Shown here in pieces: positions 1 through 64,000 of a DNA stretch of 64,000 bases. The DNA lies in the NCBI GenBank assembly GCA_017441925.1, contig JAFRUE010000007.1, positions 310,001 to 374,000 of the forward strand. The letters are read 5' to 3'. The stretch is from Bacillota bacterium (GTDB taxonomy: Bacteria > Bacillota > Clostridia > Lachnospirales > Bianqueaceae). Every line of letters begins with the position of its first letter. Positions within the stretch are counted from its first letter, which is position 1. The translations under genes were made by a program, and so were the position numbers. The notes beneath the pieces are model-generated. The model was given only the letters and a program-made list of their open reading frames with translations. It was not told the origin of the DNA and searched no databases.

Positions 1-197
1 GGAGCAAGATAATTGCCGACCAGGAAAGTCGTCAGGATCAGGCCGATACAGGCAAGCACAATAAGAAAAATACGGGTGCACACGGACATCCGCACCGTAT
101 TCGGCTTCTGCTCGATCTGTATAGGCTTCAGATCCCTGAGAGATACCCTCACGAGATCTCTCAGGGATGAATATAACGGACGCTTATTTCTTGGCAT
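1..197 (-). CDS. N-terminus of a membrane protein, probable MreC (cut by window edge)
   Basis: The reading frame starts at the ATG at 197-195, preceded by AAAGGA that overlaps the end of mreB, and stays open to the window edge (65 codons). About 46 charged cytoplasmic residues are followed by one hydrophobic segment (roughly residues 46-63), so this is an inner-membrane protein with its bulk outside or beyond the window. The usual order in Firmicutes is radC-mreB-mreC-mreD, and position alone suggests MreC, the rod-shape scaffold partner of MreB. The visible residues are not diagnostic. A penicillin-binding protein or another shape-related membrane protein is possible. Confidence 0.5.
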   Translation of the reverse strand, partial: MPRNKRPLYSSLRDLVRVSLRDLKPIQIEQKPNTVRMSVCTRIFLIVLACIGLILTTFLVGNYLA

Positions 198-207
198 GAT
201 TTATCCT

Positions 208-1242
208 TTACAAAATGCTCCGGAGAGGTACCGGCAGATTCCTGTATTCTTTCGGATGATCAAGAACGATCCCGGCGCCGTTGATCACAGCTGACATAGG
301 ATCCGGAGCCAATCGGACAGGAATCTCCGTCTTTTCGGAAAGAACGCGGTCAAGTCCGCGCAGCAGCGCGCCTCCGCCGGCAAGCACCATACCGTTCTGG
401 CTGATGTCCGCGGCAAGTTCCGGAGGCGTATTCTCCAGCGTGCTTAAGACGACTGCAACGATCGCGTCGACTGATTCGCGGATCGCCATACCGGCCTGGA
501 AATTGGTCATCTCTACGATGCGGGGAAGACCGGTCTCAAGGTCACGGCCTTTGATCTCCAGTTTCTCTTCCTCCGCGTAAGGATCAAAATAGGCATTGGC
601 AAGACGGATCTTGATCTGTTCGGCAGTCTGTTCTCCGATCATCAGATGGAATTCGCGCTGTACGAATCTGACGATATCATCATTCATTGTATTGCCGGCG
701 ACCGGTGTGGAGCGGCTGATCACGACGCCTCCCATCGATACGATAGCGACTTCCGTCAGTCCTCCGCCGACGTCAAGAACCATATTGCCGACAGGCGCCG
801 TAACATTCATGCCGGAAGCAAGCGCTACGGCAACAGGCTGTTCAAGAAGATGCGTTCCGCCGTCCGAGAAACCCGCCTGGATCGCAACATCCGCAAGCAC
901 TCTGCGTTCCGTGTCAGTCAGACCATAAGGAATGCACAGCAAAAGATGCGGCCTCGCGAGAAGCAGCTTGCCGCGGTACAGATGCCGCAGGAAATAACGG
1001 AACATGGCTTTTGTCGTCAGCAGATCCGTCACTGTCCCGTGGCTTACAGGAGATACGGAAGCCACATCGTTCGGCGTACGGCCGACCATGTTCTTGGCTT
1101 CTTCTCCAACGGCGATTACTTCTCTTGCGCTTGTATTGAACGCGATGATACTGGGCTCATTCAGGACCGTGCCGGTACCTTTCGCGTAGACACGGGTATT
1201 GCATGACCCCAGATCTATGGCAAGATTTCTTGAAAACAGCAT
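208..1242 (-). CDS. mreB: Rod-shape determining protein MreB
   Basis: This is an actin-like ATPase that polymerises under the membrane and organises lateral cell-wall synthesis. At 344 residues it has the usual family length. The phosphate-1 motif (AIDLGSCNTRVY, residues 8-19), phosphate-2 motif (LDVGGGLTEVAIV) and adenosine motif (LAGGGALLRGLD) are all present. The phosphate-2 loop has Leu where most MreBs have Thr (GGGTTE). It sits 14 bases after radC and 10 bases before the putative mreC, so these genes are probably co-transcribed. The MreB or Mbl sub-type cannot be separated by eye; radC and mreC-like neighbours favour MreB. Confidence 0.95.
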   Translation of the reverse strand: MLFSRNLAIDLGSCNTRVYAKGTGTVLNEPSIIAFNTSAREVIAVGEEAKNMVGRTPNDVASVSPVSHGTVTDLLTTKAMFRYFLRHLYRGKLLLARPHLLLCIPYGLTDTERRVLADVAIQAGFSDGGTHLLEQPVAVALASGMNVTAPVGNMVLDVGGGLTEVAIVSMGGVVISRSTPVAGNTMNDDIVRFVQREFHLMIGEQTAEQIKIRLANAYFDPYAEEEKLEIKGRDLETGLPRIVEMTNFQAGMAIRESVDAIVAVVLSTLENTPPELAADISQNGMVLAGGGALLRGLDRVLSEKTEIPVRLAPDPMSAVINGAGIVLDHPKEYRNLPVPLRSIL

Positions 1243-1256
1243 GAAAGCTCCTCCTC

Positions 1257-1967
1257 TTACAGCAGACCTTCTTCTTTCATTGAACTATAGGACGCGCCTG
1301 TCACAATGATATGATCCACAAGCCGGATCTCAAGCATTGCTCCGAGATCACGGATCCTCAGCGTTGCAGACAGATCCGCACCGGAAGCTTCGGAATTCCC
1401 GCTCGGATGATTATGCACAAGGACGAAACAGACCGCACGGAAACGCAGCGCTTCGAGGAAAATGTTACGCGGGCTCATCAGAGCCTGATTAACACTTCCG
1501 AGCGAGATCTGCGATTCGCCGAGAAAGTGCATGCGGGTGTCCAGCCATATTGCCCAGACCTGTTCCTGTTCGGAAGATCCGAGCCGTGCGCGGAAATGCT
1601 CTGCGATCACGGATGGACTGTCCAGACTGATGCTCTCCGGTATCCTGCCCGCGGAGATCCTCCTGGAAAGCTCTCCCACAGCACTAAGCTGCAGGGCTTT
1701 GACTTTACCGATCCCTTCAAAGCGGGAAAGCTCCTGCGGGGACAACGAGAACAGACTGCGCAGCGCTGTCGTCTCATCGGAGCCGGCCAGATGCAGCAGA
1801 CGTTCGCTCATCTGCAGAGCGGTCTCTCCGATACGGCCGGACCGCAGCAGGACTGCGACGAGTTCCGTATCAGAGAGAACACTGCTCCCCTTCTCCCACA
1901 TCCGTTCGTACGGACGTGCTTCAGGAGGCAGATCTTTCATTGTGTAGGCGTTTCTTTCTGTATCCAT
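1257..1967 (-). CDS. radC: RadC family protein (JAB/MPN domain)
   Basis: The 236 residues carry an N-terminal segment typical of the family (KDLPPEARPYERMWEKG), a helix-hairpin-helix-like stretch near residues 82-100 (SRFEGIGKVKAL), and a C-terminal JAMM metal site H185-x-H187-PSG with D198. It is annotated historically as a DNA repair protein, but the role in vivo is unresolved. The start at M1 is supported by GGGAG six bases upstream; an internal Met at residue 10 lacks its own site. It lies 32 bases after the DUF4321 gene and 14 before mreB, the classic radC-mreB neighbourhood. Confidence 0.93.
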   Translation of the reverse strand: MDTERNAYTMKDLPPEARPYERMWEKGSSVLSDTELVAVLLRSGRIGETALQMSERLLHLAGSDETTALRSLFSLSPQELSRFEGIGKVKALQLSAVGELSRRISAGRIPESISLDSPSVIAEHFRARLGSSEQEQVWAIWLDTRMHFLGESQISLGSVNQALMSPRNIFLEALRFRAVCFVLVHNHPSGNSEASGADLSATLRIRDLGAMLEIRLVDHIIVTGASYSSMKEEGLL

Positions 1968-1999
1968 ATTTCTCCCTTCCGGGAGAGACGGGATCAGTC

Positions 2000-2257
2000 T
2001 TAAATAAAGCGGTGGATAAGCAGTGAAATGATCAGACCGATGATCGAACCGATCGTGATGCGAAAACGCAGTCCGATCGTGAACGCGATGAATCCGAGAT
2101 CCAGATCGAGCGGACCGAGCTTGAAATCAGCCCCGAACGCCAGCCATTTGAATCCCTCCAGGGATCCGAGCGTTTCAGCAAGGAACAGACCGAGAACGTA
2201 TCCGATCAGTACGAACAGCAGATAAAACCAGAAACTGTTATGTTTGGAACGTGCCAT
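2000..2257 (-). CDS. DUF4321 family small membrane protein
   Basis: This 85-residue protein has a basic N-terminus followed by a hydrophobic segment (residues 9-27). Then comes a polar loop (LEGFKWLAFGADFKLGPLDLDLG) and a second hydrophobic region to the C-terminus. This matches DUF4321, a family of unknown function found in Clostridia close to shape and septum genes. It begins 24 bases after rnfB and precedes radC, so it bridges the rnf and mre blocks in one direction of transcription. No catalytic motif is visible; a small accessory membrane protein is all that can be said. Confidence 0.75.
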   Translation of the reverse strand: MARSKHNSFWFYLLFVLIGYVLGLFLAETLGSLEGFKWLAFGADFKLGPLDLDLGFIAFTIGLRFRITIGSIIGLIISLLIHRFI

Positions 2258-2281
2258 TGCGGATCTTCCTCTCTGTATATA

Positions 2282-3097
2282 TTAATCCGCGGCAGTTTCC
2301 GAATCTGCCGGAATCATGCGGATGACCTTGGCCGGGCATTTGGCAATGCAGGCGCCGCAGGCTACGCACTTGGAAGGATCGATACGGGCAACATTGCCTT
2401 CCATATAGATCGCTTTTTCCGGACAGGTACGGACACAAAGCGTACAGCCGAGACAGCCTGCCTCGCAGACAAGACGGACGTCACGGCCGCGGTCCTGGCC
2501 GGAGCACTGTACACGGACCTTCATGGACTTGGGAACAAGCTTGATGATGTTCTTGGGGCAAACGGCGACACAGGCACCGCAGCCTACACATTTTTCCTCA
2601 TCCACCCGGGCCAGACGGTTCTCGACATGGATCGCGTCAAACTTACAGGCGGTTACACAGGTACCGAAGCCTACACAGCCGTAGGGGCAGGATTTGGGGC
2701 CTGCGCCGGGGACCATGGAAGCCTCCAGACAATGCTGTACACCGTCATAGCGCATCTTATCCTGTGCGTGGGAGGTGTCTCCGGAACACTGGACAAAAGC
2801 GACTTTCTTCTCAAATGTCTCCTGCTCGACGCCCATAATGCCTGCGATCGCGCGGGAAACAGGTTCTCCGCCGACTGCACAGCTTGTGAGCGGTGCTTTG
2901 CCTTCAAGGACAGCCTTGGCATAGGCGTCGCAGCCTGCAAAGCCGCATCCGCCGCAGTTCGCGCCGGGCAGCGACTCACGGATCTCGGTGAACTTAGGAT
3001 CCTGCGGTACTTCGAATTTCTTAGCCACTAAGCCGATGGCAAGACCAAGGATGATCCCAAGGCCGGCCAGCAGCAGGAAAGGTATCAGAATTTCCAT
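2282..3097 (-). CDS. rnfB: Rnf complex subunit RnfB (multi-FeS electron-entry subunit)
   Basis: RnfB accepts electrons from reduced ferredoxin and passes them into the Rnf membrane complex. Residues 1-26 form a membrane anchor. The next cluster site is C48/C51/C56/C73 (the RnfB-type 4Fe-4S fold). Four ferredoxin-like sets follow: C137/141/147/151, C170/173/176/180, C215/218/221/225 and C244/247/250/254. The 271-residue length and the number of cluster sites fit clostridial RnfB. It is the last rnf gene, 11 bases after rnfA, with a strong AAGGAGG site. Confidence 0.96.
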   Translation of the reverse strand: MEILIPFLLLAGLGIILGLAIGLVAKKFEVPQDPKFTEIRESLPGANCGGCGFAGCDAYAKAVLEGKAPLTSCAVGGEPVSRAIAGIMGVEQETFEKKVAFVQCSGDTSHAQDKMRYDGVQHCLEASMVPGAGPKSCPYGCVGFGTCVTACKFDAIHVENRLARVDEEKCVGCGACVAVCPKNIIKLVPKSMKVRVQCSGQDRGRDVRLVCEAGCLGCTLCVRTCPEKAIYMEGNVARIDPSKCVACGACIAKCPAKVIRMIPADSETAAD

Positions 3098-3108
3098 GGA
3101 AAACCTCC

Positions 3109-3681
3109 TTAAATCAGGCCTTTGAAGCCGAAGAACGCGATGGCCATCAGTCCGGCTGAGATCATGGCGATCGGGAAACCTTCCATAGCGCGGAGAATGC
3201 GGTTATCAGCGATCCTCTCCCGAACGCCGGCAAAAAGCGTGATCCCAAGCGCAAATCCGGCGGACGCCGCGAAACCGTTGACAACGGATTCAATCAGGTT
3301 ATAGCCTTCCTGCATATTCAGGACCGCCACACCGAGAACGGCGCAGTTGGTCGTGATCAGCGGCAGGTATACGCCAAGCGCGGAATACAGCGTCGGACTG
3401 ACTTTCTGGATCACCATCTCCAGCATCTGTACGAGCGCCGCGATCACAAGGATAAAAGCGATGTTGTACAGATATTCAACATGAAGCGGGACCAGCAGAA
3501 AAGTATAGATCATATAGGTGAAAGCGGAAGAGATCGTGATGACGAAGATAACGGCAAGTCCCATTCCCATCGCGGTGTCAACGCGCTTGGAGACTCCGAG
3601 GAACGGACAGATCCCGAGGAAACGGGAGAGGACGAAGTTATTGACCAGCATCGAGCTGATCAGAATGATCAGAAGATTCAT
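3109..3681 (-). CDS. rnfA: Rnf complex membrane subunit RnfA
   Basis: The 190 residues form about six hydrophobic segments with the family signature near the N-terminus (NNFVLSRFLGICPFLGVSK) and the short charged loop GVRERIADNRI. RnfA and RnfE are homologous, inverted membrane subunits that share an FeS centre at their interface; Cys residues at the ends of their membrane helices (FLGICPFLG here) are the expected ligands. The start codon overlaps the rnfE stop by four bases (ATGA), so translation is coupled. Confidence 0.95.
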   Translation of the reverse strand: MNLLIILISSMLVNNFVLSRFLGICPFLGVSKRVDTAMGMGLAVIFVITISSAFTYMIYTFLLVPLHVEYLYNIAFILVIAALVQMLEMVIQKVSPTLYSALGVYLPLITTNCAVLGVAVLNMQEGYNLIESVVNGFAASAGFALGITLFAGVRERIADNRILRAMEGFPIAMISAGLMAIAFFGFKGLI

Positions 3682-4289
3682 GCCTTACTCTCCTTCCTGG
3701 TCCTGGACTTGAGATGCGTGAAGACCGCGAGCAGAATTCCCAGAACGATGAATCCGCCGGGCGCCATGATCATGATGACGGCAGGGATATTCTCCGGAAG
3801 GATCTTCAGTCCGAAGATGCTGCCGGCGCCTAAGAACTCGCGGATCGCGCCAAGCACCGTAAGCGCAAGGGTGAATCCAAGTCCGTTCCCAAGTCCGTCA
3901 AACAGTGCGGAGACAGGATCGTTCTTGGACGCGAAAGCCTCTGCTCTTCCCAGAATGATGCAGTTAACGACGATCAGCGGAATATACAGACCGAGGGCCT
4001 TGTACAGGGAATCATAGAAGAATGCCTGCAGGAAAAGGTCCACGACCGTAACGAATGCCGCGATAATGACGATATACGCGGGAATACGGATCTTGTTGGG
4101 GATCACGTTCCGCAGGAGAGAGATCAGAAGGTTGGAACACATCAGAACGACCGTAACGGAGAGGCCCATGCCGATACCGTTGATCGCGGCCGTGGATGTC
4201 GCGAGCGTCGGGCACATTCCGAGGACCTGTACGAAGATCGGGTTCTCATCCAGGATGCCGCGCCTTAAGCCTGATGACAGTTTGGACAT
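3678..4289 (-). CDS. rnfE: Rnf complex membrane subunit RnfE
   Basis: This polytopic membrane protein of 203 residues is homologous to RnfA. The diagnostic N-terminal stretch is present (NPIFVQVLGMCPTLATSTAA), followed by about six hydrophobic helices and a basic C-terminal tail. The Cys in VLGMCPTLA matches the Cys in the RnfA equivalent, the expected pair for the inter-subunit FeS site. It follows rnfG by two bases; the GGAGG site lies inside the last codons of rnfG. Confidence 0.95.
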   Translation of the reverse strand: MSKLSSGLRRGILDENPIFVQVLGMCPTLATSTAAINGIGMGLSVTVVLMCSNLLISLLRNVIPNKIRIPAYIVIIAAFVTVVDLFLQAFFYDSLYKALGLYIPLIVVNCIILGRAEAFASKNDPVSALFDGLGNGLGFTLALTVLGAIREFLGAGSIFGLKILPENIPAVIMIMAPGGFIVLGILLAVFTHLKSRTRKESKA

Positions 4290-4291
4290 CT

Positions 4292-4882
4292 TCAGTTCCC
4301 TCCTTTCAGCACGTCTGCATAATAGGCAAGTGCTTTGTTGACGCAGCCTGTTACGCAGCGGGATGTGATGGTCGCGCCGGAAAGCGCTGTGATTTCACCG
4401 GCTCCGGCGTCCCCTTTGACAACGGTAAGCTGTCCGGAAGCGCCTGTGAACTGTCCCTTGAAGGAATCATTCGTCGCATTGGCGCCAAGGCCCGGCGTCT
4501 CGGCATGATCGACGATCTCGATGCCTGTGACGGCGCCGGACGGATCCAGACCGACGGCAACAACTACTGTACCGCCGTATCCTTTGCCGGAGACCTGCAG
4601 ACAGTAGCCGGAATCGCCGGCTTTGAACGCTGCAAGCACGTCAGCTTCATATTCCGCAGGAATGCTGACTTCCTCAAGAGCCGAGATGTCGGCCTCCGCA
4701 GGGAGGACAGCCGCGTAAGCAGCCTTGTTCGCTGCTTCTTTGGCGACCGCGATCCTGTCCTTGGTCAGTGCGTATGCTCCGCCAAGGATCAGACCGATCA
4801 GACCAGCGATCAGCAGAAGGATCAGTCCGAGCTTAAACGGAGCCGAAACATCACGCAAAGTTTTCTTGGTATCCGTACTCAT
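4292..4882 (-). CDS. rnfG: Rnf complex subunit RnfG, covalent FMN carrier
   Basis: RnfG is an extracytoplasmic flavoprotein held by one N-terminal helix (residues 16-40) that carries a covalently bound FMN. The 196-residue frame chosen here starts at the ATG at 4882, which overlaps the rnfD stop (ATGA). The same frame is open further upstream inside rnfD but has no start that fits the family. The flavin attachment motif SGATIT lies at residues 168-173, with T171 the expected attachment site for an ApbE-type flavin transferase. No apbE gene lies in the window. Confidence 0.93.
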   Translation of the reverse strand: MSTDTKKTLRDVSAPFKLGLILLLIAGLIGLILGGAYALTKDRIAVAKEAANKAAYAAVLPAEADISALEEVSIPAEYEADVLAAFKAGDSGYCLQVSGKGYGGTVVVAVGLDPSGAVTGIEIVDHAETPGLGANATNDSFKGQFTGASGQLTVVKGDAGAGEITALSGATITSRCVTGCVNKALAYYADVLKGGN

Positions 4883-5814
4883 TTGGATGTCTTCACCTCC
4901 CCGTAGATTCTGGGCAGTGTCACCTTGTCGATGAAAGGCACCATAATATTCATCAGCAGGATCGAGAAGGAAACGCCTTCCGGATAACCGCCGAAGCACC
5001 GGATGATGGATGTGATCAGACCGCAGCCGATACCCATGATGAAGCGTCCCTTATGAGTCATGGGCGATGTCGTGTAATCGGTCGCCATGAAGAAAGCGCC
5101 TATCATCAGACCACCGGTCAGGATCTCGTACAGACCGTCGCGTCCGAATACGTATCCGAGGACCAGAACAGTCAGGATATACGTCAGCGGAACGATCCAG
5201 TCGATGATGCCGCGGATGATCAGATAGAGTCCGCCAAGCAGGAGAAGCAGCGCGGAAGTCTCGCCGATGCATCCGGAGATATTGCCGATAAAAGCGTCCA
5301 GAAGCGACGGCAGCTGCCCTTCGCCGGTCTTGATGATCGTAAGCGGTGTCGCGGAGCTTACGCCATGAACAGCGAAAGAAGTCATCGCGGATGACCAGGA
5401 CACGAGCATGAAGCAGCGCGCGGTCAGAGCGGGATTCATAAAGTTCTCACCGATTCCGCCGAAGACCTGCTTGACGATGATGATCGCGAATGCGGATCCG
5501 ACGATCGCCATCCAGACCGGAATGTCCGGAGGAAGGTTCATCGCGAGCAGCATACCGGTCACCAGAGCGCTGCAGTCTTTGATCGTAATGTCCTGATGCG
5601 TCAGCTTCTGCCAGATCCATTCGGAAAGGACCGCGCTGCCCATGCAGGCCGCATAGACCAGCAGAACACGCGGACCGAAATGGATCACGGAGAAAACAGC
5701 CGCCGGCAGGAGCGCCAGCATGACCTCAAGCATAATGGAGGTCGTGGTCTGTTTGGAACGGATATGAGGGGATACCGACAGATGATATAAGGTCTTTTCC
5801 TGTTCGTCAGCCAT
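4879..5814 (-). CDS. rnfD: Rnf complex membrane subunit RnfD, covalent FMN carrier
   Basis: This membrane subunit of 311 residues has the family N-terminus (HLSVSPHIRSKQTT) and many hydrophobic helices. The conserved segment GGIGENFMNPALTARCF occurs at residues 119-135. The flavin-linkage motif reads SSAT (153-156) followed by PLT, where most homologues have SGAT; T156 is the likely FMN site. The start at 5814 (MADEQ) is chosen because a GTGAGGAT ribosome site stands just upstream and an earlier in-frame start would lie inside rnfC. It follows rnfC by seven bases. Confidence 0.94.
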   Translation of the reverse strand: MADEQEKTLYHLSVSPHIRSKQTTTSIMLEVMLALLPAAVFSVIHFGPRVLLVYAACMGSAVLSEWIWQKLTHQDITIKDCSALVTGMLLAMNLPPDIPVWMAIVGSAFAIIIVKQVFGGIGENFMNPALTARCFMLVSWSSAMTSFAVHGVSSATPLTIIKTGEGQLPSLLDAFIGNISGCIGETSALLLLLGGLYLIIRGIIDWIVPLTYILTVLVLGYVFGRDGLYEILTGGLMIGAFFMATDYTTSPMTHKGRFIMGIGCGLITSIIRCFGGYPEGVSFSILLMNIMVPFIDKVTLPRIYGEVKTSK

Positions 5815-5821
5815 TGTATCC

Positions 5822-7234
5822 TCACTTTCCGGCAGCGGGTGCTGCCTGATCCTTGGCGGCTGCAGCTGCGGCCGCTGCCTGCGCGGCAGCCCGTTTAGCC
5901 CTCCGCTCATCGGAAATGATCTTCTTGCCGGCTTTGAACGTCTGTGTCAGATGACGTTTGGCCGGGCATACAAAAGCACAGGAACCGCACTCGATGCAGT
6001 CCATGCCGTGGAACTTCTCGAACTGCTCCCATTCGCGGTTCAGCGCGAAACGGTTGAGCATCATGGGCATCAGATGGATCGGACACGCAGCAACACAGCG
6101 TCCGCAGCGGATGCAGGGCGACTCCTGACCGGAGAAATCCTGTTCAGGTGTGAAAAGCAGAATGCCGGACGTACCTTTTGTTACCGGGATGTCCAGACCG
6201 ACCTGCGCAAAGCCCATCATCGGTCCGCCTGCGATGATCTTGGAAAGCTCGCCGGTAATACCGCCTGCCGCTTCCACAAGTTCTCTGACAGATGTTCCGA
6301 TCCTGACCTTAAAGGTGTGCGAATGCGCGACGGCACCGCCCGCGATCGTTACGATACGGCGCATCAGAGGACGTCCCTCAAGGATCGCACGGTAGATCGC
6401 AACGATCGTATCCGCGTTATGTACGATACAGCCGACATCTGCCGGGAGACCGCCGGACGGGACTTCCCTGCCCAGTATCGCGTTGATCAGCTGCTTCTCA
6501 CCGCCCTGCGGATACTTGGTCCGCAGCGCGACGACCTCGATACGGTCCTCTCCTGTCGTCAGAAGACGCATCAGGGAAAGTGCTGTCGGCTTATTGTCCT
6601 CGATCGCGATATAACCGCGGGCTTCGGGGAAAAGCTGCAGGACGATTTTAAGACCGTCGACGACTTTCTTAGGCTCCTCGATCAGCAGACGGAAATCAGA
6701 CGCCAGGAAAGGCTCGCACTCCGCTCCGTTCACGATAACGGCGTCAATCTTCTTCTCCGGACCGGGATTCAGCTTGACGTGAGCCGGGAAACCTGCTCCG
6801 CCCATACCGACGATTCCGGAATTCTGTATGACCTTGAGGATCTCCTCGTTGGTCATATGCTTGTAATCGTACGCCTTATGCATGCCCTCTACTTCATTGT
6901 ACTGGTGATCATTCTGGATAATGACAGACATGACTTTATTTCCCGTCGAGGTCAGCATCGGCTTTACGTCCTTAACGATACCGGACACACTCGAATGGAC
7001 CGGTACGGACATATAACCCTGCGGTTCTCCGATCACCTGTCCGCGCAGCACCTGATCGCCCTTCTTGACAGTGGGCTTACAGGGAGCGCCGATATGCTGA
7101 GACATAGGAAATACAAGATCCATCTGCGGATCCATGTACATTTGGATAGAATTCCCCTCCGTCTGTTCCTTAAAATCCGGAGGATGGATTCCGCCCCGGA
7201 AGGTGCGGGGCCTGTTGAACAGATAACGATTCAT
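5822..7234 (-). CDS. rnfC: Rnf complex subunit RnfC (NADH/FMN and FeS subunit)
   Basis: RnfC is the peripheral subunit where NAD+ is reduced. Its 470 residues contain a biotinyl-like N-terminal barrel (about 45-90), the glycine-rich GMGGAGFPAHVK segment (143-154) that binds FMN/NADH, an SLBB-like region, and two 4Fe-4S sites: C374/377/380/384 and C413/416/419/423. The tail after residue 430 is Lys/Ala-rich and low in complexity, a variable feature in this family. It is the first gene of the operon, with its own sigma-A promoter at 7286-7314 and a GGGAG site. Confidence 0.96.
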   Translation of the reverse strand: MNRYLFNRPRTFRGGIHPPDFKEQTEGNSIQMYMDPQMDLVFPMSQHIGAPCKPTVKKGDQVLRGQVIGEPQGYMSVPVHSSVSGIVKDVKPMLTSTGNKVMSVIIQNDHQYNEVEGMHKAYDYKHMTNEEILKVIQNSGIVGMGGAGFPAHVKLNPGPEKKIDAVIVNGAECEPFLASDFRLLIEEPKKVVDGLKIVLQLFPEARGYIAIEDNKPTALSLMRLLTTGEDRIEVVALRTKYPQGGEKQLINAILGREVPSGGLPADVGCIVHNADTIVAIYRAILEGRPLMRRIVTIAGGAVAHSHTFKVRIGTSVRELVEAAGGITGELSKIIAGGPMMGFAQVGLDIPVTKGTSGILLFTPEQDFSGQESPCIRCGRCVAACPIHLMPMMLNRFALNREWEQFEKFHGMDCIECGSCAFVCPAKRHLTQTFKAGKKIISDERRAKRAAAQAAAAAAAAKDQAAPAAGK

Positions 7235-7285
7235 GATGTTATGCTCCCAGTATTAATATAGGATGAATAATACCCGTTACACTTT

Positions 7286-7314
7286 ATTATACGTCATACA
7301 GCGTGATAATTCAA
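7286..7314 (-). promoter_or_regulatory. Sigma-A promoter of the rnf operon
   Basis: Read on the minus strand: -35 TTGAAT (7314-7309), a 17-base spacer, and -10 TATAAT (7291-7286). The predicted start of transcription near 7279 gives a leader of about 45 bases before rnfC. Confidence 0.85.
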
Positions 7315-7381
7315 GATAAAACAAAAATGAAAAACATAAAACTCAAAAAAGGAAACAGAGGCTTTATGTCGAATAACAATA

Positions 7382-7397
7382 ATAATAGCACTATTAT
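7382..7397. promoter_or_regulatory. Perfect palindrome over a possible -10 box, putative operator
   Basis: ATAATAG-CA-CTATTAT is a 7-bp inverted repeat with a 2-base centre. It overlaps a TATAAT at 7395-7400 that would be the -10 box of the downstream P-loop gene. A clear -35 box at 17 bases is missing, so both the promoter and the operator are tentative. Confidence 0.35.
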
Positions 7398-7422
7398 AAT
7401 CTTTGAACAGGAGGGATTTGCT

Positions 7423-7836
7423 ATGATACAGCTTATCGCAGGATTACAGGGAGCCGGTAAGACCAGGAACCTGATCGATCTTGCAAACCAGGAAATCAAG
7501 ACAACAAAAGGACATCTTGTATATGTAGACGCCGATAGCAGCCATATTCTCCAGCTTTCTCACGACATCCGGCTGATCAAGACGGATGACTACCCGCTCG
7601 TCACACCGGAAGAGTTCTTCGGATTTGTATGCGGTGTTCTCTCGCAGGATTACGATATCGTTACCGTATATATCGATGGATTGTTAAAGAATGCAAAAAC
7701 CGATATCTCCAAAGCAGGCTATCTGATCGAGAAAGTATCCGCTGTCTCCGAGAAAACAGGCGTGGATTTCATCATCAGCGTATGCTGCGAGCCTAAGGAT
7801 CTGCCGGATTCCGTCCGCCAGTATCTGAAGGACTGA
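7423..7836 (+). CDS. Small P-loop NTPase of unknown role
   Basis: This 137-residue protein has a Walker A motif GLQGAGKT at residues 7-14 and a hydrophobic strand ending in Asp (VTVYIDG, 80-86) that could serve as Walker B. The start at 7423 is set by AGGAGG at 7409-7414; the frame is open upstream, but those residues are Asn- and Lys-rich and lack a ribosome site. It is too short for a full AAA or ABC ATPase and ends shortly after the second strand cluster. It stands alone between the divergent rnf promoter and a rho-independent terminator. A nucleotide-dependent switch or a minimal kinase-like fold is possible; no partner is evident. Confidence 0.75.
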   Translation: MIQLIAGLQGAGKTRNLIDLANQEIKTTKGHLVYVDADSSHILQLSHDIRLIKTDDYPLVTPEEFFGFVCGVLSQDYDIVTVYIDGLLKNAKTDISKAGYLIEKVSAVSEKTGVDFIISVCCEPKDLPDSVRQYLKD

Positions 7837-7868
7837 GAGATCTGAATTATATAATAAACGCAAATAAG

Positions 7869-7895
7869 AAAGAAGGTCATCTGACCTTCTTTTTT
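7869..7895 (+). terminator. Rho-independent terminator after the P-loop gene
   Basis: AAGAAGGTCA-TC-TGACCTTCTT is followed by a run of T. It lies between two converging genes; the minus-strand reading has only a weak T tail. Confidence 0.85.
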
Positions 7896-7923
7896 GCTGC
7901 GATCATATGCGGAGCGGACCGTT

Positions 7924-9024
7924 TTACTGCGTTTGGTACCTGCTCTCCTCTCCAAATCCTGCATCTTGCAGAACGGCATCCGGAGAGGAGCTTACAGCGC
8001 GAAGCGCTTTCATCATATCGTCAGGCGGCTGCGCGGTGTATACATGTTCATTGTATCCGGCAAAAGGCTCATCCAGCCCGTTAAAAAGCAGTTTATAGGC
8101 ATGCAGCAGCGGATGGGAGACAACAAAAACACGATCGGTTTTTCTGTTCTGTCCGTACTTGCGGTCTCCTGCTACAGGATACCCCTCCGCCGCTATCTGC
8201 GCACGGAGCTGGTGGCTCTGCCCGCCGATCAGCTCTAGAGCAAACAGCGTATGTCCGGCGCCTATACACAGAACGCGGGCACGGCAGACGACCGGCCTGC
8301 CGCCGATCCCGGCTTTCTGCATCTTCAGATTCCGCTTGCTCAGGTCCGGCTGCTCCGGTCCGGTATAGAGTCGTTCGACATGAGCTGTATTTGTACGGGA
8401 ATCTTTACGGAATGTATGAACAAGCCACATTTCACCGGTCCATGAGCACTCCCCTTCGCTCAATGCAAGATACAGCTTGCGGCATCCGTGACTGCGGAAC
8501 ATTTCAGACAAAGCCTGAGCACAGGAAAGACTGCGCGCGGCAAGCACCAGGCCCGTTGTCCCGCGGTCCAGACGGTTGATGACGCCGGCCTTGTAAGTTG
8601 CCGCAGAGAGCGTATCGGCAGCATATTCCGAGAGCGAATACGCACCGCTCCTGTCACTCTGGCACAGCACCCCTGCCGGCTTATTCCACAGCACAAAATT
8701 CCCGTCCTCATAAACGATCGGAATATGCGGGAAATCAGCCGGCTTACGGAGAAGCTGTTCCGGTGTGTCCTTCCGCACTGACTCTATTGAGGGATCCAGC
8801 GTCCGGTAGCCAAGCTCTGCAGCCTGTTCATCGGAAATGTAAACGTCGATACGGTCACCGGCCTCAAGGATCTGATCCGGACGCGGATGATTTCCGTTTA
8901 CACGGATCTTTTTCGTCCGCAGGAAACGATATAAAAGGCCGGAGGGCGCCTCCGGAAGCATTTTCTCGAGAAAACGCACCGTGCGGCGCCCTCCTTCCTG
9001 CGGTAAAACCGTATAGGAAAACAT
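7924..9024 (-). CDS. RluA-family pseudouridine synthase
   Basis: This enzyme isomerises specific uridines in rRNA or tRNA to pseudouridine. The 366 residues contain an S4 RNA-binding domain (about 27-65) and the RluA catalytic domain with NRLDRGTTG (150-158), where D153 is the catalytic Asp. Most relatives have His at 150 (HRLD). The later motif GGQSHQLRAQIAAEGYPVAGDRKYG is split by family variants but intact. The start at 9024 shares one base with the uxaC stop (TAATG), so it is translationally coupled to uxaC. RluC/RluD-type is likely; the target site cannot be told. Confidence 0.9.
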   Translation of the reverse strand: MFSYTVLPQEGGRRTVRFLEKMLPEAPSGLLYRFLRTKKIRVNGNHPRPDQILEAGDRIDVYISDEQAAELGYRTLDPSIESVRKDTPEQLLRKPADFPHIPIVYEDGNFVLWNKPAGVLCQSDRSGAYSLSEYAADTLSAATYKAGVINRLDRGTTGLVLAARSLSCAQALSEMFRSHGCRKLYLALSEGECSWTGEMWLVHTFRKDSRTNTAHVERLYTGPEQPDLSKRNLKMQKAGIGGRPVVCRARVLCIGAGHTLFALELIGGQSHQLRAQIAAEGYPVAGDRKYGQNRKTDRVFVVSHPLLHAYKLLFNGLDEPFAGYNEHVYTAQPPDDMMKALRAVSSSPDAVLQDAGFGEESRYQTQ

Positions 9025-10424
9025 TACAGTTCCATTCCGAAATAGTTGACTGCGTTGTAATAGCAAACGCCCTCGACGATCTTCTTGAGCATTTCTTCGT
9101 CATTCGGATACAGGCCGTCTTCTACCCACTGACCGATCAAATTGCAGAAGATGCGGCGGAAATACTCATGACGGAAATAGGACAGGAAGCTGCGGGAGTC
9201 GGTCAGCATGCCGATGAACTCGCCCAGAACGCCGACGTTCGCGTAAGCGCGCATCTGCTGCTCCATGCCGTCAATGTGATCATTGAACCACCAAGCTGAA
9301 CCGAGCTGGATCTTGCCGGGGATTCCTTCGCCCTGGAAGCATCCGCCGATCGTGAACAGCGTGTAATTGTCGTTCGGATTCAGGCTGTACAGGATGGTCT
9401 TGGGAAGCTTGCCTCTCTCGCTGCAGGCATTCATCAGAGCCGCCTGGTTCTTTGCCAGATGTACGTCCATGATCGCGTCGTTGCCTACATCAGCACCGAG
9501 CTTCTTGAACAGAGCCACATTGTTGTTGCGGATCGCGGCGACATGCCACTGCTGTACCCATCCGAAATCATAATACTCGCCAGCCAGGAAGATCAGCAGT
9601 GCGGTACGGTACTGGTCTCTTTCCAGATCGGTCAGAGGCTGTCCCAGAAGGGCTTTTGCCAGAACCGCGTTGACCTCAGCGTCCGTAGCCTTGGCGAACG
9701 GGATGTAATCCAGACCGTGGTCGGAAAGGCGGCTGCCTTTCTCATGGAAATAAGCGATACGGGCATGCAGTGCAGCCTTAACATCATCGATCGTCTGAAT
9801 GCTGATGCCGGAGACTTTGGAGAGCTGCTCGATGTAAGCCGGGAAATCCGCACGTGTCGGCTCCAGGGCCTTGTCAGGACGGAAAGCAGGAACGACCTTG
9901 GTCTTCATAGCGCCCTGCTCACGGATCATCTGATGGAAATGCAGATCATCGACCGGATCATCTGTCGTAGCGATCAGAGCAACATTGCTCATCTCGATCA
10001 GCTTGCGGGCAGAGAGGGTCTTGATAACGGCATTGGCCTTCTCCCAGATCATCGGAGCTGTCTTCTCGGACAGAGTCTCGGTGATGCCGAAATAGTGCTT
10101 AAGCTCCAGATGAGACCAGTGATACAGAGGGTTGCCGATCGCCAGGGACAGAGCCTTGGCATAGGCAAGGAATTTATCATAGTCGCTGCCGTCGCCGGTG
10201 ATGTACTTTTCATCGATGCCTACAGCACGCATGATGCGCCATTTGTAGTGATCTCCATACAGCCATACCTGCGTAATATTCTCAAAGGACTTGTCTTCCC
10301 AGATCTCTTCCGGGCTGATGTGGCAGTGATAGTCGAAAATCGGCAGGCTCTCGGCATATGTATGGAACAGATGCTTAGCGGTGTCGGTCTTCAGCAGAAA
10401 ATCATCGTTCATAAAAGACTGCAT
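9024..10424 (-). CDS. uxaC: Glucuronate isomerase (uronate isomerase)
   Basis: UxaC converts D-glucuronate to D-fructuronate (or galacturonate to tagaturonate), the first step of hexuronate breakdown. At 466 residues it has the normal length. The metal-binding N-terminal motif IFDYHCHISPEEIWEDK is present, as are family blocks such as WLYGDHYKWRIMR and GWVQQWHVAAIRNNN. It has its own promoter (10463-10491). No uxaB, uxuA or transporter gene is beside it; kdgK, which acts later in the pathway, lies 21 kb away at 31.4 kb. Confidence 0.96.
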   Translation of the reverse strand: MQSFMNDDFLLKTDTAKHLFHTYAESLPIFDYHCHISPEEIWEDKSFENITQVWLYGDHYKWRIMRAVGIDEKYITGDGSDYDKFLAYAKALSLAIGNPLYHWSHLELKHYFGITETLSEKTAPMIWEKANAVIKTLSARKLIEMSNVALIATTDDPVDDLHFHQMIREQGAMKTKVVPAFRPDKALEPTRADFPAYIEQLSKVSGISIQTIDDVKAALHARIAYFHEKGSRLSDHGLDYIPFAKATDAEVNAVLAKALLGQPLTDLERDQYRTALLIFLAGEYYDFGWVQQWHVAAIRNNNVALFKKLGADVGNDAIMDVHLAKNQAALMNACSERGKLPKTILYSLNPNDNYTLFTIGGCFQGEGIPGKIQLGSAWWFNDHIDGMEQQMRAYANVGVLGEFIGMLTDSRSFLSYFRHEYFRRIFCNLIGQWVEDGLYPNDEEMLKKIVEGVCYYNAVNYFGMEL

Positions 10425-10462
10425 AATCTGTTTACCTTTCCTTTCCTGGTTAATTTGACTTT

Positions 10463-10491
10463 ATTATACCATCGGCTCCTATAAAAATCAA
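10463..10491 (-). promoter_or_regulatory. Sigma-A promoter of uxaC
   Basis: Minus strand: -35 TTGATT (10491-10486), a 17-base spacer, TG one base before the -10, and -10 TATAAT (10468-10463). Confidence 0.82.
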
Positions 10492-10509
10492 GAATAGGAT
10501 AAAAAATGC

Positions 10510-10538
10510 TTGACTTTTACGGCGGAATCGGGTAATAT
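10510..10538 (+). promoter_or_regulatory. Sigma-A promoter of tRNA-Thr
   Basis: -35 TTGACT (10510-10515), a 17-base spacer, and -10 TAATAT (10533-10538), ending 18 bases before the mature tRNA 5' end. Confidence 0.82.
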
Positions 10539-10556
10539 ATATTTCGTTCACAAGAC

Positions 10557-10629
10557 GCTACTGTGGCTCAGTCGGTAGAGCGACGCACTCGTAATGCGTA
10601 GGTCATCGGTTCGAATCCGATCAGTAGCT
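10557..10629 (+). tRNA. tRNA-Thr (anticodon CGT)
   Basis: The acceptor stem GCTACTG (10557-10563) pairs with CAGTAGC (10622-10628), with discriminator base T. The anticodon stem ACGCA/TGCGT encloses loop CTCGTAA, giving anticodon CGT at 10590-10592, which reads ACG. The T arm contains GTTCGAATC. The CCA end is not encoded and must be added. Confidence 0.96.
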
Positions 10630-10634
10630 TTTAC

Positions 10635-10656
10635 AGCCCCGGATGCGGGGCTTTTT
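10635..10656 (+). terminator. Rho-independent terminator of tRNA-Thr
   Basis: AGCCCCG-GATG-CGGGGCT is followed by TTTT, six bases after the tRNA. Confidence 0.85.
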
Positions 10657-10672
10657 CATTAACATACGATCA

Positions 10673-10702
10673 GGCGGCAGGTCCGAAGACCTGCCGCCTT
10701 TT
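10673..10702. terminator. Strong hairpin between tRNA-Thr and a converging gene
   Basis: An 11-bp stem (GGCGGCAGGTC paired with GACCTGCCGCC) has loop CGAA on the plus strand and C(TTCG)G on the minus strand. The plus reading ends in TTTT. The minus reading has no T run, though the TTCG loop is very stable. It probably serves as a shared terminator for the HAD gene on the minus strand. Confidence 0.65.
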
Positions 10703-10715
10703 ATGATGCTCAGAA

Positions 10716-11375
10716 TCAGTATTGCACTCCCGTATGGAAATCCGTCAGATAATACGGGAAAATATCCCGCATCCGCGCATAATCTGCCCCGGAAGCCGGA
10801 TCGTATACCGCGCAGACCGGGAAACCGCCCTTTGCCGCCGTCTCAGCCGCGCCGAGCGTGTCTTCATAGACAAGGCACTCCTCCGGCTTCAGATCCATGC
10901 AGGACGCCGTATGGACGAAAAGCTCCGGTGAGTTTTTTCCTGCGGGGAAATCTTCCGGCCCGATGATCACGTCCAGATACGGCAGGAGCCCGGTGCGTTC
11001 GAGCGCCGGCATATAATACCGTTCCGGAGCGACAGTTGCCAGAGCGAGGCGGATGCCCTGCTCCCTCAGCGTCTGCAGATAGGCTGCCGCGTACGGCTTG
11101 GCAGGCAGATCGTTTTCATAGCGGGCAAGCGCAAGAGCATCCCATTCTGCGATCACCTGCGCCGGCGTGAGATCAAAACCGAACCGTCTGATCGTATAGA
11201 CGGCGGACTGACGGAGATCGAGCGTTTTGAGATCGTCTCCGTAGTCTTTGGTAAAAATCTCACCGTGCGCCGCGAGAAAATCGATATCCACCTGTTCCCA
11301 GATATGCATGGAATCAAGAAGTGTCCCGTCCATATCAAAGATAGCCCCGCGGCAGGACTCAGGGAAAAAAGTCAT
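10716..11375 (-). CDS. HAD-superfamily phosphatase (beta-phosphoglucomutase-like)
   Basis: The 219-residue haloacid dehalogenase hydrolase has the nucleophile motif FDMDGTLLDS near the N-terminus and a helical cap domain (about 20-90). Motif III is a Lys in GKNSPELF, and the acidic motif IV lies in CLVYEDTLGAAETAAKGG. This subfamily acts on sugar phosphates or similar small phosphoesters, but the substrate cannot be read from sequence. The ATG at 11375 shares one base with the stop of the Mrp gene (TGATG), so the two are translated together. Confidence 0.85.
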   Translation of the reverse strand: MTFFPESCRGAIFDMDGTLLDSMHIWEQVDIDFLAAHGEIFTKDYGDDLKTLDLRQSAVYTIRRFGFDLTPAQVIAEWDALALARYENDLPAKPYAAAYLQTLREQGIRLALATVAPERYYMPALERTGLLPYLDVIIGPEDFPAGKNSPELFVHTASCMDLKPEECLVYEDTLGAAETAAKGGFPVCAVYDPASGADYARMRDIFPYYLTDFHTGVQY

Positions 11376-12196
11376 CAACGCTGCTCAGCCAGCTGCTGGA
11401 GGATCCTCTCGGCAGCCTGTTCAAAATACGGAACACCTGTCGTCTCGATCTTTCCCTCGTCGGAAGCCTGCGCAAGCACAGGATCCAGAGGGATTTTCTC
11501 AAGGACTTCGATCCCGTAGCGGTCAGCAATATCTTCGACATGGCTCTCGCCGAAGACGTAGATCGGTTTACCGCAGTGCGTGCAGCGTACGTAACTCATA
11601 TTCTCGATCAGTCCGAGGACGGGGATATTCATCTCCTGCGCCATACGGACGGCTTTCTCGACGATCATAGCGACGAGCTCCTGCGGAGAGGTTACGATAA
11701 CGGCTCCGTCAACAGGAATACTCTGGAAAACAGTCAGCGGAACATCTCCGGTTCCGGGAGGCATATCGATGATCAGTACGTCCAGATCACCCCAGACAAC
11801 GTCTGTCCAGAACTGCTTGACAGTCCCGGAAATGACCGGTCCGCGCCAGATGACAGGAGTCGTCTCATCCTCCATCAGCAGGTTCAGACTCATGACCTTG
11901 ACGCCGAGAAGTGTCTCCGCGGGAAGCATACCGTCTTCATTCGCGCTGATTTCGCGCAGGCGGAAAGCCTTGGGGATCGAGGGACCCGTAATATCCGCGT
12001 CCAGGATACCGACCTTTTTACCGGCGGCGTTCAGCGCGACAGCAAGCTCGGACGCGACCATGGATTTACCGACACCGCCCTTTCCACTCATGACAGCGAT
12101 GACCTTCTTGATATTGCTCTTGGGATTGCCCTCCGCAAGGAAATCCTTGCGGCTCCTGTTCGCCATGAATTCTTCAGGCGTGAGTTCTTTTGCCAT
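11375..12196 (-). CDS. Mrp/NBP35-family FeS-cluster carrier ATPase
   Basis: Members of this P-loop family bind and transfer 4Fe-4S clusters. The 273 residues contain the deviant Walker A GKGGVGKS (38-45), the switch region DADITGPSIPK, DMPPGTGD, and the bridging CxxC pair C205/C208 that ligates the shared cluster. The N-terminal DUF59 domain of longer Mrp proteins is absent. An AGGAGG site supports the start. The gene overlaps the end of the upstream methyltransferase gene by 23 bases. Confidence 0.92.
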   Translation of the reverse strand: MAKELTPEEFMANRSRKDFLAEGNPKSNIKKVIAVMSGKGGVGKSMVASELAVALNAAGKKVGILDADITGPSIPKAFRLREISANEDGMLPAETLLGVKVMSLNLLMEDETTPVIWRGPVISGTVKQFWTDVVWGDLDVLIIDMPPGTGDVPLTVFQSIPVDGAVIVTSPQELVAMIVEKAVRMAQEMNIPVLGLIENMSYVRCTHCGKPIYVFGESHVEDIADRYGIEVLEKIPLDPVLAQASDEGKIETTGVPYFEQAAERILQQLAEQR

Positions 12197-13331
12197 TCGT
12201 CTTACCTCCTGTTATGGCTTTTTCGTGAATATACATATAATACTGGCATTTCAGCATGCCATTGTAGAGCTTGCGTCTTCTCGGCGCTTTCCGCCCGAAA
12301 TGATCCTCAAATTCATCATCGGATGAAATGATGCAGTAGGAACGTTCCGGATCGGGGACGCATTTCTCCCCCAATACGCTGTATAGTTCTCTGGCCTGCT
12401 CAATATCGAGCATACGCTCTCCGTAAGGCGGATTCGAGATCAGGATCAGCGGCCCCTTCGGCAGATTCAGTTCCCGTACGTCAACTTTATGCACGCGGAC
12501 AAGATCCTCTACATGCGCCTTTTTCGCATTGGAACGGGTAAGCTCCACCGCCTTGGGATCGATATCGTAACCGACCGCTTCAAATCCTTCCGGCTTGCGG
12601 ATCATTGCCTGCAGCCGGCGGCGAGCTTCCGGGAAAACATCCTCCGGGAAACAGCTCCATTTTTCGCAGGAGAAACGGCGCATCAGTCCGGGTGCGCGTC
12701 CGGAGGCCTGCATGGCGGCTTCGATCAGAATCGTCCCCGAGCCGCACATCGGATCCACCACCAGCCCGCTCTTCCGTACACGCGCAAGATCGCACATACC
12801 GGCCGCCAGTGTCTCCCTGAGCGGAGCCGCGTTCGCGTCCGCACGGTAACCGCGCTTGTGAAGCCCCGGACCGGATGTATCCAGATAGATCGTGACGATA
12901 TCTTTCATGATGGAAAACTGGATCTGGACCTTAGGTCCGGTCTCTTCGAACCATTGAATGTGATAACGGCTGCCAAGACGGTCAACAATGGCCTTCTTGA
13001 TAATGCTCTGACAGTCCGGCACGCTGTACAGCTTCGAATCCAGTGACCAGCCTTTGACTGGAAAAGCGTCTTTGCGGCCGATCCAAAGCTCCCAACAGAT
13101 TGCGGCAACGCCCTGGAAAAGATCTTCAAAAGAATACGCCGGGAACTCGGCCAGCTCGATCAGAACGCGTTCTCCGGTACGGATGCGCAGATTGGCCTCC
13201 GCCACTTCTGCAAAATCTCCGGTAAATGTGACGCGCCCGTTATCGGCGGATACGTCCTCAAATCCGTAGAAACGGCACTCATCCGCTGTCAGGCCTTCCA
13301 GCCCGAATAAAGTAGGTATCGCAAGTTTCAT
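12174..13331 (-). CDS. THUMP-domain class I RNA methyltransferase (RlmL/YpsC-like)
   Basis: A 23S rRNA guanine-N2 methyltransferase is the likely role. The N-terminal ferredoxin-like/THUMP region (1-155) is followed by a Rossmann methyltransferase domain with SAM motif DPMCGSGT (193-200) and the N6/N2-type catalytic motif NPPYGER (300-306). At 385 residues it matches the single-domain YpsC-like form rather than the E. coli RlmKL fusion. The start codon abuts the stop of the hydrolase gene (TTAATG region), giving a coupled four-gene set with mrp and the HAD gene. Confidence 0.9.
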   Translation of the reverse strand: MKLAIPTLFGLEGLTADECRFYGFEDVSADNGRVTFTGDFAEVAEANLRIRTGERVLIELAEFPAYSFEDLFQGVAAICWELWIGRKDAFPVKGWSLDSKLYSVPDCQSIIKKAIVDRLGSRYHIQWFEETGPKVQIQFSIMKDIVTIYLDTSGPGLHKRGYRADANAAPLRETLAAGMCDLARVRKSGLVVDPMCGSGTILIEAAMQASGRAPGLMRRFSCEKWSCFPEDVFPEARRRLQAMIRKPEGFEAVGYDIDPKAVELTRSNAKKAHVEDLVRVHKVDVRELNLPKGPLILISNPPYGERMLDIEQARELYSVLGEKCVPDPERSYCIISSDDEFEDHFGRKAPRRRKLYNGMLKCQYYMYIHEKAITGGKTNGKRTHA

Positions 13332-14428
13332 TAAGCTAAATGTTTCTCAAAGAACGCAAGTGTCTTGTCACCTTTATACATATGTCCGCCTTCAAAGAAG
13401 TTGGTATCCAGATTGCCGCTGACGCCGCAGGCATCATACATCGCCTTCAGATGATTTGCCGCCTCCTCAACATTTACGATTCCGCCGATTCCGTCGAGCG
13501 AATCCGTTGTTCCGTTCTCATACAGCATCGGACGCGGTACGATCAGACCGGCAGCATCCCAGAGCTCCATCGTCCTGAACAGTTCGGGAACGAAATTGCA
13601 GGAACACATGTGGTTGTACAGCATACCGCCTTTATACTGGTGCAGATATCCGCCGGCGTAGCCTGCAGCGATGCGTTCGTCCATAGCTGCCGTGAAGATC
13701 GTCTGCTCTCCGCCGCCGGAGAAACCGATCATGGCAACTTTGGCGCAGTCATCCTGTGCCAGCATATAATCGACGACCCGCATATGATCCCAGATGAAAA
13801 GGCCAAGCAGCGTGAATCCGCATGCCTCCGCGGCATCGGACAGAGCTGTACAGTCTGAGGTACCATACGGCTTCATGTCATTCATGCGCCTCTCACCGAA
13901 GCCCCACATATCCGGAGCAAACGTGATATACCCGTTCTGTGCCATGATCTCCGCATAGGCTCCTCCGCGTCTCGGCGCGCCCCAGATCGGGAGCTTCATA
14001 TTCGCGGTTACGGAATCCTTACCGGGTCCGTGGCCGTGAGCAGCCAGCATGTAGGTATGCTTCTCTGCGCTGCCTGCCGGCGCGTTCTTCACTGCGTCGG
14101 GGATGAGGACGAATAAAGGCATATGGATCCCGGGAAGAGTCTCCATGGTCCAGTGCTCACGGACGTAGCCGTCCTTCTGCTCGGAATAATCGACTGTGAC
14201 TTCAGGCGCCGGCAGAGGAAGAACATGACCGGCTTCATCAAACCGCTTCATTCCGGAAACTTCCTCGATCGCCCGCATCTTAAGGATCTCAAGGACCTTA
14301 AGACGGATCACATCCTGCTTATTCGTAAAAGCATCCGCACCGACAAGATCCTCAGGCGTGAACCTGTAAGTGTCCTTGCGGGCGGCGAGAATATCTTCAA
14401 AGAACTTCTGCATTTCTGTATTCAGCAT
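13331..14428 (-). CDS. Alpha/beta hydrolase, acetylxylan-esterase/dienelactone-hydrolase-like
   Basis: The 365 residues carry the nucleophile elbow GFSGGG (S237), an acidic residue at D309 or D312 after the eighth strand, and H349 in EGGHMYKG, which together make a plausible catalytic triad. The early HGHGPGKDS segment (131-139) supplies the oxyanion region. Related proteins in gut Clostridia are annotated as acetyl xylan esterase or dienelactone hydrolase. There is no signal peptide, so the substrate would be cytoplasmic. The gene has its own strong promoter and an AAAGGAGG site. Confidence 0.8.
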   Translation of the reverse strand: MLNTEMQKFFEDILAARKDTYRFTPEDLVGADAFTNKQDVIRLKVLEILKMRAIEEVSGMKRFDEAGHVLPLPAPEVTVDYSEQKDGYVREHWTMETLPGIHMPLFVLIPDAVKNAPAGSAEKHTYMLAAHGHGPGKDSVTANMKLPIWGAPRRGGAYAEIMAQNGYITFAPDMWGFGERRMNDMKPYGTSDCTALSDAAEACGFTLLGLFIWDHMRVVDYMLAQDDCAKVAMIGFSGGGEQTIFTAAMDERIAAGYAGGYLHQYKGGMLYNHMCSCNFVPELFRTMELWDAAGLIVPRPMLYENGTTDSLDGIGGIVNVEEAANHLKAMYDACGVSGNLDTNFFEGGHMYKGDKTLAFFEKHLA

Positions 14429-14461
14429 CTGTGTGACCTCCTTTTGGATTATGCTTATCCT

Positions 14462-14490
14462 AGTATATCACGGCACAGCACGGAATTCAA
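14462..14490 (-). promoter_or_regulatory. Sigma-A promoter of the hydrolase-methyltransferase-mrp-HAD set
   Basis: Minus strand: -35 TTGAAT (14490-14485), a 17-base spacer, extended TGA, and -10 TATACT (14467-14462). It is divergent from the pfkA promoter. Confidence 0.85.
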
Positions 14491-14523
14491 TCGAATTAAT
14501 TTGAGAAATGCTCTTCTTCCTTA

Positions 14524-14552
14524 TAGACAAACAAAAAACAAAACATTATAAT
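14524..14552 (+). promoter_or_regulatory. Sigma-A promoter of pfkA
   Basis: -35 TAGACA (14524-14529), a 17-base spacer, and -10 TATAAT (14547-14552). The predicted RNA starts near 14559, which places the upstream in-frame ATG at 14508 outside the transcript and supports the TTG start at 14595. Confidence 0.85.
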
Positions 14553-14594
14553 AAAAACAGCGAAGTTAATCCTGAAGAAAGCGAGGCTTACAAA

Positions 14595-15671
14595 TTGAGA
14601 AGAAAAATCGGTATCTTAACAGCCGGCGGAGACTGCCCGGGACTGAATGCCGCGATCCGCGGCGTCGCAAAGGCATCTTATGAACGTTTTGACGTAGAAT
14701 TTATCGGAATAGCGGACGGATACCGTGGTCTGATCGAAGGCGATTACCGTACGATGGGCCAGTCTGAATTCAGCGGGATCCTTACACTTGGCGGAACGAT
14801 CCTCGGAACGTCCCGCAGACCCTACCGCAATATGCAGGTAATTGAGGAAGATAATGTCGACAAGGTCGCCCTGATGAAGTCCAATTATATGAGAATGGGC
14901 CTGGACTGCCTGGTAACGCTCGGCGGCAACGGCACCCATAAGACAGCGAACCTTCTTTCTGAAGAAGGCCTGAACGTTATCGCTCTTCCCAAGACGATCG
15001 ACAATGATATTTACGGAACGGACGTGACGTTCGGCTTCCATACCGCAGTTGATATCGCGACCGACGTCGTGGACCGTATTCATACGACAGCAAACAGCCA
15101 CGGCCGTGTCATGGTCATCGAGCTGATGGGAAATAAAGCAGGCTGGCTTACGCTCTATGCAGGTATTGCCGGCGGCGCGGATATCATTCTCCTTCCGGAG
15201 ATGCCCTACAGCCTTGACAGCGTCATCGCTTCTATTGAGAAACGTATCGAGAACCGCCACCGCTTCACGATCATCGTCGTCGCGGAAGGCGCTTACGATA
15301 AGACAATGGCCAAGATGAAGAACAAAGAACGTATCCAGTTCCTGAAGGAGAAGAATTTCCCCACGATCTCCTACTATCTGGCCAGTGAGATCGAGCAGAA
15401 AACCGGTCTTGAGACCCGCGTTGTTATCCCCGGACATTATCTGCGCGGCGGCAATCCGTCCCCGTATGACCGTGTCCTGAGCACACAGTTCGGCAGCTAT
15501 GCCGCCCGTCTGATCGAAAAAGGACAGTACGGACAGACTGTAGCGATGGTTAACGGCAAGATCTCCAGCAATCCGCTTAAGGTCGCCGCGAGCCAGTCCA
15601 AGTTCGTACCCAAGGATCACCAGATGATCAAATGCGGCAATGATATCGGAGTCAGTTTCGGCCAGGAATAA
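14595..15671 (+). CDS. pfkA: 6-phosphofructokinase, PPi-type/mixed-substrate-like subgroup
   Basis: This enzyme phosphorylates fructose 6-phosphate to the 1,6-bisphosphate in glycolysis. The 358-residue frame starts at a TTG with GAGG nine bases upstream. N-terminal GGDCPGLNAAIRG is standard. The phosphoryl-donor region reads GGNGT (110-114), where ATP enzymes have GGDGS. The catalytic loop reads PKTIDNDI (132-139) with Lys133, where ATP enzymes have Gly; D136 is the catalytic base. Lys at 133 is a mark of PPi-dependent or mixed enzymes, so the donor is uncertain. It is monocistronic between its own promoter and terminator. Confidence 0.92.
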   Translation: MRRKIGILTAGGDCPGLNAAIRGVAKASYERFDVEFIGIADGYRGLIEGDYRTMGQSEFSGILTLGGTILGTSRRPYRNMQVIEEDNVDKVALMKSNYMRMGLDCLVTLGGNGTHKTANLLSEEGLNVIALPKTIDNDIYGTDVTFGFHTAVDIATDVVDRIHTTANSHGRVMVIELMGNKAGWLTLYAGIAGGADIILLPEMPYSLDSVIASIEKRIENRHRFTIIVVAEGAYDKTMAKMKNKERIQFLKEKNFPTISYYLASEIEQKTGLETRVVIPGHYLRGGNPSPYDRVLSTQFGSYAARLIEKGQYGQTVAMVNGKISSNPLKVAASQSKFVPKDHQMIKCGNDIGVSFGQE

Positions 15672-15697
15672 ACAGAATTCTATAATCAGATAAGCAG

Positions 15698-15731
15698 AAA
15701 GGGCGCGGCTCGAGGAGTCACGCCCTTTTTT
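15698..15731 (+). terminator. Rho-independent terminator of pfkA
   Basis: AAAGGGCG (15698-15705) pairs with CGCCCTTT (15721-15728), followed by more T. The gene on the other strand converges here. Confidence 0.8.
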
Positions 15732-15753
15732 GCTGTCTGTCTGAATTTGTGTG

Positions 15754-17133
15754 TTATTCGAAAGAACTGTCCTTTTCAGAATCATCAGTCAGAAGCAGAC
15801 TGCTCTTCTTCCACAGGAAAGCATAATAGTACACGGCAAGAACGGCGAAGGACAGGATCCATCCGATCGGCCAGGCAAACCACAATGTCTGGTAGCTGAA
15901 CTGGCGGGACAGAATGAACGCGGCCGCGACTTTTGCGATCAGTTCGGTAAAACTGCCGGCCATCGGGATGACCACTTCTCCCAGTCCGCGCATGGCTTCC
16001 ATATAAATGTACATCCCTCCGCCGATGAGATAGAACGGAGTGACAGCTTTCAGGAAAGATACGGCGACCTCGATCGTTTCCTTCTGTTCACCTGAAATGA
16101 ACAGTCTGACCATCGATCCTCCGCTAAAGAACAGCAGACCGCCGAACAGTATACTAGAGGCAGCACACAGGATCCAGGATGCACGTATCCCCTGCTTCAC
16201 TCTCTGCGGCTTGCGGGCTCCGATATTCTGCCCGGAGTATGTCGATATCGCGCTGCCGATCGAGATCAGACTGTACAAGGCCAGTTGGTCCAGTTTGCTT
16301 GCCGCTGTGTAGCCGGCAACAACAGTCGAACCATAGCTGTTGATCAGACTCTGGATATAGACAGCGCCAAGAGACGTAAACAGACGGCTTGCGGCAACCG
16401 GCATGCCGAATTTCAGTACGTCCAGGATAATATCGCGATGGAATCCCAGATTCTCTTTGCGGCACCAGTATTCGGTATTCCTGTGATGCAGGACCCAGAC
16501 ACAATAGACTGCCGAAACGATCTGCGAGATGCCGGTCGCAATGGCTACGCCGGCAACACCCCAGTGGAAAGCAAGTACAAAGACCAGATCCAGCAGGATG
16601 TTCAGTACAGAAGAAATGATCAGAGCTGCCAGTGGATTCCTGCTGTCTCCGGTAGACCGCAGGATATTCGAGAACATATTGTAGGCGATCGGACCGATGC
16701 AGGTGGCGAAATTATAGACTAGATAGGTCTTGGCGTCTTCCAGGATATCTTCTGGTGTATGGATCATCTGCAGTACGGGTTTCGCAAAAGAAATACCCAG
16801 TACCATGAGGGCGGCAGCAAGGACTGCTGCGATGAAAAACGCGGTTCCGACGATGTCACGGACTTTCTGCGTATTCTTCGCTCCTACGTACCGGGCCGTG
16901 CAGATAGACAAACCCATGGTAAAGCCGATGATCACGACAATCATGATATTCAGCACCGGCATGGTAGCGCCGATTGCCGCGAAAGGCCCCTTCCCGACAA
17001 ACTGTCCGATGATGATCGAGTCAGCCATGCTGTAGAACTGCTGGACGATATTGCCGATCAGCATCGGGATATAGAATGCCGTCAGGACTTTCAACGGATT
17101 ACCGTGTGTTAAATCTTTATTGGTTTTAGACAT
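15754..17133 (-). CDS. MATE-family multidrug efflux transporter
   Basis: This cation-coupled antiporter has 459 residues and about twelve hydrophobic segments in two homologous halves. The N-terminus (LTHGNPLKVLTAFYIPML...) and the segment QQFYSMADSIIIGQFVG are typical of clostridial MATE proteins of the DinF/NorM-like group. The export substrate is unknown. It lies 19 bases after mntP, but no convincing ribosome site is visible before the ATG, so expression may depend on read-through and coupling. It converges on pfkA. Confidence 0.9.
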   Translation of the reverse strand: MSKTNKDLTHGNPLKVLTAFYIPMLIGNIVQQFYSMADSIIIGQFVGKGPFAAIGATMPVLNIMIVVIIGFTMGLSICTARYVGAKNTQKVRDIVGTAFFIAAVLAAALMVLGISFAKPVLQMIHTPEDILEDAKTYLVYNFATCIGPIAYNMFSNILRSTGDSRNPLAALIISSVLNILLDLVFVLAFHWGVAGVAIATGISQIVSAVYCVWVLHHRNTEYWCRKENLGFHRDIILDVLKFGMPVAASRLFTSLGAVYIQSLINSYGSTVVAGYTAASKLDQLALYSLISIGSAISTYSGQNIGARKPQRVKQGIRASWILCAASSILFGGLLFFSGGSMVRLFISGEQKETIEVAVSFLKAVTPFYLIGGGMYIYMEAMRGLGEVVIPMAGSFTELIAKVAAAFILSRQFSYQTLWFAWPIGWILSFAVLAVYYYAFLWKKSSLLLTDDSEKDSSFE

Positions 17134-17152
17134 ATAAAAGTATCAGTTGAAC

Positions 17153-17719
17153 TCAGAATGAAAAAATGCCAAGATGCTCCAGCAGGATCTTTACACCGAT
17201 CAGGATTAGGACGGAACCTCCGAGCACCTCTGCTCCTTTATTGAGTTTAGAACCGAAAACATGTCCGATCCATACTCCGGCGAAACAGATCACAAAAGTG
17301 ATAATACCGATCAGACTGACAGCCGGAATAATACGGACCGACAGGACAGCAAAAGATATACCGACAGCGAGCGCGTCGATACTTGTCGCGACAGCCAGTA
17401 TCAGCATGGTCTTTACACTGAAATCCGCGTCAGCTTCTTCATCCTTGGCGGAGAGGCCTTCCCGGATCATCCGGATGCCGATCCACAGGAGCAGGACAAA
17501 GGCTACCCAGTGATCGATCTTCTCGATAAAACCGGAGAAGATCGATCCCAGATAGTATCCGATCAGAGGCATCAGTGCCTGGAATACGCCGAAATACAGT
17601 CCTGCCAGAAGCATGTGGCGGAACTTCAGCTTCTGCAGCGCTAATCCCTTGCAGATCGATACGGCGAAAGCATCCATCGCAAGTCCGATGGCTGTCAGAA
17701 TCAGTTCAGCAAGCAGCAT
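17153..17719 (-). CDS. mntP: Manganese efflux pump MntP
   Basis: MntP exports Mn2+. The 188 residues have six hydrophobic segments in two repeats, each with the conserved acidic motif: AMDAFAVSI (D16) and ATSIDALAVGIS (D115). The length is normal. It starts 44 bases after glyA on the same strand and so is probably in that transcript. There is no room for the yybP-ykoY manganese riboswitch that often precedes this gene, and none is seen. Confidence 0.92.
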   Translation of the reverse strand: MLLAELILTAIGLAMDAFAVSICKGLALQKLKFRHMLLAGLYFGVFQALMPLIGYYLGSIFSGFIEKIDHWVAFVLLLWIGIRMIREGLSAKDEEADADFSVKTMLILAVATSIDALAVGISFAVLSVRIIPAVSLIGIITFVICFAGVWIGHVFGSKLNKGAEVLGGSVLILIGVKILLEHLGIFSF

Positions 17720-17763
17720 CAGGAAATGAACACCTCTTTACGGCTTAATATGGTCAGTTCAGA

Positions 17764-19002
17764 TTATTCGTACAGCGGATAGCGTGCCAGCAGATTCTGG
17801 ATCCTTGCGCAGCACTCATCATGCGTTCCTTCCGGATTCTGGATCGTCAGCGCGATAACGTCGGCGATCTCACGCATATCGTCTTCCTTCATACCGCGGC
17901 TCGTGACGGCAGGCGTGCCCAGACGGACACCACTTGTTACGGTCGGTTTCTCCGGATCGAACGGGATCGCGTTCTTGTTGCAGGTGATGCCTACGCCCTC
18001 AAGGAGTCTCTCAGCCTTGCGGCCGGTGACTTTCTTGCTGCGCAGGTCCACGAGCATCATGTGGTTGTCGGTGCCGCCCGAAACCAGATCGAATCCCTTA
18101 GCGACAAGAGCTTCGGCAAGAGCCTTGGCGTTCTTAACGATCTGCTCCTGGTACTCTTTGAAATCAGGCTGCAGATCCTCCAGGAAGCAGACGGCCTTAC
18201 CGGCGATAACGTGGCACAGAGGTCCGCCCTGGATGCCGGGGAAGATAGCCTTGTCGATCTGCTTGGCCAGCGCTTCTTTGCAGAGGATCATACCGCCGCG
18301 CGGTCCGCGCAGGGTCTTGTGAGTGGTCGTCGTCACGACGTCAGCATACGGAACCGGGCTCGGATGAAGGCCTGCGGCTACCAGTCCGGCGATATGAGCC
18401 ATATCGACCATGAACAGAGCTCCGACCTTATCAGCGATCTCACGGAATCTCGCAAAATCGATGATACGCGGATATGCGCTCGCACCGGCTACGATCAGCT
18501 TGGGCTGGTTCTCGACAGCGAGTCTCTCGACTTCGTCATAATCGATCAGTCCGGTATCCTCTCTTACGCCGTAGCTGATGAAATTATAGAGCTTGCCGGA
18601 TACGTTGACCGGACTTCCGTGCGTCAGATGTCCACCGCTTGCGAGACTCATTCCAAGAACGGTGTCGCCGGCATTAAGCAGTGCGAAATATACAGCGAAA
18701 TTCGCCTGGGAACCGGAATGCGGCTGTACGTTTACATGCTCCGCTCCGAATAGCTCCTTGGCGCGTTCGATCGCGAGATTCTCGACAACGTCAACATATG
18801 TGCATCCGCCGTAATACCTCTTTGCAGGATATCCTTCCGCGTACTTGTTGGTAAGCGGAGATCCCATCGCGGCCATAACAGCCTTGGATACGAAATTCTC
18901 CGAAGCGATCAGTTCAACGGTGCTGCGCTGACGTCCGATCTCCTGCTCCATCGCCTGGGCGAGTACAGGATCTTTAGCCTGAATCTCCTTGAAATCATAC
19001 AT
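17764..19002 (-). CDS. glyA: Serine hydroxymethyltransferase
   Basis: GlyA interconverts serine plus tetrahydrofolate with glycine plus 5,10-methylene-tetrahydrofolate, using PLP. The 412 residues include substrate and cofactor blocks such as [11 protein letters not shown] and [14 protein letters not shown], and the PLP lysine K229 in [14 protein letters not shown]. Length and motifs are standard. It has its own promoter (19042-19070) and an AGAGGAGGG site. A ThrE-type serine/threonine exporter is divergently transcribed from the adjacent promoter. Confidence 0.98.
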
Positions 19003-19041
19003 GCGGCAAAGCCCTCCTCTTATTTATTTATGACGTTCCTC

Positions 19042-19070
19042 ATTATAACAAAAGGACTGGGGGATTGCAA
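19042..19070 (-). promoter_or_regulatory. Sigma-A promoter of glyA-mntP-MATE
   Basis: Minus strand: -35 TTGCAA (19070-19065), a 17-base spacer, TG one base before the -10, and -10 TATAAT (19047-19042). Confidence 0.8.
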
Positions 19071-19098
19071 GCGTCTGACGCAAGATTTGGCGATCAGC

Positions 19099-19127
19099 TT
19101 GACTTTGGAGGCCGGGAAAGCTATACT
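19099..19127 (+). promoter_or_regulatory. Sigma-A promoter of the ThrE-type exporter
   Basis: -35 TTGACT (19099-19104), a 17-base spacer, and -10 TATACT (19122-19127). It is divergent from the glyA promoter, with about 28 bases between the two -35 boxes. Confidence 0.82.
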
Positions 19128-19156
19128 ACTATCTGATCAATCGGGTGAGGTACGGC

Positions 19157-20467
19157 ATGATGAATGATATGCAGAAGACAGACGACAGACTCAAAGTATT
19201 CCAGACCGCGGCGCTGATCGGTGATATTATGTTGAAAAACGGCGCGGAGACTTATCGTGTTGAAGATACGGTGCGCAGAGTCCTGCGGACGGCCGGTGTA
19301 ACAGACGCGGAAGCGGTCGCGACTCTGACTGGGCTTACGATCTCGCTCGAAGACCCTTCTTCTGCTCCGATGACGAGTGTACGGCGTGTAGATACGCGGA
19401 TCAGCCATCTCGGCAAGATCGAAGTCGCAAACGAGATCTCACGCGAATATGTATCCGGTAAAATCACGATCGATAAAGCTTACGAAAGGCTGCAGGCACT
19501 TGACGCGGATCCGATGCGCTATAACTGGAAGATCGTGATCCTGGTATGCTCCCTGACCTGCGGATGTTTCTGCCTGCTTTTCGGCGGGACTATGAGGGAC
19601 TTCGCCGCGACACTGCTCGCAGGTCTCCTTTACGGCTGTTTTGCCTATCTTACGGACAGGATCCCGTTCAACAGTTTTCTTAAGACGATGCTGGCCTCGT
19701 TCCTGATCGGTCTGTTTGCGCTTCTGTTCACTTACGGGATCCCGATCGCGGAGCATCCGGACCTTGTCATCGCCGGCTGCATCATGCCGCTCGTACCAGG
19801 CCTCAGCATTATGAACGGTATCCAGGATACGCTCTACGGCGATTATTTGTCAGGTCTTGCGAGGCTGATCGAAGCCTTCCTGTCAGCACTTCTGATCGCG
19901 GGCGGAGCCGGTCTCCTGATGCAGGGACTCCCCGAATCGCTCTCCTATCAGGCTGTTACGGAGAACTTCGTTCCGTGGCTTCTGGATCCTTCCAAGGGCT
20001 TCCTGCAGCCGTATTATGCCGTACAGACGATCGCGGCATTCCTGTCGGCACTGACATTCTGCATCATTATGAAAGCAACACCTAAGCATCTGCTTTACTG
20101 CGGCATACTCGGAGCTGCCGTCTGGATTCTGTATCTGGCGGCTCCGGTTTTCGGAGTGTCCAGACTTGCGTCGGTATTCCTTTCGTCATTCCTGATCTGT
20201 CCTCTGGCTAGTTTTTTTGCCCGCGTCAGAAAAGCTCCGACCACGATCTTCTTTACCGCGGTGACGATCAACCTCGTTCCCGGATATGGCATGTATAAAT
20301 TCATGTTCTACCTGATCGGCCAGCAGTATGAGAACGCCCTTGCAAGCGGAATGGACACTTTAGCGGCAGCGGCGCTGATCGCGGCAGCACTCGCGACCCA
20401 TCTTTCCATCAGAAAAATACTGCCCTTCTTCCGCAATAAAGGGAAGAAAGGCAGCATGCAGTCATAA
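19157..20467 (+). CDS. ThrE-family threonine/serine exporter, two-domain fusion
   Basis: The 436 residues join a soluble N-terminal region plus ThrE-type membrane domain (about 1-270, with GAETYRVEDTVRRVL and the short motif VPGLSIMNGIQD) to a second DUF3815-like membrane domain (about 275-425, with NLVPGYGMYKF). In many bacteria these are two separate proteins. About ten hydrophobic helices are visible. The ATG at 19157 is preferred because GAGG lies six bases upstream; the GTG at 19145 overlaps that site. Divergence from glyA suggests a link to serine/glycine balance, which is inference. Confidence 0.88.
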   Translation: MMNDMQKTDDRLKVFQTAALIGDIMLKNGAETYRVEDTVRRVLRTAGVTDAEAVATLTGLTISLEDPSSAPMTSVRRVDTRISHLGKIEVANEISREYVSGKITIDKAYERLQALDADPMRYNWKIVILVCSLTCGCFCLLFGGTMRDFAATLLAGLLYGCFAYLTDRIPFNSFLKTMLASFLIGLFALLFTYGIPIAEHPDLVIAGCIMPLVPGLSIMNGIQDTLYGDYLSGLARLIEAFLSALLIAGGAGLLMQGLPESLSYQAVTENFVPWLLDPSKGFLQPYYAVQTIAAFLSALTFCIIMKATPKHLLYCGILGAAVWILYLAAPVFGVSRLASVFLSSFLICPLASFFARVRKAPTTIFFTAVTINLVPGYGMYKFMFYLIGQQYENALASGMDTLAAAALIAAALATHLSIRKILPFFRNKGKKGSMQS

Positions 20468-20486
20468 GTCCGGCCTACCGGATACA

Positions 20487-22265
20487 TTATTTGAATGTGA
20501 CGCCCCAGATCAGCATGCCTCGTGTACCCACCACGAGGCGATTTTCATATACAGCAGGAGAAGCTTCGATATTGGCCCCCAGGTCGAAGGTATCGAGCAC
20601 TTCTCCGGTCAGTCCGTCAAGCAGTGCGAGTGTACCGACGGAATTGCCGCAGAGAACATATCCTCTGCCGCTTTCGTCATATACACACACAGGAGATGTC
20701 CAGATATAATCCGTTTCATATTCCCATGCGATCTCGCCGGTGTCTTTGCGGAGCGCGGAGAGAACACCCAGTTCTCTCTCAGGATAACGGGAAACAGGAA
20801 CGTAGATATAGTCGGAAAGGCTGTCTTTTCCGATCGCAAGCGTTCCCAGGACGCCTCCCGAGAGCTGGGATACCGTGTAACAGTCATAATCGACCTGCCA
20901 GATGATCTCACCTGTCTCGGCATCGAACTTCCAGATCGGTACGACAGCGGTCTCCCATTCTGCCGCACGCCACCCGGAGTGGAAAGACGTCGATGTATAC
21001 AGATAGGGTTTGCCGTCCTCTTCGATCTCCAGAACAAGCGTGCAGTTCGTATCATCCAGGGTATCCTGTGCCCACACGAGCTGCAGATTGGATAGATCCA
21101 GACAGAAAAGTGTCCCCCCGTTATCCGTAACAAACAGATAATGATGGTAGATTACGCATGAATCCTCCATACCGAGCCACATATCGCGGACAGTCCGGTA
21201 TGACCAGCGTACAGGTGTATCCGGGCTGACGGAAAGCGTACCGGCCACAGGATCATATTCCGTATGGAGCTGGAAGAAATAGATCACTCCGTTCTCTCCG
21301 GGATAGATCAGCTGATCCGTTTCAGCACAGACCAGCGGAGAACCGTCGAAGTACGGAACATCCCGAGGCTCATAATCATAATCCCAGCCGTCGAACTGAT
21401 ACAGAATGCTGCTGTCCAGCAGACTTATGATAAAGATATAGGATTTGCCGTCATTCCCGCTCTCGTAGCCGGATCCGACGTAAAGAATCGGATATCCGCG
21501 CGGATCCAGTGATCCCGCCCCCTTAAAGGTATAGCCGATAAAGAGCGGATCGCGGGTCGCTTCTCCGGTGTCGAGATCCAGGAAGTAGACGTATCCGTCC
21601 AGAGAAGCATAAATGACTTCCACAAGTCCGGATTTGTTCTTCGCAGAACTGTACATACTGGTCATGCCGGCTTTTTCCTGATCTGTCCATCTGCGCATCA
21701 GAGGCTGACCGGTCCAGCCGTTGCCGCTCCAGTAACTGCCGTCCGGCGTCTCCATGTAAGTCGTCGGAGAAGACCAGCATTTCTCATCGTCGAACTGATG
21801 GGCCGGCATATCCACGGTACCTACGACAGGCCCGTTGCGGAAATTATTGCCGCGGAAAGTTACGATACCGTCGGTCTGATTGTAGCTCTCCCAGTCCGTC
21901 ATGCTGATGACGGGATCCATCTGATAGGATTCCACTTCTACGCTGTCGACGTAGATCTTGGTCGAAGCGATATAGATTGACGGCTCGGTCGACTCGACCG
22001 CATGCGGGTTGAAATCATAGACAACAGGAGAGGGTGCTTCCGGGATGCTCTCTTCTTTGGAGGACTCCTCGGCTTCGCGAGCCTCTTTCTCTGCAATCTC
22101 TTCCGAATTCATCAGATATTCCGGCTTGGTCACGGATTCTTCCAGATCCGCGTCTTTCAGATAATGGATCGCGTAAACTGCGCCGCAGATGATCACAGCG
22201 GCGATCAGCAGCATTCCGATCAGCGATAACAGTACCTGAGCTGCGGACGGTTTACTTCTGCTCAT
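20487..22265 (-). CDS. Membrane-anchored PQQ-like beta-propeller protein
   Basis: The 592 residues begin with a short basic stretch and one transmembrane helix (about 10-36). A charged Glu/Ser-rich linker follows (about 40-85), then a long extracytoplasmic domain. This contains repeated blade-like units such as VYFLDLDTGEATRDP, IWKFDAETGEIIWQVDY, LSALRKDTGEIAWEYET and LLDGLTGEVLDTFDLG, the tryptophan-docking pattern of PQQ/BamB-like propellers. PQQ-binding residues are not evident, so a binding or assembly role is more likely than dehydrogenase activity. It follows leuS by 40 bases. Function unknown. Confidence 0.8.
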   Translation of the reverse strand: MSRSKPSAAQVLLSLIGMLLIAAVIICGAVYAIHYLKDADLEESVTKPEYLMNSEEIAEKEAREAEESSKEESIPEAPSPVVYDFNPHAVESTEPSIYIASTKIYVDSVEVESYQMDPVISMTDWESYNQTDGIVTFRGNNFRNGPVVGTVDMPAHQFDDEKCWSSPTTYMETPDGSYWSGNGWTGQPLMRRWTDQEKAGMTSMYSSAKNKSGLVEVIYASLDGYVYFLDLDTGEATRDPLFIGYTFKGAGSLDPRGYPILYVGSGYESGNDGKSYIFIISLLDSSILYQFDGWDYDYEPRDVPYFDGSPLVCAETDQLIYPGENGVIYFFQLHTEYDPVAGTLSVSPDTPVRWSYRTVRDMWLGMEDSCVIYHHYLFVTDNGGTLFCLDLSNLQLVWAQDTLDDTNCTLVLEIEEDGKPYLYTSTSFHSGWRAAEWETAVVPIWKFDAETGEIIWQVDYDCYTVSQLSGGVLGTLAIGKDSLSDYIYVPVSRYPERELGVLSALRKDTGEIAWEYETDYIWTSPVCVYDESGRGYVLCGNSVGTLALLDGLTGEVLDTFDLGANIEASPAVYENRLVVGTRGMLIWGVTFK

Positions 22266-22305
22266 ATAGATACCTCGAGATTATGGATTACGGCGGGTGG
22301 AACGA

Positions 22306-24711
22306 TTATCTAACGACAAGATTCATGATGCGCCCGGGAACGAAGATCTCTTTAACGATCTGTTTGCCGGCGATCAGAGCCTCAAGGCGCGGATCGGCGT
22401 GGAAAGCGGCCATAGCCTCGTCCTTGCCGGCTTCCTTGGGGATCTGGATCGTTCCTCTGGACTTGCCGTTGACCTGGACCGCAAGAGTGATCATGTCCTC
22501 AACGGTCTTAGCCTCATCCCATTCAGGCCACTTCTGCTCATAGACATGTCCTCCGAAACCGCACTCTTCCCACATTTCTTCCGTAATATGCGGAGCGTCC
22601 GGATTCAGGAGCAGCAGCAGGACGCGCAGCTCACCGCGCGTGACCTGTTTCTTGTTATAGAAAGCATTGACAAGGGACATCATCGCAGCGATCGCGGTAT
22701 TGAACTTAAGTGTCTCATCATCCTGGCTGACCTTGCGGATCGTCTGATGAATCAGCGTCTCAAGATCCTTGGAAATCCCCTCTTCATCCGTCAGGAAATC
22801 CTGCAGCTTCCAGACTCTCTCAAGGAAGCGGCGGCAGCCCTTTACACCGTTCTCGGACCACGGTACGGCCTTCTCAAAGTCGCCGATGAACATCTCATAC
22901 AGCCGGAGCGTATCAGCGCCGTAAGTCGCTACGACTTCATCAGGATTGACGACATTGCCGCGGGATTTGCTCATCTTCTCGTTATTGCTGCCAAGGATCA
23001 TTCCGTGGGAAGTACGTTTCTGATAAGGCTCTTTTGTTGGAACAACGCCGATATCATAGAGGAATTTATGCCAGAAGCGGGAATACAGCAGATGCAGTGT
23101 AGTGTGCTCCATACCGCCGTTATACCAGTCAACAGGAGACCAGTACTTCAGCGCTTCAGCGCTTGCCAGCGCATCATGATTGGACGGATCCATATAGCGC
23201 AGGAAATACCAGGAAGACCCGGCCCACTGCGGCATTGTATCGGTCTCACGCTTCGCGGGACCGCCACAGCACGGGCAAGTCGTATTGACCCAGTCCGTCA
23301 TCGCGGCAAGCGGAGACTCACCGTTCGGACCCGGCTCATAGCTCTCTACTTCAGGAAGCAGGAGCGGCAGCTCACTTTCAGGCAGAGCGACCCAGCCGCA
23401 CTTTTCACACTGCACCAGCGGAATCGGCTCGCCCCAGTAACGCTGACGGGAGAAGATCCAGTCACGGAGCTTAAAATTGATCTTCTTATGGCCGATACCC
23501 TTCTCGGTAAGCCATTCTGTGATCTTCTTTTTGGCTTCCTCTACGGATAGTCCGTTCAGGAAGCCGGAGTTGACAAGCGTACCTGTCTCGATATCGGTAA
23601 AAGCAGCCTCATTGATATTGCCGCCGGCAACGACCTCGTGCATCGGCAGTCCGAATTTCTTCGCGAACTCCCAGTCACGGGTATCATGCGCGGGAACAGC
23701 CATGATCGCGCCGGTACCGTAGCTCATCAGGACATAATCGGACACATAGACCGGGATCTCTTCTTCCGTAACAGGATTGATTGCGGTAATGCCTTTCAGA
23801 ACGACACCGGTCTTATCCTTGGCCAGCTCGGTCCGCTCAAAATCGGACTTGGCGGCAGCATTCTTCTGATAAGCCAGGACTTCATCGTAATTGAGAATCT
23901 GATCCTTCCACTCCGCAAGATACGGATGCTCTGGGCTCATGACCATATAGGTAACGCCGAAGAGCGTATCCGGTCGGGTGGTATAGATCGTCATGGTCTT
24001 GCCGTTGACGGTGAAATCGACCTCTGCTCCTTCGCTGCGGCCGATCCAGTTGCGCTGCTGCACCTTAACGCGCTCGATATAATCAACGTCCTCCAGATCA
24101 TCGATCAGACGGTCCGCATACTTGGTGATCGCAAGCATCCACTGGCTGCGCATCCTGCGCTCGACCTGCGTCCCGCAGCGCTCGCAGCATCCGTCGACGA
24201 CCTCTTCGTTTGCCAGACCGACTTTGCAGGAAGGACACCAGTTAACGGCCATTTCCTTCTTGTATGCCAGACCGTGCTTGAACATCTGAAGGAAGATCCA
24301 CTGCGTCCATTTATAGTAATCGGGATCCGTCGTATTGATCTCACGGCTCCAGTCGAACGAAAAGCCGATAGACTGCATCTGCTGCTTGAAATGAGCAACG
24401 TTGCGCTCTGTGACAAGCTTCGGATGAACCTTGTTCTGGATCGCGTAGTTCTCGGTAGGCAGACCGAAAGCGTCCCAGCCGATCGGGAACAGTACATTAT
24501 AACCCTGCAGACGGCGCTTACGGGAAACAATATCCATAGCCGTATACGGGCGCGGATGACCGACATGCAGTCCCTGTCCGGACGGATACGGGAATTCGAT
24601 CAGAGCATAGTATTTGGGTTTGGTCTGATCATTTGTCGCATGGAAGACCCCATTGGCTTCCCAATGGTCCTGCCATTTCTTCTCTATAGAACTGGGATCG
24701 TATTCCTTCAC
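22306..24711 (-). CDS. leuS: Leucyl-tRNA synthetase
   Basis: LeuS charges tRNA-Leu with leucine. The 801 residues include the HIGH-type motif HVGH (49-52), a CP1 editing domain ([14 protein letters not shown] and the [19 protein letters not shown] segment), two CxxC zinc-like pairs (WCPSCKVG and CCERCG), and KMSKSRGN in the catalytic core. Translation starts at GTG (24711) behind TTATAAGGAGG. No T-box leader is present: only about 70 bases separate the start from the terminator of the previous gene, and an ordinary promoter occupies them. Confidence 0.97.
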
Positions 24712-24742
24712 GATAGATGCCTCCTTATAAAAAACTTCTTAT

Positions 24743-24771
24743 ATTATAGCAAAAAGACAGCCAAAATACAA
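24743..24771 (-). promoter_or_regulatory. Sigma-A promoter of leuS
   Basis: Minus strand: -35 TTGTAT (24771-24766), a 17-base spacer, TG one base before the -10, and -10 TATAAT (24748-24743). Confidence 0.72.
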
Positions 24772-24781
24772 GTATCCGCAT

Positions 24782-24813
24782 AAAAAAGGGATCCGGGGAA
24801 ATCCCCGGATCCC
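24782..24813 (-). terminator. Rho-independent terminator of the cytidylate-kinase-like gene
   Basis: Minus strand: an 11-bp stem (GGGATCCGGGG paired with CCCCGGATCCC) with loop ATTT, followed by six T. Very strong. Confidence 0.92.
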
Positions 24814-24841
24814 GGTCGTACATGAAGTCATCAGATCATGA

Positions 24842-25471
24842 TCAATCTTCCAGTACAGACTTGGCATAGTCGACCAGAATTCTGACAACTCCTTCCGGAG
24901 TGAAATACGCGGAATTCAGAGAAATGTCGTAGTTCTTGGCTTCGCCCCAGGTCTGTGCGGTGTAGAAATCATAATACTTTGCACGCTGTCTGTCTGTACG
25001 CTTGATCACGTTCTCGACCTGATTCTCAGGCACGTTGTAAAGCCGCATGATACGGCGTTTACGGAACGAAAGATCAGCGTGAATGAAGACTTTCAGCAGA
25101 TTGGGATTACCGTCCAGCAGATAATCGGCGCAGCGTCCGACGATCACCGCAGACCCCTCTGCCGCGATCCGGCGGATCGTCTCGGCCTGGATCGAAAACA
25201 GGGAATCATTGGTCAGCATATCGTTGTTGTAGTACATATAGTTTCCCGGATATGCCGTCTGAGCCCATCCCAGTGAAAACATCGTACCGCGGCTGGCTTT
25301 CTCGTCAGCCTTCTCGAAAAGACCTTTCTGGATACCGCTCTCTTCGGAGGCACGTGTGATCAGTTCTTTATCATAGTACGGAATATTCAGCTCTTTCGCG
25401 AGCTTCTCGGCGATCTCACGGCCGCCGCTGCCATACTCGCGGCCGACAGTGATAATGATGGATTTAGCCAC
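24842..25471 (-). CDS. Cytidylate-kinase-like family protein
   Basis: The 209 residues resemble the Cmk2 group of P-loop kinases: N-terminal IIITVGREYGSGGREIAEKLA, then YYDKELI and an Arg-rich lid (RKRRIMRLY, RTDRQRAKYYDFYT). The Walker A is the atypical GREYGSGGR form typical of this group. Canonical cytidylate kinase phosphorylates CMP, but many members of this group stand apart from pyrimidine genes and their substrate is not known. It starts at GTG with GGGAGG upstream, follows the EF-G-like gene by 53 bases, and ends in a strong terminator. Confidence 0.82.
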   Translation of the reverse strand: MAKSIIITVGREYGSGGREIAEKLAKELNIPYYDKELITRASEESGIQKGLFEKADEKASRGTMFSLGWAQTAYPGNYMYYNNDMLTNDSLFSIQAETIRRIAAEGSAVIVGRCADYLLDGNPNLLKVFIHADLSFRKRRIMRLYNVPENQVENVIKRTDRQRAKYYDFYTAQTWGEAKNYDISLNSAYFTPEGVVRILVDYAKSVLED

Positions 25472-25524
25472 GTCAGTTCCTCCCTTCGATTAAACGGATG
25501 AATGCAGAAAACGGATCAGCCTGA

Positions 25525-27606
25525 TCAGGCTTCGTTCTCCTTAGCTCTCTCTTCGATGATCTTCTTCTGAACATCGAACGGTACCTGCTCGTAACGGGCG
25601 AAGGACATTGTGAACTCTCCGCGGGCCTGCGTCATGGATCGAAGGTCTGTCGCATAAGAGAACATCTCAGCGGTTGGAACGTCCGCAATGATGACCTGCT
25701 TCTTGCCAAGAGGCTCCATGCCCAGTACACGGCCGCGGCGGGTGTTCAGATCGCCCATAACGGCGCCTGTGTAGTCATTCGGAACCGTGACTTTAACGGA
25801 AGAAATAGGCTCCAGAATGATAGGATCGCACTTCGGAATACCTTCCTTGAACGCGATGGAGGTAGCCAGCTTGAATGCCATTTCAGAAGAGTCTACCGGA
25901 TGATAGGAACCGTCGACCAGCGTCGCTTTGACACCGACCATGGGATATCCTGCCAGTACACCGCTCTGAACACATTCCTGAATGCCCTTCTCAACTGCCG
26001 GGAAGTAGTTCTTCGGGACGGATCCGCCGAAGATCTGCTCCTCGAATACATAAGGTGTATCTTCACCGGAGGGTGAAAAGATGATATGAACGTCACCGTA
26101 CTGTCCGTGTCCGCCGGACTGCTTCTTATGCTTACCCTGAACGCGGTAGGTGCCTCTGATGGTCTCACGGTAAGCTACACGGGGCTTGACCAGCTCAACG
26201 TCCAGCTTGAACTTATTCTTGAGCTTGCTGACAACAACGTCCAGATGCTGATCGCCGATACCGAAGAGCTGCTGCTGCTTGGTCTCTGCATCGTTAACGG
26301 TGCGGAGCGTAGGATCTTCCTCAACAAGACGGTTAAGGCTGGAAGAGATCTTGTCTTCATCGCCCTTCGCCTTGGGAACAACAGCCATGCAAAGCAGTGA
26401 CTCGGGGAAGGTGATCGCCGGATACTTGATAACGGTATCCTTGCTGCAGAGCGTATCGCAGGTCGCGGCGGAAGCAAGCTTCGTTACGACGCCGATATCA
26501 TTGGTGTGCAGCTCGGGAACCTCGATCTGCTCTTTGCCGCGTACTACATAGATGTGGTTGAAACGCTCGTCCGCATCCTTGCCTACGTTGGCAAGAGTAT
26601 CACCGGCCTTAAGAATACCGGATTTGACCTTGAAATATGTAACCTTTCCAAAGAAAGGATCAACGACTGTCTTGAAGACGAACAGAGAAGTCGGCGCGTC
26701 ATCGGAAGCAGAGATCTCAACCTTGTTGCCGGCCAGATCAAGGCCCTCGTTGACAGGATTGCGCTTGGAAGCGGTCGGGAAATAATGGCTGATGGAATCC
26801 AGCAGAACGCTGATACCGGTCCCGTTAGCGGCAACACCGCACATGACGGGAACGATCGTGCCCTGCTCGATACCTGTCTGCAGAGCGTTCAGAATCTCTT
26901 CTTCGGTGAAATCCTCGCCCATGGTATCGAAATAGCGAAGCATCAGCTCTTCATCAGCCTCGGCAACGACCTCAAGGATCGTCTCACGGACGCTCTCGAC
27001 CTCAGAAGACATGTCGCCGGGGATGTCGCAGTCAACGACCTTGTTGTTGTCAAAACGGCGGCCCTGCATCTTAACGATATCTACAAAGCCCACAAATTTG
27101 CCGCCTTCACGGATCGGGACCTGGAAAGGAGCGATGTGGGAACCGAACTTCTCTTTCAGTGAGTCCAGAACGTTCTCCATGTTGGCCTCGGGATCATCCA
27201 TGCCGTTAACAAAGATGAATCTCGGTGTCTGGTGCTGCTCCAGCAGATCCCATGCCTGCTCGGTGCCGACCTGGGTGCCGGACTTACCGGAAACAACGAT
27301 GATGCCAGCGTCCGCAACAGCTACAGCCTCGCGGGACTCGCCGACAAAATCAAAATATCCGGGCGTGTCAAGGATATTGTACTTATATCCGTTCCACTCT
27401 ACAGGAATTACAGAAGAACTGATGGAAAAACCACGCTTGATCTCCTCAGGATCATAATCGCTGATCGTATTGCCATCTGTAACCTTGCCGAAACGTTTAG
27501 AGACCCCACTTGCAAAAGCCATAGCTTCCGCAACCGTGGTCTTGCCGACCCCTCCGTGGCCAAGCAACACGACGTTGCGAATCTTGTCAGATCCATAGAC
27601 ATTCAT
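25525..27606 (-). CDS. Elongation factor G-like translational GTPase (EF-G paralogue)
   Basis: The 693 residues have the full EF-G domain order: GTPase domain, domain II, III, IV (with GHGQYGDVHIIFSP) and V (RRGRVLGMEPLGKKQVI). The P-loop GHGGVGKT (16-23) is intact. G3 reads DTPGYFDF (80-87), with Tyr in place of the catalytic His of DTPGHVDF. G4 reads NGMD (134-137) in place of NKMD. These changes mark the EF-G-like subgroup rather than housekeeping EF-G. The role is not known; a ribosome-associated stress or recycling function is possible. It has a GGAGGG site and about 136 bases of upstream gap with no clear promoter. Confidence 0.9.
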   Translation of the reverse strand: MNVYGSDKIRNVVLLGHGGVGKTTVAEAMAFASGVSKRFGKVTDGNTISDYDPEEIKRGFSISSSVIPVEWNGYKYNILDTPGYFDFVGESREAVAVADAGIIVVSGKSGTQVGTEQAWDLLEQHQTPRFIFVNGMDDPEANMENVLDSLKEKFGSHIAPFQVPIREGGKFVGFVDIVKMQGRRFDNNKVVDCDIPGDMSSEVESVRETILEVVAEADEELMLRYFDTMGEDFTEEEILNALQTGIEQGTIVPVMCGVAANGTGISVLLDSISHYFPTASKRNPVNEGLDLAGNKVEISASDDAPTSLFVFKTVVDPFFGKVTYFKVKSGILKAGDTLANVGKDADERFNHIYVVRGKEQIEVPELHTNDIGVVTKLASAATCDTLCSKDTVIKYPAITFPESLLCMAVVPKAKGDEDKISSSLNRLVEEDPTLRTVNDAETKQQQLFGIGDQHLDVVVSKLKNKFKLDVELVKPRVAYRETIRGTYRVQGKHKKQSGGHGQYGDVHIIFSPSGEDTPYVFEEQIFGGSVPKNYFPAVEKGIQECVQSGVLAGYPMVGVKATLVDGSYHPVDSSEMAFKLATSIAFKEGIPKCDPIILEPISSVKVTVPNDYTGAVMGDLNTRRGRVLGMEPLGKKQVIIADVPTAEMFSYATDLRSMTQARGEFTMSFARYEQVPFDVQKKIIEERAKENEA

Positions 27607-27742
27607 AACCGTTACCCTCCAGTTTATAAATTGATATCACTCTAATTTGCCGCAAAGGACAAAATAAACCTTATCCTTTCTATTCGACGCCTGATATGGA
27701 TTTCCTTTTCACTTTCCGAAAAATTTTAAAGAATCTGTAATT

Positions 27743-28825
27743 TTACTGTTCTGTGCTTTCGGACATTTCCAGCAGTTTTTTGGTCTGCTCGTCAGAAATC
27801 AGCAGATCGATCAAAGGGTCCATATTCCCGTCAAGAAAATCATCCATCTGATAGACGGTATATCCGATCCGGTGATCTGTCACGCGGGACTGCAGATAGT
27901 TGTAGGTACGGATCTTTTCGCTGCGGTCTCCGCTTCCCACCTGGCTGCGCCTGTCTGCCGTGACAGCTGAACGGATCTTCTCCTGCTCCGCGGCGTACAG
28001 GCGCGAACGCAGCTCTTTAAGGGCTTTTTCCTTATTCATCAGCTGGGACTTCTCATCCTGGCACGTTACCACGATTCCTGTCGGAATGTGCACGATACGG
28101 ACGGCGGAATCTGTTTTGTTTACATACTGTCCGCCGTTGCCGGACGCGCGGTAAACATCGATCCGCAGGTCCTCTGGGCGGATCTCTATATTGGCATCGT
28201 CAATTTCCGGCAGTACAGCGACTGTTGCCGCTGAAGTATGGATACGTCCCCCGGATTCCGTTACAGGAACGCGGCGGACGCGGTGAACACCGCTTTCATA
28301 CTTGAAACGCGAATATGCACCGTTTCCCGTGACCTGAAATGTGATCTCTTTAATACCGCCGATATCGTTTTCGCTGGCGTCCATGACCGAAACACGGTAT
28401 TTGCGGCGCTCTGCATAGCGGGTATACATTCTGAACAGAACAGCGGCGAAAAGCCCGGCCTCATCTCCGCCGACGCCGCTGCGGATCTCGATGAACACAT
28501 TGCGGCTGTCATTCGGATCTTTAGGAAGAAGCAGGATCTTAAGCTGATTCTCCGCTTCCTGCACATGGCGGCGGGCGAGCGGCAGCTCTTCCTTGGCCAT
28601 CTCGCGGATCTCTGGGTCTTTCTCCGTTTCTACAAGCTCTGCGCTCTCCTGCTCTGCCTTCAAAGCGGCAAGATACTCTTCATAGGCCGCGATAACAGGA
28701 TCCAGGCTGTTTTTTTCCTGCGAAAGCTTACGGTACAGCTCATGGTCCTGCATCAGGACAGGGTCGTTCAAGCTGCGTTCCAGCTCCTCATAACGGTCCC
28801 TGACTTTGGGCATTTGTTCAAACAT
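27743..28825 (-). CDS. prfA: Peptide chain release factor 1
   Basis: RF1 reads UAA and UAG and triggers peptide release. The 360 residues include the anticodon-like tripeptide PVT (187-189) in RRVPVTESGGRIHT and the catalytic GGQ (231-233). The residues around GGQ read GNGGQYVNKTDSAVR, where most RF1 proteins have GAGGQHVNKT; the GGQ itself is intact. It follows prmC, which methylates the GGQ glutamine, by 18 bases. Confidence 0.96.
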   Translation of the reverse strand: MFEQMPKVRDRYEELERSLNDPVLMQDHELYRKLSQEKNSLDPVIAAYEEYLAALKAEQESAELVETEKDPEIREMAKEELPLARRHVQEAENQLKILLLPKDPNDSRNVFIEIRSGVGGDEAGLFAAVLFRMYTRYAERRKYRVSVMDASENDIGGIKEITFQVTGNGAYSRFKYESGVHRVRRVPVTESGGRIHTSAATVAVLPEIDDANIEIRPEDLRIDVYRASGNGGQYVNKTDSAVRIVHIPTGIVVTCQDEKSQLMNKEKALKELRSRLYAAEQEKIRSAVTADRRSQVGSGDRSEKIRTYNYLQSRVTDHRIGYTVYQMDDFLDGNMDPLIDLLISDEQTKKLLEMSESTEQ

Positions 28826-28843
28826 ACAGACAGCTCCTTTGTG

Positions 28844-29701
28844 TTAAGGACAGACGGCGGTCACGACGCGGTCAAGGCCGGATAGATCTTTGATGACCTG
28901 TATGCCGGTGAAACCTTTACTCTGCAGAATCGTACTGACGGATCTTCCCTGCTCTGCGCCGATCTCAAGATAGAGCGGAGATCCGGATGTAAGATGGTCA
29001 GGACACTCTTCGGCAAGGCGTCGGTAGAAATACAATCCGTCGCTGCCTCCATCTAGCGCGATACGAGGTTCGTGATCCCGTACCTGGGGCTCCAGTCCGG
29101 CAATTTCACCGCTTGGGATATAAGGCGGATTACAGACGATAAAATCATAGACTTTCCCGGCAGGAACAGCTTCAAAGAAGTCTCCCTGCAGCCAGACCGG
29201 CTTTGTGCCCGGGAGGAGCAAGTCGCCGTTCCTTCTGGCAATACTGAGCGCGCGCGGCGACAGATCCGCCGCATCCATCATCAGACGGCAGCGGGCCAGA
29301 GCCATCAGTGTTACAGCGATGCAGCCGCTGCCCGTACACAGGTCCAGACCTTGGACTTCTCCTGAAGCCGGCAGTCTGTGCAGGATCGTATCGACCAGGA
29401 TCTCTGTATCCATGCGGGGCACCAGAACGTCTTCGCTCACGATGAAAGACAGTCCCATGAAATCCTGACGGGACAGGATCTGCTGGACCGAACGGCCGGA
29501 TTCCCGCTGCCAGAGATATGCCTTAAAACGCAAGGTGCCTTCCTGCGGCGCCGGTTCATGTTCTGTCAGCAGATAGCGGGCAGGGTCGATCCGAAAAGCG
29601 TTGTCAAACAGTACACGTGCATCCGCCTCGGGCTCTTCAGCTCCGGATTTGCGGAGACGGTCTATCCCCTCATATAAAACGTCCCTGTAGGAACGGCTCA
29701 T
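28844..29701 (-). CDS. prmC: Release factor glutamine methyltransferase PrmC
   Basis: PrmC N5-methylates the Gln of the GGQ motif in release factors. The 285-residue frame starts at the ATG at 29701, overlapping the DUF1385 stop by four bases (ATGA) behind GGAGGAG. It has an N-terminal helical substrate-binding domain (1-85), SAM motif LDLCTGSGCIAV (119-130) and catalytic NPPY (191-194). LVPRMDTE (93-100) has Met where LIPRPDTE is usual. The frame is open upstream, but that part lies in the neighbouring gene. Confidence 0.95.
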   Translation of the reverse strand: MSRSYRDVLYEGIDRLRKSGAEEPEADARVLFDNAFRIDPARYLLTEHEPAPQEGTLRFKAYLWQRESGRSVQQILSRQDFMGLSFIVSEDVLVPRMDTEILVDTILHRLPASGEVQGLDLCTGSGCIAVTLMALARCRLMMDAADLSPRALSIARRNGDLLLPGTKPVWLQGDFFEAVPAGKVYDFIVCNPPYIPSGEIAGLEPQVRDHEPRIALDGGSDGLYFYRRLAEECPDHLTSGSPLYLEIGAEQGRSVSTILQSKGFTGIQVIKDLSGLDRVVTAVCP

Positions 29702-30714
29702 TTCTCCTCCGCTCCTTCGCTGCAATTCAGAGTGATGCTTTCCTGCACTCTGTCCCAGTCCGGACGGAGCTCCTCCGGCAGACGGCCTTCCGCGTCCAGA
29801 ACAGCAAGTGTCGAAGCGATGGCCGTCTCGATCTCTGCTTCTTCGGGCTCTCTGGTCGTCAGCTTCTGAAGCTGCAGACCCGGCCATACAAGAGCGTTAA
29901 GGATCGGCGTATGGTATTTATTGCTTGCCATCAGGATCTCATAGGAGATTCCGGAGACAAGCGGCAGCAGGAGGATGCGGAAAAGCACTTTAAGCAATGG
30001 ATTGCTGACGTAGATCACAGCAAAGAGAAGAATGCTGACCGTCATGACCAGGAAGATAAAGCTTGTGCCGCATCTACGGTTCAGACGTGTATAGGGTTTG
30101 ACATTCTCCGGGGTGAGAGACTTGCCGTCTTCCAGACAGTTGATGGTCTTGTGCTCTGCTCCGTGATACTCAAAGAGTCGGCGGATATCCTTCATCCTGG
30201 AAATGGCAAGGATATATCCGATAAAGATCGAGACGCGCACAATGCCTTCGAGCAGTGAAAGAAGCAGGCGGCTGTGTATCCAGCGGGAGAGCCAGCCGGA
30301 GACAAGAGTCGGAATGAGAATGAAGAGTCCAAGCGCCAGGACGATTCCGAGCAGCATCGAGATGATAGTAACGATGGAGTCACCATAACGGCTCCACAGA
30401 CGTCCGGCGGCGGATGTGGGAACTTTCTTCTTGTCGGCCGGTTCTTCCTCGAAGAAGGACGCGGAGAAATTAAGTGTACGGATCCCGATGACAAATGACT
30501 CAAAGAAACGGACCGCGCCGCGCAGGATCGGAAGATTCAGGATCTTATATTTATCGGTAACAGACGGACTGTCGAAAAGCTGTGTCAGGATGGTCCCGTC
30601 TGTACGGCGGACTGAAACCGCATAACGGTTCTTGCCTTTCATCATGACGCCTTCCATGACGGCTTGCCCGCCGACTCGGAGCAGACGGCATTGATCTCTA
30701 TATGAATCTGGCAT
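29698..30714 (-). CDS. DUF1385 (YqhQ-like) membrane protein
   Basis: The 338 residues have the family N-terminus (VGGQAVMEGVMMKG), the central RRLFEYHGAEHKTINCLE and several hydrophobic helices (about 100-135, 140-175, 215-245). Family function is unknown; it sits beside prmC and prfA in many Clostridia, as here. The start at 30714 is set by AAGGAG six bases upstream. A longer in-frame reading would run into the tandem repeat array and is rejected. No good promoter is visible in the 25 bases before the array, so the transcript may start within or beyond it. Confidence 0.88.
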   Translation of the reverse strand: MPDSYRDQCRLLRVGGQAVMEGVMMKGKNRYAVSVRRTDGTILTQLFDSPSVTDKYKILNLPILRGAVRFFESFVIGIRTLNFSASFFEEEPADKKKVPTSAAGRLWSRYGDSIVTIISMLLGIVLALGLFILIPTLVSGWLSRWIHSRLLLSLLEGIVRVSIFIGYILAISRMKDIRRLFEYHGAEHKTINCLEDGKSLTPENVKPYTRLNRRCGTSFIFLVMTVSILLFAVIYVSNPLLKVLFRILLLPLVSGISYEILMASNKYHTPILNALVWPGLQLQKLTTREPEEAEIETAIASTLAVLDAEGRLPEELRPDWDRVQESITLNCSEGAEEK

Positions 30715-30739
30715 TGTTGGCTCCTTAGTTATAATATAG

Positions 30740-30914
30740 ATGACACACGCAGCACGCATGCTGCGCATGCTATGTGCTGCTGAAGTCCTGTGCCGAAGGT
30801 TGAAATGACACACGCAGCACGCATGCTGCGCATGCTATGTGCTGCTGAAGTCCTGTGCCGAAGGTTGAAATGACACACGCAGCACGCATGCTGCGCATGC
30901 TATGTGCTGCTGAA
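30740..30914. repeat. 65-base tandem repeat, 2 full copies plus a 45-base third
   Basis: Units start at 30740, 30805 and 30870. The first two are identical over 65 bases as far as I can read; the third matches for 45 bases (to 30914) and then diverges into the hairpin element. Each unit opens with ATGACACA and contains a hairpin (GCAGCAC, GCATGC, loop TGC, GCATGC, TAT bulge, GTGCTGC). A 24-base joining segment follows units one and two. There are no variable spacers, so this is not a CRISPR array. It lies directly upstream of the DUF1385 gene. Confidence 0.95.
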
Positions 30915-31051
30915 ACACTCATAACTCCCGCGGTTTTGTGCTGTTCAGCTCAAAACCGCTTCGTTATTCGTGTTTGGCGGCGCAAGAGCACTCCAATGTC
31001 CTTGCATGCAAGCATGCACGTCCATTGTCGCGCTTTTGCGCCTTGTGTCAT
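30870..31051. other. Compact four-way-junction-like inverted-repeat element, identity unknown
   Basis: Terminal arms ATGACACA (30870-30877) and TGTGTCAT (31044-31051) pair over 8 bp. Between them lie three hairpins separated by linkers of 1, 2, 3 and 1 bases. Hairpin 30879-30910 has 7+6 bp and a 3-base loop. Hairpin 30913-30975 has helices of 6, 5, 9 and 3 bp with loop GTTC. Hairpin 30979-31042 has GGCGCAAGAGC paired with GCTTTTGCGCC (one G-T), then CAATG/CATTG, then TGCATGC/GCATGCA. No reading frame fits it. It could be a structured RNA, a leader of the DUF1385 operon, or a small palindromic mobile element. Confidence 0.8.
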
Positions 31052-31087
31052 AAAAAGAACCGGCGGAGGTGGTATCTCTGCCGGTTC
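31052..31087 (-). terminator. Rho-independent terminator of rpmE
   Basis: Minus strand: GAACCGGC (31087-31080) pairs with GCCGGTTC (31064-31057), followed by TTTTT. The T run touches the terminal arm of the neighbouring hairpin element. Confidence 0.85.
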
Positions 31088-31114
31088 ATAATCCCGAGCG
31101 TTAGATACTCCGGA

Positions 31115-31318
31115 TCACTTGTTGATGCCGTATTTACGGTTGAACTTCTCAATACGTCCGCGTGCCGCGACAGCTTTCTGCGTTCCGGTATAGAACGGAT
31201 GGCACTTGGAGCATACTTCTACACTGATCTCTTTGGCTGTGGAACCGACGGTAAAGGTGTTGCCGCAGTTGCAGCGTACGGTTGCCTGGTAGAATTTGGG
31301 CTGAATGCTCTCCTGCAT
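31115..31318 (-). CDS. rpmE: 50S ribosomal protein L31
   Basis: The 67 residues begin MQESIQPKFYQATVRC and have the zinc-type Cys set (CNCG and CSKCHPFYTG), so this is the Cys-containing L31 form that also stores zinc. The start at 31318 fits the family; the frame is open for 19 codons upstream, but those residues are not L31. GAGG lies about 11 bases upstream. It has its own promoter and terminator and is the first gene of the conserved rpmE - DUF1385 - prmC - prfA order. Confidence 0.97.
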   Translation of the reverse strand: MQESIQPKFYQATVRCNCGNTFTVGSTAKEISVEVCSKCHPFYTGTQKAVAARGRIEKFNRKYGINK

Positions 31319-31393
31319 ATCTTGGGACCTCTTTCTTATGGGATTCATGGACATTAATTTCCGACTAATGGCCACGTGTGTACAACAAAAAAC

Positions 31394-31422
31394 AGTATAT
31401 CACAGCTTTTCGGGAAATGCAA
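31394..31422 (-). promoter_or_regulatory. Sigma-A promoter of rpmE
   Basis: Minus strand: -35 TTGCAT (31422-31417), a 17-base spacer, extended TGA, and -10 TATACT (31399-31394). The leader is about 70 bases long. Confidence 0.85.
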
Positions 31423-31433
31423 GGACTTTTTTA

Positions 31434-32462
31434 TTATCTTTGCACGCGTCCGGAACCGTCTCCGCCCATGAGAGCCTCGACCTCGGCCTTGGTGACCAGG
31501 TTGAAATCGCCTTCGATCGTGTGCTTCAGGCAGGAAGCCGCTACAGCGAACTCCAGAGCCTTCTGATTATCGGCTCCTGTCATGAACGAATAGATCAGTC
31601 CGCCGCCGAAGCTGTCGCCGCCGCCTACGCGGTCAACGATCGTCATCGTGTACTTTCTGGACTTATAGAATTCATCCTTCTGGGCATCATAAAGCATGCC
31701 GCTCCAGTTATTGACGCTGGCGGAGATGCTCTCACGCAGTGTGATCGCGATCTTCTCGCATCCGAAGCGCGCCGCCAGCTGACGGGCAACGCCTTTATAA
31801 CCTTCATCGGAGAGCTGGCCGCCGGTGATGCTGGTGTCGGCTGCCTTGATGCCGAATACTTTCTCGGCGTCCTCTTCGTTGGCAATCATAACGTCAACAT
31901 ACTTGCAGAGTTCGCCCATCACCTGACCGGCTTTCTCACTGGTCCACAGCTTCTTGCGGAAGTTCAGATCGCAGCTGATCTTAACGCCAAGCTCTTTTGC
32001 CTTCTTGCAGGCTTCGAGCGTAATCGCAGCGACACCGTCGGACAGAGCGGGCGTAATGCCGGTGAAATGGAACCATTCCGCGCCTTCAAAGATCTTCTCC
32101 CAGTCGAAATCCTCTGCTGCAGCAGTCGCGATCGAGGAATTCGCACGGTCGTAAACGACGTTGGAGGGACGCTGAGAAGCGCCTTTCTCAGAGAAATAAA
32201 TGCCGAGACGGTCGCCGCCGCGCGCGATGAAATCCGTATGAACGTTGTGCTTGCGCAGCGTTGCGGCGCAGGCGTCTCCCAGAGGATTCTTCGGAAGTCT
32301 GGTCACATAGTAGGCATCCAGACCGTAATTCGCGAGGGAAACCGCCACGTTGGCCTCTCCTCCGCCGTATTCGAGCTCAAGGCTCTCAGCCTGAATGAAA
32401 CGCTGGTAACGGGGCGTCTGAAGACGCATCATGATTTCTCCGAACGTAATAACTTTAGCCAT
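31434..32462 (-). CDS. kdgK: 2-dehydro-3-deoxygluconokinase (PfkB family)
   Basis: This enzyme phosphorylates 2-keto-3-deoxygluconate to KDPG in hexuronate breakdown, downstream of uxaC chemistry. The 342 residues show the PfkB sugar-binding N-terminus (ITFGEIMMRLQTP, YGGGEANVAVSLANYG) and the C-terminal catalytic motif DRVGGGDSFGGGLIY, with Asp as base. The DRVGGGD form fits KDG kinases rather than ribokinase or fructokinase. No eda (KDPG aldolase) gene is adjacent. It lies 42 bases after the unknown acidic protein and may be the last gene of the glycogen transcript. Confidence 0.9.
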   Translation of the reverse strand: MAKVITFGEIMMRLQTPRYQRFIQAESLELEYGGGEANVAVSLANYGLDAYYVTRLPKNPLGDACAATLRKHNVHTDFIARGGDRLGIYFSEKGASQRPSNVVYDRANSSIATAAAEDFDWEKIFEGAEWFHFTGITPALSDGVAAITLEACKKAKELGVKISCDLNFRKKLWTSEKAGQVMGELCKYVDVMIANEEDAEKVFGIKAADTSITGGQLSDEGYKGVARQLAARFGCEKIAITLRESISASVNNWSGMLYDAQKDEFYKSRKYTMTIVDRVGGGDSFGGGLIYSFMTGADNQKALEFAVAASCLKHTIEGDFNLVTKAEVEALMGGDGSGRVQR

Positions 32463-32504
32463 TTTCTTATTCCTTCCCTATTATTTTATTTATGAAATGA
32501 TGAG

Positions 32505-33734
32505 TTACAGAAGATCAGGATCCTGATCGTCCGGCTGAGTCTGCTGTCGGTCCAGACGGTCCTGCATTTCTTTGCCGATCTCCATGGCGTCCGCGGCAGA
32601 CATGTCCGCGAAATCGTCAAGGATCATATCGGTCAGATCGAACAGATAGTCTCTGAATTCCAGACTGTCCTGCCAATAGGATACCGGATCGGTCAGATGT
32701 TCCTTGTCGATACCGTGCTGGTCAGCAAGGTTCTTAAGAAGCGAGGGTTGACTGTCATTCAGCCGGTTGAGTGTTATGGAAAGCGTCGTCAGGACCCATT
32801 CATATACGGTACTGTTGAAAACTTCACCATATACGGTCCAGTGCGCTTCACCGGAATCAGCGCCGTTTTCATCCTCTGCGGGGAATTCACGGGAACCGGT
32901 GTATTCTTCCCAGATATCCCCGACGTAGTCAAAGATCTGATCGCGCAGATCCCCATCCTCCTGGAGGTAATCAGGCTCCTTCTCGTCCTCGGCCAGCTGA
33001 AAAGCCTCCAGATCGCTGCTGCCGGGTTCAAGAAGTGAAGGATCGATCTCTGAATCGTCCTCGTCATCCGGATCGAATTCATCGTTCTCTTCGCTGACAG
33101 GTTCATAGTGCCTGCCGAACTGTACGCCGCGGTAAAAAGCCGTGCACAGTACGGAATGGATCCACTGCAGATCCATATCGGACTGGAACTCACGGACCAG
33201 ATCATCGTCATCCATAAGAATTCCGCGCTTATTGCGTTCTTCTTTCCAGATCTGCGCTCCCTGGGCAAACGCTTTGGCAGGAGCCAGTGAATAGATCCGT
33301 TTCCTGAGAGAATCCTTATAGCGGTCCAGACGGCGGAAATCCGCGATAAAATAGAGCTCTACTTCATCTTCGGTCAGCTTGTGGGGCGTGAGCAAGGGAT
33401 TTTCCTCGATCATCTGTCTCATCAGCATCTGCCCGCCTGCGCCTTCTGTGTAGAACTGTTTGACGGAATCCTCTGCAGCGTCGAACACGTTGTCAAGCTC
33501 CTGGTCGATGATATCCGCGAAATCCGCTAGGAACTGTGCTTCGTCGTCCGCTTCCAGAGAATCCGCCTGCCGCATCATCTGTTCAAAAGACGGATACTTG
33601 CGGATCCTCGCCAGAAAGTCCGGATACAGATGCGTTCTGGCCGTGACCATCGAATAGACGGCAAAAGCGATATCCGCGAGTACTTCGTTCGCGTTGATAT
33701 CGCTCGTAAGCCTGTTATAAATAGACGGATGCAT
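32505..33734 (-). CDS. Unknown acidic protein downstream of glgP
   Basis: I do not recognise this 409-residue protein. It is soluble, rich in Asp/Glu and predicted mostly helical, with an especially acidic run at residues 214-231 that probably links two helical regions (about 1-210 and 250-400). There is no signal peptide, membrane segment, Cys cluster or obvious catalytic motif. AAAGG lies six bases before the ATG. It starts 24 bases after glgP and ends 42 before kdgK, so it is probably expressed with the glycogen genes. A regulator or scaffold for glycogen enzymes is one guess, without direct support. Confidence 0.8.
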   Translation of the reverse strand: MHPSIYNRLTSDINANEVLADIAFAVYSMVTARTHLYPDFLARIRKYPSFEQMMRQADSLEADDEAQFLADFADIIDQELDNVFDAAEDSVKQFYTEGAGGQMLMRQMIEENPLLTPHKLTEDEVELYFIADFRRLDRYKDSLRKRIYSLAPAKAFAQGAQIWKEERNKRGILMDDDDLVREFQSDMDLQWIHSVLCTAFYRGVQFGRHYEPVSEENDEFDPDDEDDSEIDPSLLEPGSSDLEAFQLAEDEKEPDYLQEDGDLRDQIFDYVGDIWEEYTGSREFPAEDENGADSGEAHWTVYGEVFNSTVYEWVLTTLSITLNRLNDSQPSLLKNLADQHGIDKEHLTDPVSYWQDSLEFRDYLFDLTDMILDDFADMSAADAMEIGKEMQDRLDRQQTQPDDQDPDLL

Positions 33735-33758
33735 GGAATGCCTTTCTGTCAGTGTGAA

Positions 33759-36191
33759 TTACCAGAGCGGCTTCAGACCCCAGATGTCGCGGCTGTATTC
33801 CTTAATGGAACGGTCAGAGGCGAAGATCGGGAATCTGGCTGTGTTCATGATCGCCATCTGATTCCACTCGGCAGGATTACGGTAGACTCTGCTGGCCTCA
33901 TTCTGCGCACGGCAGTAATCGGCGAAATCCGCAAGGACCATGTACGGATCAGCGGAACCTGAACCGCTTCCGAGGATCAGAGAATTGACGATATCCGGAT
34001 AGTGGCTCAAAGAAGAGCCTTTGCCGATGCCCTGCTGCAGCATGTTAAGAATGCGGGACAGCCACGGATCGTTCTGGTAGTATACAAGCGGATTGTAGCC
34101 GCTTGCGGCCAGCTGCTTGACTTCATTGGCGCGCAGGCCGAAGATGAACATGTTCTCTTCGCCGACAGCATCCGCGATCTCGACGTTTGCACCGTCAAGC
34201 GTACCGATCGTGACAGCGCCGTTGACCATGAACTTCATGCAGCCTGTTCCGGAAGCCTCGCGCCCGGCAACAGAGATCTGTTCAGACAGCTCTGCTGCGG
34301 GGATCAGGATCTCGGCAACGGTCATCTTATAGTCTTCCAGGAATACGACTTTCAGCTTGGAAGACACGTCCGGATCATTGTTGATCATATCCGCGACCGA
34401 ACCGATCAGACGGATGATCTGCTTTGCGGCATAATATCCGGGAGCGGCTTTCGCGCCGAAGATGTAGGTCTTGGGCGTGAAGTCCATATTCGGATGATCC
34501 TTCAGCTCGCAGTAATCCCGCAGAATATGAAGGACGTCCAGCATCTGACGCTTGTACTCATGCAGACGCTTGGCCTGTACATCGAACATGGAATCCACGT
34601 CGACTTCAATGCCGTTATTGTCAAGAATATAGGCGGCAAGACGTTCCTTGTTGGCGCGTTTAGCCTTGGCAAAGGACTCCTGGAACGCTGCATCTTTGGC
34701 GTATTTGGCAAGCTCGTGCAGTTTTTCCGGATTCTTCATGTAATCCGGACCGATCGTGCGGTCGAGCAGCTGAGTGAGCTCAGGATTGCTCTGTCCAAGC
34801 CATCTTCTGTAGGTGATACCGTTTGTAACGTTGTGGAATTTATCCGGTGTGACCGTATAGAAATTATGGAATACGTCGTCCTTCAGGATCTGTGAATGCA
34901 GTGCGGATACACCGTTCACGGAAAAAGAACCCGCGATGGCAAGATTTGCCATACGGATTTCTCCGTACGCGATCACAGCCATCGAAGCGATCCTGTCCCA
35001 GTCACCGGGATAGTATTCCCACAGACTGTCGCAGAACCGTCGGTTGATCTCTTCGAGAATCTGGTGAAGACGCGGCAGGATTGACTTGAAAAGCGGCTCC
35101 GGCCAGCGCTCCAGCGCTTCACTCATAACGGTATGGTTGGTATAGGCGACGGTACGGGTCGTCAGATCCCACGCGTCGTCCCATGTCAGACCGTTCTCAT
35201 CCATCATGATACGCATCATTTCGGGAATGACCATCGCCGGATGCGTGTCATTGATCTGTATCACAACGTGATCCGGCAGGGAATCAAGCCGTCCGTAGAC
35301 CGCCATGTGTTTGTGGATGATCTCCTGCACGGACGCGGAAACAAAGAAATACTGCTGTTTCAGACGAAGGGATTTACCCTCTGTGTGCTTGTCTTCCGGA
35401 TAAAGGATCTTGGAGATGACCTCCGCCATCGCCTGGTTCTCGGAAGCTTTGAGGTAGTCGCCCTCGTTGAAGAGAGACATGTTGATCTGCATCGCGCTCT
35501 TGGCCTGCCACAGGCGCAGAGTATTGACGGTCTTGCTGTTATAGCCCGAGATCAGCATATCGTGAGGTACGGCAAGTACGGTATCATAACCGGTATGAAC
35601 GATCTGCAGGCGGGATTTCTTCCAGACTTCCTTGACTTCGCCGCCAAAGTGGACCTCAATGGTCTCACTGGGCTTGGCAACGAGCCAGCTCTGTCCGGAC
35701 TCCAGCCAGTTGTCCGGAAGCTCGATCTGCTGTCCGTCAACGATACGCTGACGGAACAGACCATACTCGTACAGAATGCTGAATCCGGTCGCGGGGTATT
35801 CAAGGCTTGACAGCGCGTCCATATAGCTGGCCGCAAGCCTGCCCAGACCGCCGTTGCCGAGCGCTGCATCCTGCTCTTCGTTATAATACAGATCGTCCAG
35901 AGAGGTGCCGAGCGTTTCCAGTGCACTCTCGAATTCTTCTGTCAGGCCGAGGTTGAAAACATTATTCCGCAGGGAACGTCCGAGAAGGAATTCCATGGAG
36001 AAGTAGTAAACCTGCTTGGCTCCTTTCTTGCGGATCTTTTCCTGCGTATCAACCCATTTATCCATGAGCAGATCACGGATCACAAGCGCGGTCGCATGAT
36101 ACAGCTGCTCTCTGTTCGCTTCCTGAAGATCTCTTCCAAAGTGCCTTATCAACTTGCTCCGGAGCAGCTCCAGTATCTCTCTCTTTGTCAT
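33759..36191 (-). CDS. glgP: Glycogen phosphorylase
   Basis: GlgP removes glucose 1-phosphate from the non-reducing ends of glycogen using PLP. The 810 residues have the family length and blocks such as YFSMEFLLGRSLRNN, GNGGLGRLAASYMDALSSLEYPA in parts, and the PLP lysine segment EASGTGCMKFMVNGA. In that segment Cys stands where most phosphorylases have Asn (GTGNMK); the Lys is intact. It follows glgA by 43 bases and forms the degradative arm of the operon. Confidence 0.96.
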   Translation of the reverse strand: MTKREILELLRSKLIRHFGRDLQEANREQLYHATALVIRDLLMDKWVDTQEKIRKKGAKQVYYFSMEFLLGRSLRNNVFNLGLTEEFESALETLGTSLDDLYYNEEQDAALGNGGLGRLAASYMDALSSLEYPATGFSILYEYGLFRQRIVDGQQIELPDNWLESGQSWLVAKPSETIEVHFGGEVKEVWKKSRLQIVHTGYDTVLAVPHDMLISGYNSKTVNTLRLWQAKSAMQINMSLFNEGDYLKASENQAMAEVISKILYPEDKHTEGKSLRLKQQYFFVSASVQEIIHKHMAVYGRLDSLPDHVVIQINDTHPAMVIPEMMRIMMDENGLTWDDAWDLTTRTVAYTNHTVMSEALERWPEPLFKSILPRLHQILEEINRRFCDSLWEYYPGDWDRIASMAVIAYGEIRMANLAIAGSFSVNGVSALHSQILKDDVFHNFYTVTPDKFHNVTNGITYRRWLGQSNPELTQLLDRTIGPDYMKNPEKLHELAKYAKDAAFQESFAKAKRANKERLAAYILDNNGIEVDVDSMFDVQAKRLHEYKRQMLDVLHILRDYCELKDHPNMDFTPKTYIFGAKAAPGYYAAKQIIRLIGSVADMINNDPDVSSKLKVVFLEDYKMTVAEILIPAAELSEQISVAGREASGTGCMKFMVNGAVTIGTLDGANVEIADAVGEENMFIFGLRANEVKQLAASGYNPLVYYQNDPWLSRILNMLQQGIGKGSSLSHYPDIVNSLILGSGSGSADPYMVLADFADYCRAQNEASRVYRNPAEWNQMAIMNTARFPIFASDRSIKEYSRDIWGLKPLW

Positions 36192-36234
36192 ATTTATCCT
36201 CTTTCTCTGCTATATATTATCGGTCGGACGTTAA

Positions 36235-37668
36235 TTAACGTTTGCCTGTGATCTTGCGGTAAAGAGCGGTGTACTCCTTAGCCGGCTTCTTCCAGCTGTA
36301 ATCGATCGTCATCGCGTTATGCATCAGCTGACGCCAGGCTTCTTTATCTCTGTATAAGGCCTCAGCCTGACGGATCACGTAGAGCATGTCGTCCGCGTTG
36401 TAATTGGCAAAGGTGAAACCGTTGCCCTGTCCTTCATAATACGGATGAACGGTGTCCTTAAGTCCGCCTGTTTCTCTGACGACAGGAATCGTACCATAGC
36501 GCATCGCGATCATCTGTGAAAGTCCGCAGGGCTCGCTCTTACTCGGCATCAGGAAGATATCCGCGCCGGCATAGATCTTCTGCGCGAGATCCGCGTTGAA
36601 CGTGATCTTGGCAGAAACTTTTGCCGGATACTCATTCTGCGCCTGGCGGAACATTTCCTCATACTGATAGTCTCCGGTACCGAGAACAACCAGCTGCATA
36701 TCGTCGTCAAGCAGGGAATTCATCGCGTAACGTACAAGATCCAGACCCTTGTGGTCAACCAAACGCGTGATCATCGCGATCATCGGAACGTCAGGACGCT
36801 CCGGCAGTCCGAGAAGCTTCTGCAGACTGACCTTATTGATCTCTTTCTTGTTCGGATAGCGGGCCGTGTAGTTGGCGAACAGATGCGTATCCTTGTGCGG
36901 ATCATAGACCTCGGTATCGATACCGTTGATGATGCCGGAGACCTTGTCCTTCTCCTGACGCAGCATCCACTGCATACCGTGTCCGTAGAAATCGTACTGG
37001 ATCTCCTGCGCGTAGGTCGGGCTTACGGTCGATACCCATGCGGAAGAAACGATCGCGGCCTTCATCAGGTTGACATTGCCGTCGAACTGCAGCCAGCCGT
37101 TGTCGTACTTGTCGCGGGACATGCCGAAAACATATTCCAGAACGTCCGGTCCGAAAATCCCCTGATACTGGATATTATGGATCGTGAAAAGCACGCGCAG
37201 ATCCTTGCAGCACGGCACTTCGTTCCGGTAGAACTCCTCCAGGAATACCGGGATCAGCGCGGTCTGCCAGTCATTGCAGTGCAGGACGTCGGGCTGGAAA
37301 TCGATATGCTGCAGGATCTCCAGAACGGCCTTGCTGAAGAACGCGAAACGCTCCGCGTCATCGAAATAGCCGTACAGGCCTTTCCTGCCGAAATAATACT
37401 TGTTGTCCAGGAAATAATAAGTCACTCCGTCAGCCTCGGCCGTGAAAACGCCGCAGTACTGCGTTCTCCATGCCAGCGGCACCCAGACGACCTTAAGGAA
37501 CGTCATCTGATTCTTGAGATTCTCGGGAATATCCTGATACAGAGGGAGAATGACGCGGGCATCAACACCCTGCTTTACAAGCGCTTTGGGAAGGGCGCCG
37601 GCGACGTCGCCGAGTCCTCCGGATTTGATAAAGGGAGCCGCTTCCGATGCGGCAAACAGAACTTTCAT
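36235..37668 (-). CDS. glgA: Glycogen synthase (ADP-glucose)
   Basis: GlgA adds glucose from ADP-glucose to growing alpha-1,4 chains (GT5 family). The 477-residue frame starts at MKVLFAASE with GGAGG upstream; seven further upstream codons are not family-like. The donor/acceptor-site motif KSGGLGDVAGALPKAL is at residues 15-30, and the C-terminal half has the GT-B features LMPSKSEPCGLSQMIAMRYG. It lies between glgD and glgP. No branching enzyme gene (glgB) is in this operon. Confidence 0.97.
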   Translation of the reverse strand: MKVLFAASEAAPFIKSGGLGDVAGALPKALVKQGVDARVILPLYQDIPENLKNQMTFLKVVWVPLAWRTQYCGVFTAEADGVTYYFLDNKYYFGRKGLYGYFDDAERFAFFSKAVLEILQHIDFQPDVLHCNDWQTALIPVFLEEFYRNEVPCCKDLRVLFTIHNIQYQGIFGPDVLEYVFGMSRDKYDNGWLQFDGNVNLMKAAIVSSAWVSTVSPTYAQEIQYDFYGHGMQWMLRQEKDKVSGIINGIDTEVYDPHKDTHLFANYTARYPNKKEINKVSLQKLLGLPERPDVPMIAMITRLVDHKGLDLVRYAMNSLLDDDMQLVVLGTGDYQYEEMFRQAQNEYPAKVSAKITFNADLAQKIYAGADIFLMPSKSEPCGLSQMIAMRYGTIPVVRETGGLKDTVHPYYEGQGNGFTFANYNADDMLYVIRQAEALYRDKEAWRQLMHNAMTIDYSWKKPAKEYTALYRKITGKR

Positions 37669-37732
37669 ATTTATACCTCCTTCAGACATAATCGGAATAT
37701 GCCTGCAGTTTTAATTGCGTCTTACAGAAACC

Positions 37733-38857
37733 TTATACAAGGCTGCCCTTGGACAGAACTGTCGGGAACTTCTGGTAACCGAACAGCTTGCGGTTCTGAC
37801 GGATAACGACGTCCTTATCAGCGATCACATAGTTGATCTGGCTGCCGGACTGGATCTCAGTATCCTGCATCAGAATGGAATTCTGAACGATCGCGCCTTT
37901 ACGGACGTGGACTCCGCGGAAGATGATACTGTTCTCAACGGTTCCTTCGATCAGGCAGCCGTCAGCGATCAGAGAATTGGAAACAACACTGTCGTTACGG
38001 TATTCCGTAGGAACTTCATCACGGATCTTAGTAAAGATGCTGTTGTTGTCAATGAACAGATCGCGGCGGACATCGTCGTTGAGCAGCTCCATATTGCTGT
38101 CGAAATATGAAGCGATCGACGTAATGATGTTGAAGTAATTCCTGCACTCGTATCCATAGATCTTGAGGTCATGCAGATGAGCCTGCAGAACGTCTCTGCG
38201 GAAGCCGTACAGATTGTGGCTGCTGCACTGCTGGATCAGGGATTCAAGCAGAGATTTCCGGATGATCAGGGTTCCGACGGAAAGATTGTTGCGGTCCATC
38301 GCAGGGTTGATCGTAACGTCCGTAACTTTCTCATCCTCGTCAAGGGACAGGAAGCAGAACTGGCTGTAGGACTCGTTCGTGAAATTGCCCTTCTTGTACA
38401 GAAGCGTGATGTCCGCGTTCTTCTCGATGTGCTGTGCCAGCATATCGTCGAAGGTCATGTTGGTGATCATGTCCGCGTCGGTCATCAGAACGTATTCCTC
38501 AGAAGAACGGCGGATGAAATTGGTAATGTTCGCAAGCGCTTCCATGCGTCCGCGGAAATTGGTCGCATAGTTGACGGACGCGGGATTGGAGAACGGCGGC
38601 AGGATGTAGAGTCCGTCTTTCTTACGGGCAAGATCCCACTCCTTACCGGATCCGACATGGTCCATCAGAGATGAATAGTTCGTCCGGGTGATCATTCCGA
38701 TCTTGGTAATGCCGGAATTGACCATACTGGACAGGATGAAATCGATGATCCTGTATCGTCCGCCGAACGGAATCGAAGCGATGGAACGAAGCTGTGTGAG
38801 AGTCTTTAAATCTTCTTCGTATTTATAGGTGAAAATGATACCCAGTGTGCTCTTCAT
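37733..38857 (-). CDS. glgD: Glucose-1-phosphate adenylyltransferase subunit GlgD
   Basis: This is a non-catalytic or regulatory partner of GlgC. The 374 residues have the nucleotidyltransferase fold ([20 protein letters not shown]) but lack the nucleotide-binding GGxGSRL loop near the N-terminus, reading [16 protein letters not shown] instead, as is usual for GlgD. The C-terminal left-handed helix repeats are present ([19 protein letters not shown]). The start overlaps the glgC stop by four bases, so the two subunits are made together. Confidence 0.95.
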
Positions 38858-40068
38858 GACTGATCCGCTTCCTTTCGTACGTTTTCTCCAGCCATAACGC
38901 CGGGTGCAACACTTGCTCCGGCCTCAACCTTGATATTTTCGCCGATAACGGCAATCGCGCCGGGCTCGCATTCTTCCTTGGGAGCACCGACCACAGCGCC
39001 CTTCTCAATGACCGCGTCCTGTGCAACGATCGAATAACGGACGACCGCACCGTCCTCGATCACCGCGTTCGGAAGGATCACACTGTCTTCAACAACAGCA
39101 TCCTTGCCGACATATACACCGTGGAAAATCACGGAATGCCCGACTTTGCCTCTGATCTCAGCGCCTTCGGTGATGATCGAATTGCGGACCTCCGCTCCGG
39201 CAGCGATATAATGCGGCTGCTGATTCGGGTTGCGGGAATAGATTCTCCAGTCCGGATCGTTCAGCTTGATCGGGCTGTCCTCGCCGAGCAGCTCCATGTT
39301 GGCTTCCCAGAGGGATTCGATCGTTCCGACGTCCTTCCAGTAATCGTCGAATTCATAAGCCATCAGAGTCTCCCCTGCGCCAAGCATAGCGGGAATGATG
39401 TTCTTTCCAAAATCGTTCTCGGACTTCGGATTCGCCTCATCCTCTACCAGATATTTCTTAAGCTTGCTCCAGGTAAAGACGTAGATGCCCATCGAAGCCT
39501 TGGTCGACTTCGGGTGTTTCGGCTTCTCTTCGAATTCGTAGATATGGTTGTTCTCATCAGTGTTCATGATGCCGAAACGGCTCGCTTCCGCAAGCGTAAC
39601 GTTCAGAACAGCGATCGTGCAGGCTGCTTCATTTGCCTTGTGATACTCCAGCATTTTGTTATAATCCATCTTATAGATGTGGTCGCCGGACAGAACAACG
39701 ACGTATTCCGGATCATAGTTCTCTATAAACTGGATGTTCTGATAGATCGCGTTAGCAGTACCCTTGTACCACTCGCCTACCTTACCGTGCATGTAAGGAG
39801 GCAGGATCGCGGCGCCGCCGAAATTACGGTCAAGATCCCAGGGACCGCCGTTGCCGATATAAGTGTTAAGATCGAGAGGCATGTACTGTGTCAGGACACC
39901 GACGGTATCGATGCCGGAATTGACACAGTTGCTTAAGGGAAAATCGATGATTCTGTACTTCCCTCCAAAAGGAACCGCAGGCTTTGCAATGTCTTTTGTC
40001 AAAACTCCGAGACGGCTTCCCTGACCGCCCGCAAGCAGCATTGCGATGCATTCTTTTTTGAGCTTCAT
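38854..40068 (-). CDS. glgC: Glucose-1-phosphate adenylyltransferase catalytic subunit
   Basis: GlgC makes ADP-glucose from ATP and glucose 1-phosphate, the committed step of glycogen synthesis. The 404 residues have the catalytic loop [20 protein letters not shown] near residues 11-30, [20 protein letters not shown], and a C-terminal beta-helix with repeated hexapeptides. It is the first gene of the glg operon, with AGGAGG before the ATG and a promoter at 40118-40146. Confidence 0.97.
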
Positions 40069-40117
40069 TTCAAAACCTCCTGACAGATGACATGATTAAA
40101 GATATACTGCCTTCTTA

Positions 40118-40146
40118 AGCATAACATACTTCCTCTACAAATTCAA
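40118..40146 (-). promoter_or_regulatory. Sigma-A promoter of the glgC operon
   Basis: Minus strand: -35 TTGAAT (40146-40141), a 17-base spacer, TG one base before the -10, and -10 TATGCT (40123-40118). The leader is about 45 bases. Confidence 0.78.
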
Positions 40147-40171
40147 GGAAGGAAGACTCTGTTTTTTACAA

Positions 40172-42169
40172 TTACGATACACTTGGCATTCCCGGGAACG
40201 GGATTCCCGCCAGACGGAGGAAGTCTTCTTCCGAATAGACAGGAATGCCGAGAGCCTGAGCTTTTTTGTTCTTGCCGGACGTGCTGGTCACGTCGTTATT
40301 GACCAGGCAGAACGTCTTTGCGCTGACTGAGCCGGAGACCTTGCCGCCCATATTGCGAATGATCTCCGTCAGCTCATCGCGGTTCTCAAAATGCTCCAGA
40401 CTGCCGGTGATGACAATGGTCTTACCGGTAAGCGGCGTGCTTCCGGTCTCTTCGGCCGGAGCCAGATCCAGCACCTTGAGCAGTTCTTCTGTGATCCGGC
40501 GGTTGTCCGGAACTGTGAAATAACCATGGATCCGCTCTGCTCCGCGGTCCGCGAAGCCTTCAATGGCCGCGATCTCTTCCGGATCTGCATCCATGAGCTT
40601 ATGCACATCCTGCCCGAAAGCACCGGCAAGTGCTCTTGCATTGGCCGGCCCGACACCCGGAATACCGATTGCCGCAAGCAGACGGTAAGCCTGTGTATGA
40701 CGCGACGCCTCGATGGATTCGATCAGATTAGCCGCGGATCTGTCCCCAAAACCCTCCATCGCGGCTATCTCCGCTTCATGATCACCGAGCCGGTACAGAT
40801 CCGGATACTCCGTGAGGAATCCGGCATCGATCATGCGCTCGAGCGTTGCCTCGGAGAGCCCACCGATATTCATGCAGGGACGTGATACGTAATGGGTAAA
40901 AGCCTGCAGGATCCTTGCAGGACAATCCGGATTGGTGCAGACAAGCACACGTGCCTCATGATCCTGTACAACGGCGGTCTCCGCACCGCATCGCGGACAG
41001 GCATCCGGGATCGTGAGCGTACCGGATGCCGTCAGGTTACGGCTGATCTGCGGGATGATCATATTTGCCTTATAGACAAGGATCCTGTCCCCGATACCAA
41101 GCTTCAGGCTCTCGATAATGCTCAGATTATGGACAGAAGCGCGCTGTACAGTCGTTCCCTCCAGTTCGACCGGATCAAAAACCGCAACAGGATTGATCAG
41201 TCCGGTACGTGATGTCTGCCACTCCACGTCCAGCAATGTCGTCTCTGCCGTTTCATCCATCCATTTGAAAGCCATTGAATCGCGCGGGAACTTGGCTGTG
41301 CGTCCGAGCGACGCGGAATAGGATATGCTGTCGTAGGTTAGCACAAGACCATCGGACGGATAGGCAAAAGTACGGATTTTTTCTTCATAGGAAGAAATAG
41401 CGTCTGAAACCGTTTCCTGCGTGACAGGGATGTATTCGACAACTTCAAATCCCATGTCCGCCAGACGTCTGAGTCCGTCGATCTTGGAATCAGACGTGAA
41501 AGGCTGATCGCCCTCGACAGGATCCGAATCGATCAGAGTATAGAGAATGCAGTGGACATGACGGGCGGCCGTGACGCTCGAGTCAAGCTGACGCACGGAT
41601 CCGCTGCAGAGATTCCGGGGATTTTTGTACTGCTCCTCCGGAGGCAGATTCTGATTGATCTTTTCAAAATCCGCATAGGAGATCACTGCTTCTCCGCGTA
41701 CCGTCAGCCGTCCGCGGAAGGGAATCGAGAGCGGCAGTCCACGGAAAGTTCTTGCGTTATCCGTGATCAGTTCGCCGATCTCACCGTTCCCCCGGGTGAC
41801 CGCCTGGACAAGAGAGCCGCCATCATAGGTGAGGACGACGGTCAGACCGTCCATTTTCCATGAGAGCTCGCCTGTATGGGGTCCGAGCCAGGCCGCCAGA
41901 TCTTCTCTGCTCTTGGTCTTGTCCAGAGACAGCATCGGCCGCGCGTGAGCGACCTTCGGAAGCTCTGTCGAGACAACATATCCGACTTTCTGGGTTGGAC
42001 TGCCGGACAGTACAATGCCGCTCTCCTTCTCAAGAGACGCAAGCTCATCATACAGCGCGTCGTATTCATGATCGGACATGATCTCACGCGCTTCCTGATA
42101 ATAAGCAAAAGAGGCCCTGTCCAGCAGAGCGATCAGTTCTTTCATCCGAGAGATATGTTCATTCTGCAT
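40172..42169 (-). CDS. ligA: NAD-dependent DNA ligase, divergent LigA form
   Basis: This enzyme seals nicks using NAD+. The 665 residues include an Ia-like N-terminus with DHEYDALYDEL, the adenylation motif WKMDGLT (K105, D107, G108), and a four-Cys zinc site (CPRCGA and CTNPDCPA). HhH repeats follow, with a C-terminal BRCT domain (about 585-665, GKTIVITGSLEHFENRDEL). The core departs from housekeeping LigA: WKMDGL replaces LKIDGL and RGNGEIGE (126-133) replaces RGDGTTGE. It may be a second, specialised ligase. It follows the UvrD/PcrA gene by 18 bases. Confidence 0.93.
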   Translation of the reverse strand: MQNEHISRMKELIALLDRASFAYYQEAREIMSDHEYDALYDELASLEKESGIVLSGSPTQKVGYVVSTELPKVAHARPMLSLDKTKSREDLAAWLGPHTGELSWKMDGLTVVLTYDGGSLVQAVTRGNGEIGELITDNARTFRGLPLSIPFRGRLTVRGEAVISYADFEKINQNLPPEEQYKNPRNLCSGSVRQLDSSVTAARHVHCILYTLIDSDPVEGDQPFTSDSKIDGLRRLADMGFEVVEYIPVTQETVSDAISSYEEKIRTFAYPSDGLVLTYDSISYSASLGRTAKFPRDSMAFKWMDETAETTLLDVEWQTSRTGLINPVAVFDPVELEGTTVQRASVHNLSIIESLKLGIGDRILVYKANMIIPQISRNLTASGTLTIPDACPRCGAETAVVQDHEARVLVCTNPDCPARILQAFTHYVSRPCMNIGGLSEATLERMIDAGFLTEYPDLYRLGDHEAEIAAMEGFGDRSAANLIESIEASRHTQAYRLLAAIGIPGVGPANARALAGAFGQDVHKLMDADPEEIAAIEGFADRGAERIHGYFTVPDNRRITEELLKVLDLAPAEETGSTPLTGKTIVITGSLEHFENRDELTEIIRNMGGKVSGSVSAKTFCLVNNDVTSTSGKNKKAQALGIPVYSEEDFLRLAGIPFPGMPSVS

Positions 42170-42187
42170 GGCAACGCCTCCAGCTAT

Positions 42188-44428
42188 TTATTGTACTTTT
42201 TTAAGGCCGGCAAGGCCCGCGAGGAGCTTTTTGGTGCCGACTCTGGTGAATGCAACGGTGACCTGTGTATCGGCCGGGAGCTTCTCGACAGCCTCAACGA
42301 CACCGAGACCGAATTTCCTGTGCGTGACCTGGTCTCCGATGTTCCATTCTTCGTCGGAAGCCGGAGCCTGTACGACCGGCTGATCCATCATTCTGCGGAT
42401 TTCGTTCTGGCTGCTTTCGGAAGTGTACTGTTTGACGAATTTACGGGTCTGTCCGTAGACCGTCCTGGACGCGTCATTCTTCTGAATGATCTCATTGCGT
42501 CCGCTCTCTTCTTCCTCTTTTACCTCATCCGGGATTTCTTCCAGAAATCTGGATTCTTTATTCTCTTCCTGCATTCCGTGATTCCTCCTGTATCTTGCAT
42601 GTGTCATGTATAGCTTTTTCTGCGCGCGGGTAATGCCCACATAGCACAGACGCCGTTCTTCCTGGATTTCGTCTTCTCCTTCGCTGATGCTCATGAAGCT
42701 CGGGAAAAGTCCTTCTTCCATACCGGCCATGAAAACGACCGGAAATTCAAGTCCCTTGGCGCTGTGAAGCGTCATCAGCGAGACCGCGTCAGCATTCTCA
42801 TCATAATTGTCGATCGCTGCTACGAGAGACAGTTCTTCGACAAGACCTGCGAGTGACGGATCTTCAGATGTTTCCTCATAGATGGAAATGCGGTTCTTAA
42901 GCTCCTCGACGTTCTCTTCGCGGTCGGGGAAACGGTCCGCATCGTCTGTCATAAGGTAGGTCATATAATCGATCCGGGTCAGGATGCTGTCCAGGATCTC
43001 TGTCAGCAATACCTCCGGATCGGCAGCCTTCTCACGGTATTCATCGATCATGTCGGCAAACTCCGTAAGCTTGGCAGCTGCTCTGCCCATCTCCTGACTG
43101 CTGTCGCGGATCTGTTCGATAAAACCTTTGCCTGTCTCGGCCATCTGCTGCGTTAAAAGCTCCTGTGTACGGCTCCCGATCCCTCGTTTGGGAACGTTCA
43201 GGATCCGCTGACCGGCCGCATAATCATGATCATTTGTGATCAGACGCAGATAACTGAGCAGATCCTTGATCTCTTTGCGCTGATAGAACGGTACGCCGGC
43301 ATACAGTCTATAGGGGATCGAATCCCGCAGCAAGGCCTCCTCCAGCGCGCGGGATTGCGCGTTTGTACGGAACAGGACTGCCATAGAGCGGTAAGATGTT
43401 CCGTTCGCGTAAAGCTGCTGCATCTGACCGGCTATATATCCGGCTTCCTCATTCTCTGTTGTGGCCTGATGTACGATGATCCTGTCGCCTTCCGGATTGC
43501 CGGTCCAGAGCGTTTTCTCCTTACGGCTCTGGTTGTTGCGGATCACTTCATTGGCTGCCCGCAGGATCTTCTTGGTCGACCGGTAATTCTCTTCCAGACG
43601 GATCACAGTACAGTCCGGAAAATCTTTTTCAAAATCGAGAATATTCTGGATGTTCGCGCCGCGGAAACGGTAGATCGACTGATCATCATCCCCTACCACG
43701 CAGATGTTGTGGTATTTTGAGGAAAGAAGCCGGATCCACTGGTACTGGGCCGTATTCGTATCCTGATACTCATCGACCATGATATACCGGAACTGTTCCT
43801 GATACTTGTCGAGAACATCGTGGTGTTCCTTAAATAGACGTACGCACTGGGACAGAATATCGTCGAAATCCATCGCCTGACTGCGCATCATTTCCTGGCA
43901 GTATTTCCGGTACAGCTTCGCGAGGATTTCCTCAGCGTAATTGCCCTTAGCCTTCGCTTCGTATTCGTCCGGACCGATCATGTGGTTCTTTGCATGGCTG
44001 ATAATATTCAGCACAAGTTTTGGCGGGAAATTGCGGTCACTGACGTTCAGGTCCTTGAGGATCCGTTTGATCAGGGCTTTCTGATCCTCCGGATCGTATA
44101 CGGAGAAATTATGATCATACCCGATCCTGTCTCCGTATCTCCTCAGCATCCGTAAACAGCAGGAATGGAACGTGGAGATCCACGCGTCCTTCACGCTCTC
44201 TCCGGCGAGCCGGTCTGCGCGTTCCCGCATCTCTCCTGCAGCTTTGTTCGTAAAAGTGATCGCAAGGATCCTGTATGCCGGGACATGCATTTCCTCGATC
44301 AGATACGCGATCCGGTTTGTAATGACACGGGTCTTGCCGCTTCCTGCGCCGGCAAGGATCAGGACCGGTCCTTCCGTCTGGAAAACAGCTTTGCGCTGCA
44401 TGTCATTCAATTGTTCAAATCTGTTCAT
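42188..44428 (-). CDS. pcrA: UvrD/PcrA-type superfamily 1 DNA helicase
   Basis: This is a 3'-5' helicase for repair and replication-conflict resolution. The 746 residues show motif I AGAGSGKTRVITNRIAYL (26 onward), motif II VDEYQDTN, motif III VGDDDQSIYRFRGA, motif IV LEENYRSTKKIL, motif V LMTLHSAKGLEFPVVF and motif VI EERRLCYVGITRAQ. The C-terminal region after 680 includes the short DQVTHRKFGLGVVEAVE segment that in PcrA contacts RNA polymerase. AGGAG precedes the ATG. It is paired with ligA. Confidence 0.95.
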   Translation of the reverse strand: MNRFEQLNDMQRKAVFQTEGPVLILAGAGSGKTRVITNRIAYLIEEMHVPAYRILAITFTNKAAGEMRERADRLAGESVKDAWISTFHSCCLRMLRRYGDRIGYDHNFSVYDPEDQKALIKRILKDLNVSDRNFPPKLVLNIISHAKNHMIGPDEYEAKAKGNYAEEILAKLYRKYCQEMMRSQAMDFDDILSQCVRLFKEHHDVLDKYQEQFRYIMVDEYQDTNTAQYQWIRLLSSKYHNICVVGDDDQSIYRFRGANIQNILDFEKDFPDCTVIRLEENYRSTKKILRAANEVIRNNQSRKEKTLWTGNPEGDRIIVHQATTENEEAGYIAGQMQQLYANGTSYRSMAVLFRTNAQSRALEEALLRDSIPYRLYAGVPFYQRKEIKDLLSYLRLITNDHDYAAGQRILNVPKRGIGSRTQELLTQQMAETGKGFIEQIRDSSQEMGRAAAKLTEFADMIDEYREKAADPEVLLTEILDSILTRIDYMTYLMTDDADRFPDREENVEELKNRISIYEETSEDPSLAGLVEELSLVAAIDNYDENADAVSLMTLHSAKGLEFPVVFMAGMEEGLFPSFMSISEGEDEIQEERRLCYVGITRAQKKLYMTHARYRRNHGMQEENKESRFLEEIPDEVKEEEESGRNEIIQKNDASRTVYGQTRKFVKQYTSESSQNEIRRMMDQPVVQAPASDEEWNIGDQVTHRKFGLGVVEAVEKLPADTQVTVAFTRVGTKKLLAGLAGLKKVQ

Positions 44429-44454
44429 TCAATACTCCTGTGATTCTTATGTTC

Positions 44455-44485
44455 AAAAAAAGGCCGGACACATATGCATCCGGCC
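44455..44485 (-). terminator. Rho-independent terminator of the repeat-bearing membrane protein gene
   Basis: Minus strand: GGCCGGA pairs with TCCGGCC around a 10-base loop, followed by seven T. It separates the aminopeptidase-trxB-membrane protein set from pcrA-ligA. Confidence 0.88.
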
Positions 44486-44500
44486 CCAAAAGAGCGGATC

Positions 44501-45739
44501 TTATTCGGATTCTCTTGCTCTCTTAAGTTCGGAACGTGCGATATGCAGAGGAATATTAAGCAGCAGGCCGGCAGCTACGTTAAGCACCAGCATCGCATAG
44601 TTCAACAGAACCGGAACCGCGTATTCACCGGCAAGGATCATCGGGAAAGCGGCAGCGATATTCAGAACGATCAGGATATAATTGATTACGATAACGAACA
44701 GCGGCAGATTGTGCCTGGGCATCTCGCCTGTCGCGAAGACACGAGTCGCTGCTTTTACCATGCGGATCGATTTGATGAAGTAGATCAGTCCAAGGATCTC
44801 AATGGTCAGCCATACTGCCTGCAGGATCAGTACGGACCATACCTGCGGAGAAAGCTTAACCCCGGCCATCAGGGCTCTGACGGAAGTATAGACTGCATAT
44901 CCGCATCCGAGAACGGTGAGGATCCAGCATACCAGATAGATCACCATACCGGCTTTGAGCGGCGTCAGACCGACGTCTTCATCACCCGGAAGCTCATGCC
45001 TGCGGGCACGGACTGTATACATGATAAGACCGATCACGTACAAAACCATCGGAAGAACAATAAGGACCGTCATTACAAGAAAGCCCCAGTACATGACCTT
45101 CTGGATCTCAATACCGATAAAGGTTGCCGGCAGGCCGGTTCCGAGCTGGGTCATGAGGATCTTCTCGATATCCGGCCAGATATGTGACCAGAGCAGAACG
45201 GGATTGACAAGCGAATACAGAACAGAAATGCCAAGAAGGACAGCGCCAATCAGCACAGCGATGGAACTGCCGTTTTTCTTGAAGATCGTGAAAGCCTTGC
45301 TGACGCCCGGCATCTGAAGCGGCTCCGCGTCAAGACCCGCGTTTGGATCGACAAAAGTATCTACCGGAACGCTGGCGGCGAGATCGGATGTTGTATCGTA
45401 CTTCTCTACTCTTTCAGGTTCAGCGGAAGGAATTCCCTCCGTAACAGGCTGATAAGGAGCCGTATTCTGCTGGAATCCGAACGGCTGCTCGGCTGCCTGC
45501 TGTACAGGCTTCGTATAATCCTCGAACTGCTGCGCAGGCTGGGTGTAATCCGCAAACTGCTGCTGTGCAGACTGTGTATAATCCGTATACTGCTGCTGCG
45601 CGGTCTGGGTATAGTCCGCGAACTGCTGCTGCAAACTCGGATCGGCCTGCGGATTTACGCCGGAAGGCTGTGCAAAATCTTCGACCGGTGTATCCTGCGG
45701 TACAAAATCATGGATGTCCTGATTCTGATCAATAGCCAT
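44501..45739 (-). CDS. Membrane protein with N-terminal 11-residue Gln/Tyr repeats
   Basis: I do not recognise this 412-residue protein. Residues 37-79 hold four tandem 11-residue units, the first three close to QQQFADYTQTA and the last shorter and degenerate. A Pro-rich linker follows to about 150. The C-terminal half has about six hydrophobic segments. The start at 45739 follows GGAGGGACATAAA; an ATG five codons earlier is part of that ribosome site. It follows trxB closely and ends in a strong terminator. The charged, Gln-rich tail may lie in the cytoplasm; function unknown. Confidence 0.8.
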   Translation of the reverse strand: MAIDQNQDIHDFVPQDTPVEDFAQPSGVNPQADPSLQQQFADYTQTAQQQYTDYTQSAQQQFADYTQPAQQFEDYTKPVQQAAEQPFGFQQNTAPYQPVTEGIPSAEPERVEKYDTTSDLAASVPVDTFVDPNAGLDAEPLQMPGVSKAFTIFKKNGSSIAVLIGAVLLGISVLYSLVNPVLLWSHIWPDIEKILMTQLGTGLPATFIGIEIQKVMYWGFLVMTVLIVLPMVLYVIGLIMYTVRARRHELPGDEDVGLTPLKAGMVIYLVCWILTVLGCGYAVYTSVRALMAGVKLSPQVWSVLILQAVWLTIEILGLIYFIKSIRMVKAATRVFATGEMPRHNLPLFVIVINYILIVLNIAAAFPMILAGEYAVPVLLNYAMLVLNVAAGLLLNIPLHIARSELKRARESE

Positions 45740-45762
45740 TTTATGTCCCTCCATGTAAGAAA

Positions 45763-46662
45763 TTAAGTAGATATAATTGCTTCCACAGCGACAGCAGCAT
45801 CGGCTGCGGCTGTTAAGACCTGACGAAGCGGGGTATCCCGCACATCACCGGCAGCATAGACGCCGGCAATTGAAGTCCGCATGTGCCGGTCGGTAAGGAT
45901 CCATCCTCCCGGCGCGGTATCGAGCTTCCCTATAAACAGTCTGGAGTTGGGCAGTACACCGATTGCGATGAAAACTCCATCTACAGGGATCGTGACAATT
46001 CCTTCCGGTGTCTGGACCTGCAGGGATTCGACCTGCTCTCTGCCGTCTATCGAAAGCGGTTCAGAAGACATCAGATACCGGATATTCGAAAAGCCTTCGA
46101 GTCTGTTCTGCAGAGACGGATTCCCACGGAACACTTCTCTGCGGTGAATGACGGTGACCGTGCGGCAGATCCCTGCAAGATAGATCGCATCGGCAAGAGC
46201 GGTATCTCCTCCGCCGATCACTGCAGTGTCTTTATCTTTGAAGAAAGCACCGTCGCAGGCTGCGCAGCAGGAGACTCCCCTGCCGGAGAATTCCTCTTCT
46301 CCGGGAATGCCCAGCCTACGCGGACTTGCGCCTGTACAGATCAGCAGATTCAGCGTCTTGTATTCACCGGCTATCGTATGAACGGTCTTGACGGTCTCGC
46401 CCAGATCCAGATCTGTGACCTCATCCGTGATCCAGTGCGTTCCCATACGTTCCGCGTGCTTAGCGAACCTGTCCGCCAGCTCGGTCCCAGTGATCCCGGG
46501 AAGCCCCGGATAATTGTCGATCTCCGCAGAATAAACAGCCTGCCCGCCCGGATAGGCTCTTTCGATCATCAGATAGGAAAGACCTGCGCGGGAAGCATAG
46601 ATTGACGCGGTCATTCCGGCAGGCCCGCCTCCAAGAATGATCAGATCGTAAATCTCGCTCAT
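45763..46662 (-). CDS. trxB: Thioredoxin reductase-like flavoprotein
   Basis: This is a pyridine nucleotide-disulfide oxidoreductase of 299 residues with an FAD motif (LGGGPAGMTASIYASRAG, near 10) and the redox pair C133-A-A-C136 in CCAACDGAF. An NAD(P) motif (VIGGGDTALADAIYLAG) and a C-terminal FAD motif (GVYAAGDVRDTPLRQV) complete it. Most TrxB proteins read CATCDG, so the Ala is a mild variant. The start overlaps the aminopeptidase stop by four bases. No thioredoxin gene is adjacent; the electron donor and partner are not shown. Confidence 0.9.
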   Translation of the reverse strand: MSEIYDLIILGGGPAGMTASIYASRAGLSYLMIERAYPGGQAVYSAEIDNYPGLPGITGTELADRFAKHAERMGTHWITDEVTDLDLGETVKTVHTIAGEYKTLNLLICTGASPRRLGIPGEEEFSGRGVSCCAACDGAFFKDKDTAVIGGGDTALADAIYLAGICRTVTVIHRREVFRGNPSLQNRLEGFSNIRYLMSSEPLSIDGREQVESLQVQTPEGIVTIPVDGVFIAIGVLPNSRLFIGKLDTAPGGWILTDRHMRTSIAGVYAAGDVRDTPLRQVLTAAADAAVAVEAIIST

Positions 46663-48740
46663 GCCTGATACAGACTTTGATCTTTAGCTTCAGCCGTTTC
46701 CTTTTTCAGAAGCTCAAGACCTTCGTTCAGAATTGCGGTGCCGGGCAGAACAAAACGTCCGCTGCGGATCAGATCGATCGTATCACCGGACGCCTTACGG
46801 ACACGTATACAGGCGATATCCGGATAAGGCAGCGTAATGTCGATGTGCTTGCCGGTGTAAGCGGCTGCCGGATCGGATTTACGCAGCATGGTCCTCTCAT
46901 TCTCGCGGGCAACGATCTCCTTACCGTTCATCGGGTTATAGATCTTAAGATCTTCTGTCCCTACATAGCATGTATCGCCGATCGCGAAATGCGGTCCCAT
47001 CTTCTCCATGATCAGAATGGGCAGCTTCGAAGCGATTCCGTACCTTTCGGCAAGTCTGTAAACATAGGTGTTGGTCCCGATCGCGAACTCGCCCATCGGC
47101 AGAGTCGCGTGCGGCATCAGCAGATTCTCATACACGAAACGTCGGCTTTCCTCAGGATCAGGGAAGTTGCCGCAGCTGTAATCCTTAACACAGCCGTCTT
47201 CAAAACGGATCTTCAGATCAGTGAACGACAGTCCGTCAAAATAGAAGAAACTGGTATGCAGCGTTCCGCTCGTTCCGGCGAGTACAGGTGAAGTAAAAAG
47301 CTCGCCGAGCGGGATGTTGACATCCGCTACACAGTTATAGAAATTGGTCTGTGATGCGGGCTTATCGAGAGGTGCAAGTCTTACGGAAAGATCAGTCTCG
47401 TTTCCCTCTGCTCCAATGATCTCAACGGAAACGCCCTGATCAAGCGCGTCAGCCAGTGCCTGCTGTGCTTTCTGATAGACACGGTTGTCAAGCGTATTGA
47501 TACGGACAGTCTCTCTGAAGATCTCTTCAAAATCCGGTCCGATAGACGGAGACGGATAAGCGGCCATACAGAAACTGGTCTCCGCCGGAGCAATATATTT
47601 ATCGAGCAGCTGGAATTTCTCATTGCTGAAACGGGAAAGAAGCTCCTGCTGCTCATCCGTGTACCGGCAGACGTCCTTTTTCTGTACCGGAACAAATTCC
47701 GGCTGGCCGAAGCAATCAATATAAGCCGGTCCTCCGTACCAGGACAGCATATCCGCGTTCTGTTCAAGCTCTGTCTTAAGTGCCTCCAGCGAAGCGTTCA
47801 CATAATCCTCTGTAAGGTACAGCGCGTTGTCAAAACGATGATCGTATTCTGCCTGTTTGCTGGTATAAGAAGGTTCTGTCCCGATAATGAACGGGATATA
47901 ATGGATCTCCGAACGGAAAAGTTCCATCAGCCGTCTGGTAAAACGCTCCATTCCAAGCGGATAATAGATCCCGACGGTCTTCTTGCGGAGTATATCCTTG
48001 CCGTCAGCGAAAAATCCCTGTCGGTAAGCCTGTACATAGGATTTAGCCATCAGTTCGATCGACGCGTCATCCAATGTATTCATAAACCTGGCAAGATCCA
48101 GGTCCGTCTTTGTGACCCGTACTCCCAGCTCGTAAAGGAAACCTGCATCCGTGAGATCTCCGTTCCCGATCCTGTCCTCATAACCGGACGGATCAAAGGA
48201 AAAACGTGTATGAAGCCAGAGTCCCCACTCTTCTCTCAGGTACCGGGTGTGGTAATTCTCGATCAGCGAGGTCAGATCGGGGATCGAGATCCGTCCTGCC
48301 TTAAGGATCGGAACAGCCTCAAGAAAGAGTCCTGCAAGATGGGACAGTCCGAACCGCATATGCCGGAAAGCATACCGGATACCCTTCTGCAATTCCCAGC
48401 CGAGAGCCGAGACCGCCGCACCGGCAGGTCCGAAGAATTTGCGGGAAACAGACGGATTCAACAGAGAGCCATCATATTTGCCCTCTTGCCATGCATATAA
48501 CTGCTCCTGATCAGCGGCAAGCTCGGCAAGCGCCGCAGAACGGTAATAGCTGTCGTCGGATTTCTCCTCAAATAAGATCAAAAGACGCAGAAAAGAAGCT
48601 GCTTCCCTTATGAACCGGTCAGAAGCCCGCTCATTGGAAGCGGCTTCCTGAGAAGCCAATTCAAAGATCTGCTCTTTTTGCGTACTATAATCACAGATTA
48701 CAGCATTATTATATAATTTATAATAATCTTCGAGAATCAA
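46659..48740 (-). CDS. M29-family aminopeptidase with long N-terminal extension
   Basis: The C-terminal part (about 255-690) matches M29 metallo-aminopeptidases, with likely metal ligands E480 (PLGELFTSP), E551 (MGEFAIGTN), H584 (GPHFAIGD), H632 and D634 (KHIDI). The first 250 residues are a helical extension; ordinary M29 enzymes are about 400 residues long. Translation starts at TTG (48740) behind AAGGAGGGG; no ATG nearby fits. It is the first gene of a set with trxB and the repeat-bearing membrane protein. Confidence 0.8.
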   Translation of the reverse strand: MILEDYYKLYNNAVICDYSTQKEQIFELASQEAASNERASDRFIREAASFLRLLILFEEKSDDSYYRSAALAELAADQEQLYAWQEGKYDGSLLNPSVSRKFFGPAGAAVSALGWELQKGIRYAFRHMRFGLSHLAGLFLEAVPILKAGRISIPDLTSLIENYHTRYLREEWGLWLHTRFSFDPSGYEDRIGNGDLTDAGFLYELGVRVTKTDLDLARFMNTLDDASIELMAKSYVQAYRQGFFADGKDILRKKTVGIYYPLGMERFTRRLMELFRSEIHYIPFIIGTEPSYTSKQAEYDHRFDNALYLTEDYVNASLEALKTELEQNADMLSWYGGPAYIDCFGQPEFVPVQKKDVCRYTDEQQELLSRFSNEKFQLLDKYIAPAETSFCMAAYPSPSIGPDFEEIFRETVRINTLDNRVYQKAQQALADALDQGVSVEIIGAEGNETDLSVRLAPLDKPASQTNFYNCVADVNIPLGELFTSPVLAGTSGTLHTSFFYFDGLSFTDLKIRFEDGCVKDYSCGNFPDPEESRRFVYENLLMPHATLPMGEFAIGTNTYVYRLAERYGIASKLPILIMEKMGPHFAIGDTCYVGTEDLKIYNPMNGKEIVARENERTMLRKSDPAAAYTGKHIDITLPYPDIACIRVRKASGDTIDLIRSGRFVLPGTAILNEGLELLKKETAEAKDQSLYQA

Positions 48741-48788
48741 ATTTCCCCTCCTTGCGAGTGCATATATACATAAATACTATATATAGGT

Positions 48789-48817
48789 ACTATATCATAA
48801 AATCCGCCAAAAAACAA
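48789..48817 (-). promoter_or_regulatory. Probable promoter of the aminopeptidase operon
   Basis: Minus strand: -35 TTGTTT (48817-48812), a 17-base spacer, extended TGA, and -10 TATAGT (48794-48789). The -35 is weak. Confidence 0.55.
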
Positions 48818-48885
48818 CTTATGTCAAAACTTTCTCTAAAATCCAGTGAAAAGATCCGGACATATATACTGAACGCGTCCGGTAT

Positions 48886-48915
48886 AGAAAAAGCTGCATC
48901 TTGGAGATGCAGCTT
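48886..48915 (-). terminator. Rho-independent terminator of tRNA-Gln
   Basis: Minus strand: an 11-bp stem (AAGCTGCATCT paired with AGATGCAGCTT) with loop CCA, followed by T. It starts seven bases after the tRNA. Confidence 0.88.
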
Positions 48916-48921
48916 CTGGAG

Positions 48922-48993
48922 CTGGGCACGAAGGATTCGAACCTCCGGATGCCAGAGTCAGAGTCTGGTGCCTTACCGCTTGGCGAGTGCCCA
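48922..48993 (-). tRNA. tRNA-Gln (anticodon CTG)
   Basis: Minus strand: the acceptor TGGGCAC pairs with GTGCCCA, with discriminator G. The D arm is GCCAAGCGGTAAGGC. The anticodon arm CCAGA-CTCTGAC-TCTGG gives anticodon CTG, reading CAG. The T arm GGAGG-TTCGAAT-CCTTC contains one G-T pair. CCA is not encoded. Confidence 0.96.
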
Positions 48994-49018
48994 ATATGTT
49001 TCTCACGGAACGAATGCA

Positions 49019-49047
49019 ATTATATCAGACATTCGATTGTTTGTCAA
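49019..49047 (-). promoter_or_regulatory. Consensus sigma-A promoter of tRNA-Gln
   Basis: Minus strand: -35 TTGACA (49047-49042), a 17-base spacer, extended TGA, and -10 TATAAT (49024-49019). Both boxes are perfect consensus. Confidence 0.95.
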
Positions 49048-49061
49048 CGATTTTTTAAAAG

Positions 49062-49088
49062 AAAAAACGATACAATTTCTTGTATCGT
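49062..49088 (-). terminator. Rho-independent terminator upstream of tRNA-Gln
   Basis: Minus strand: a 9-bp stem (ACGATACAA paired with TTGTATCGT) with loop GAAA, followed by T. It insulates the tRNA promoter from ftsH. Confidence 0.8.
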
Positions 49089-49116
49089 CAAACAACAGAT
49101 CATTTCATAAACACAT

Positions 49117-49159
49117 AAAAATAGGGGTCACAATGGTATAGTACCATAACCCCTATTTT
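49117..49159. terminator. Long hairpin with T/A flanks, probable bidirectional terminator
   Basis: AAAATAGGGGT (49117-49127) pairs with ACCCCTATTTT (49149-49159), and inside it ATGGTA-TAG-TACCAT forms a second helix. Confidence 0.75.
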
Positions 49160-49184
49160 AAGTCTATTCACGAATTGTACAAAA

Positions 49185-49236
49185 TTTGCGGATCCTAAAA
49201 AGCAATTTTTGATAAAAGTGACGAAGAATCCGCAAA
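49185..49236 (-). terminator. Hairpin in the ftsH 3' region
   Basis: TTTGCGGAT (49185-49193) pairs with ATCCGCAAA (49228-49236) around a 34-base loop that itself contains AAAAA-GCAA-TTTTT. The minus-strand reading continues into TTTT. It starts 16 bases after the ftsH stop and may be its first terminator. Confidence 0.55.
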
Positions 49237-49251
49237 ATAGGAAGAATGTGC

Positions 49252-51093
49252 TTACGATTCGTCCTTATTTGTATCCTCGATTGCTAAAGGTTCTTCAAAG
49301 AACGTGAGGAATTCTTCCCCGGAAATAGATTCCTTCTCGAGCAGATACTGTGCGATCTCATTGACCTTCTCTCTGTTCTGCAGAAGAATGTCGATTGCGC
49401 GCTTATGCTGTGTACGAATGATATCAAGCACCTCTTCATCGATCTGCTGTCCGGTCGCTTCGCTGCAGCGCCGTACGGGATTACCATCCAGATAAGAACC
49501 GGACGGAGCTTCCAGTCCGACCATATCGAAACGGTCCGTCATGCCGTATATCGTGACCATGCGCCGTGCGGTCGCTGTTGCTCTCTCGATATCATTGGAA
49601 GCACCGGTCGAAACCTGTCCAAGCATGACTTCTTCAGCGGAACGTCCGCCGAGTAGACTGCAGATCTGATCAAGCAGCTCTTCTCTGCTGACAAGATACT
49701 TCTCTTCACCAGGAAGCTGCATCGTATAGCCGAGTGCGCCTTTTGTACGCGGAATGATCGTGATCTTGTGGACTTCTTCCGCATGAGGGAGAACATGTCC
49801 AAGGAAAGCGTGTCCGACTTCATGATATGCGACAGCACGCTTTTCATCCTGGCTCAGTACACGGTCCTTCTTGATCTTACCTGCGATTACGACTTCTAGA
49901 GCCTCTTCCAGATCGGACTGCTCTACCGCATTGCGTCCCTTGCGGACTGCAAGCAAAGCCGCTTCGTTGATCATATTGGCAAGATCCGCGCCGGAGGCAC
50001 CCGGAGTCGTCTTGGCGATCGCGTCCAGATTCGCGTTGCTGGACATATGGACCTTCTTTGCGTGAACTTCAAGAATTGCCTTACGTCCGCGGTAATCAGG
50101 GATCTCGACCTGTACCTGCCGGTCAAAACGGCCGGGACGCAGGAGCGCCGGATCCAGAATTTCGGGACGGTTCGTTGCTCCGAGGATAACGACACCCTTG
50201 GACGAATCAAATCCGTCCATTTCTGTCAGCAGCTGGTTCAGGGTCTGTTCTCTTTCATCATTTGTAGAGAAAGAATTGTCCCTGTTGCGGCCGATCGCAT
50301 CGATCTCATCGATAAAGATGATACAGGGAGCTTTCTTCTGGGCTTCTTTGAACAGATCGCGGACACGGGCTGCGCCCATGCCGACGAACATCTGCACAAA
50401 TTCGGAACCGGAGATCGAGAAGAAAGGAACGTGAGCTTCGCCGGCGACAGCTTTGGCAAGCAGTGTCTTACCGGTACCCGGAGGACCGACAAGCAGTGCG
50501 CCCTTGGGGAGTCTCGCGCCGATTTCGGCATATTTCTGCGGGTTATGGAGCAGATCGACGATCTCTTCCAGAGATTCCTTCGCTTCATCTTCGCCCGCGA
50601 CGTCATTAAAAGTAATACCGGTCTCGTTCTCACCGTAGATCTTGGCATTGGATTTGCCGAACGACATCGCGTCTCCCATGCCTCTGGACATATTCTTGGA
50701 AATGAAATGCCACAGCAGGAAGAATGCTACGAGCGGAATACCGAACTGGATCAGCAGGGAGAGCCAGATATTCATCTGCGCGACATAGCCGTCATAGGTC
50801 GCGACCTTATTCGCTTCCAGAAAAGCCGTGATCGTTGTCGCGTTCTCCGTTGCCACGCAGTTATAGGTTACGATCTCGTCTCCCTTGACATGGAAGGTGA
50901 TCTCACCGTCCGCGCTGATCCGGACCTCCTCCACTTTCTGATCACGGACCATCTGCTTGAATTCGCTGTAGGTGACTTCCTGATTCCGGACGGAATTCAG
51001 CCCGTAATTGACAATGAGCAGGATAATGAGGATGACGGAGAAATAGATAATACCGACTTTGAGCTTTTTGTTTTTCATTTTATCTTCATCCAT
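49252..51093 (-). CDS. ftsH: ATP-dependent zinc metalloprotease FtsH
   Basis: This membrane-bound AAA+ protease degrades misfolded and regulatory membrane proteins. The 613 residues have two N-terminal transmembrane helices (about 13-30 and 108-126), Walker A GPPGTGKT, Walker [12 protein letters not shown], and the second region of homology RPGRFDRQ. The protease site reads HEVGH, where most members have HEAGH. The last 30 residues are acidic. Its start overlaps the end of the preceding membrane protein by eight bases, so it belongs to the rnpB-proximal gene set rather than the tilS-hpt-ftsH arrangement common in Firmicutes. Confidence 0.97.
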
Positions 51094-51634
51094 TACGCGT
51101 TCCCCCTCCTTTATTCAGAAACGCCCGTATACGGGGTTCATATTTTCTCTTTAATGAAAAATACAATGAGTCAAAGATAACGATCAATATATTCATGCCG
51201 ATCCCGAATGCCGGAAGCAGCCATGCAGGCTCACCGGGCGCAAGGATCAGTGAGCGTTCCAGGATCAGGAACGGTATCAGCACTGCATTGAAAAGCCCGA
51301 GCTTAATGACCCATACGAGCCATATCGGACAGCGCATCAGAAGCCATGGCTGCGCGGTCTCCAGAAAGATCTGGTAGCAACCTGCCGCCGCAAAGAGAAA
51401 CAGAACGGACCGGTCCGGCAGGATAAAGAATCCAAGGATCACGGCTGCCGCAAGATAAGCTCCCGCAAATGCCGGCGTCGTGATCATCAGCGCCACCCAT
51501 ACCGAAAGCGATGCAAATACGGCAAAAGACATGGAACTGATGCTGATCGTGCCGGCCAGGGTCAGAATGACTTCCGTAAGCGCGAGCAGAATGCCGAGAT
51601 ACGCGATCTGTCTCGGTTTTACAGACATCTGCAT
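51086..51634 (-). CDS. Polytopic membrane protein of unknown role upstream of ftsH
   Basis: This very hydrophobic 182-residue protein has about five transmembrane helices and a basic C-terminus (SLKRKYEPRIRAFLNKGGG). The fold is reminiscent of small ECF-transporter S components or MreD-like proteins, but I cannot assign it. It overlaps the J-protein gene by 16 bases and ftsH by eight, so translation of all three is coupled. An FtsH substrate, adaptor or vitamin-uptake subunit are all possible; none is shown. Confidence 0.75.
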   Translation of the reverse strand: MQMSVKPRQIAYLGILLALTEVILTLAGTISISSMSFAVFASLSVWVALMITTPAFAGAYLAAAVILGFFILPDRSVLFLFAAAGCYQIFLETAQPWLLMRCPIWLVWVIKLGLFNAVLIPFLILERSLILAPGEPAWLLPAFGIGMNILIVIFDSLYFSLKRKYEPRIRAFLNKGGGTRNG

Positions 51635-52302
51635 AAGTCAGCGCCCATGCACTCGCAGAAAGTATCCAGACACCAGATATTCATACAGAACCGGCAGGGG
51701 TCTGCGTTGGTATTCTGCGGAACATACTGATTGGAACGGTTTTTATAGATGTTGCCGGCCTGGGAGAGCTGGTTCAGGAAGTTGCGGTACTGCACATTGT
51801 GCGGATCCATGGAAACAGCCTGTCTCGCGTAATAAAGCGCGTCCATGGAATTGCCTACACCCTGGTTCGCGACAGCACAGTAATAATTCCACTGCGCGTC
51901 TCTGCGGGAAACGCGTCCGAGCAGATTTAAGGCCTCTCTGTAACGGCCCATCTGCAGATAGCTGGCGGCTAGAGTCATCTCCTCGGATGAATTCGCGTTC
52001 TCATAAGCATTGTCCTGACTATAACCGTTATATCCCGAGTAACCGCTGTTTGAATAGCCGGAGTTGGAATAACTGCTGTTCGAGTATCCGGTCCTGCCGT
52101 AGGATCCGCTCTGGCGCTCTTTCATGATCTGCTCATAAGCGCTCTGGACCTCCTGAAACTTTTCCTGCGCGAGGTCAGACAGCGGATTGTCGACATACCG
52201 GTCCGGATGATACTGCTTGGCCAGCTCGCGGTAAGCCTTTTTCACTTCATCATCGGTAGCGTATCTGGAGATACCCAGTACATCATACGGATCTTTGTTC
52301 AT
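51619..52302 (-). CDS. J-domain protein with low-complexity linker and Cys-rich tail
   Basis: The 227 residues comprise a J domain (1-62, HPD at 32-34) that would stimulate DnaK and a Gly/Ser/Tyr/Asn linker with repeated SYSNSGYSNSGY-like units (66-98). A TPR-like helical pair (about 107-182) follows, and then a tail with seven Cys (203, 206, 211, 216, 218, 224, 226). There is no DnaJ zinc-finger domain of the usual type, so this is a type III J-protein. It overlaps DUF5685 by four bases. The Cys tail may bind metal or sense redox state, which is inference. Confidence 0.9.
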   Translation of the reverse strand: MNKDPYDVLGISRYATDDEVKKAYRELAKQYHPDRYVDNPLSDLAQEKFQEVQSAYEQIMKERQSGSYGRTGYSNSSYSNSGYSNSGYSGYNGYSQDNAYENANSSEEMTLAASYLQMGRYREALNLLGRVSRRDAQWNYYCAVANQGVGNSMDALYYARQAVSMDPHNVQYRNFLNQLSQAGNIYKNRSNQYVPQNTNADPCRFCMNIWCLDTFCECMGADLCRCL

Positions 52303-53171
52303 TGCGGTTCCCTTTCTTCCTGTGCTTTCTTCCTGTTCTGCTCTTGTGTCTGCTGTTTCTCTCTCCGGACGTTGTTGAAGCGTGTCCAGACGCCCGCGTA
52401 GAGAATGTTGCGGAGGATCTCCTCATCTGTCTGTATCGGCAGGAATTCAAATACTCTTGTGCACTCGCCCATTTCGTGCGTCAGCAGCATCTGTGCGAGA
52501 CTCATACGTTCTGTCTCGCCGTCAAACTGCCGGAATACATTATAGCTGCCGGATTTCATGTCTTTCTCATAATCATCCCAGGCATCCAGGATATAGATGA
52601 AACGTCCGAGATGACTGCCGAGTTCCCGCAGGTACGGCTCCCAGCGATCTTTGCGGAAAGCGAAGAGTTCAGCCATGAACTCTCCGAAACATCCGGCGGC
52701 TGCGTCAAGACTGGTCTCCCGGCTGCGTTCATACTCGCTGAGCCGGGCAAGACAATCGGCAAAAGCCTTATCCTTGTCCGGATACTGCCTGCGCGCTTTC
52801 TTCACTGCACGCGACAGCAAAATGCCTCCTGCCTTGGCAGACACTTTCTTCTCATCCTGCCAGTCATCTTCCAGATGGCGGGACGCAAGGAGGATACTCA
52901 TTGCCGCGGCATAATCCGTTGCTTTGGTATGCAGCAGCACGGTCCTGTGCAGCGGATGAACGGGGCAGATTCTGTGCTCTGTCCTGCTGCGCATGCCGTA
53001 AAGAGAAGATATTAAAATAACAAGGAATGTCATGTCGTAGGTCAGTGTCATCCTGCCTGCGAATCCGTATCTGACCGCAAGATCCTGGCAGAGACCACAG
53101 TAAAAAGACCTGTATTTAGCGTATTCCCTTACCTTTAGCTCTTGTGTCGCGGCGCGAATATACCCGAACAT
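52299..53171 (-). CDS. DUF5685 family protein
   Basis: The 290 residues begin MFGYIRAATQELKVREY, characteristic of DUF5685. The frame is open for ten more codons upstream, but AGGAG lies seven bases before the chosen ATG at 53171. Conserved-looking features are YCGLC (C25/C28), CPVH (C69/H72), EDDWQD (101-106) and DAWDDYEKD (196-204). The last two resemble the Asp-rich motifs of all-helical isoprenoid synthases, though no such activity is known to me for this family. The gene follows rnpB by about 36 bases and overlaps the J-protein gene. Confidence 0.85.
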   Translation of the reverse strand: MFGYIRAATQELKVREYAKYRSFYCGLCQDLAVRYGFAGRMTLTYDMTFLVILISSLYGMRSRTEHRICPVHPLHRTVLLHTKATDYAAAMSILLASRHLEDDWQDEKKVSAKAGGILLSRAVKKARRQYPDKDKAFADCLARLSEYERSRETSLDAAAGCFGEFMAELFAFRKDRWEPYLRELGSHLGRFIYILDAWDDYEKDMKSGSYNVFRQFDGETERMSLAQMLLTHEMGECTRVFEFLPIQTDEEILRNILYAGVWTRFNNVRREKQQTQEQNRKKAQEEREPQ

Positions 53172-53206
53172 TCCTTGCTCCTGTCCTGATTCTGCAATCA
53201 ATTGTA

Positions 53207-53548
53207 CTGTGAGCGAACCGTAAGCCGAGTTCTGTCGTGGACGGCCATCTATCTGGACCGTATGTTGCCATACGGCTCTAGCGACCTACCCGAAGGTCGG
53301 CGGGCAGCCATCATCCCTTCTGTTGGTCTTGCTCCGGATGGGGTTTACAATGCGTCCCCTGTCACCAGCGGACCGGTGAGCTCTTACCTCGCCCTTTCAC
53401 CCTTACCGGGAGGCAGAGCCTGCCCGGCGGTTTGCTTTCTGTTGCACTTTCCTTAGGATCGCTCCCACTGGACGTTATCCAGCATCCTGCCCTGTGGAGC
53501 TCGGACTTTCCTCACGCTTGCGCGCGCGGCCGTCTGGTTCCCTCACAG
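53207..53548 (-). ncRNA. rnpB: RNase P RNA (type A)
   Basis: This is the catalytic RNA that matures tRNA 5' ends. The closing P1 helix pairs CTGTGAGGGAACC (53548-53536) with GGTTCGCTCACAG (53219-53207). Universally conserved blocks are present on the minus strand: GAGGAAAGTCCGAGCTCC, AACAGAAAGCAAACCGCC, GGTAAGGGTGAAAGGG and ACAGAACTCGGCTTA. The architecture follows the ancestral (A) type rather than the Bacillus B type. The predicted transcription start coincides with the 5' end. Confidence 0.96.
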
Positions 53549-53555
53549 CCCAATT

Positions 53556-53584
53556 ATCATATCATAAATATACTAAAATGTCAA
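53556..53584 (-). promoter_or_regulatory. Sigma-A promoter of rnpB
   Basis: Minus strand: -35 TTGACA (53584-53579), a 17-base spacer, extended TGA, and -10 TATGAT (53561-53556). It places the start about seven bases downstream, at the RNase P RNA 5' end. Confidence 0.88.
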
Positions 53585-53602
53585 ATCTTTAACAACGATC
53601 GG

Positions 53603-53929
53603 TCATTCCAGAAGGAACATCAGATCCAGATCGTCCTTGATCGGCATGACGGAACCGTCCGGCATGACCTGAGTCGCCAGCATGTCGGCCATATGGGCCT
53701 CCCACTTCTTGGCGATCGGGCTTTCTGTCTGGAATTTAGCGGCAAATTCATCGTCGTCAGTCTCATAATAACCGAAAAGCGTATCGTCGCCCATCATCCA
53801 GATCGAATAATTGCGGAGTCCGGCATCTTTGAGCATCTGTTTCATTTCCGGCCAGATATTGTCGTGGCGGGCCTTATACTCTTCCTTTACGCCGGGCTTG
53901 ATCTTCATGACAAAAGCTCTTCTCTGCAT
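53603..53929 (-). CDS. rhaM: L-rhamnose mutarotase
   Basis: RhaM interconverts the anomers of L-rhamnose. The 108 residues form the small dimeric alpha/beta barrel of the family, with the signature RHDNIWPEMKQMLKDAG (21-37), YSIWMMGDDTLFGYYE and a C-terminal acidic-hydrophobic tail. AAGGAG precedes the ATG. No other rhamnose gene is nearby; it follows purD by 11 bases and may be expressed at the end of the purine transcript. Confidence 0.9.
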   Translation of the reverse strand: MQRRAFVMKIKPGVKEEYKARHDNIWPEMKQMLKDAGLRNYSIWMMGDDTLFGYYETDDDEFAAKFQTESPIAKKWEAHMADMLATQVMPDGSVMPIKDDLDLMFLLE

Positions 53930-53940
53930 AGTATCTCTCC

Positions 53941-55206
53941 TTATTTTACACCGATATCATGACGATAGAACGCTTTCTCAAATCCTACCTCGCCGATATG
54001 GCTGTATACCTTTGCAATTGCTTCCGCAAGCGTCGGTGCTGTCGCAACGATATCCAGTACACGGCCTCCGTTCGTAACGATCGTTCCGTCTTCTTTCGTA
54101 GCAGTTCCGGCATGATAGATCATCATATCGTCCATGCCGTCGAAAGCGTCGAGTCCGCGGATCGGATAGCCTTTCTGATAGGCAGTCGGATATCCGCCGG
54201 ATGCCAGAACGACGCAGACGGCAGCGTTATCCTTCCAGCTGACCATATCTTCGGTCAGATTTCCGTCGATGCAGGCATTCAGGATCTGGACGAAATTGCT
54301 GTCAAGACGCGGCAGGATGACCTGAGCCTCCGGATCGCCGAAGCGGGCGTTGTATTCAAGAACTTTGGGACCGTCTTTCGTAAGCATCAGTCCGAAATAG
54401 ATAATGCCCTTGAACGGACGGCCTTCTGCTTTCATGGCCTTGACGGTGGGCTCAAAGATCGTTTTACGGCAGACAGCAGCGATATCTTCGGTATAATACC
54501 GGCTCGGGGAGAACGTTCCCATGCCGCCTGTGTTCAGTCCCTGATCTCCGTCGAAAGCCCTTTTGTGATCCTGTGCGGATACCATCGGTACAACGGTCTC
54601 ACCGTCGCAGAAACTGAGAACGGATACTTCGGGACCGGTCATGAATTCCTCGATAACAAGACGGCTGCCGGCCTCTCCGAACTTGCGGTCGACCATGATC
54701 TCATCGACGCCTGCAAGAGCTTCGGCTTCATCCGCACAGATCAGAACACCCTTACCGAGCGCGAGGCCGTCCGCCTTCAATACGATCGGATACGCCGTAT
54801 TAGCCTTGATATAGGCTTTGGCAGACTCACTGTCGGAAAACTCCCGATAATCCGCCGTTGGGATGCCGTACTTCTTCATCAGATTCTTGGAGAAAACTTT
54901 GCTGCCTTCAAGCACCGCGGCGTTCTTGCGGGGACCGAAGACACGCAGACCGGCTTCTTCAAAAGCATCGACGATCCCGAGCATCAGCGGATCATCCATA
55001 CCGACAACGGTCAGATCGATCTGATTGTCTTTCGCGAAAGTGACAAGCGCAGGGATATCCTTCGCGCCGATCGGCACACATTCAGCCTGAGCTGCAATAC
55101 CGGCATTACCGGGAGCGCAATAGATCTTCTCTGCTTCCGGACATTTGCTTAAAGCGTCTACGATCGCGTGCTCGCGTCCGCCTCCGCCGACTACAAGTAT
55201 TTTCAT
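53941..55206 (-). CDS. purD: Phosphoribosylamine-glycine ligase
   Basis: PurD makes glycinamide ribonucleotide, the second step of purine synthesis. The 421 residues show the N-terminal KILVVGGGGREHAI, the ATP-grasp core (KADGLALGKGVLI, EEFMTGPEVSVLSFCDG) and FNTGGMGTFSP-like NTGGMGTFSPS. The late motif YNARFGDPEAQVILPRL is intact. Length is normal. It follows purN by three bases and precedes rhaM. Confidence 0.97.
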   Translation of the reverse strand: MKILVVGGGGREHAIVDALSKCPEAEKIYCAPGNAGIAAQAECVPIGAKDIPALVTFAKDNQIDLTVVGMDDPLMLGIVDAFEEAGLRVFGPRKNAAVLEGSKVFSKNLMKKYGIPTADYREFSDSESAKAYIKANTAYPIVLKADGLALGKGVLICADEAEALAGVDEIMVDRKFGEAGSRLVIEEFMTGPEVSVLSFCDGETVVPMVSAQDHKRAFDGDQGLNTGGMGTFSPSRYYTEDIAAVCRKTIFEPTVKAMKAEGRPFKGIIYFGLMLTKDGPKVLEYNARFGDPEAQVILPRLDSNFVQILNACIDGNLTEDMVSWKDNAAVCVVLASGGYPTAYQKGYPIRGLDAFDGMDDMMIYHAGTATKEDGTIVTNGGRVLDIVATAPTLAEAIAKVYSHIGEVGFEKAFYRHDIGVK

Positions 55207-55209
55207 GGT

Positions 55210-55854
55210 TCATTCCTCCTGTCCGGAATCCTCTGCGTCAGTCCAGGCGATTCCGTTTGTAAAATGGACTTTTCCTCTGGTAAAAAGATCAACAGCTTTT
55301 GGCAAAAGCTGCCATTCGGCTTCCTGCATGACCCGCAGCTGCAGGGACTCGGGCGTATCATCCTCTCGGACCGCGACCGCCTTCTGCAGCAGGATCGGTC
55401 CTGTATCCGTCCCTTCATCCACAAAATGAACTGTCGCGCCTGTGACTTTAACGCCGCGTGCCAGGGCCATCTCATGCACTTTGAGTCCATAGCAGCCGTC
55501 GCCGCAGAAAGACGGGATCAGCGACGGATGAATATTGAGGATCCTGTTGCGATAAGCATGCAGGACCTTCGGCCCGAGAACGACAAGGAAACCGGCCAGA
55601 ACGATAAGCTCTGCGCCTTTTGCAAGAAGCAGATCCCTTAACGCGGCATCATATTCCTCACGTGAAGCGAATCTGCGAGGAGACAGCACTTGCGCATCGA
55701 TCCCGGACGCCTTTGCTCTTTCAAGCGCATAAGCGTCCTTGCGATTGCTGATGACGCAGACAAATTCAGCTTCCGGCAGCTTACCGGCGGCCTTAGCGTC
55801 AAGCAGTGCCTGGAGATTCGTGCCTCCTCCGGAAACAAGTACGGCTACTTTCAT
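55210..55854 (-). CDS. purN: Phosphoribosylglycinamide formyltransferase
   Basis: PurN transfers a formyl group from 10-formyl-tetrahydrofolate to GAR. The 214 residues have the phosphate loop [16 protein letters not shown] and the catalytic Asn/His in [12 protein letters not shown]. The catalytic Asp lies in [14 protein letters not shown]. The start overlaps the purM stop by four bases. Confidence 0.96.
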
Positions 55855-56897
55855 GCCAGGATCACCTCAGGCGTTTCTTTCTTGGATTTGATGACTTCAC
55901 CGATGATATAGGCCTTCTCGCCTGCGCTCTCGATGGCTTCGACGGCTTTCTCCGCTTCTGAAGCGGCAACAGCAACGATCATGCCGATACCCATATTGAA
56001 CGTATTGTACATTCCCTTCTTGGAAATCTTGCCCTTCTTCTGCATCAGTTCAAAGATCGGAGGGATCTCCCAGGCTCCGACAGCGATGCCCGCGTTGAAA
56101 TACGGAGGCAGCATACGGGGAATATTCTCGTAGAATCCGCCGCCCGTAATATGGCAGATCGCCTTGGGCGTTACAGCCTTGCGCAGCGCGTCGACCGCGT
56201 TTACATAGATGCGTGTCGGTGTGAGCAGCGTATCGCCGAGCGTACCGCCGAGCGCGGGGATCACTTCTTTCAGTTTGTCCGCCGCATCAGGATCATTGAG
56301 TCCGAAGATCCGGCGGACCAGCGAGAAACCGTTGGAGTGGATTCCGGAAGAAGCGATACCGATCAGAGCGTCTCCTTCACGGATACCCTTGCCGTTGATA
56401 ATGTCTTTTTTATCGACGATGCCCACGGAGAAACCGGCGATATCATATTCATCGTCCGGCATCATGCCCGGATGCTCGGCCGTCTCTCCGCCGATCAGCG
56501 CGCAGTGCGCCTGTACGCATCCGTCTGCAACGCCCTTAACGATCTCGGCGATCTTGGCAGGCGTATTCTTGCCGCAGCAGATATAATCGAGGAAAAACAG
56601 CGGTTTTGCACCGCAGCAGATCACATCGTTCACGCACATCGCGACAGCGTCGATACCGATCGTATCGTGCCTGTCCATCAGGAACGCGGCTTTAAGCTTG
56701 GTCCCGACGCCGTCCGTACCGGATACGAGCACCGGCTCTTCCATGCCGTTTCCGGCCAGAGAATATAATCCCCCGAACCCGCCGATATCCGTAACGACTG
56801 CTTTATCAAACGTTCTGCGGACGTGCTCCTTCATAAGGCGGACAGCTTCATACCCCGCTTCGACGTCAACGCCGGCATTCTTATACTCGATAGCCAT
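55851..56897 (-). CDS. purM: Phosphoribosylformylglycinamidine cyclo-ligase
   Basis: PurM closes the imidazole ring to give AIR. The 348 residues start [15 protein letters not shown] and include [34 protein letters not shown] and [10 protein letters not shown], which form the ATP and substrate site. It starts the tight purM-purN-purD set. Only 51 bases separate it from the upstream membrane protein gene, and I see no convincing promoter or purine riboswitch there. Confidence 0.97.
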
Positions 56898-56948
56898 AGA
56901 TGATCTCCTTTCGTGTTCCGGTACAGAATCAATGCATACAGTAGTATT

Positions 56949-57641
56949 TTACTCCAAGGTCATTAAATACGCAAGAAGTTCATGCGCGGCTTCCGGATGC
57001 GGCGTATTGCCGACGACTCCGAGATAGAGATCCTGCGAGCCGAATTTATGCTGCAGGACCGGATTGGTCCCGATATGCAGGATCAGCGGATAAGGACCTT
57101 TGGAACCGGTGACTCTGCCGAGCTCGTCAGTTTCTGTCGTGACTTCAACCTGAATGAGATCGAAATGCGCCTTTTCTTCGTTCGTGACGAAATCCTCAAG
57201 GTTCAGCAGCAGATCGGCCTGCCCCAGTGCTTTCATCATCTCTTCGTCGCCGATCAGTACGTCCAGACTCTCCGCTGCGACCATCATGAACAGCCGTTGA
57301 CTGTTGTAATACGAGTTCTGATCCGCGTCATGCGTCATCAGAAGATCATAGATCGTGATCTGATGCCGTTTGTCGGAAAGCGTCGGCAGCATCAGGTTCA
57401 GTGTATCGGACGTCTCCGTATCCATCAGATCCAGATATCTGGAAGAAACAGCTCCGATCGCGAGCGAATCCTGCTTTGGAGGGTTGAAGATATAATGGTT
57501 GAGCGACCAGGCCCCAAACAGCAGCAAGAGAATTCCGCCGATAATGAACCCTTTGTAATAGGTCCAGATATGGTCGAGCTTTTCCTTGCCGCTCAGTTCT
57601 TTGAAAGCTGCCTTTTCATGTTCTTTTTCATACTTCAGCAT
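56949..57641 (-). CDS. Single-pass membrane protein of unknown role
   Basis: The 230 residues have a charged N-terminus (1-30), one transmembrane helix (about 32-50) and an extracytoplasmic domain of about 175 residues with no motif I recognise. The pattern is common among small clostridial anchored proteins. AGGAGGAG precedes the ATG. It lies 37 bases after radA and 51 before purM, so it joins the uvr-radA and pur blocks in one direction. Confidence 0.75.
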   Translation of the reverse strand: MLKYEKEHEKAAFKELSGKEKLDHIWTYYKGFIIGGILLLLFGAWSLNHYIFNPPKQDSLAIGAVSSRYLDLMDTETSDTLNLMLPTLSDKRHQITIYDLLMTHDADQNSYYNSQRLFMMVAAESLDVLIGDEEMMKALGQADLLLNLEDFVTNEEKAHFDLIQVEVTTETDELGRVTGSKGPYPLILHIGTNPVLQHKFGSQDLYLGVVGNTPHPEAAHELLAYLMTLE

Positions 57642-57678
57642 AACGGGCTCCTCCTACTGAATGAATATGAACGACGGA

Positions 57679-59100
57679 TCAGATAGATTCCCATCCGCCG
57701 AAAAGCTCCCGCAGCAGCGGGAAAATATGCCTGACTTCACGGATCTGCAGGGAACGGAACTGCTGCAGCCGTTCTTTGCGCAATGTACCTGTCGGGATAT
57801 ATGCTGTTTCAAAGCCAAGCCGCTCTGCTTCCTTCAGCCGAAGCTCAACGGCAGGTACGCGTTTGACTTCGCCGGTCAGGCTGACGTCTCCGATCAGAAT
57901 GGTCTTGCCCGGCACAGGCTTCTCCCTGAGCGCAGATGCCATGGAAACGATAACAGCCAGATTGACCGAAGGTTCCGTAAGCCTCAGACCGCCCATTGTC
58001 TTCAGAACAACGTTCTTATCGTAGAGCGGACTGCGGCCTCTCTGCTCCAGAATCGAGATCAGCGTGTTCAGGTGATCCCGGCGCATGCACTCGGAGATAC
58101 GGGATGGATACGGAGTATAGCTCTGGGAAACAAGTGCTTCGATCTCGGCGATCACGGGTCTTGTTCCTTCCCTGAGAACTGTCACCGCACTGCCGGATAC
58201 CGGCTCGTCCCGAACCGTCATGAAATACTCGGACGGGTTATCGATCGGAAGCAGTCCGTGTTCGTCCATTTCGAAAAAGCCCATTTCTCCGGTGCTTCCA
58301 AAGCGGTTCTTGGACGCGGTCAGGATCCGGAGGTCCTCGTCTTCATCAGAATCCATGGACAGTACCGTATCGACCATATGCTCGAGCGATCGTACGCCGG
58401 CAAGCTCATCATCCTTTGTCAGCTGCCCTGTCAGGAAAACAGCCCTCGGATGCTCAGGATTTTTGGCGATCGAGAGCAGCGCGTTCGTGCATTCTACAGT
58501 CTGTGTCGGAGTACCGGGCCGGGAGGTCAGTTCTTCTAGAGCGAACGTCTGGATACTGTCGACGACGACCAGTCCCGGATCCGTCTGCGAAATGGCTCCC
58601 AGCACCTCATTCATCGACGAAGTCGAGAGAACATAGATGTTCTCATGAATATCCGGGAGGATCCGCTCGGCTCTGCGTCTGAGCTGACCTTCGCTTTCCT
58701 CGCCGGAGGCGTACAGTACACGGATCCCCTGCTCGGCAGCCTTCTGCGCAGCCTGCAGGAGCAAGGTGGATTTACCGGCGCCGGGCTTTGCGGCGAGGAT
58801 GCTGATGGAATCCATGATGATTCCTCCGCCGAGGACTCTGTCGAATTCCTGGATGCCGGTGACGATCCGCCTGCCCTTATCATATCGGACTTCCTGCAGT
58901 TTCGCAAGACGTTCCGAATGTTTTGCCTGTGTCGACTGTGTGGTCCGGGTATTCCCGAGTCCGGCTCCGGCAGATACGGCTGTCGGTTCCGTTTCTTCCA
59001 TCGTACTCCAGGAATGGCAGGAAGGACACTGACCGGTCCATTTCTGTGATTCATAACCGCATTTGCTGCAGCGGTAAACGGTTTTCTTCTTAGCCGGCAT
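57679..59100 (-). CDS. radA: DNA repair protein RadA (Sms)
   Basis: RadA is a RecA-like branch-migration ATPase. The 473-residue frame starts at 59100 behind AAAGGAG. It contains an N-terminal C4 zinc finger (CSKCGY, CPSCHSW), a Walker A region reading AKPGAGKST where GEPGIGKST is usual, and the RadA motif [17 protein letters not shown]-terminal Lon-like domain follows ([25 protein letters not shown]). The 5' end overlaps uvrA by 11 bases. Confidence 0.95.
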
Positions 59101-61948
59101 TCCTTGTCTCCTTTCCGGATCTGGCATCCAGATGCGGCTTCAGGAACTGCCCCGTGTAGGAAGCAGGATTCTCCGCCACCTCTTCCGGTGTTCCGGTCGC
59201 GACGATATGTCCTCCGCCGTCTCCGCCTTCCGGCCCAAGGTCGATCAGATGATCGGCCGATTTGATCACGTCCATATTGTGCTCGATGACAAGCACGGTA
59301 TTCCCGCCGGCGGCAAGCTTCTGCAGAATGTCGATCAGCTTATGCACGTCGGCAAAATGCAGACCGGTCGTCGGTTCATCGAGGATATAGAATGTCTTAC
59401 CGGTGCTTCTGCGGGAAAGCTCAGTGGCAAGCTTGATCCGCTGGGCTTCTCCTCCGGAAAGCTGTGTGGACGGCTGTCCAAGTGTAATATAGGACAGACC
59501 GACGTCATAAAGAGTCTGCAGTTTCTCCTTGATCCGCGGAAGATTCCGGAAGAAATCAAGAGCCTCCTCAACGGTCATGTTCAGTACGTCCGAAATGGAC
59601 TTTCCATGATAGGTCACTTCCAGCGTCTCGCGGTTATAACGCTGTCCGTGGCAGACCTCACATGGTACATAAACATCCGGCAGGAAATGCATCTCGATCT
59701 TTTTGATCCCGTCACCGGAACATGCTTCGCAGCGTCCGCCTTTGATGTTGAAGCTGAAACGTCCCTTTGCATATCCTCTTGCTCTTGCTTCCGGCGTCAG
59801 GGCGAACAGATCGCGGATCAGGTCGAAAAGCCCGGTATAGGTCGCAGGATTGGACCGCGGTGTCCGTCCGATCGGCGACTGGTCGATATTGATGACTTTG
59901 TCAAGATACTGCAGGCCGGAGATGTCGTCATATCCTTCCGCACGCACTTTCGCATGATTAAGCCTGCGCGCAAGGATCTTATAAAGGACTTCATTGACAA
60001 AAGAACTCTTTCCTGAGCCCGATACACCTGTAACACAGGTGAACAGCCCGATCGGAACGGAGAAATCGACGCCTTTCAGATTGTTCTTGCGGACACCGTA
60101 CACGCGGAGGAAACGTCCGTCAGATTCGCGGCGGTGTTCGGGAACGGGGATGCTGTACCGACCGCTCAGGTAGGCTCCGGTCAGGGATTCCTTGCATTTG
60201 ATGATATCCTCAAGTGTCCCCTGCACAACAAGCTTGCCGCCGTTTATACCGGCTCCGGGACCGATATCCACGATATGGTCAGCGGCTCTCATCGTATCTT
60301 CATCATGTTCTACGACAAGAAGTGTATTGCCGAGATCGCGAAGCTGCTTAAGTGTCTGGAGCAGCTTGCTGTTATCCCGCTGATGCAGACCGATGCTCGG
60401 TTCATCCAGTATATAGAGAACACCCGTCAGTCCGGAGCCGATCTGCGTCGCCAGGCGGATCCGCTGGGATTCGCCTCCTGAGAGCGTTGTCGCTGAACGG
60501 GACAGCGTCAGATAATCCAGCCCGACGTCATTCAGGAAGTTCGTACGGGCGCGCAGTTCCTTGATGATCTGCGCGGCGATCAGCTGCTGTGTCCGGGTCA
60601 GATTCATGTGTTCGAAAAATCCGGTCAGCTCGCGGATCGACATATCGGTGATCTCTGCGATGCTCTTATCGCTGACCGTTACGGCCAGGGCTTCCTTGCG
60701 CAGACGTTTCCCGTGACAGACCGGACATTCCAGATTGGTCATGAACTCTTCGTATTCGGGCTTGAAAGAATCCGAGGCTTCTCTGTAGCGGTGCTCCAGG
60801 TTCTTGAGCAGGCCCTCGAAAAGGATGTGATAGGTCTTGTCTCCGAATCTTCCGTCATAGTCGATATCCAGCTTCTCGTCAGGATATCCATACAAGATCG
60901 CGTCCTGCGCGGCTTTCGGAAGGTCCTGGAAAGGTGTGTCCAGCGAGAAATGCAGCTTCTCGGCAAGCTGTTCAAGGATCCTGTAGGCAAAACTGTCGGG
61001 ATTACCGGAGCTCATCCAGCCGGGAGCTGCGATACAGCCTTCTTTCAGCGACAACGAGGGATCCGGGATCACCAGATCGGCTGAGAACTCCATCAGATAT
61101 CCGAGACCGGTACAGTTCGGACAGGCACCGAACGGATTATTGAAAGAGAACATACGCGGCTGCGGTTCGTCGATACTGATCCCGCAGTCCGGACAGGAAA
61201 AACTCTGGCTGAAAAGCCTGCGCTGCGGCTCTCCCGCCACGTCTGCTTCCAGCAGTCCGTCAGAGAGCTTCAGTGCGGTCTCGATCGAATCGACCATTCT
61301 CTTTTCAAGGCCCGGCCGGATCACAAGACGGTCTACAACGACTTCGATATTATGCTTGATGTTCTTATCGAGCTCGATCGGTTCATCAAGCTGATACAGA
61401 CTCCCGTCGACATAAGCCCTTACGAAGCCGGAACGCTTGGCGCTGTCAAGGATCTTGGTATGCTGGCCTTTACGGCCGCGGACGACCGGCGCGAGCAGCT
61501 GTACTCTTGTTCCTTCCGGAAGCTCCATCAGCTGATCGGACATCTGGTCGACCGTCTGTTTCTCGATCACACGTCCGCAGTTCGGACAATGCGGAATGCC
61601 GATCCGCGCAAAAAGAAGCCGGAGATAATCATAGATCTCGGTTACCGTACCGACTGTGGAACGAGGATTGTGAGACGTCGATTTCTGATCGATGGAAATT
61701 GCCGGAGACAGACCGTCGATGCTGTCTACGTCCGGTTTTTCCATCTGACCGAGGAATTGTCTCGCGTAGGAAGACAGAGATTCCATATAGCGTCTCTGTC
61801 CCTCGGCGAAAATCGTGTCAAAGGCCAGTGAGGATTTGCCGGATCCCGACAGTCCTGTCAGGACGACAAGCTGGTTCCGCGGGATCTGAATGTTCAGATT
61901 CTGCAGATTATGCTCTCTTGCTCCTTTGACCGTGATCTTATCTGGCAT
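59090..61948 (-). CDS. uvrA: Excinuclease ABC subunit A
   Basis: UvrA recognises helix-distorting lesions and loads UvrB. The 952 residues contain two ABC ATPase modules: Walker [13 protein letters not shown] and [13 protein letters not shown], with signatures [12 protein letters not shown] and [12 protein letters not shown]. Zinc modules are seen at CPNC/CPDC and CEACSGDG with CEVCHG. Length and order are standard. It follows uvrB by 15 bases, with AAGGAG about twelve bases before the ATG. Confidence 0.98.
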
Positions 61949-61963
61949 TTACTGTATATCTCC

Positions 61964-63964
61964 TTAATCTGTATCTTTCAGTTCCGCAAGCGCGGCTCTC
62001 AACGAGAGAATCTCGTCGCGGAAGACAGCGGCATCTTCGAAACGGAGATCCGCTGATGCTTTCTTCATCTGTTTCTCAAGATCGGCGATCGTCTGGCGCA
62101 GCTCCTTACGCGTCATGGATTCAGAATCCTTGCGCTGACGTATGTCTCCGGAAGCGCTTTCCGTCTCGATTGCGGCATGGATCACATCGCGGACTTCCTT
62201 ATGGATCGTCTGCGGGATGATACCGTGAGCCTTGTTGTACTCATCCTGGATCGTACGGCGGCGGTTCGTCTCATTGATGGCGTTCTTCATCGAATCCGTC
62301 ATCATGTCGGCGTACAGGATGACATGACCGTCGGCATTACGCGCTGCACGTCCGATCGTCTGGATCAGAGCTGTCTCGGAACGCAGGAAACCTTCTTTAT
62401 CCGCGTCCAGGATAGCGATCAATGAAACCTCCGGGAGATCCAGGCCTTCTCTCAGCAGGTTGATGCCGACCAGTACATCATATTTACCGATACGCAGATC
62501 GCGGACGATCTCAAGACGCTCCAGTGTATCGATCTCCGAATGCAGATACTGGACCTTGATGCCGGCCTCGGCCAGATATCCGGTCAGATCCTCCGCCATC
62601 TTTTTGGTCAGCGTCGTTACAAGCGTTTTCTGTTCTTTAGCTGTCGTCTTGCGGATCTCGGAGATCAGATCATCGATCTGTCCCTCGGAGGGACGTACCG
62701 TAACGCGCGGATCCAGCAGTCCTGTCGGCCGGATGACCTGTTCGGCTTTGAGCTGTTCATGACTGGCTTCATACACACCGGGCGTTGCGGATACAAAAAG
62801 CATCTGATGGATCTTTTTCTCAAATTCGTCGAACTTAAGCGGTCGGTTGTCGAGCGCAGACGGCAGACGGAAGCCGTAATCGACCAGTGTCTCCTTACGG
62901 GAGCGGTCGCCGTTATACATGCCGCGCACCTGCGGGATCGTCATATGGGATTCATCGACGATCATCAGAAAATCTTCCGGGAAATAATCCATCAGGGTGA
63001 ACGGTGTACTGCCCGGCTCACGGCCTGACAGCGGCGCTGAATAGTTCTCGATACCGCTGCAGAAACCGGTCTCCCGCAGCATCTCGATGTCAAAATTAGT
63101 CCGCTGCTCAATTCGCTGAGCCTCGATCAGTCTGTCGCGGCTGCGGAAGAAACGGATCCGGTCCTCAAGCTCCGCTTCGATACGCGCAATGGCGTCTGCC
63201 ATTTTCTCATAAGAGATCACATAATGGGACGCCGGAAAGATCATGATATGTTTGCAGTTCTCCAGCACTTCCCCGGTCACGGTATCGACTTCGGTAATAC
63301 GATCGATCTCGTCGCCCCAGAACTCGACCCGGTATCCCTTGGTCTCCTCCGCGATCGGCAGGATCTCGAGCACATCGCCGCGTACACGGAAAGTACCTCG
63401 TTCAAGGACCATGTCGTTGCGGTGATACTGCAGATCTACAAGCTTGCGCAGGATCTCGTCGCGGTCACGGACCATCCCCGGACGCAGCGAGAGAGACAGG
63501 CTGGAGTACTCTTCCGGACTTCCAAGTCCGTAAATACAGGATACAGAACTGACGATAACAACGTCTTTCCGCTCAAAAAGCGATGCAGTCGCGGAATGAC
63601 GCAGTTTATCGATCTCATCGTTGATCGCGCTGTCTTTTTCGATATAGAGGTCAGTCTGCGGCACATAGGCCTCAGGCTGATAATAATCGTAATAGGAAAC
63701 GAAATACTCCACAGCGTTATGCGGGAAGAATTCCTTGAACTCACTGTAAAGCTGGGCTGCAAGGGTCTTGTTGTGGGCAAGCACGAGCGTCGGCTTGTTC
63801 AGGGCCTGGATGACATTGGCCATCGTAAATGTCTTGCCGGATCCGGTGACACCGAGAAGCGTCTCAAATTTCTTACCGCTTCTGAATCCGTTGATTAGAC
63901 TTTCGATCGCCTGCGGCTGATCGCCCGTCGGCTGAAAGGGTGAAACCAGTTCAAAATGATCCAT
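61964..63964 (-). CDS. uvrB: Excinuclease ABC subunit B
   Basis: UvrB verifies damage and positions UvrC. The 666 residues have Walker [15 protein letters not shown], the beta-hairpin region [17 protein letters not shown], helicase motifs ([35 protein letters not shown]), and a C-terminal UVR motif (about 625-660). The ATG at 63964 is preferred because GGGAGG lies six bases upstream; the GTG two codons earlier is too close to that site. It leads the uvrB-uvrA-radA set; its promoter is probably outside the window. Confidence 0.97.
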
Positions 63965-64000
63965 AGACACCCTCCCTGAAGACCTGAAGAATAAAGAACT

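Follow-up and report, generated by a model that had tools for sequence, protein, structure and literature searches.

The rpmE-DUF1385 gap and its element

The window, which is the whole 64,000-nucleotide stretch of DNA that was analyzed, carries rpmE, DUF1385, prmC and prfA on its minus strand, together with an element that has the rpmE terminator on one side and the ribosome-binding site of DUF1385 on the other (Table 1). MFE folding of the 182 bases of this element (30870-31051) gave an identical four-way junction on both strands, with linkers of 1, 2, 3 and 1 bases between the closing arms and the three hairpins. An earlier note on this DNA had described 8-bp arms, three hairpins and linkers whose coordinates agree base for base with the MFE fold. 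It had also proposed that the folding energy be compared with that of shuffled sequence, and the energy proved to be far below chance on both strands: -88.5 kcal/mol for the plus strand (z -7.75) and -97.1 kcal/mol for the minus strand (z -9.51), and none of 200 shuffles reached these values on either strand. The direction hinted at in the same note was the plus strand, which is incorrect because the single G-T pair on which it relied was misleading; the minus strand folds better and is also the strand of the Rfam match. A reading as plus-strand RNA is ruled out by the strand energies and the Rfam orientation.

Table 1. Features of the rpmE-DUF1385 region, in positions of the window
Feature	Coordinates	Strand	Basis
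rpmE (ribosomal protein L31), upstream neighbor of the element	31115..31318	-	PF01197
Intrinsic terminator of rpmE with an 8-bp stem (GAACCGGC/GCCGGTTC) and a T5 tract, directly adjoining the element	31052..31087	-	sequence; same terminator in empty relatives
Four-way junction, full-length RF01699 (Clostridiales-1) match (30871-31050)	30870..31051	-	cmscan 76.6 bits, model 1-166; fold z -9.51
Closing helix P1 5' arm, ATGACACA on the minus strand; outer end of left terminal repeat	31044..31051	-	fold; aligns with left ends of relatives
Hairpin 1 (family 5' hairpin), apical loop in ATGCTTGCAT	30979..31042	-	fold and Rfam alignment
Hairpin 2	30913..30975	-	fold and Rfam alignment
Hairpin 3, C(GCA)G triloop and 3-base bulge	30879..30910	-	fold and triloop count
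Closing helix P1 3' arm, TGTGTCAT on the minus strand	30870..30877	-	fold
First extra 65-bp tandem unit (hairpin 3, P1 3' arm and 21-nt filler)	30805..30869	-	TRF period 65
Second extra 65-bp tandem unit, closest to DUF1385	30740..30804	-	TRF; matches to empty relatives resume at window 30714
DUF1385 gene, downstream neighbor, followed by prmC and prfA	29698..30714	-	PF07136 and neighbors

The covariance model of the Rfam family RF01699 (Clostridiales-1) matches 30871-31050 of the minus strand, untruncated over model positions 1-166, with 76.6 bits against a gathering score of 48. In the minus-strand MFE structure and the Rfam alignment, the closing helix and the three hairpins follow the family order, and both the sequence/structure profile and the four-way layout are common to family and element over the full length. 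The element is by covariance search a member of RF01699, so that the earlier statement that no RNA class has this layout was in error, and a new RNA class is ruled out by the match. Clostridiales-1 was described by Weinberg et al. (2010) as a probable RNA that is not cis-regulatory, found in Clostridiales and the human gut (PMC2864571). Rfam types the family as an sRNA gene, whereas in our analysis it behaves as part of a mobile repeat. Elsewhere in the window, a bacterial RNase P class A RNA was recognized at 53206-53545 on the minus strand (303.5 bits).

The window copy differs from the RF01699 model in an extra 65-bp tandem of hairpin 3. TRF reports a perfect repeat of 2.7 copies (100% match, 30740-30914) that extends the element towards DUF1385, each unit being composed of hairpin 3, the 3' arm of P1 and a 21-nt filler. 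The extent of 30870-31051 given in the earlier note was correct for the fold but missed this tandem beside the junction. An extra hairpin 3 lies at most 160 nt downstream in 23 of 147 RF01699 copies, and tandem full or 5'-shortened copies are present in many genomes. The additional 3' hairpins of the window copy may have been made by local re-duplication. The possibility that the 21-nt filler is a degenerate right terminal repeat was set aside, the resemblance being by eye only.

The same gap is uninterrupted in relatives. In G007, which belongs to the same genus, and in the MAG L034, the terminator directly adjoins the DUF1385 ribosome-binding site (CGGTTCTTTTCATAGAAAGGAGC) without an element; the L31 protein of L034 is 96% identical to that of the window. 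G007 and L034 share the same junction sequence and are probably one species. In the more distant relatives G004 and G005, the gap is shorter and likewise lacks the element. As the gap is occupied here and uninterrupted in these relatives, the element is a discrete insertion, most simply a gain at this site; the empty sites could be losses, but gain is the simpler explanation. A promoter scan of the window region found nothing resembling a promoter between the terminator of rpmE and the element, and the sole minus-strand promoter-like match near the 5' side of the element (31051-31024) falls inside it. Transcription of the window copy would therefore be by read-through, which would place a hairpin cluster of very high stability in the intergenic RNA between rpmE and DUF1385; an effect of the element on expression, if any, would be a by-product or a later co-option.

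Dispersal, transposon ends and target duplications

RF01699 is present in 10 of the 19 genomes of the window's family, at 1-18 copies per positive genome, and in 102 of 392 genomes sampled from the order, where seven candidates were scored per genome. Complete counts in selected single genomes of the order reach 96, 73, 49, 43, 42 and 33 copies. Many dispersed, near-identical copies are thus seen in relatives (up to 96), while the window's genome has just two diverged copies. The second of these (C13:140630-140810, 110 bits) is also trailed by a second hairpin 3; it occupies the gap that follows a Mur-ligase-type ORF, an unrelated gene identified by its sequence only. Copies in other places follow tRNA genes, terminators and many gene types. 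In the sister species G010, G011 and G009 (L017, L025 and L137), copies occupy one site between two tRNA genes; their closing helices are similar (TATAACC) and their hairpin stems almost unrelated, as if the stems were turning over very fast or had been exchanged. In G393 (C34:25245-25597), a Clostridiales-1 copy has the same orientation as a 6S RNA match and begins 3 nt past it. Plasmids can carry the repeat as well, as indicated by the single hit of a plasmid search, a diverged copy on a Butyrivibrio fibrisolvens plasmid (NZ_CP146964.1:63122-63294; 74.6% over 84% of the query; 3 places).

The real ends of young copies reach beyond the 3' edge of the RF01699 model and consist of terminal inverted repeats of approximately 19 bp (TGATACCAGGGTCAAAAGG / CCTTTTGACCCCxACATCA), with the end motif TGATRCCAGGGTCAAAAGG. 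From end to end, the mobile unit in relatives reads TGAxxxxAGGGTCAAAAGG ... CCTTTTGACCCCxACATCA; it encodes no protein, and its target duplication is A/T-rich and 5-6 bp long. Genome G253 holds about 20 near-identical copies at unrelated sites, each followed by a 35-nt tail that terminates in an inverted copy of the left end, and in nearly all of them the 5 bases before the left end recur after the tail (TAATA, TAAAA, TAACA, TTTTA, TGTTA). The pattern of tail plus target duplication is also found in G227, in G340 and at many loci of other genera. In 66 of 153 copies, the left-edge 6-mer is found again no more than about 65 nt from the right edge; re-paired flanks give an expectation of 7.5, with a maximum of 17 over 500 shuffles. 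For the window's family taken by itself, exact 5-mer duplications are as frequent as chance predicts (5/56), which is consistent with older insertions; G003 shows one TATAG duplication and a few near-duplications. Because exact duplications are at chance there, mobility within this family rests on copy number, the empty site and the near-duplications of G003. The window copy has a fitting left terminal repeat and a degenerate or lost right end, with no clear target duplication at its edges.

The terminal repeat pattern gave 164 hits in G347, compared with 0 for the reversed control pattern. Both G347 and G340 contain versions cut down to the ends plus hairpin 1, about 65-130 bp in length and in several cases exactly 71 bp. 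Many of these reduced versions still carry target duplications, suggesting that the junction is not required for movement, although for some of them deletion after insertion is possible. G347 also possesses a second, shorter family of single-hairpin elements of about 71 bp (L363-L366, L350, L353 and L362), which share terminal inverted repeats and target duplications and are without the junction.

No autonomous partner with these ends was found inside the terminal repeat loci examined in G340, G393 and G347, and no transposase was recognized among the ORFs listed beside such loci in G340 and G393. A scan of viral contigs for the terminal repeats gave 0 hits. The junction-less loci of the three genomes, considered as a possible autonomous transposon, proved to be either isolated ends or versions shortened by deletion, most of them 65-130 bp long. 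Genes for Y1_Tnp are present in 16 of the 19 genomes of the window's family, and a mobilizer of the Y1/RAYT type was rejected, as the presence of Y1 does not track RF01699 copies (G007 has a copy without Y1; G001, G016 and G018 have Y1 without a copy). The window's genome itself encodes one Y1_Tnp (IS200-type) transposase ORF of 177 aa (G000:C10:7122-7478).

Pairing and the possible nature of RF01699

Two-sided changes were found in all 25 consensus pairs of 38 diverse copies. Counted as cells of the aligned pairs, RF01699 shows 234 two-sided versus 10 one-sided changes and 15 G-U versus 10 A-C; the corresponding counts for 6S RNA, taken as a control from the same genomes under the same treatment, are 102 versus 89 and 138 versus 10. 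In individual folds of 63 non-redundant copies, G-U accounts for 92 of 3781 pairs (2.4%) on the family strand and 92 (2.4%) on the complement, while 6S RNA of the same genomes has 15.4% and 9.2%, respectively, and shuffled elements have 13.8%. The triloops are C(GNA)G in 68 of 89 cases, versus 2 of 80 in shuffles; d(GCGNAGC) is an exceptionally stable DNA mini-hairpin. This strict pairing without a clear G-U excess, combined with the C(GNA)G triloops, suggests that either selection or hairpin repair maintains complementarity at the DNA level.

A single pair of orthologs shows how the helices change. The C13 copy (L145 3630-3880) has an ortholog in G007 (C213, L014); between the two, the closing helix is changed on both sides, from TGAAACTA / TAGTTTC to TGATACCA / TGGTATCA, and hairpin 3 is also changed on both sides, in concert in both tandem copies, from GTTTCGAAGAAAC to GGTTCGCAGAACC. 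The helices are thus kept with compensation in these orthologs, rather than lost without it, an outcome that the earlier note had named as evidence against its structure. The two tandem copies have evolved jointly, a case of concerted evolution of hairpin modules, and this points to a process acting on DNA.

The family strand is the more stable one in 60 of 63 copies, a difference for which its loops account at least in part. Of the 18 copies of the window's family that lie between same-strand genes, 16 are co-directional with them, and all copies together give 49 versus 27, although these counts are inflated because some copies represent the same site in sister species. This strand bias in stability and direction could leave room for a role or constraint in RNA.

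Taken together, we consider it very likely that the window element, diverged and expanded at its 3' end, is a copy of a non-autonomous, MITE-like repeat whose body is catalogued as Clostridiales-1, with its palindromes kept at the DNA level, and it is probably a mini-transposon rather than a gene-control leader. The palindromic mobile element that had been among the suggestions of the earlier note is well supported by the many copies, by the inverted repeats and target duplications in relatives and by the empty site. The window copy would have been moved in trans by a putative transposase, probably of the DDE type, and its hairpins may be kept as strict DNA palindromes through a folded single-stranded DNA or cruciform state. 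Whether RF01699 as a whole is not an RNA family, its covarying four-way junction being instead a DNA structure selected in, or repaired into, a transposable element, is in our judgment an evenly balanced question. If it is a DNA fold, covariation has here detected DNA and not RNA, and the marks of such a case are strict Watson-Crick pairing, no G-U excess and GNA triloops.

A true structured RNA, acting in trans or in cis, could also be carried and spread by a mobile element with its helices selected in RNA, and we regard this as rather unlikely but deserving of weight. The family was published as a probable RNA that is not cis-regulatory (PMC2864571), it covaries strongly, its own strand is the better one in 60/63 copies, and its co-directional bias in the window's family is 16 versus 2. 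The structured RNA suggested in the earlier note accordingly has the Rfam label in its favor and is possible on that ground, but the pairs evolve unlike those of the matched 6S RNA control, since G-U versus A-C counts of 15 versus 10 show no clear excess where 6S RNA has 138 versus 10. In addition, versions that retain the terminal repeats without the junction also show target duplications, the window element follows directly on the T tract of the rpmE terminator, its sole promoter-like match being internal, and tens of copies per genome would be unusual for an sRNA gene.

The location of the element upstream of DUF1385, on the same strand and 155 nt before the start codon, would suit a riboswitch-like leader of the DUF1385-prmC-prfA operon, as the earlier note had also suggested. 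This reading is highly implausible, however, as the position is not conserved (the gap is without the element in G007, L034 and the more distant G004/G005) and other copies are found beside unrelated genes, the C13 copy after the Mur-ligase-type ORF and copies elsewhere after terminators, tRNA genes and genes of many types. A further possibility is an element of the REP/BIME type, mobilized in the form of folded single-stranded DNA by a Y1 (IS200/RAYT) transposase. This would account for the DNA-type hairpin loops, and Y1_Tnp occurs in 16/19 genomes of the family, including one gene in the window's genome; REP/BIME repeats with RAYT are, like RF01699, dispersed hairpin DNA repeats outside genes. 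We nevertheless think it improbable, because RF01699 differs from REP/BIME in having terminal inverted repeats and a target duplication, which point to double-strand transposition, and the presence of Y1 genes does not follow copy number.

Significance and known repeats

A literature search, in which few subscription journals were covered, found no description of Clostridiales-1 as a mobile repeat. Within the literature searched, three features of RF01699 appear to be new: its mobility, its true ends and its DNA-like pairing. If the mini-transposon reading is true, a curated RNA family would be reclassified as a mini-transposon spread across many gut and rumen Clostridia genera. Counting G-U versus A-C on both strands alongside a real RNA control may also serve as a simple test of whether other orphan "candidate structured RNA" families are RNAs or covarying DNA palindromes. 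Why transposons keep an elaborate junction where a 71-bp hairpin seems sufficient for movement would then become a testable question.

Several known repeats of other bacteria resemble the RF01699 element. The MITE-like bcr1 of the Bacillus cereus group is of similar size (~150-170 bp) and high copy number, with 11-130 copies per genome (PMC6542083), and it can be likened to the RF01699 repeat in its A/T-rich TTTAT motif tied to mobility, its conserved secondary structure and its frequent location within UTRs; unlike RF01699, bcr1 has been described as confined to the B. cereus group, and the two are compared by description only. BOX, RUP and SPRITE of Streptococcus pneumoniae are, as here, intergenic and highly base-paired repeats of the MITE type, and they are transcribed as operon extensions (PMC3049150); their hosts are different and their sequences unrelated as far as known, the comparison again being one of descriptions. 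The internal boxB module of BOX varies in number (PMC3049150), as does hairpin 3 here, but unlike in BOX the repeated module of the window element is the 3' hairpin plus the closing arm.
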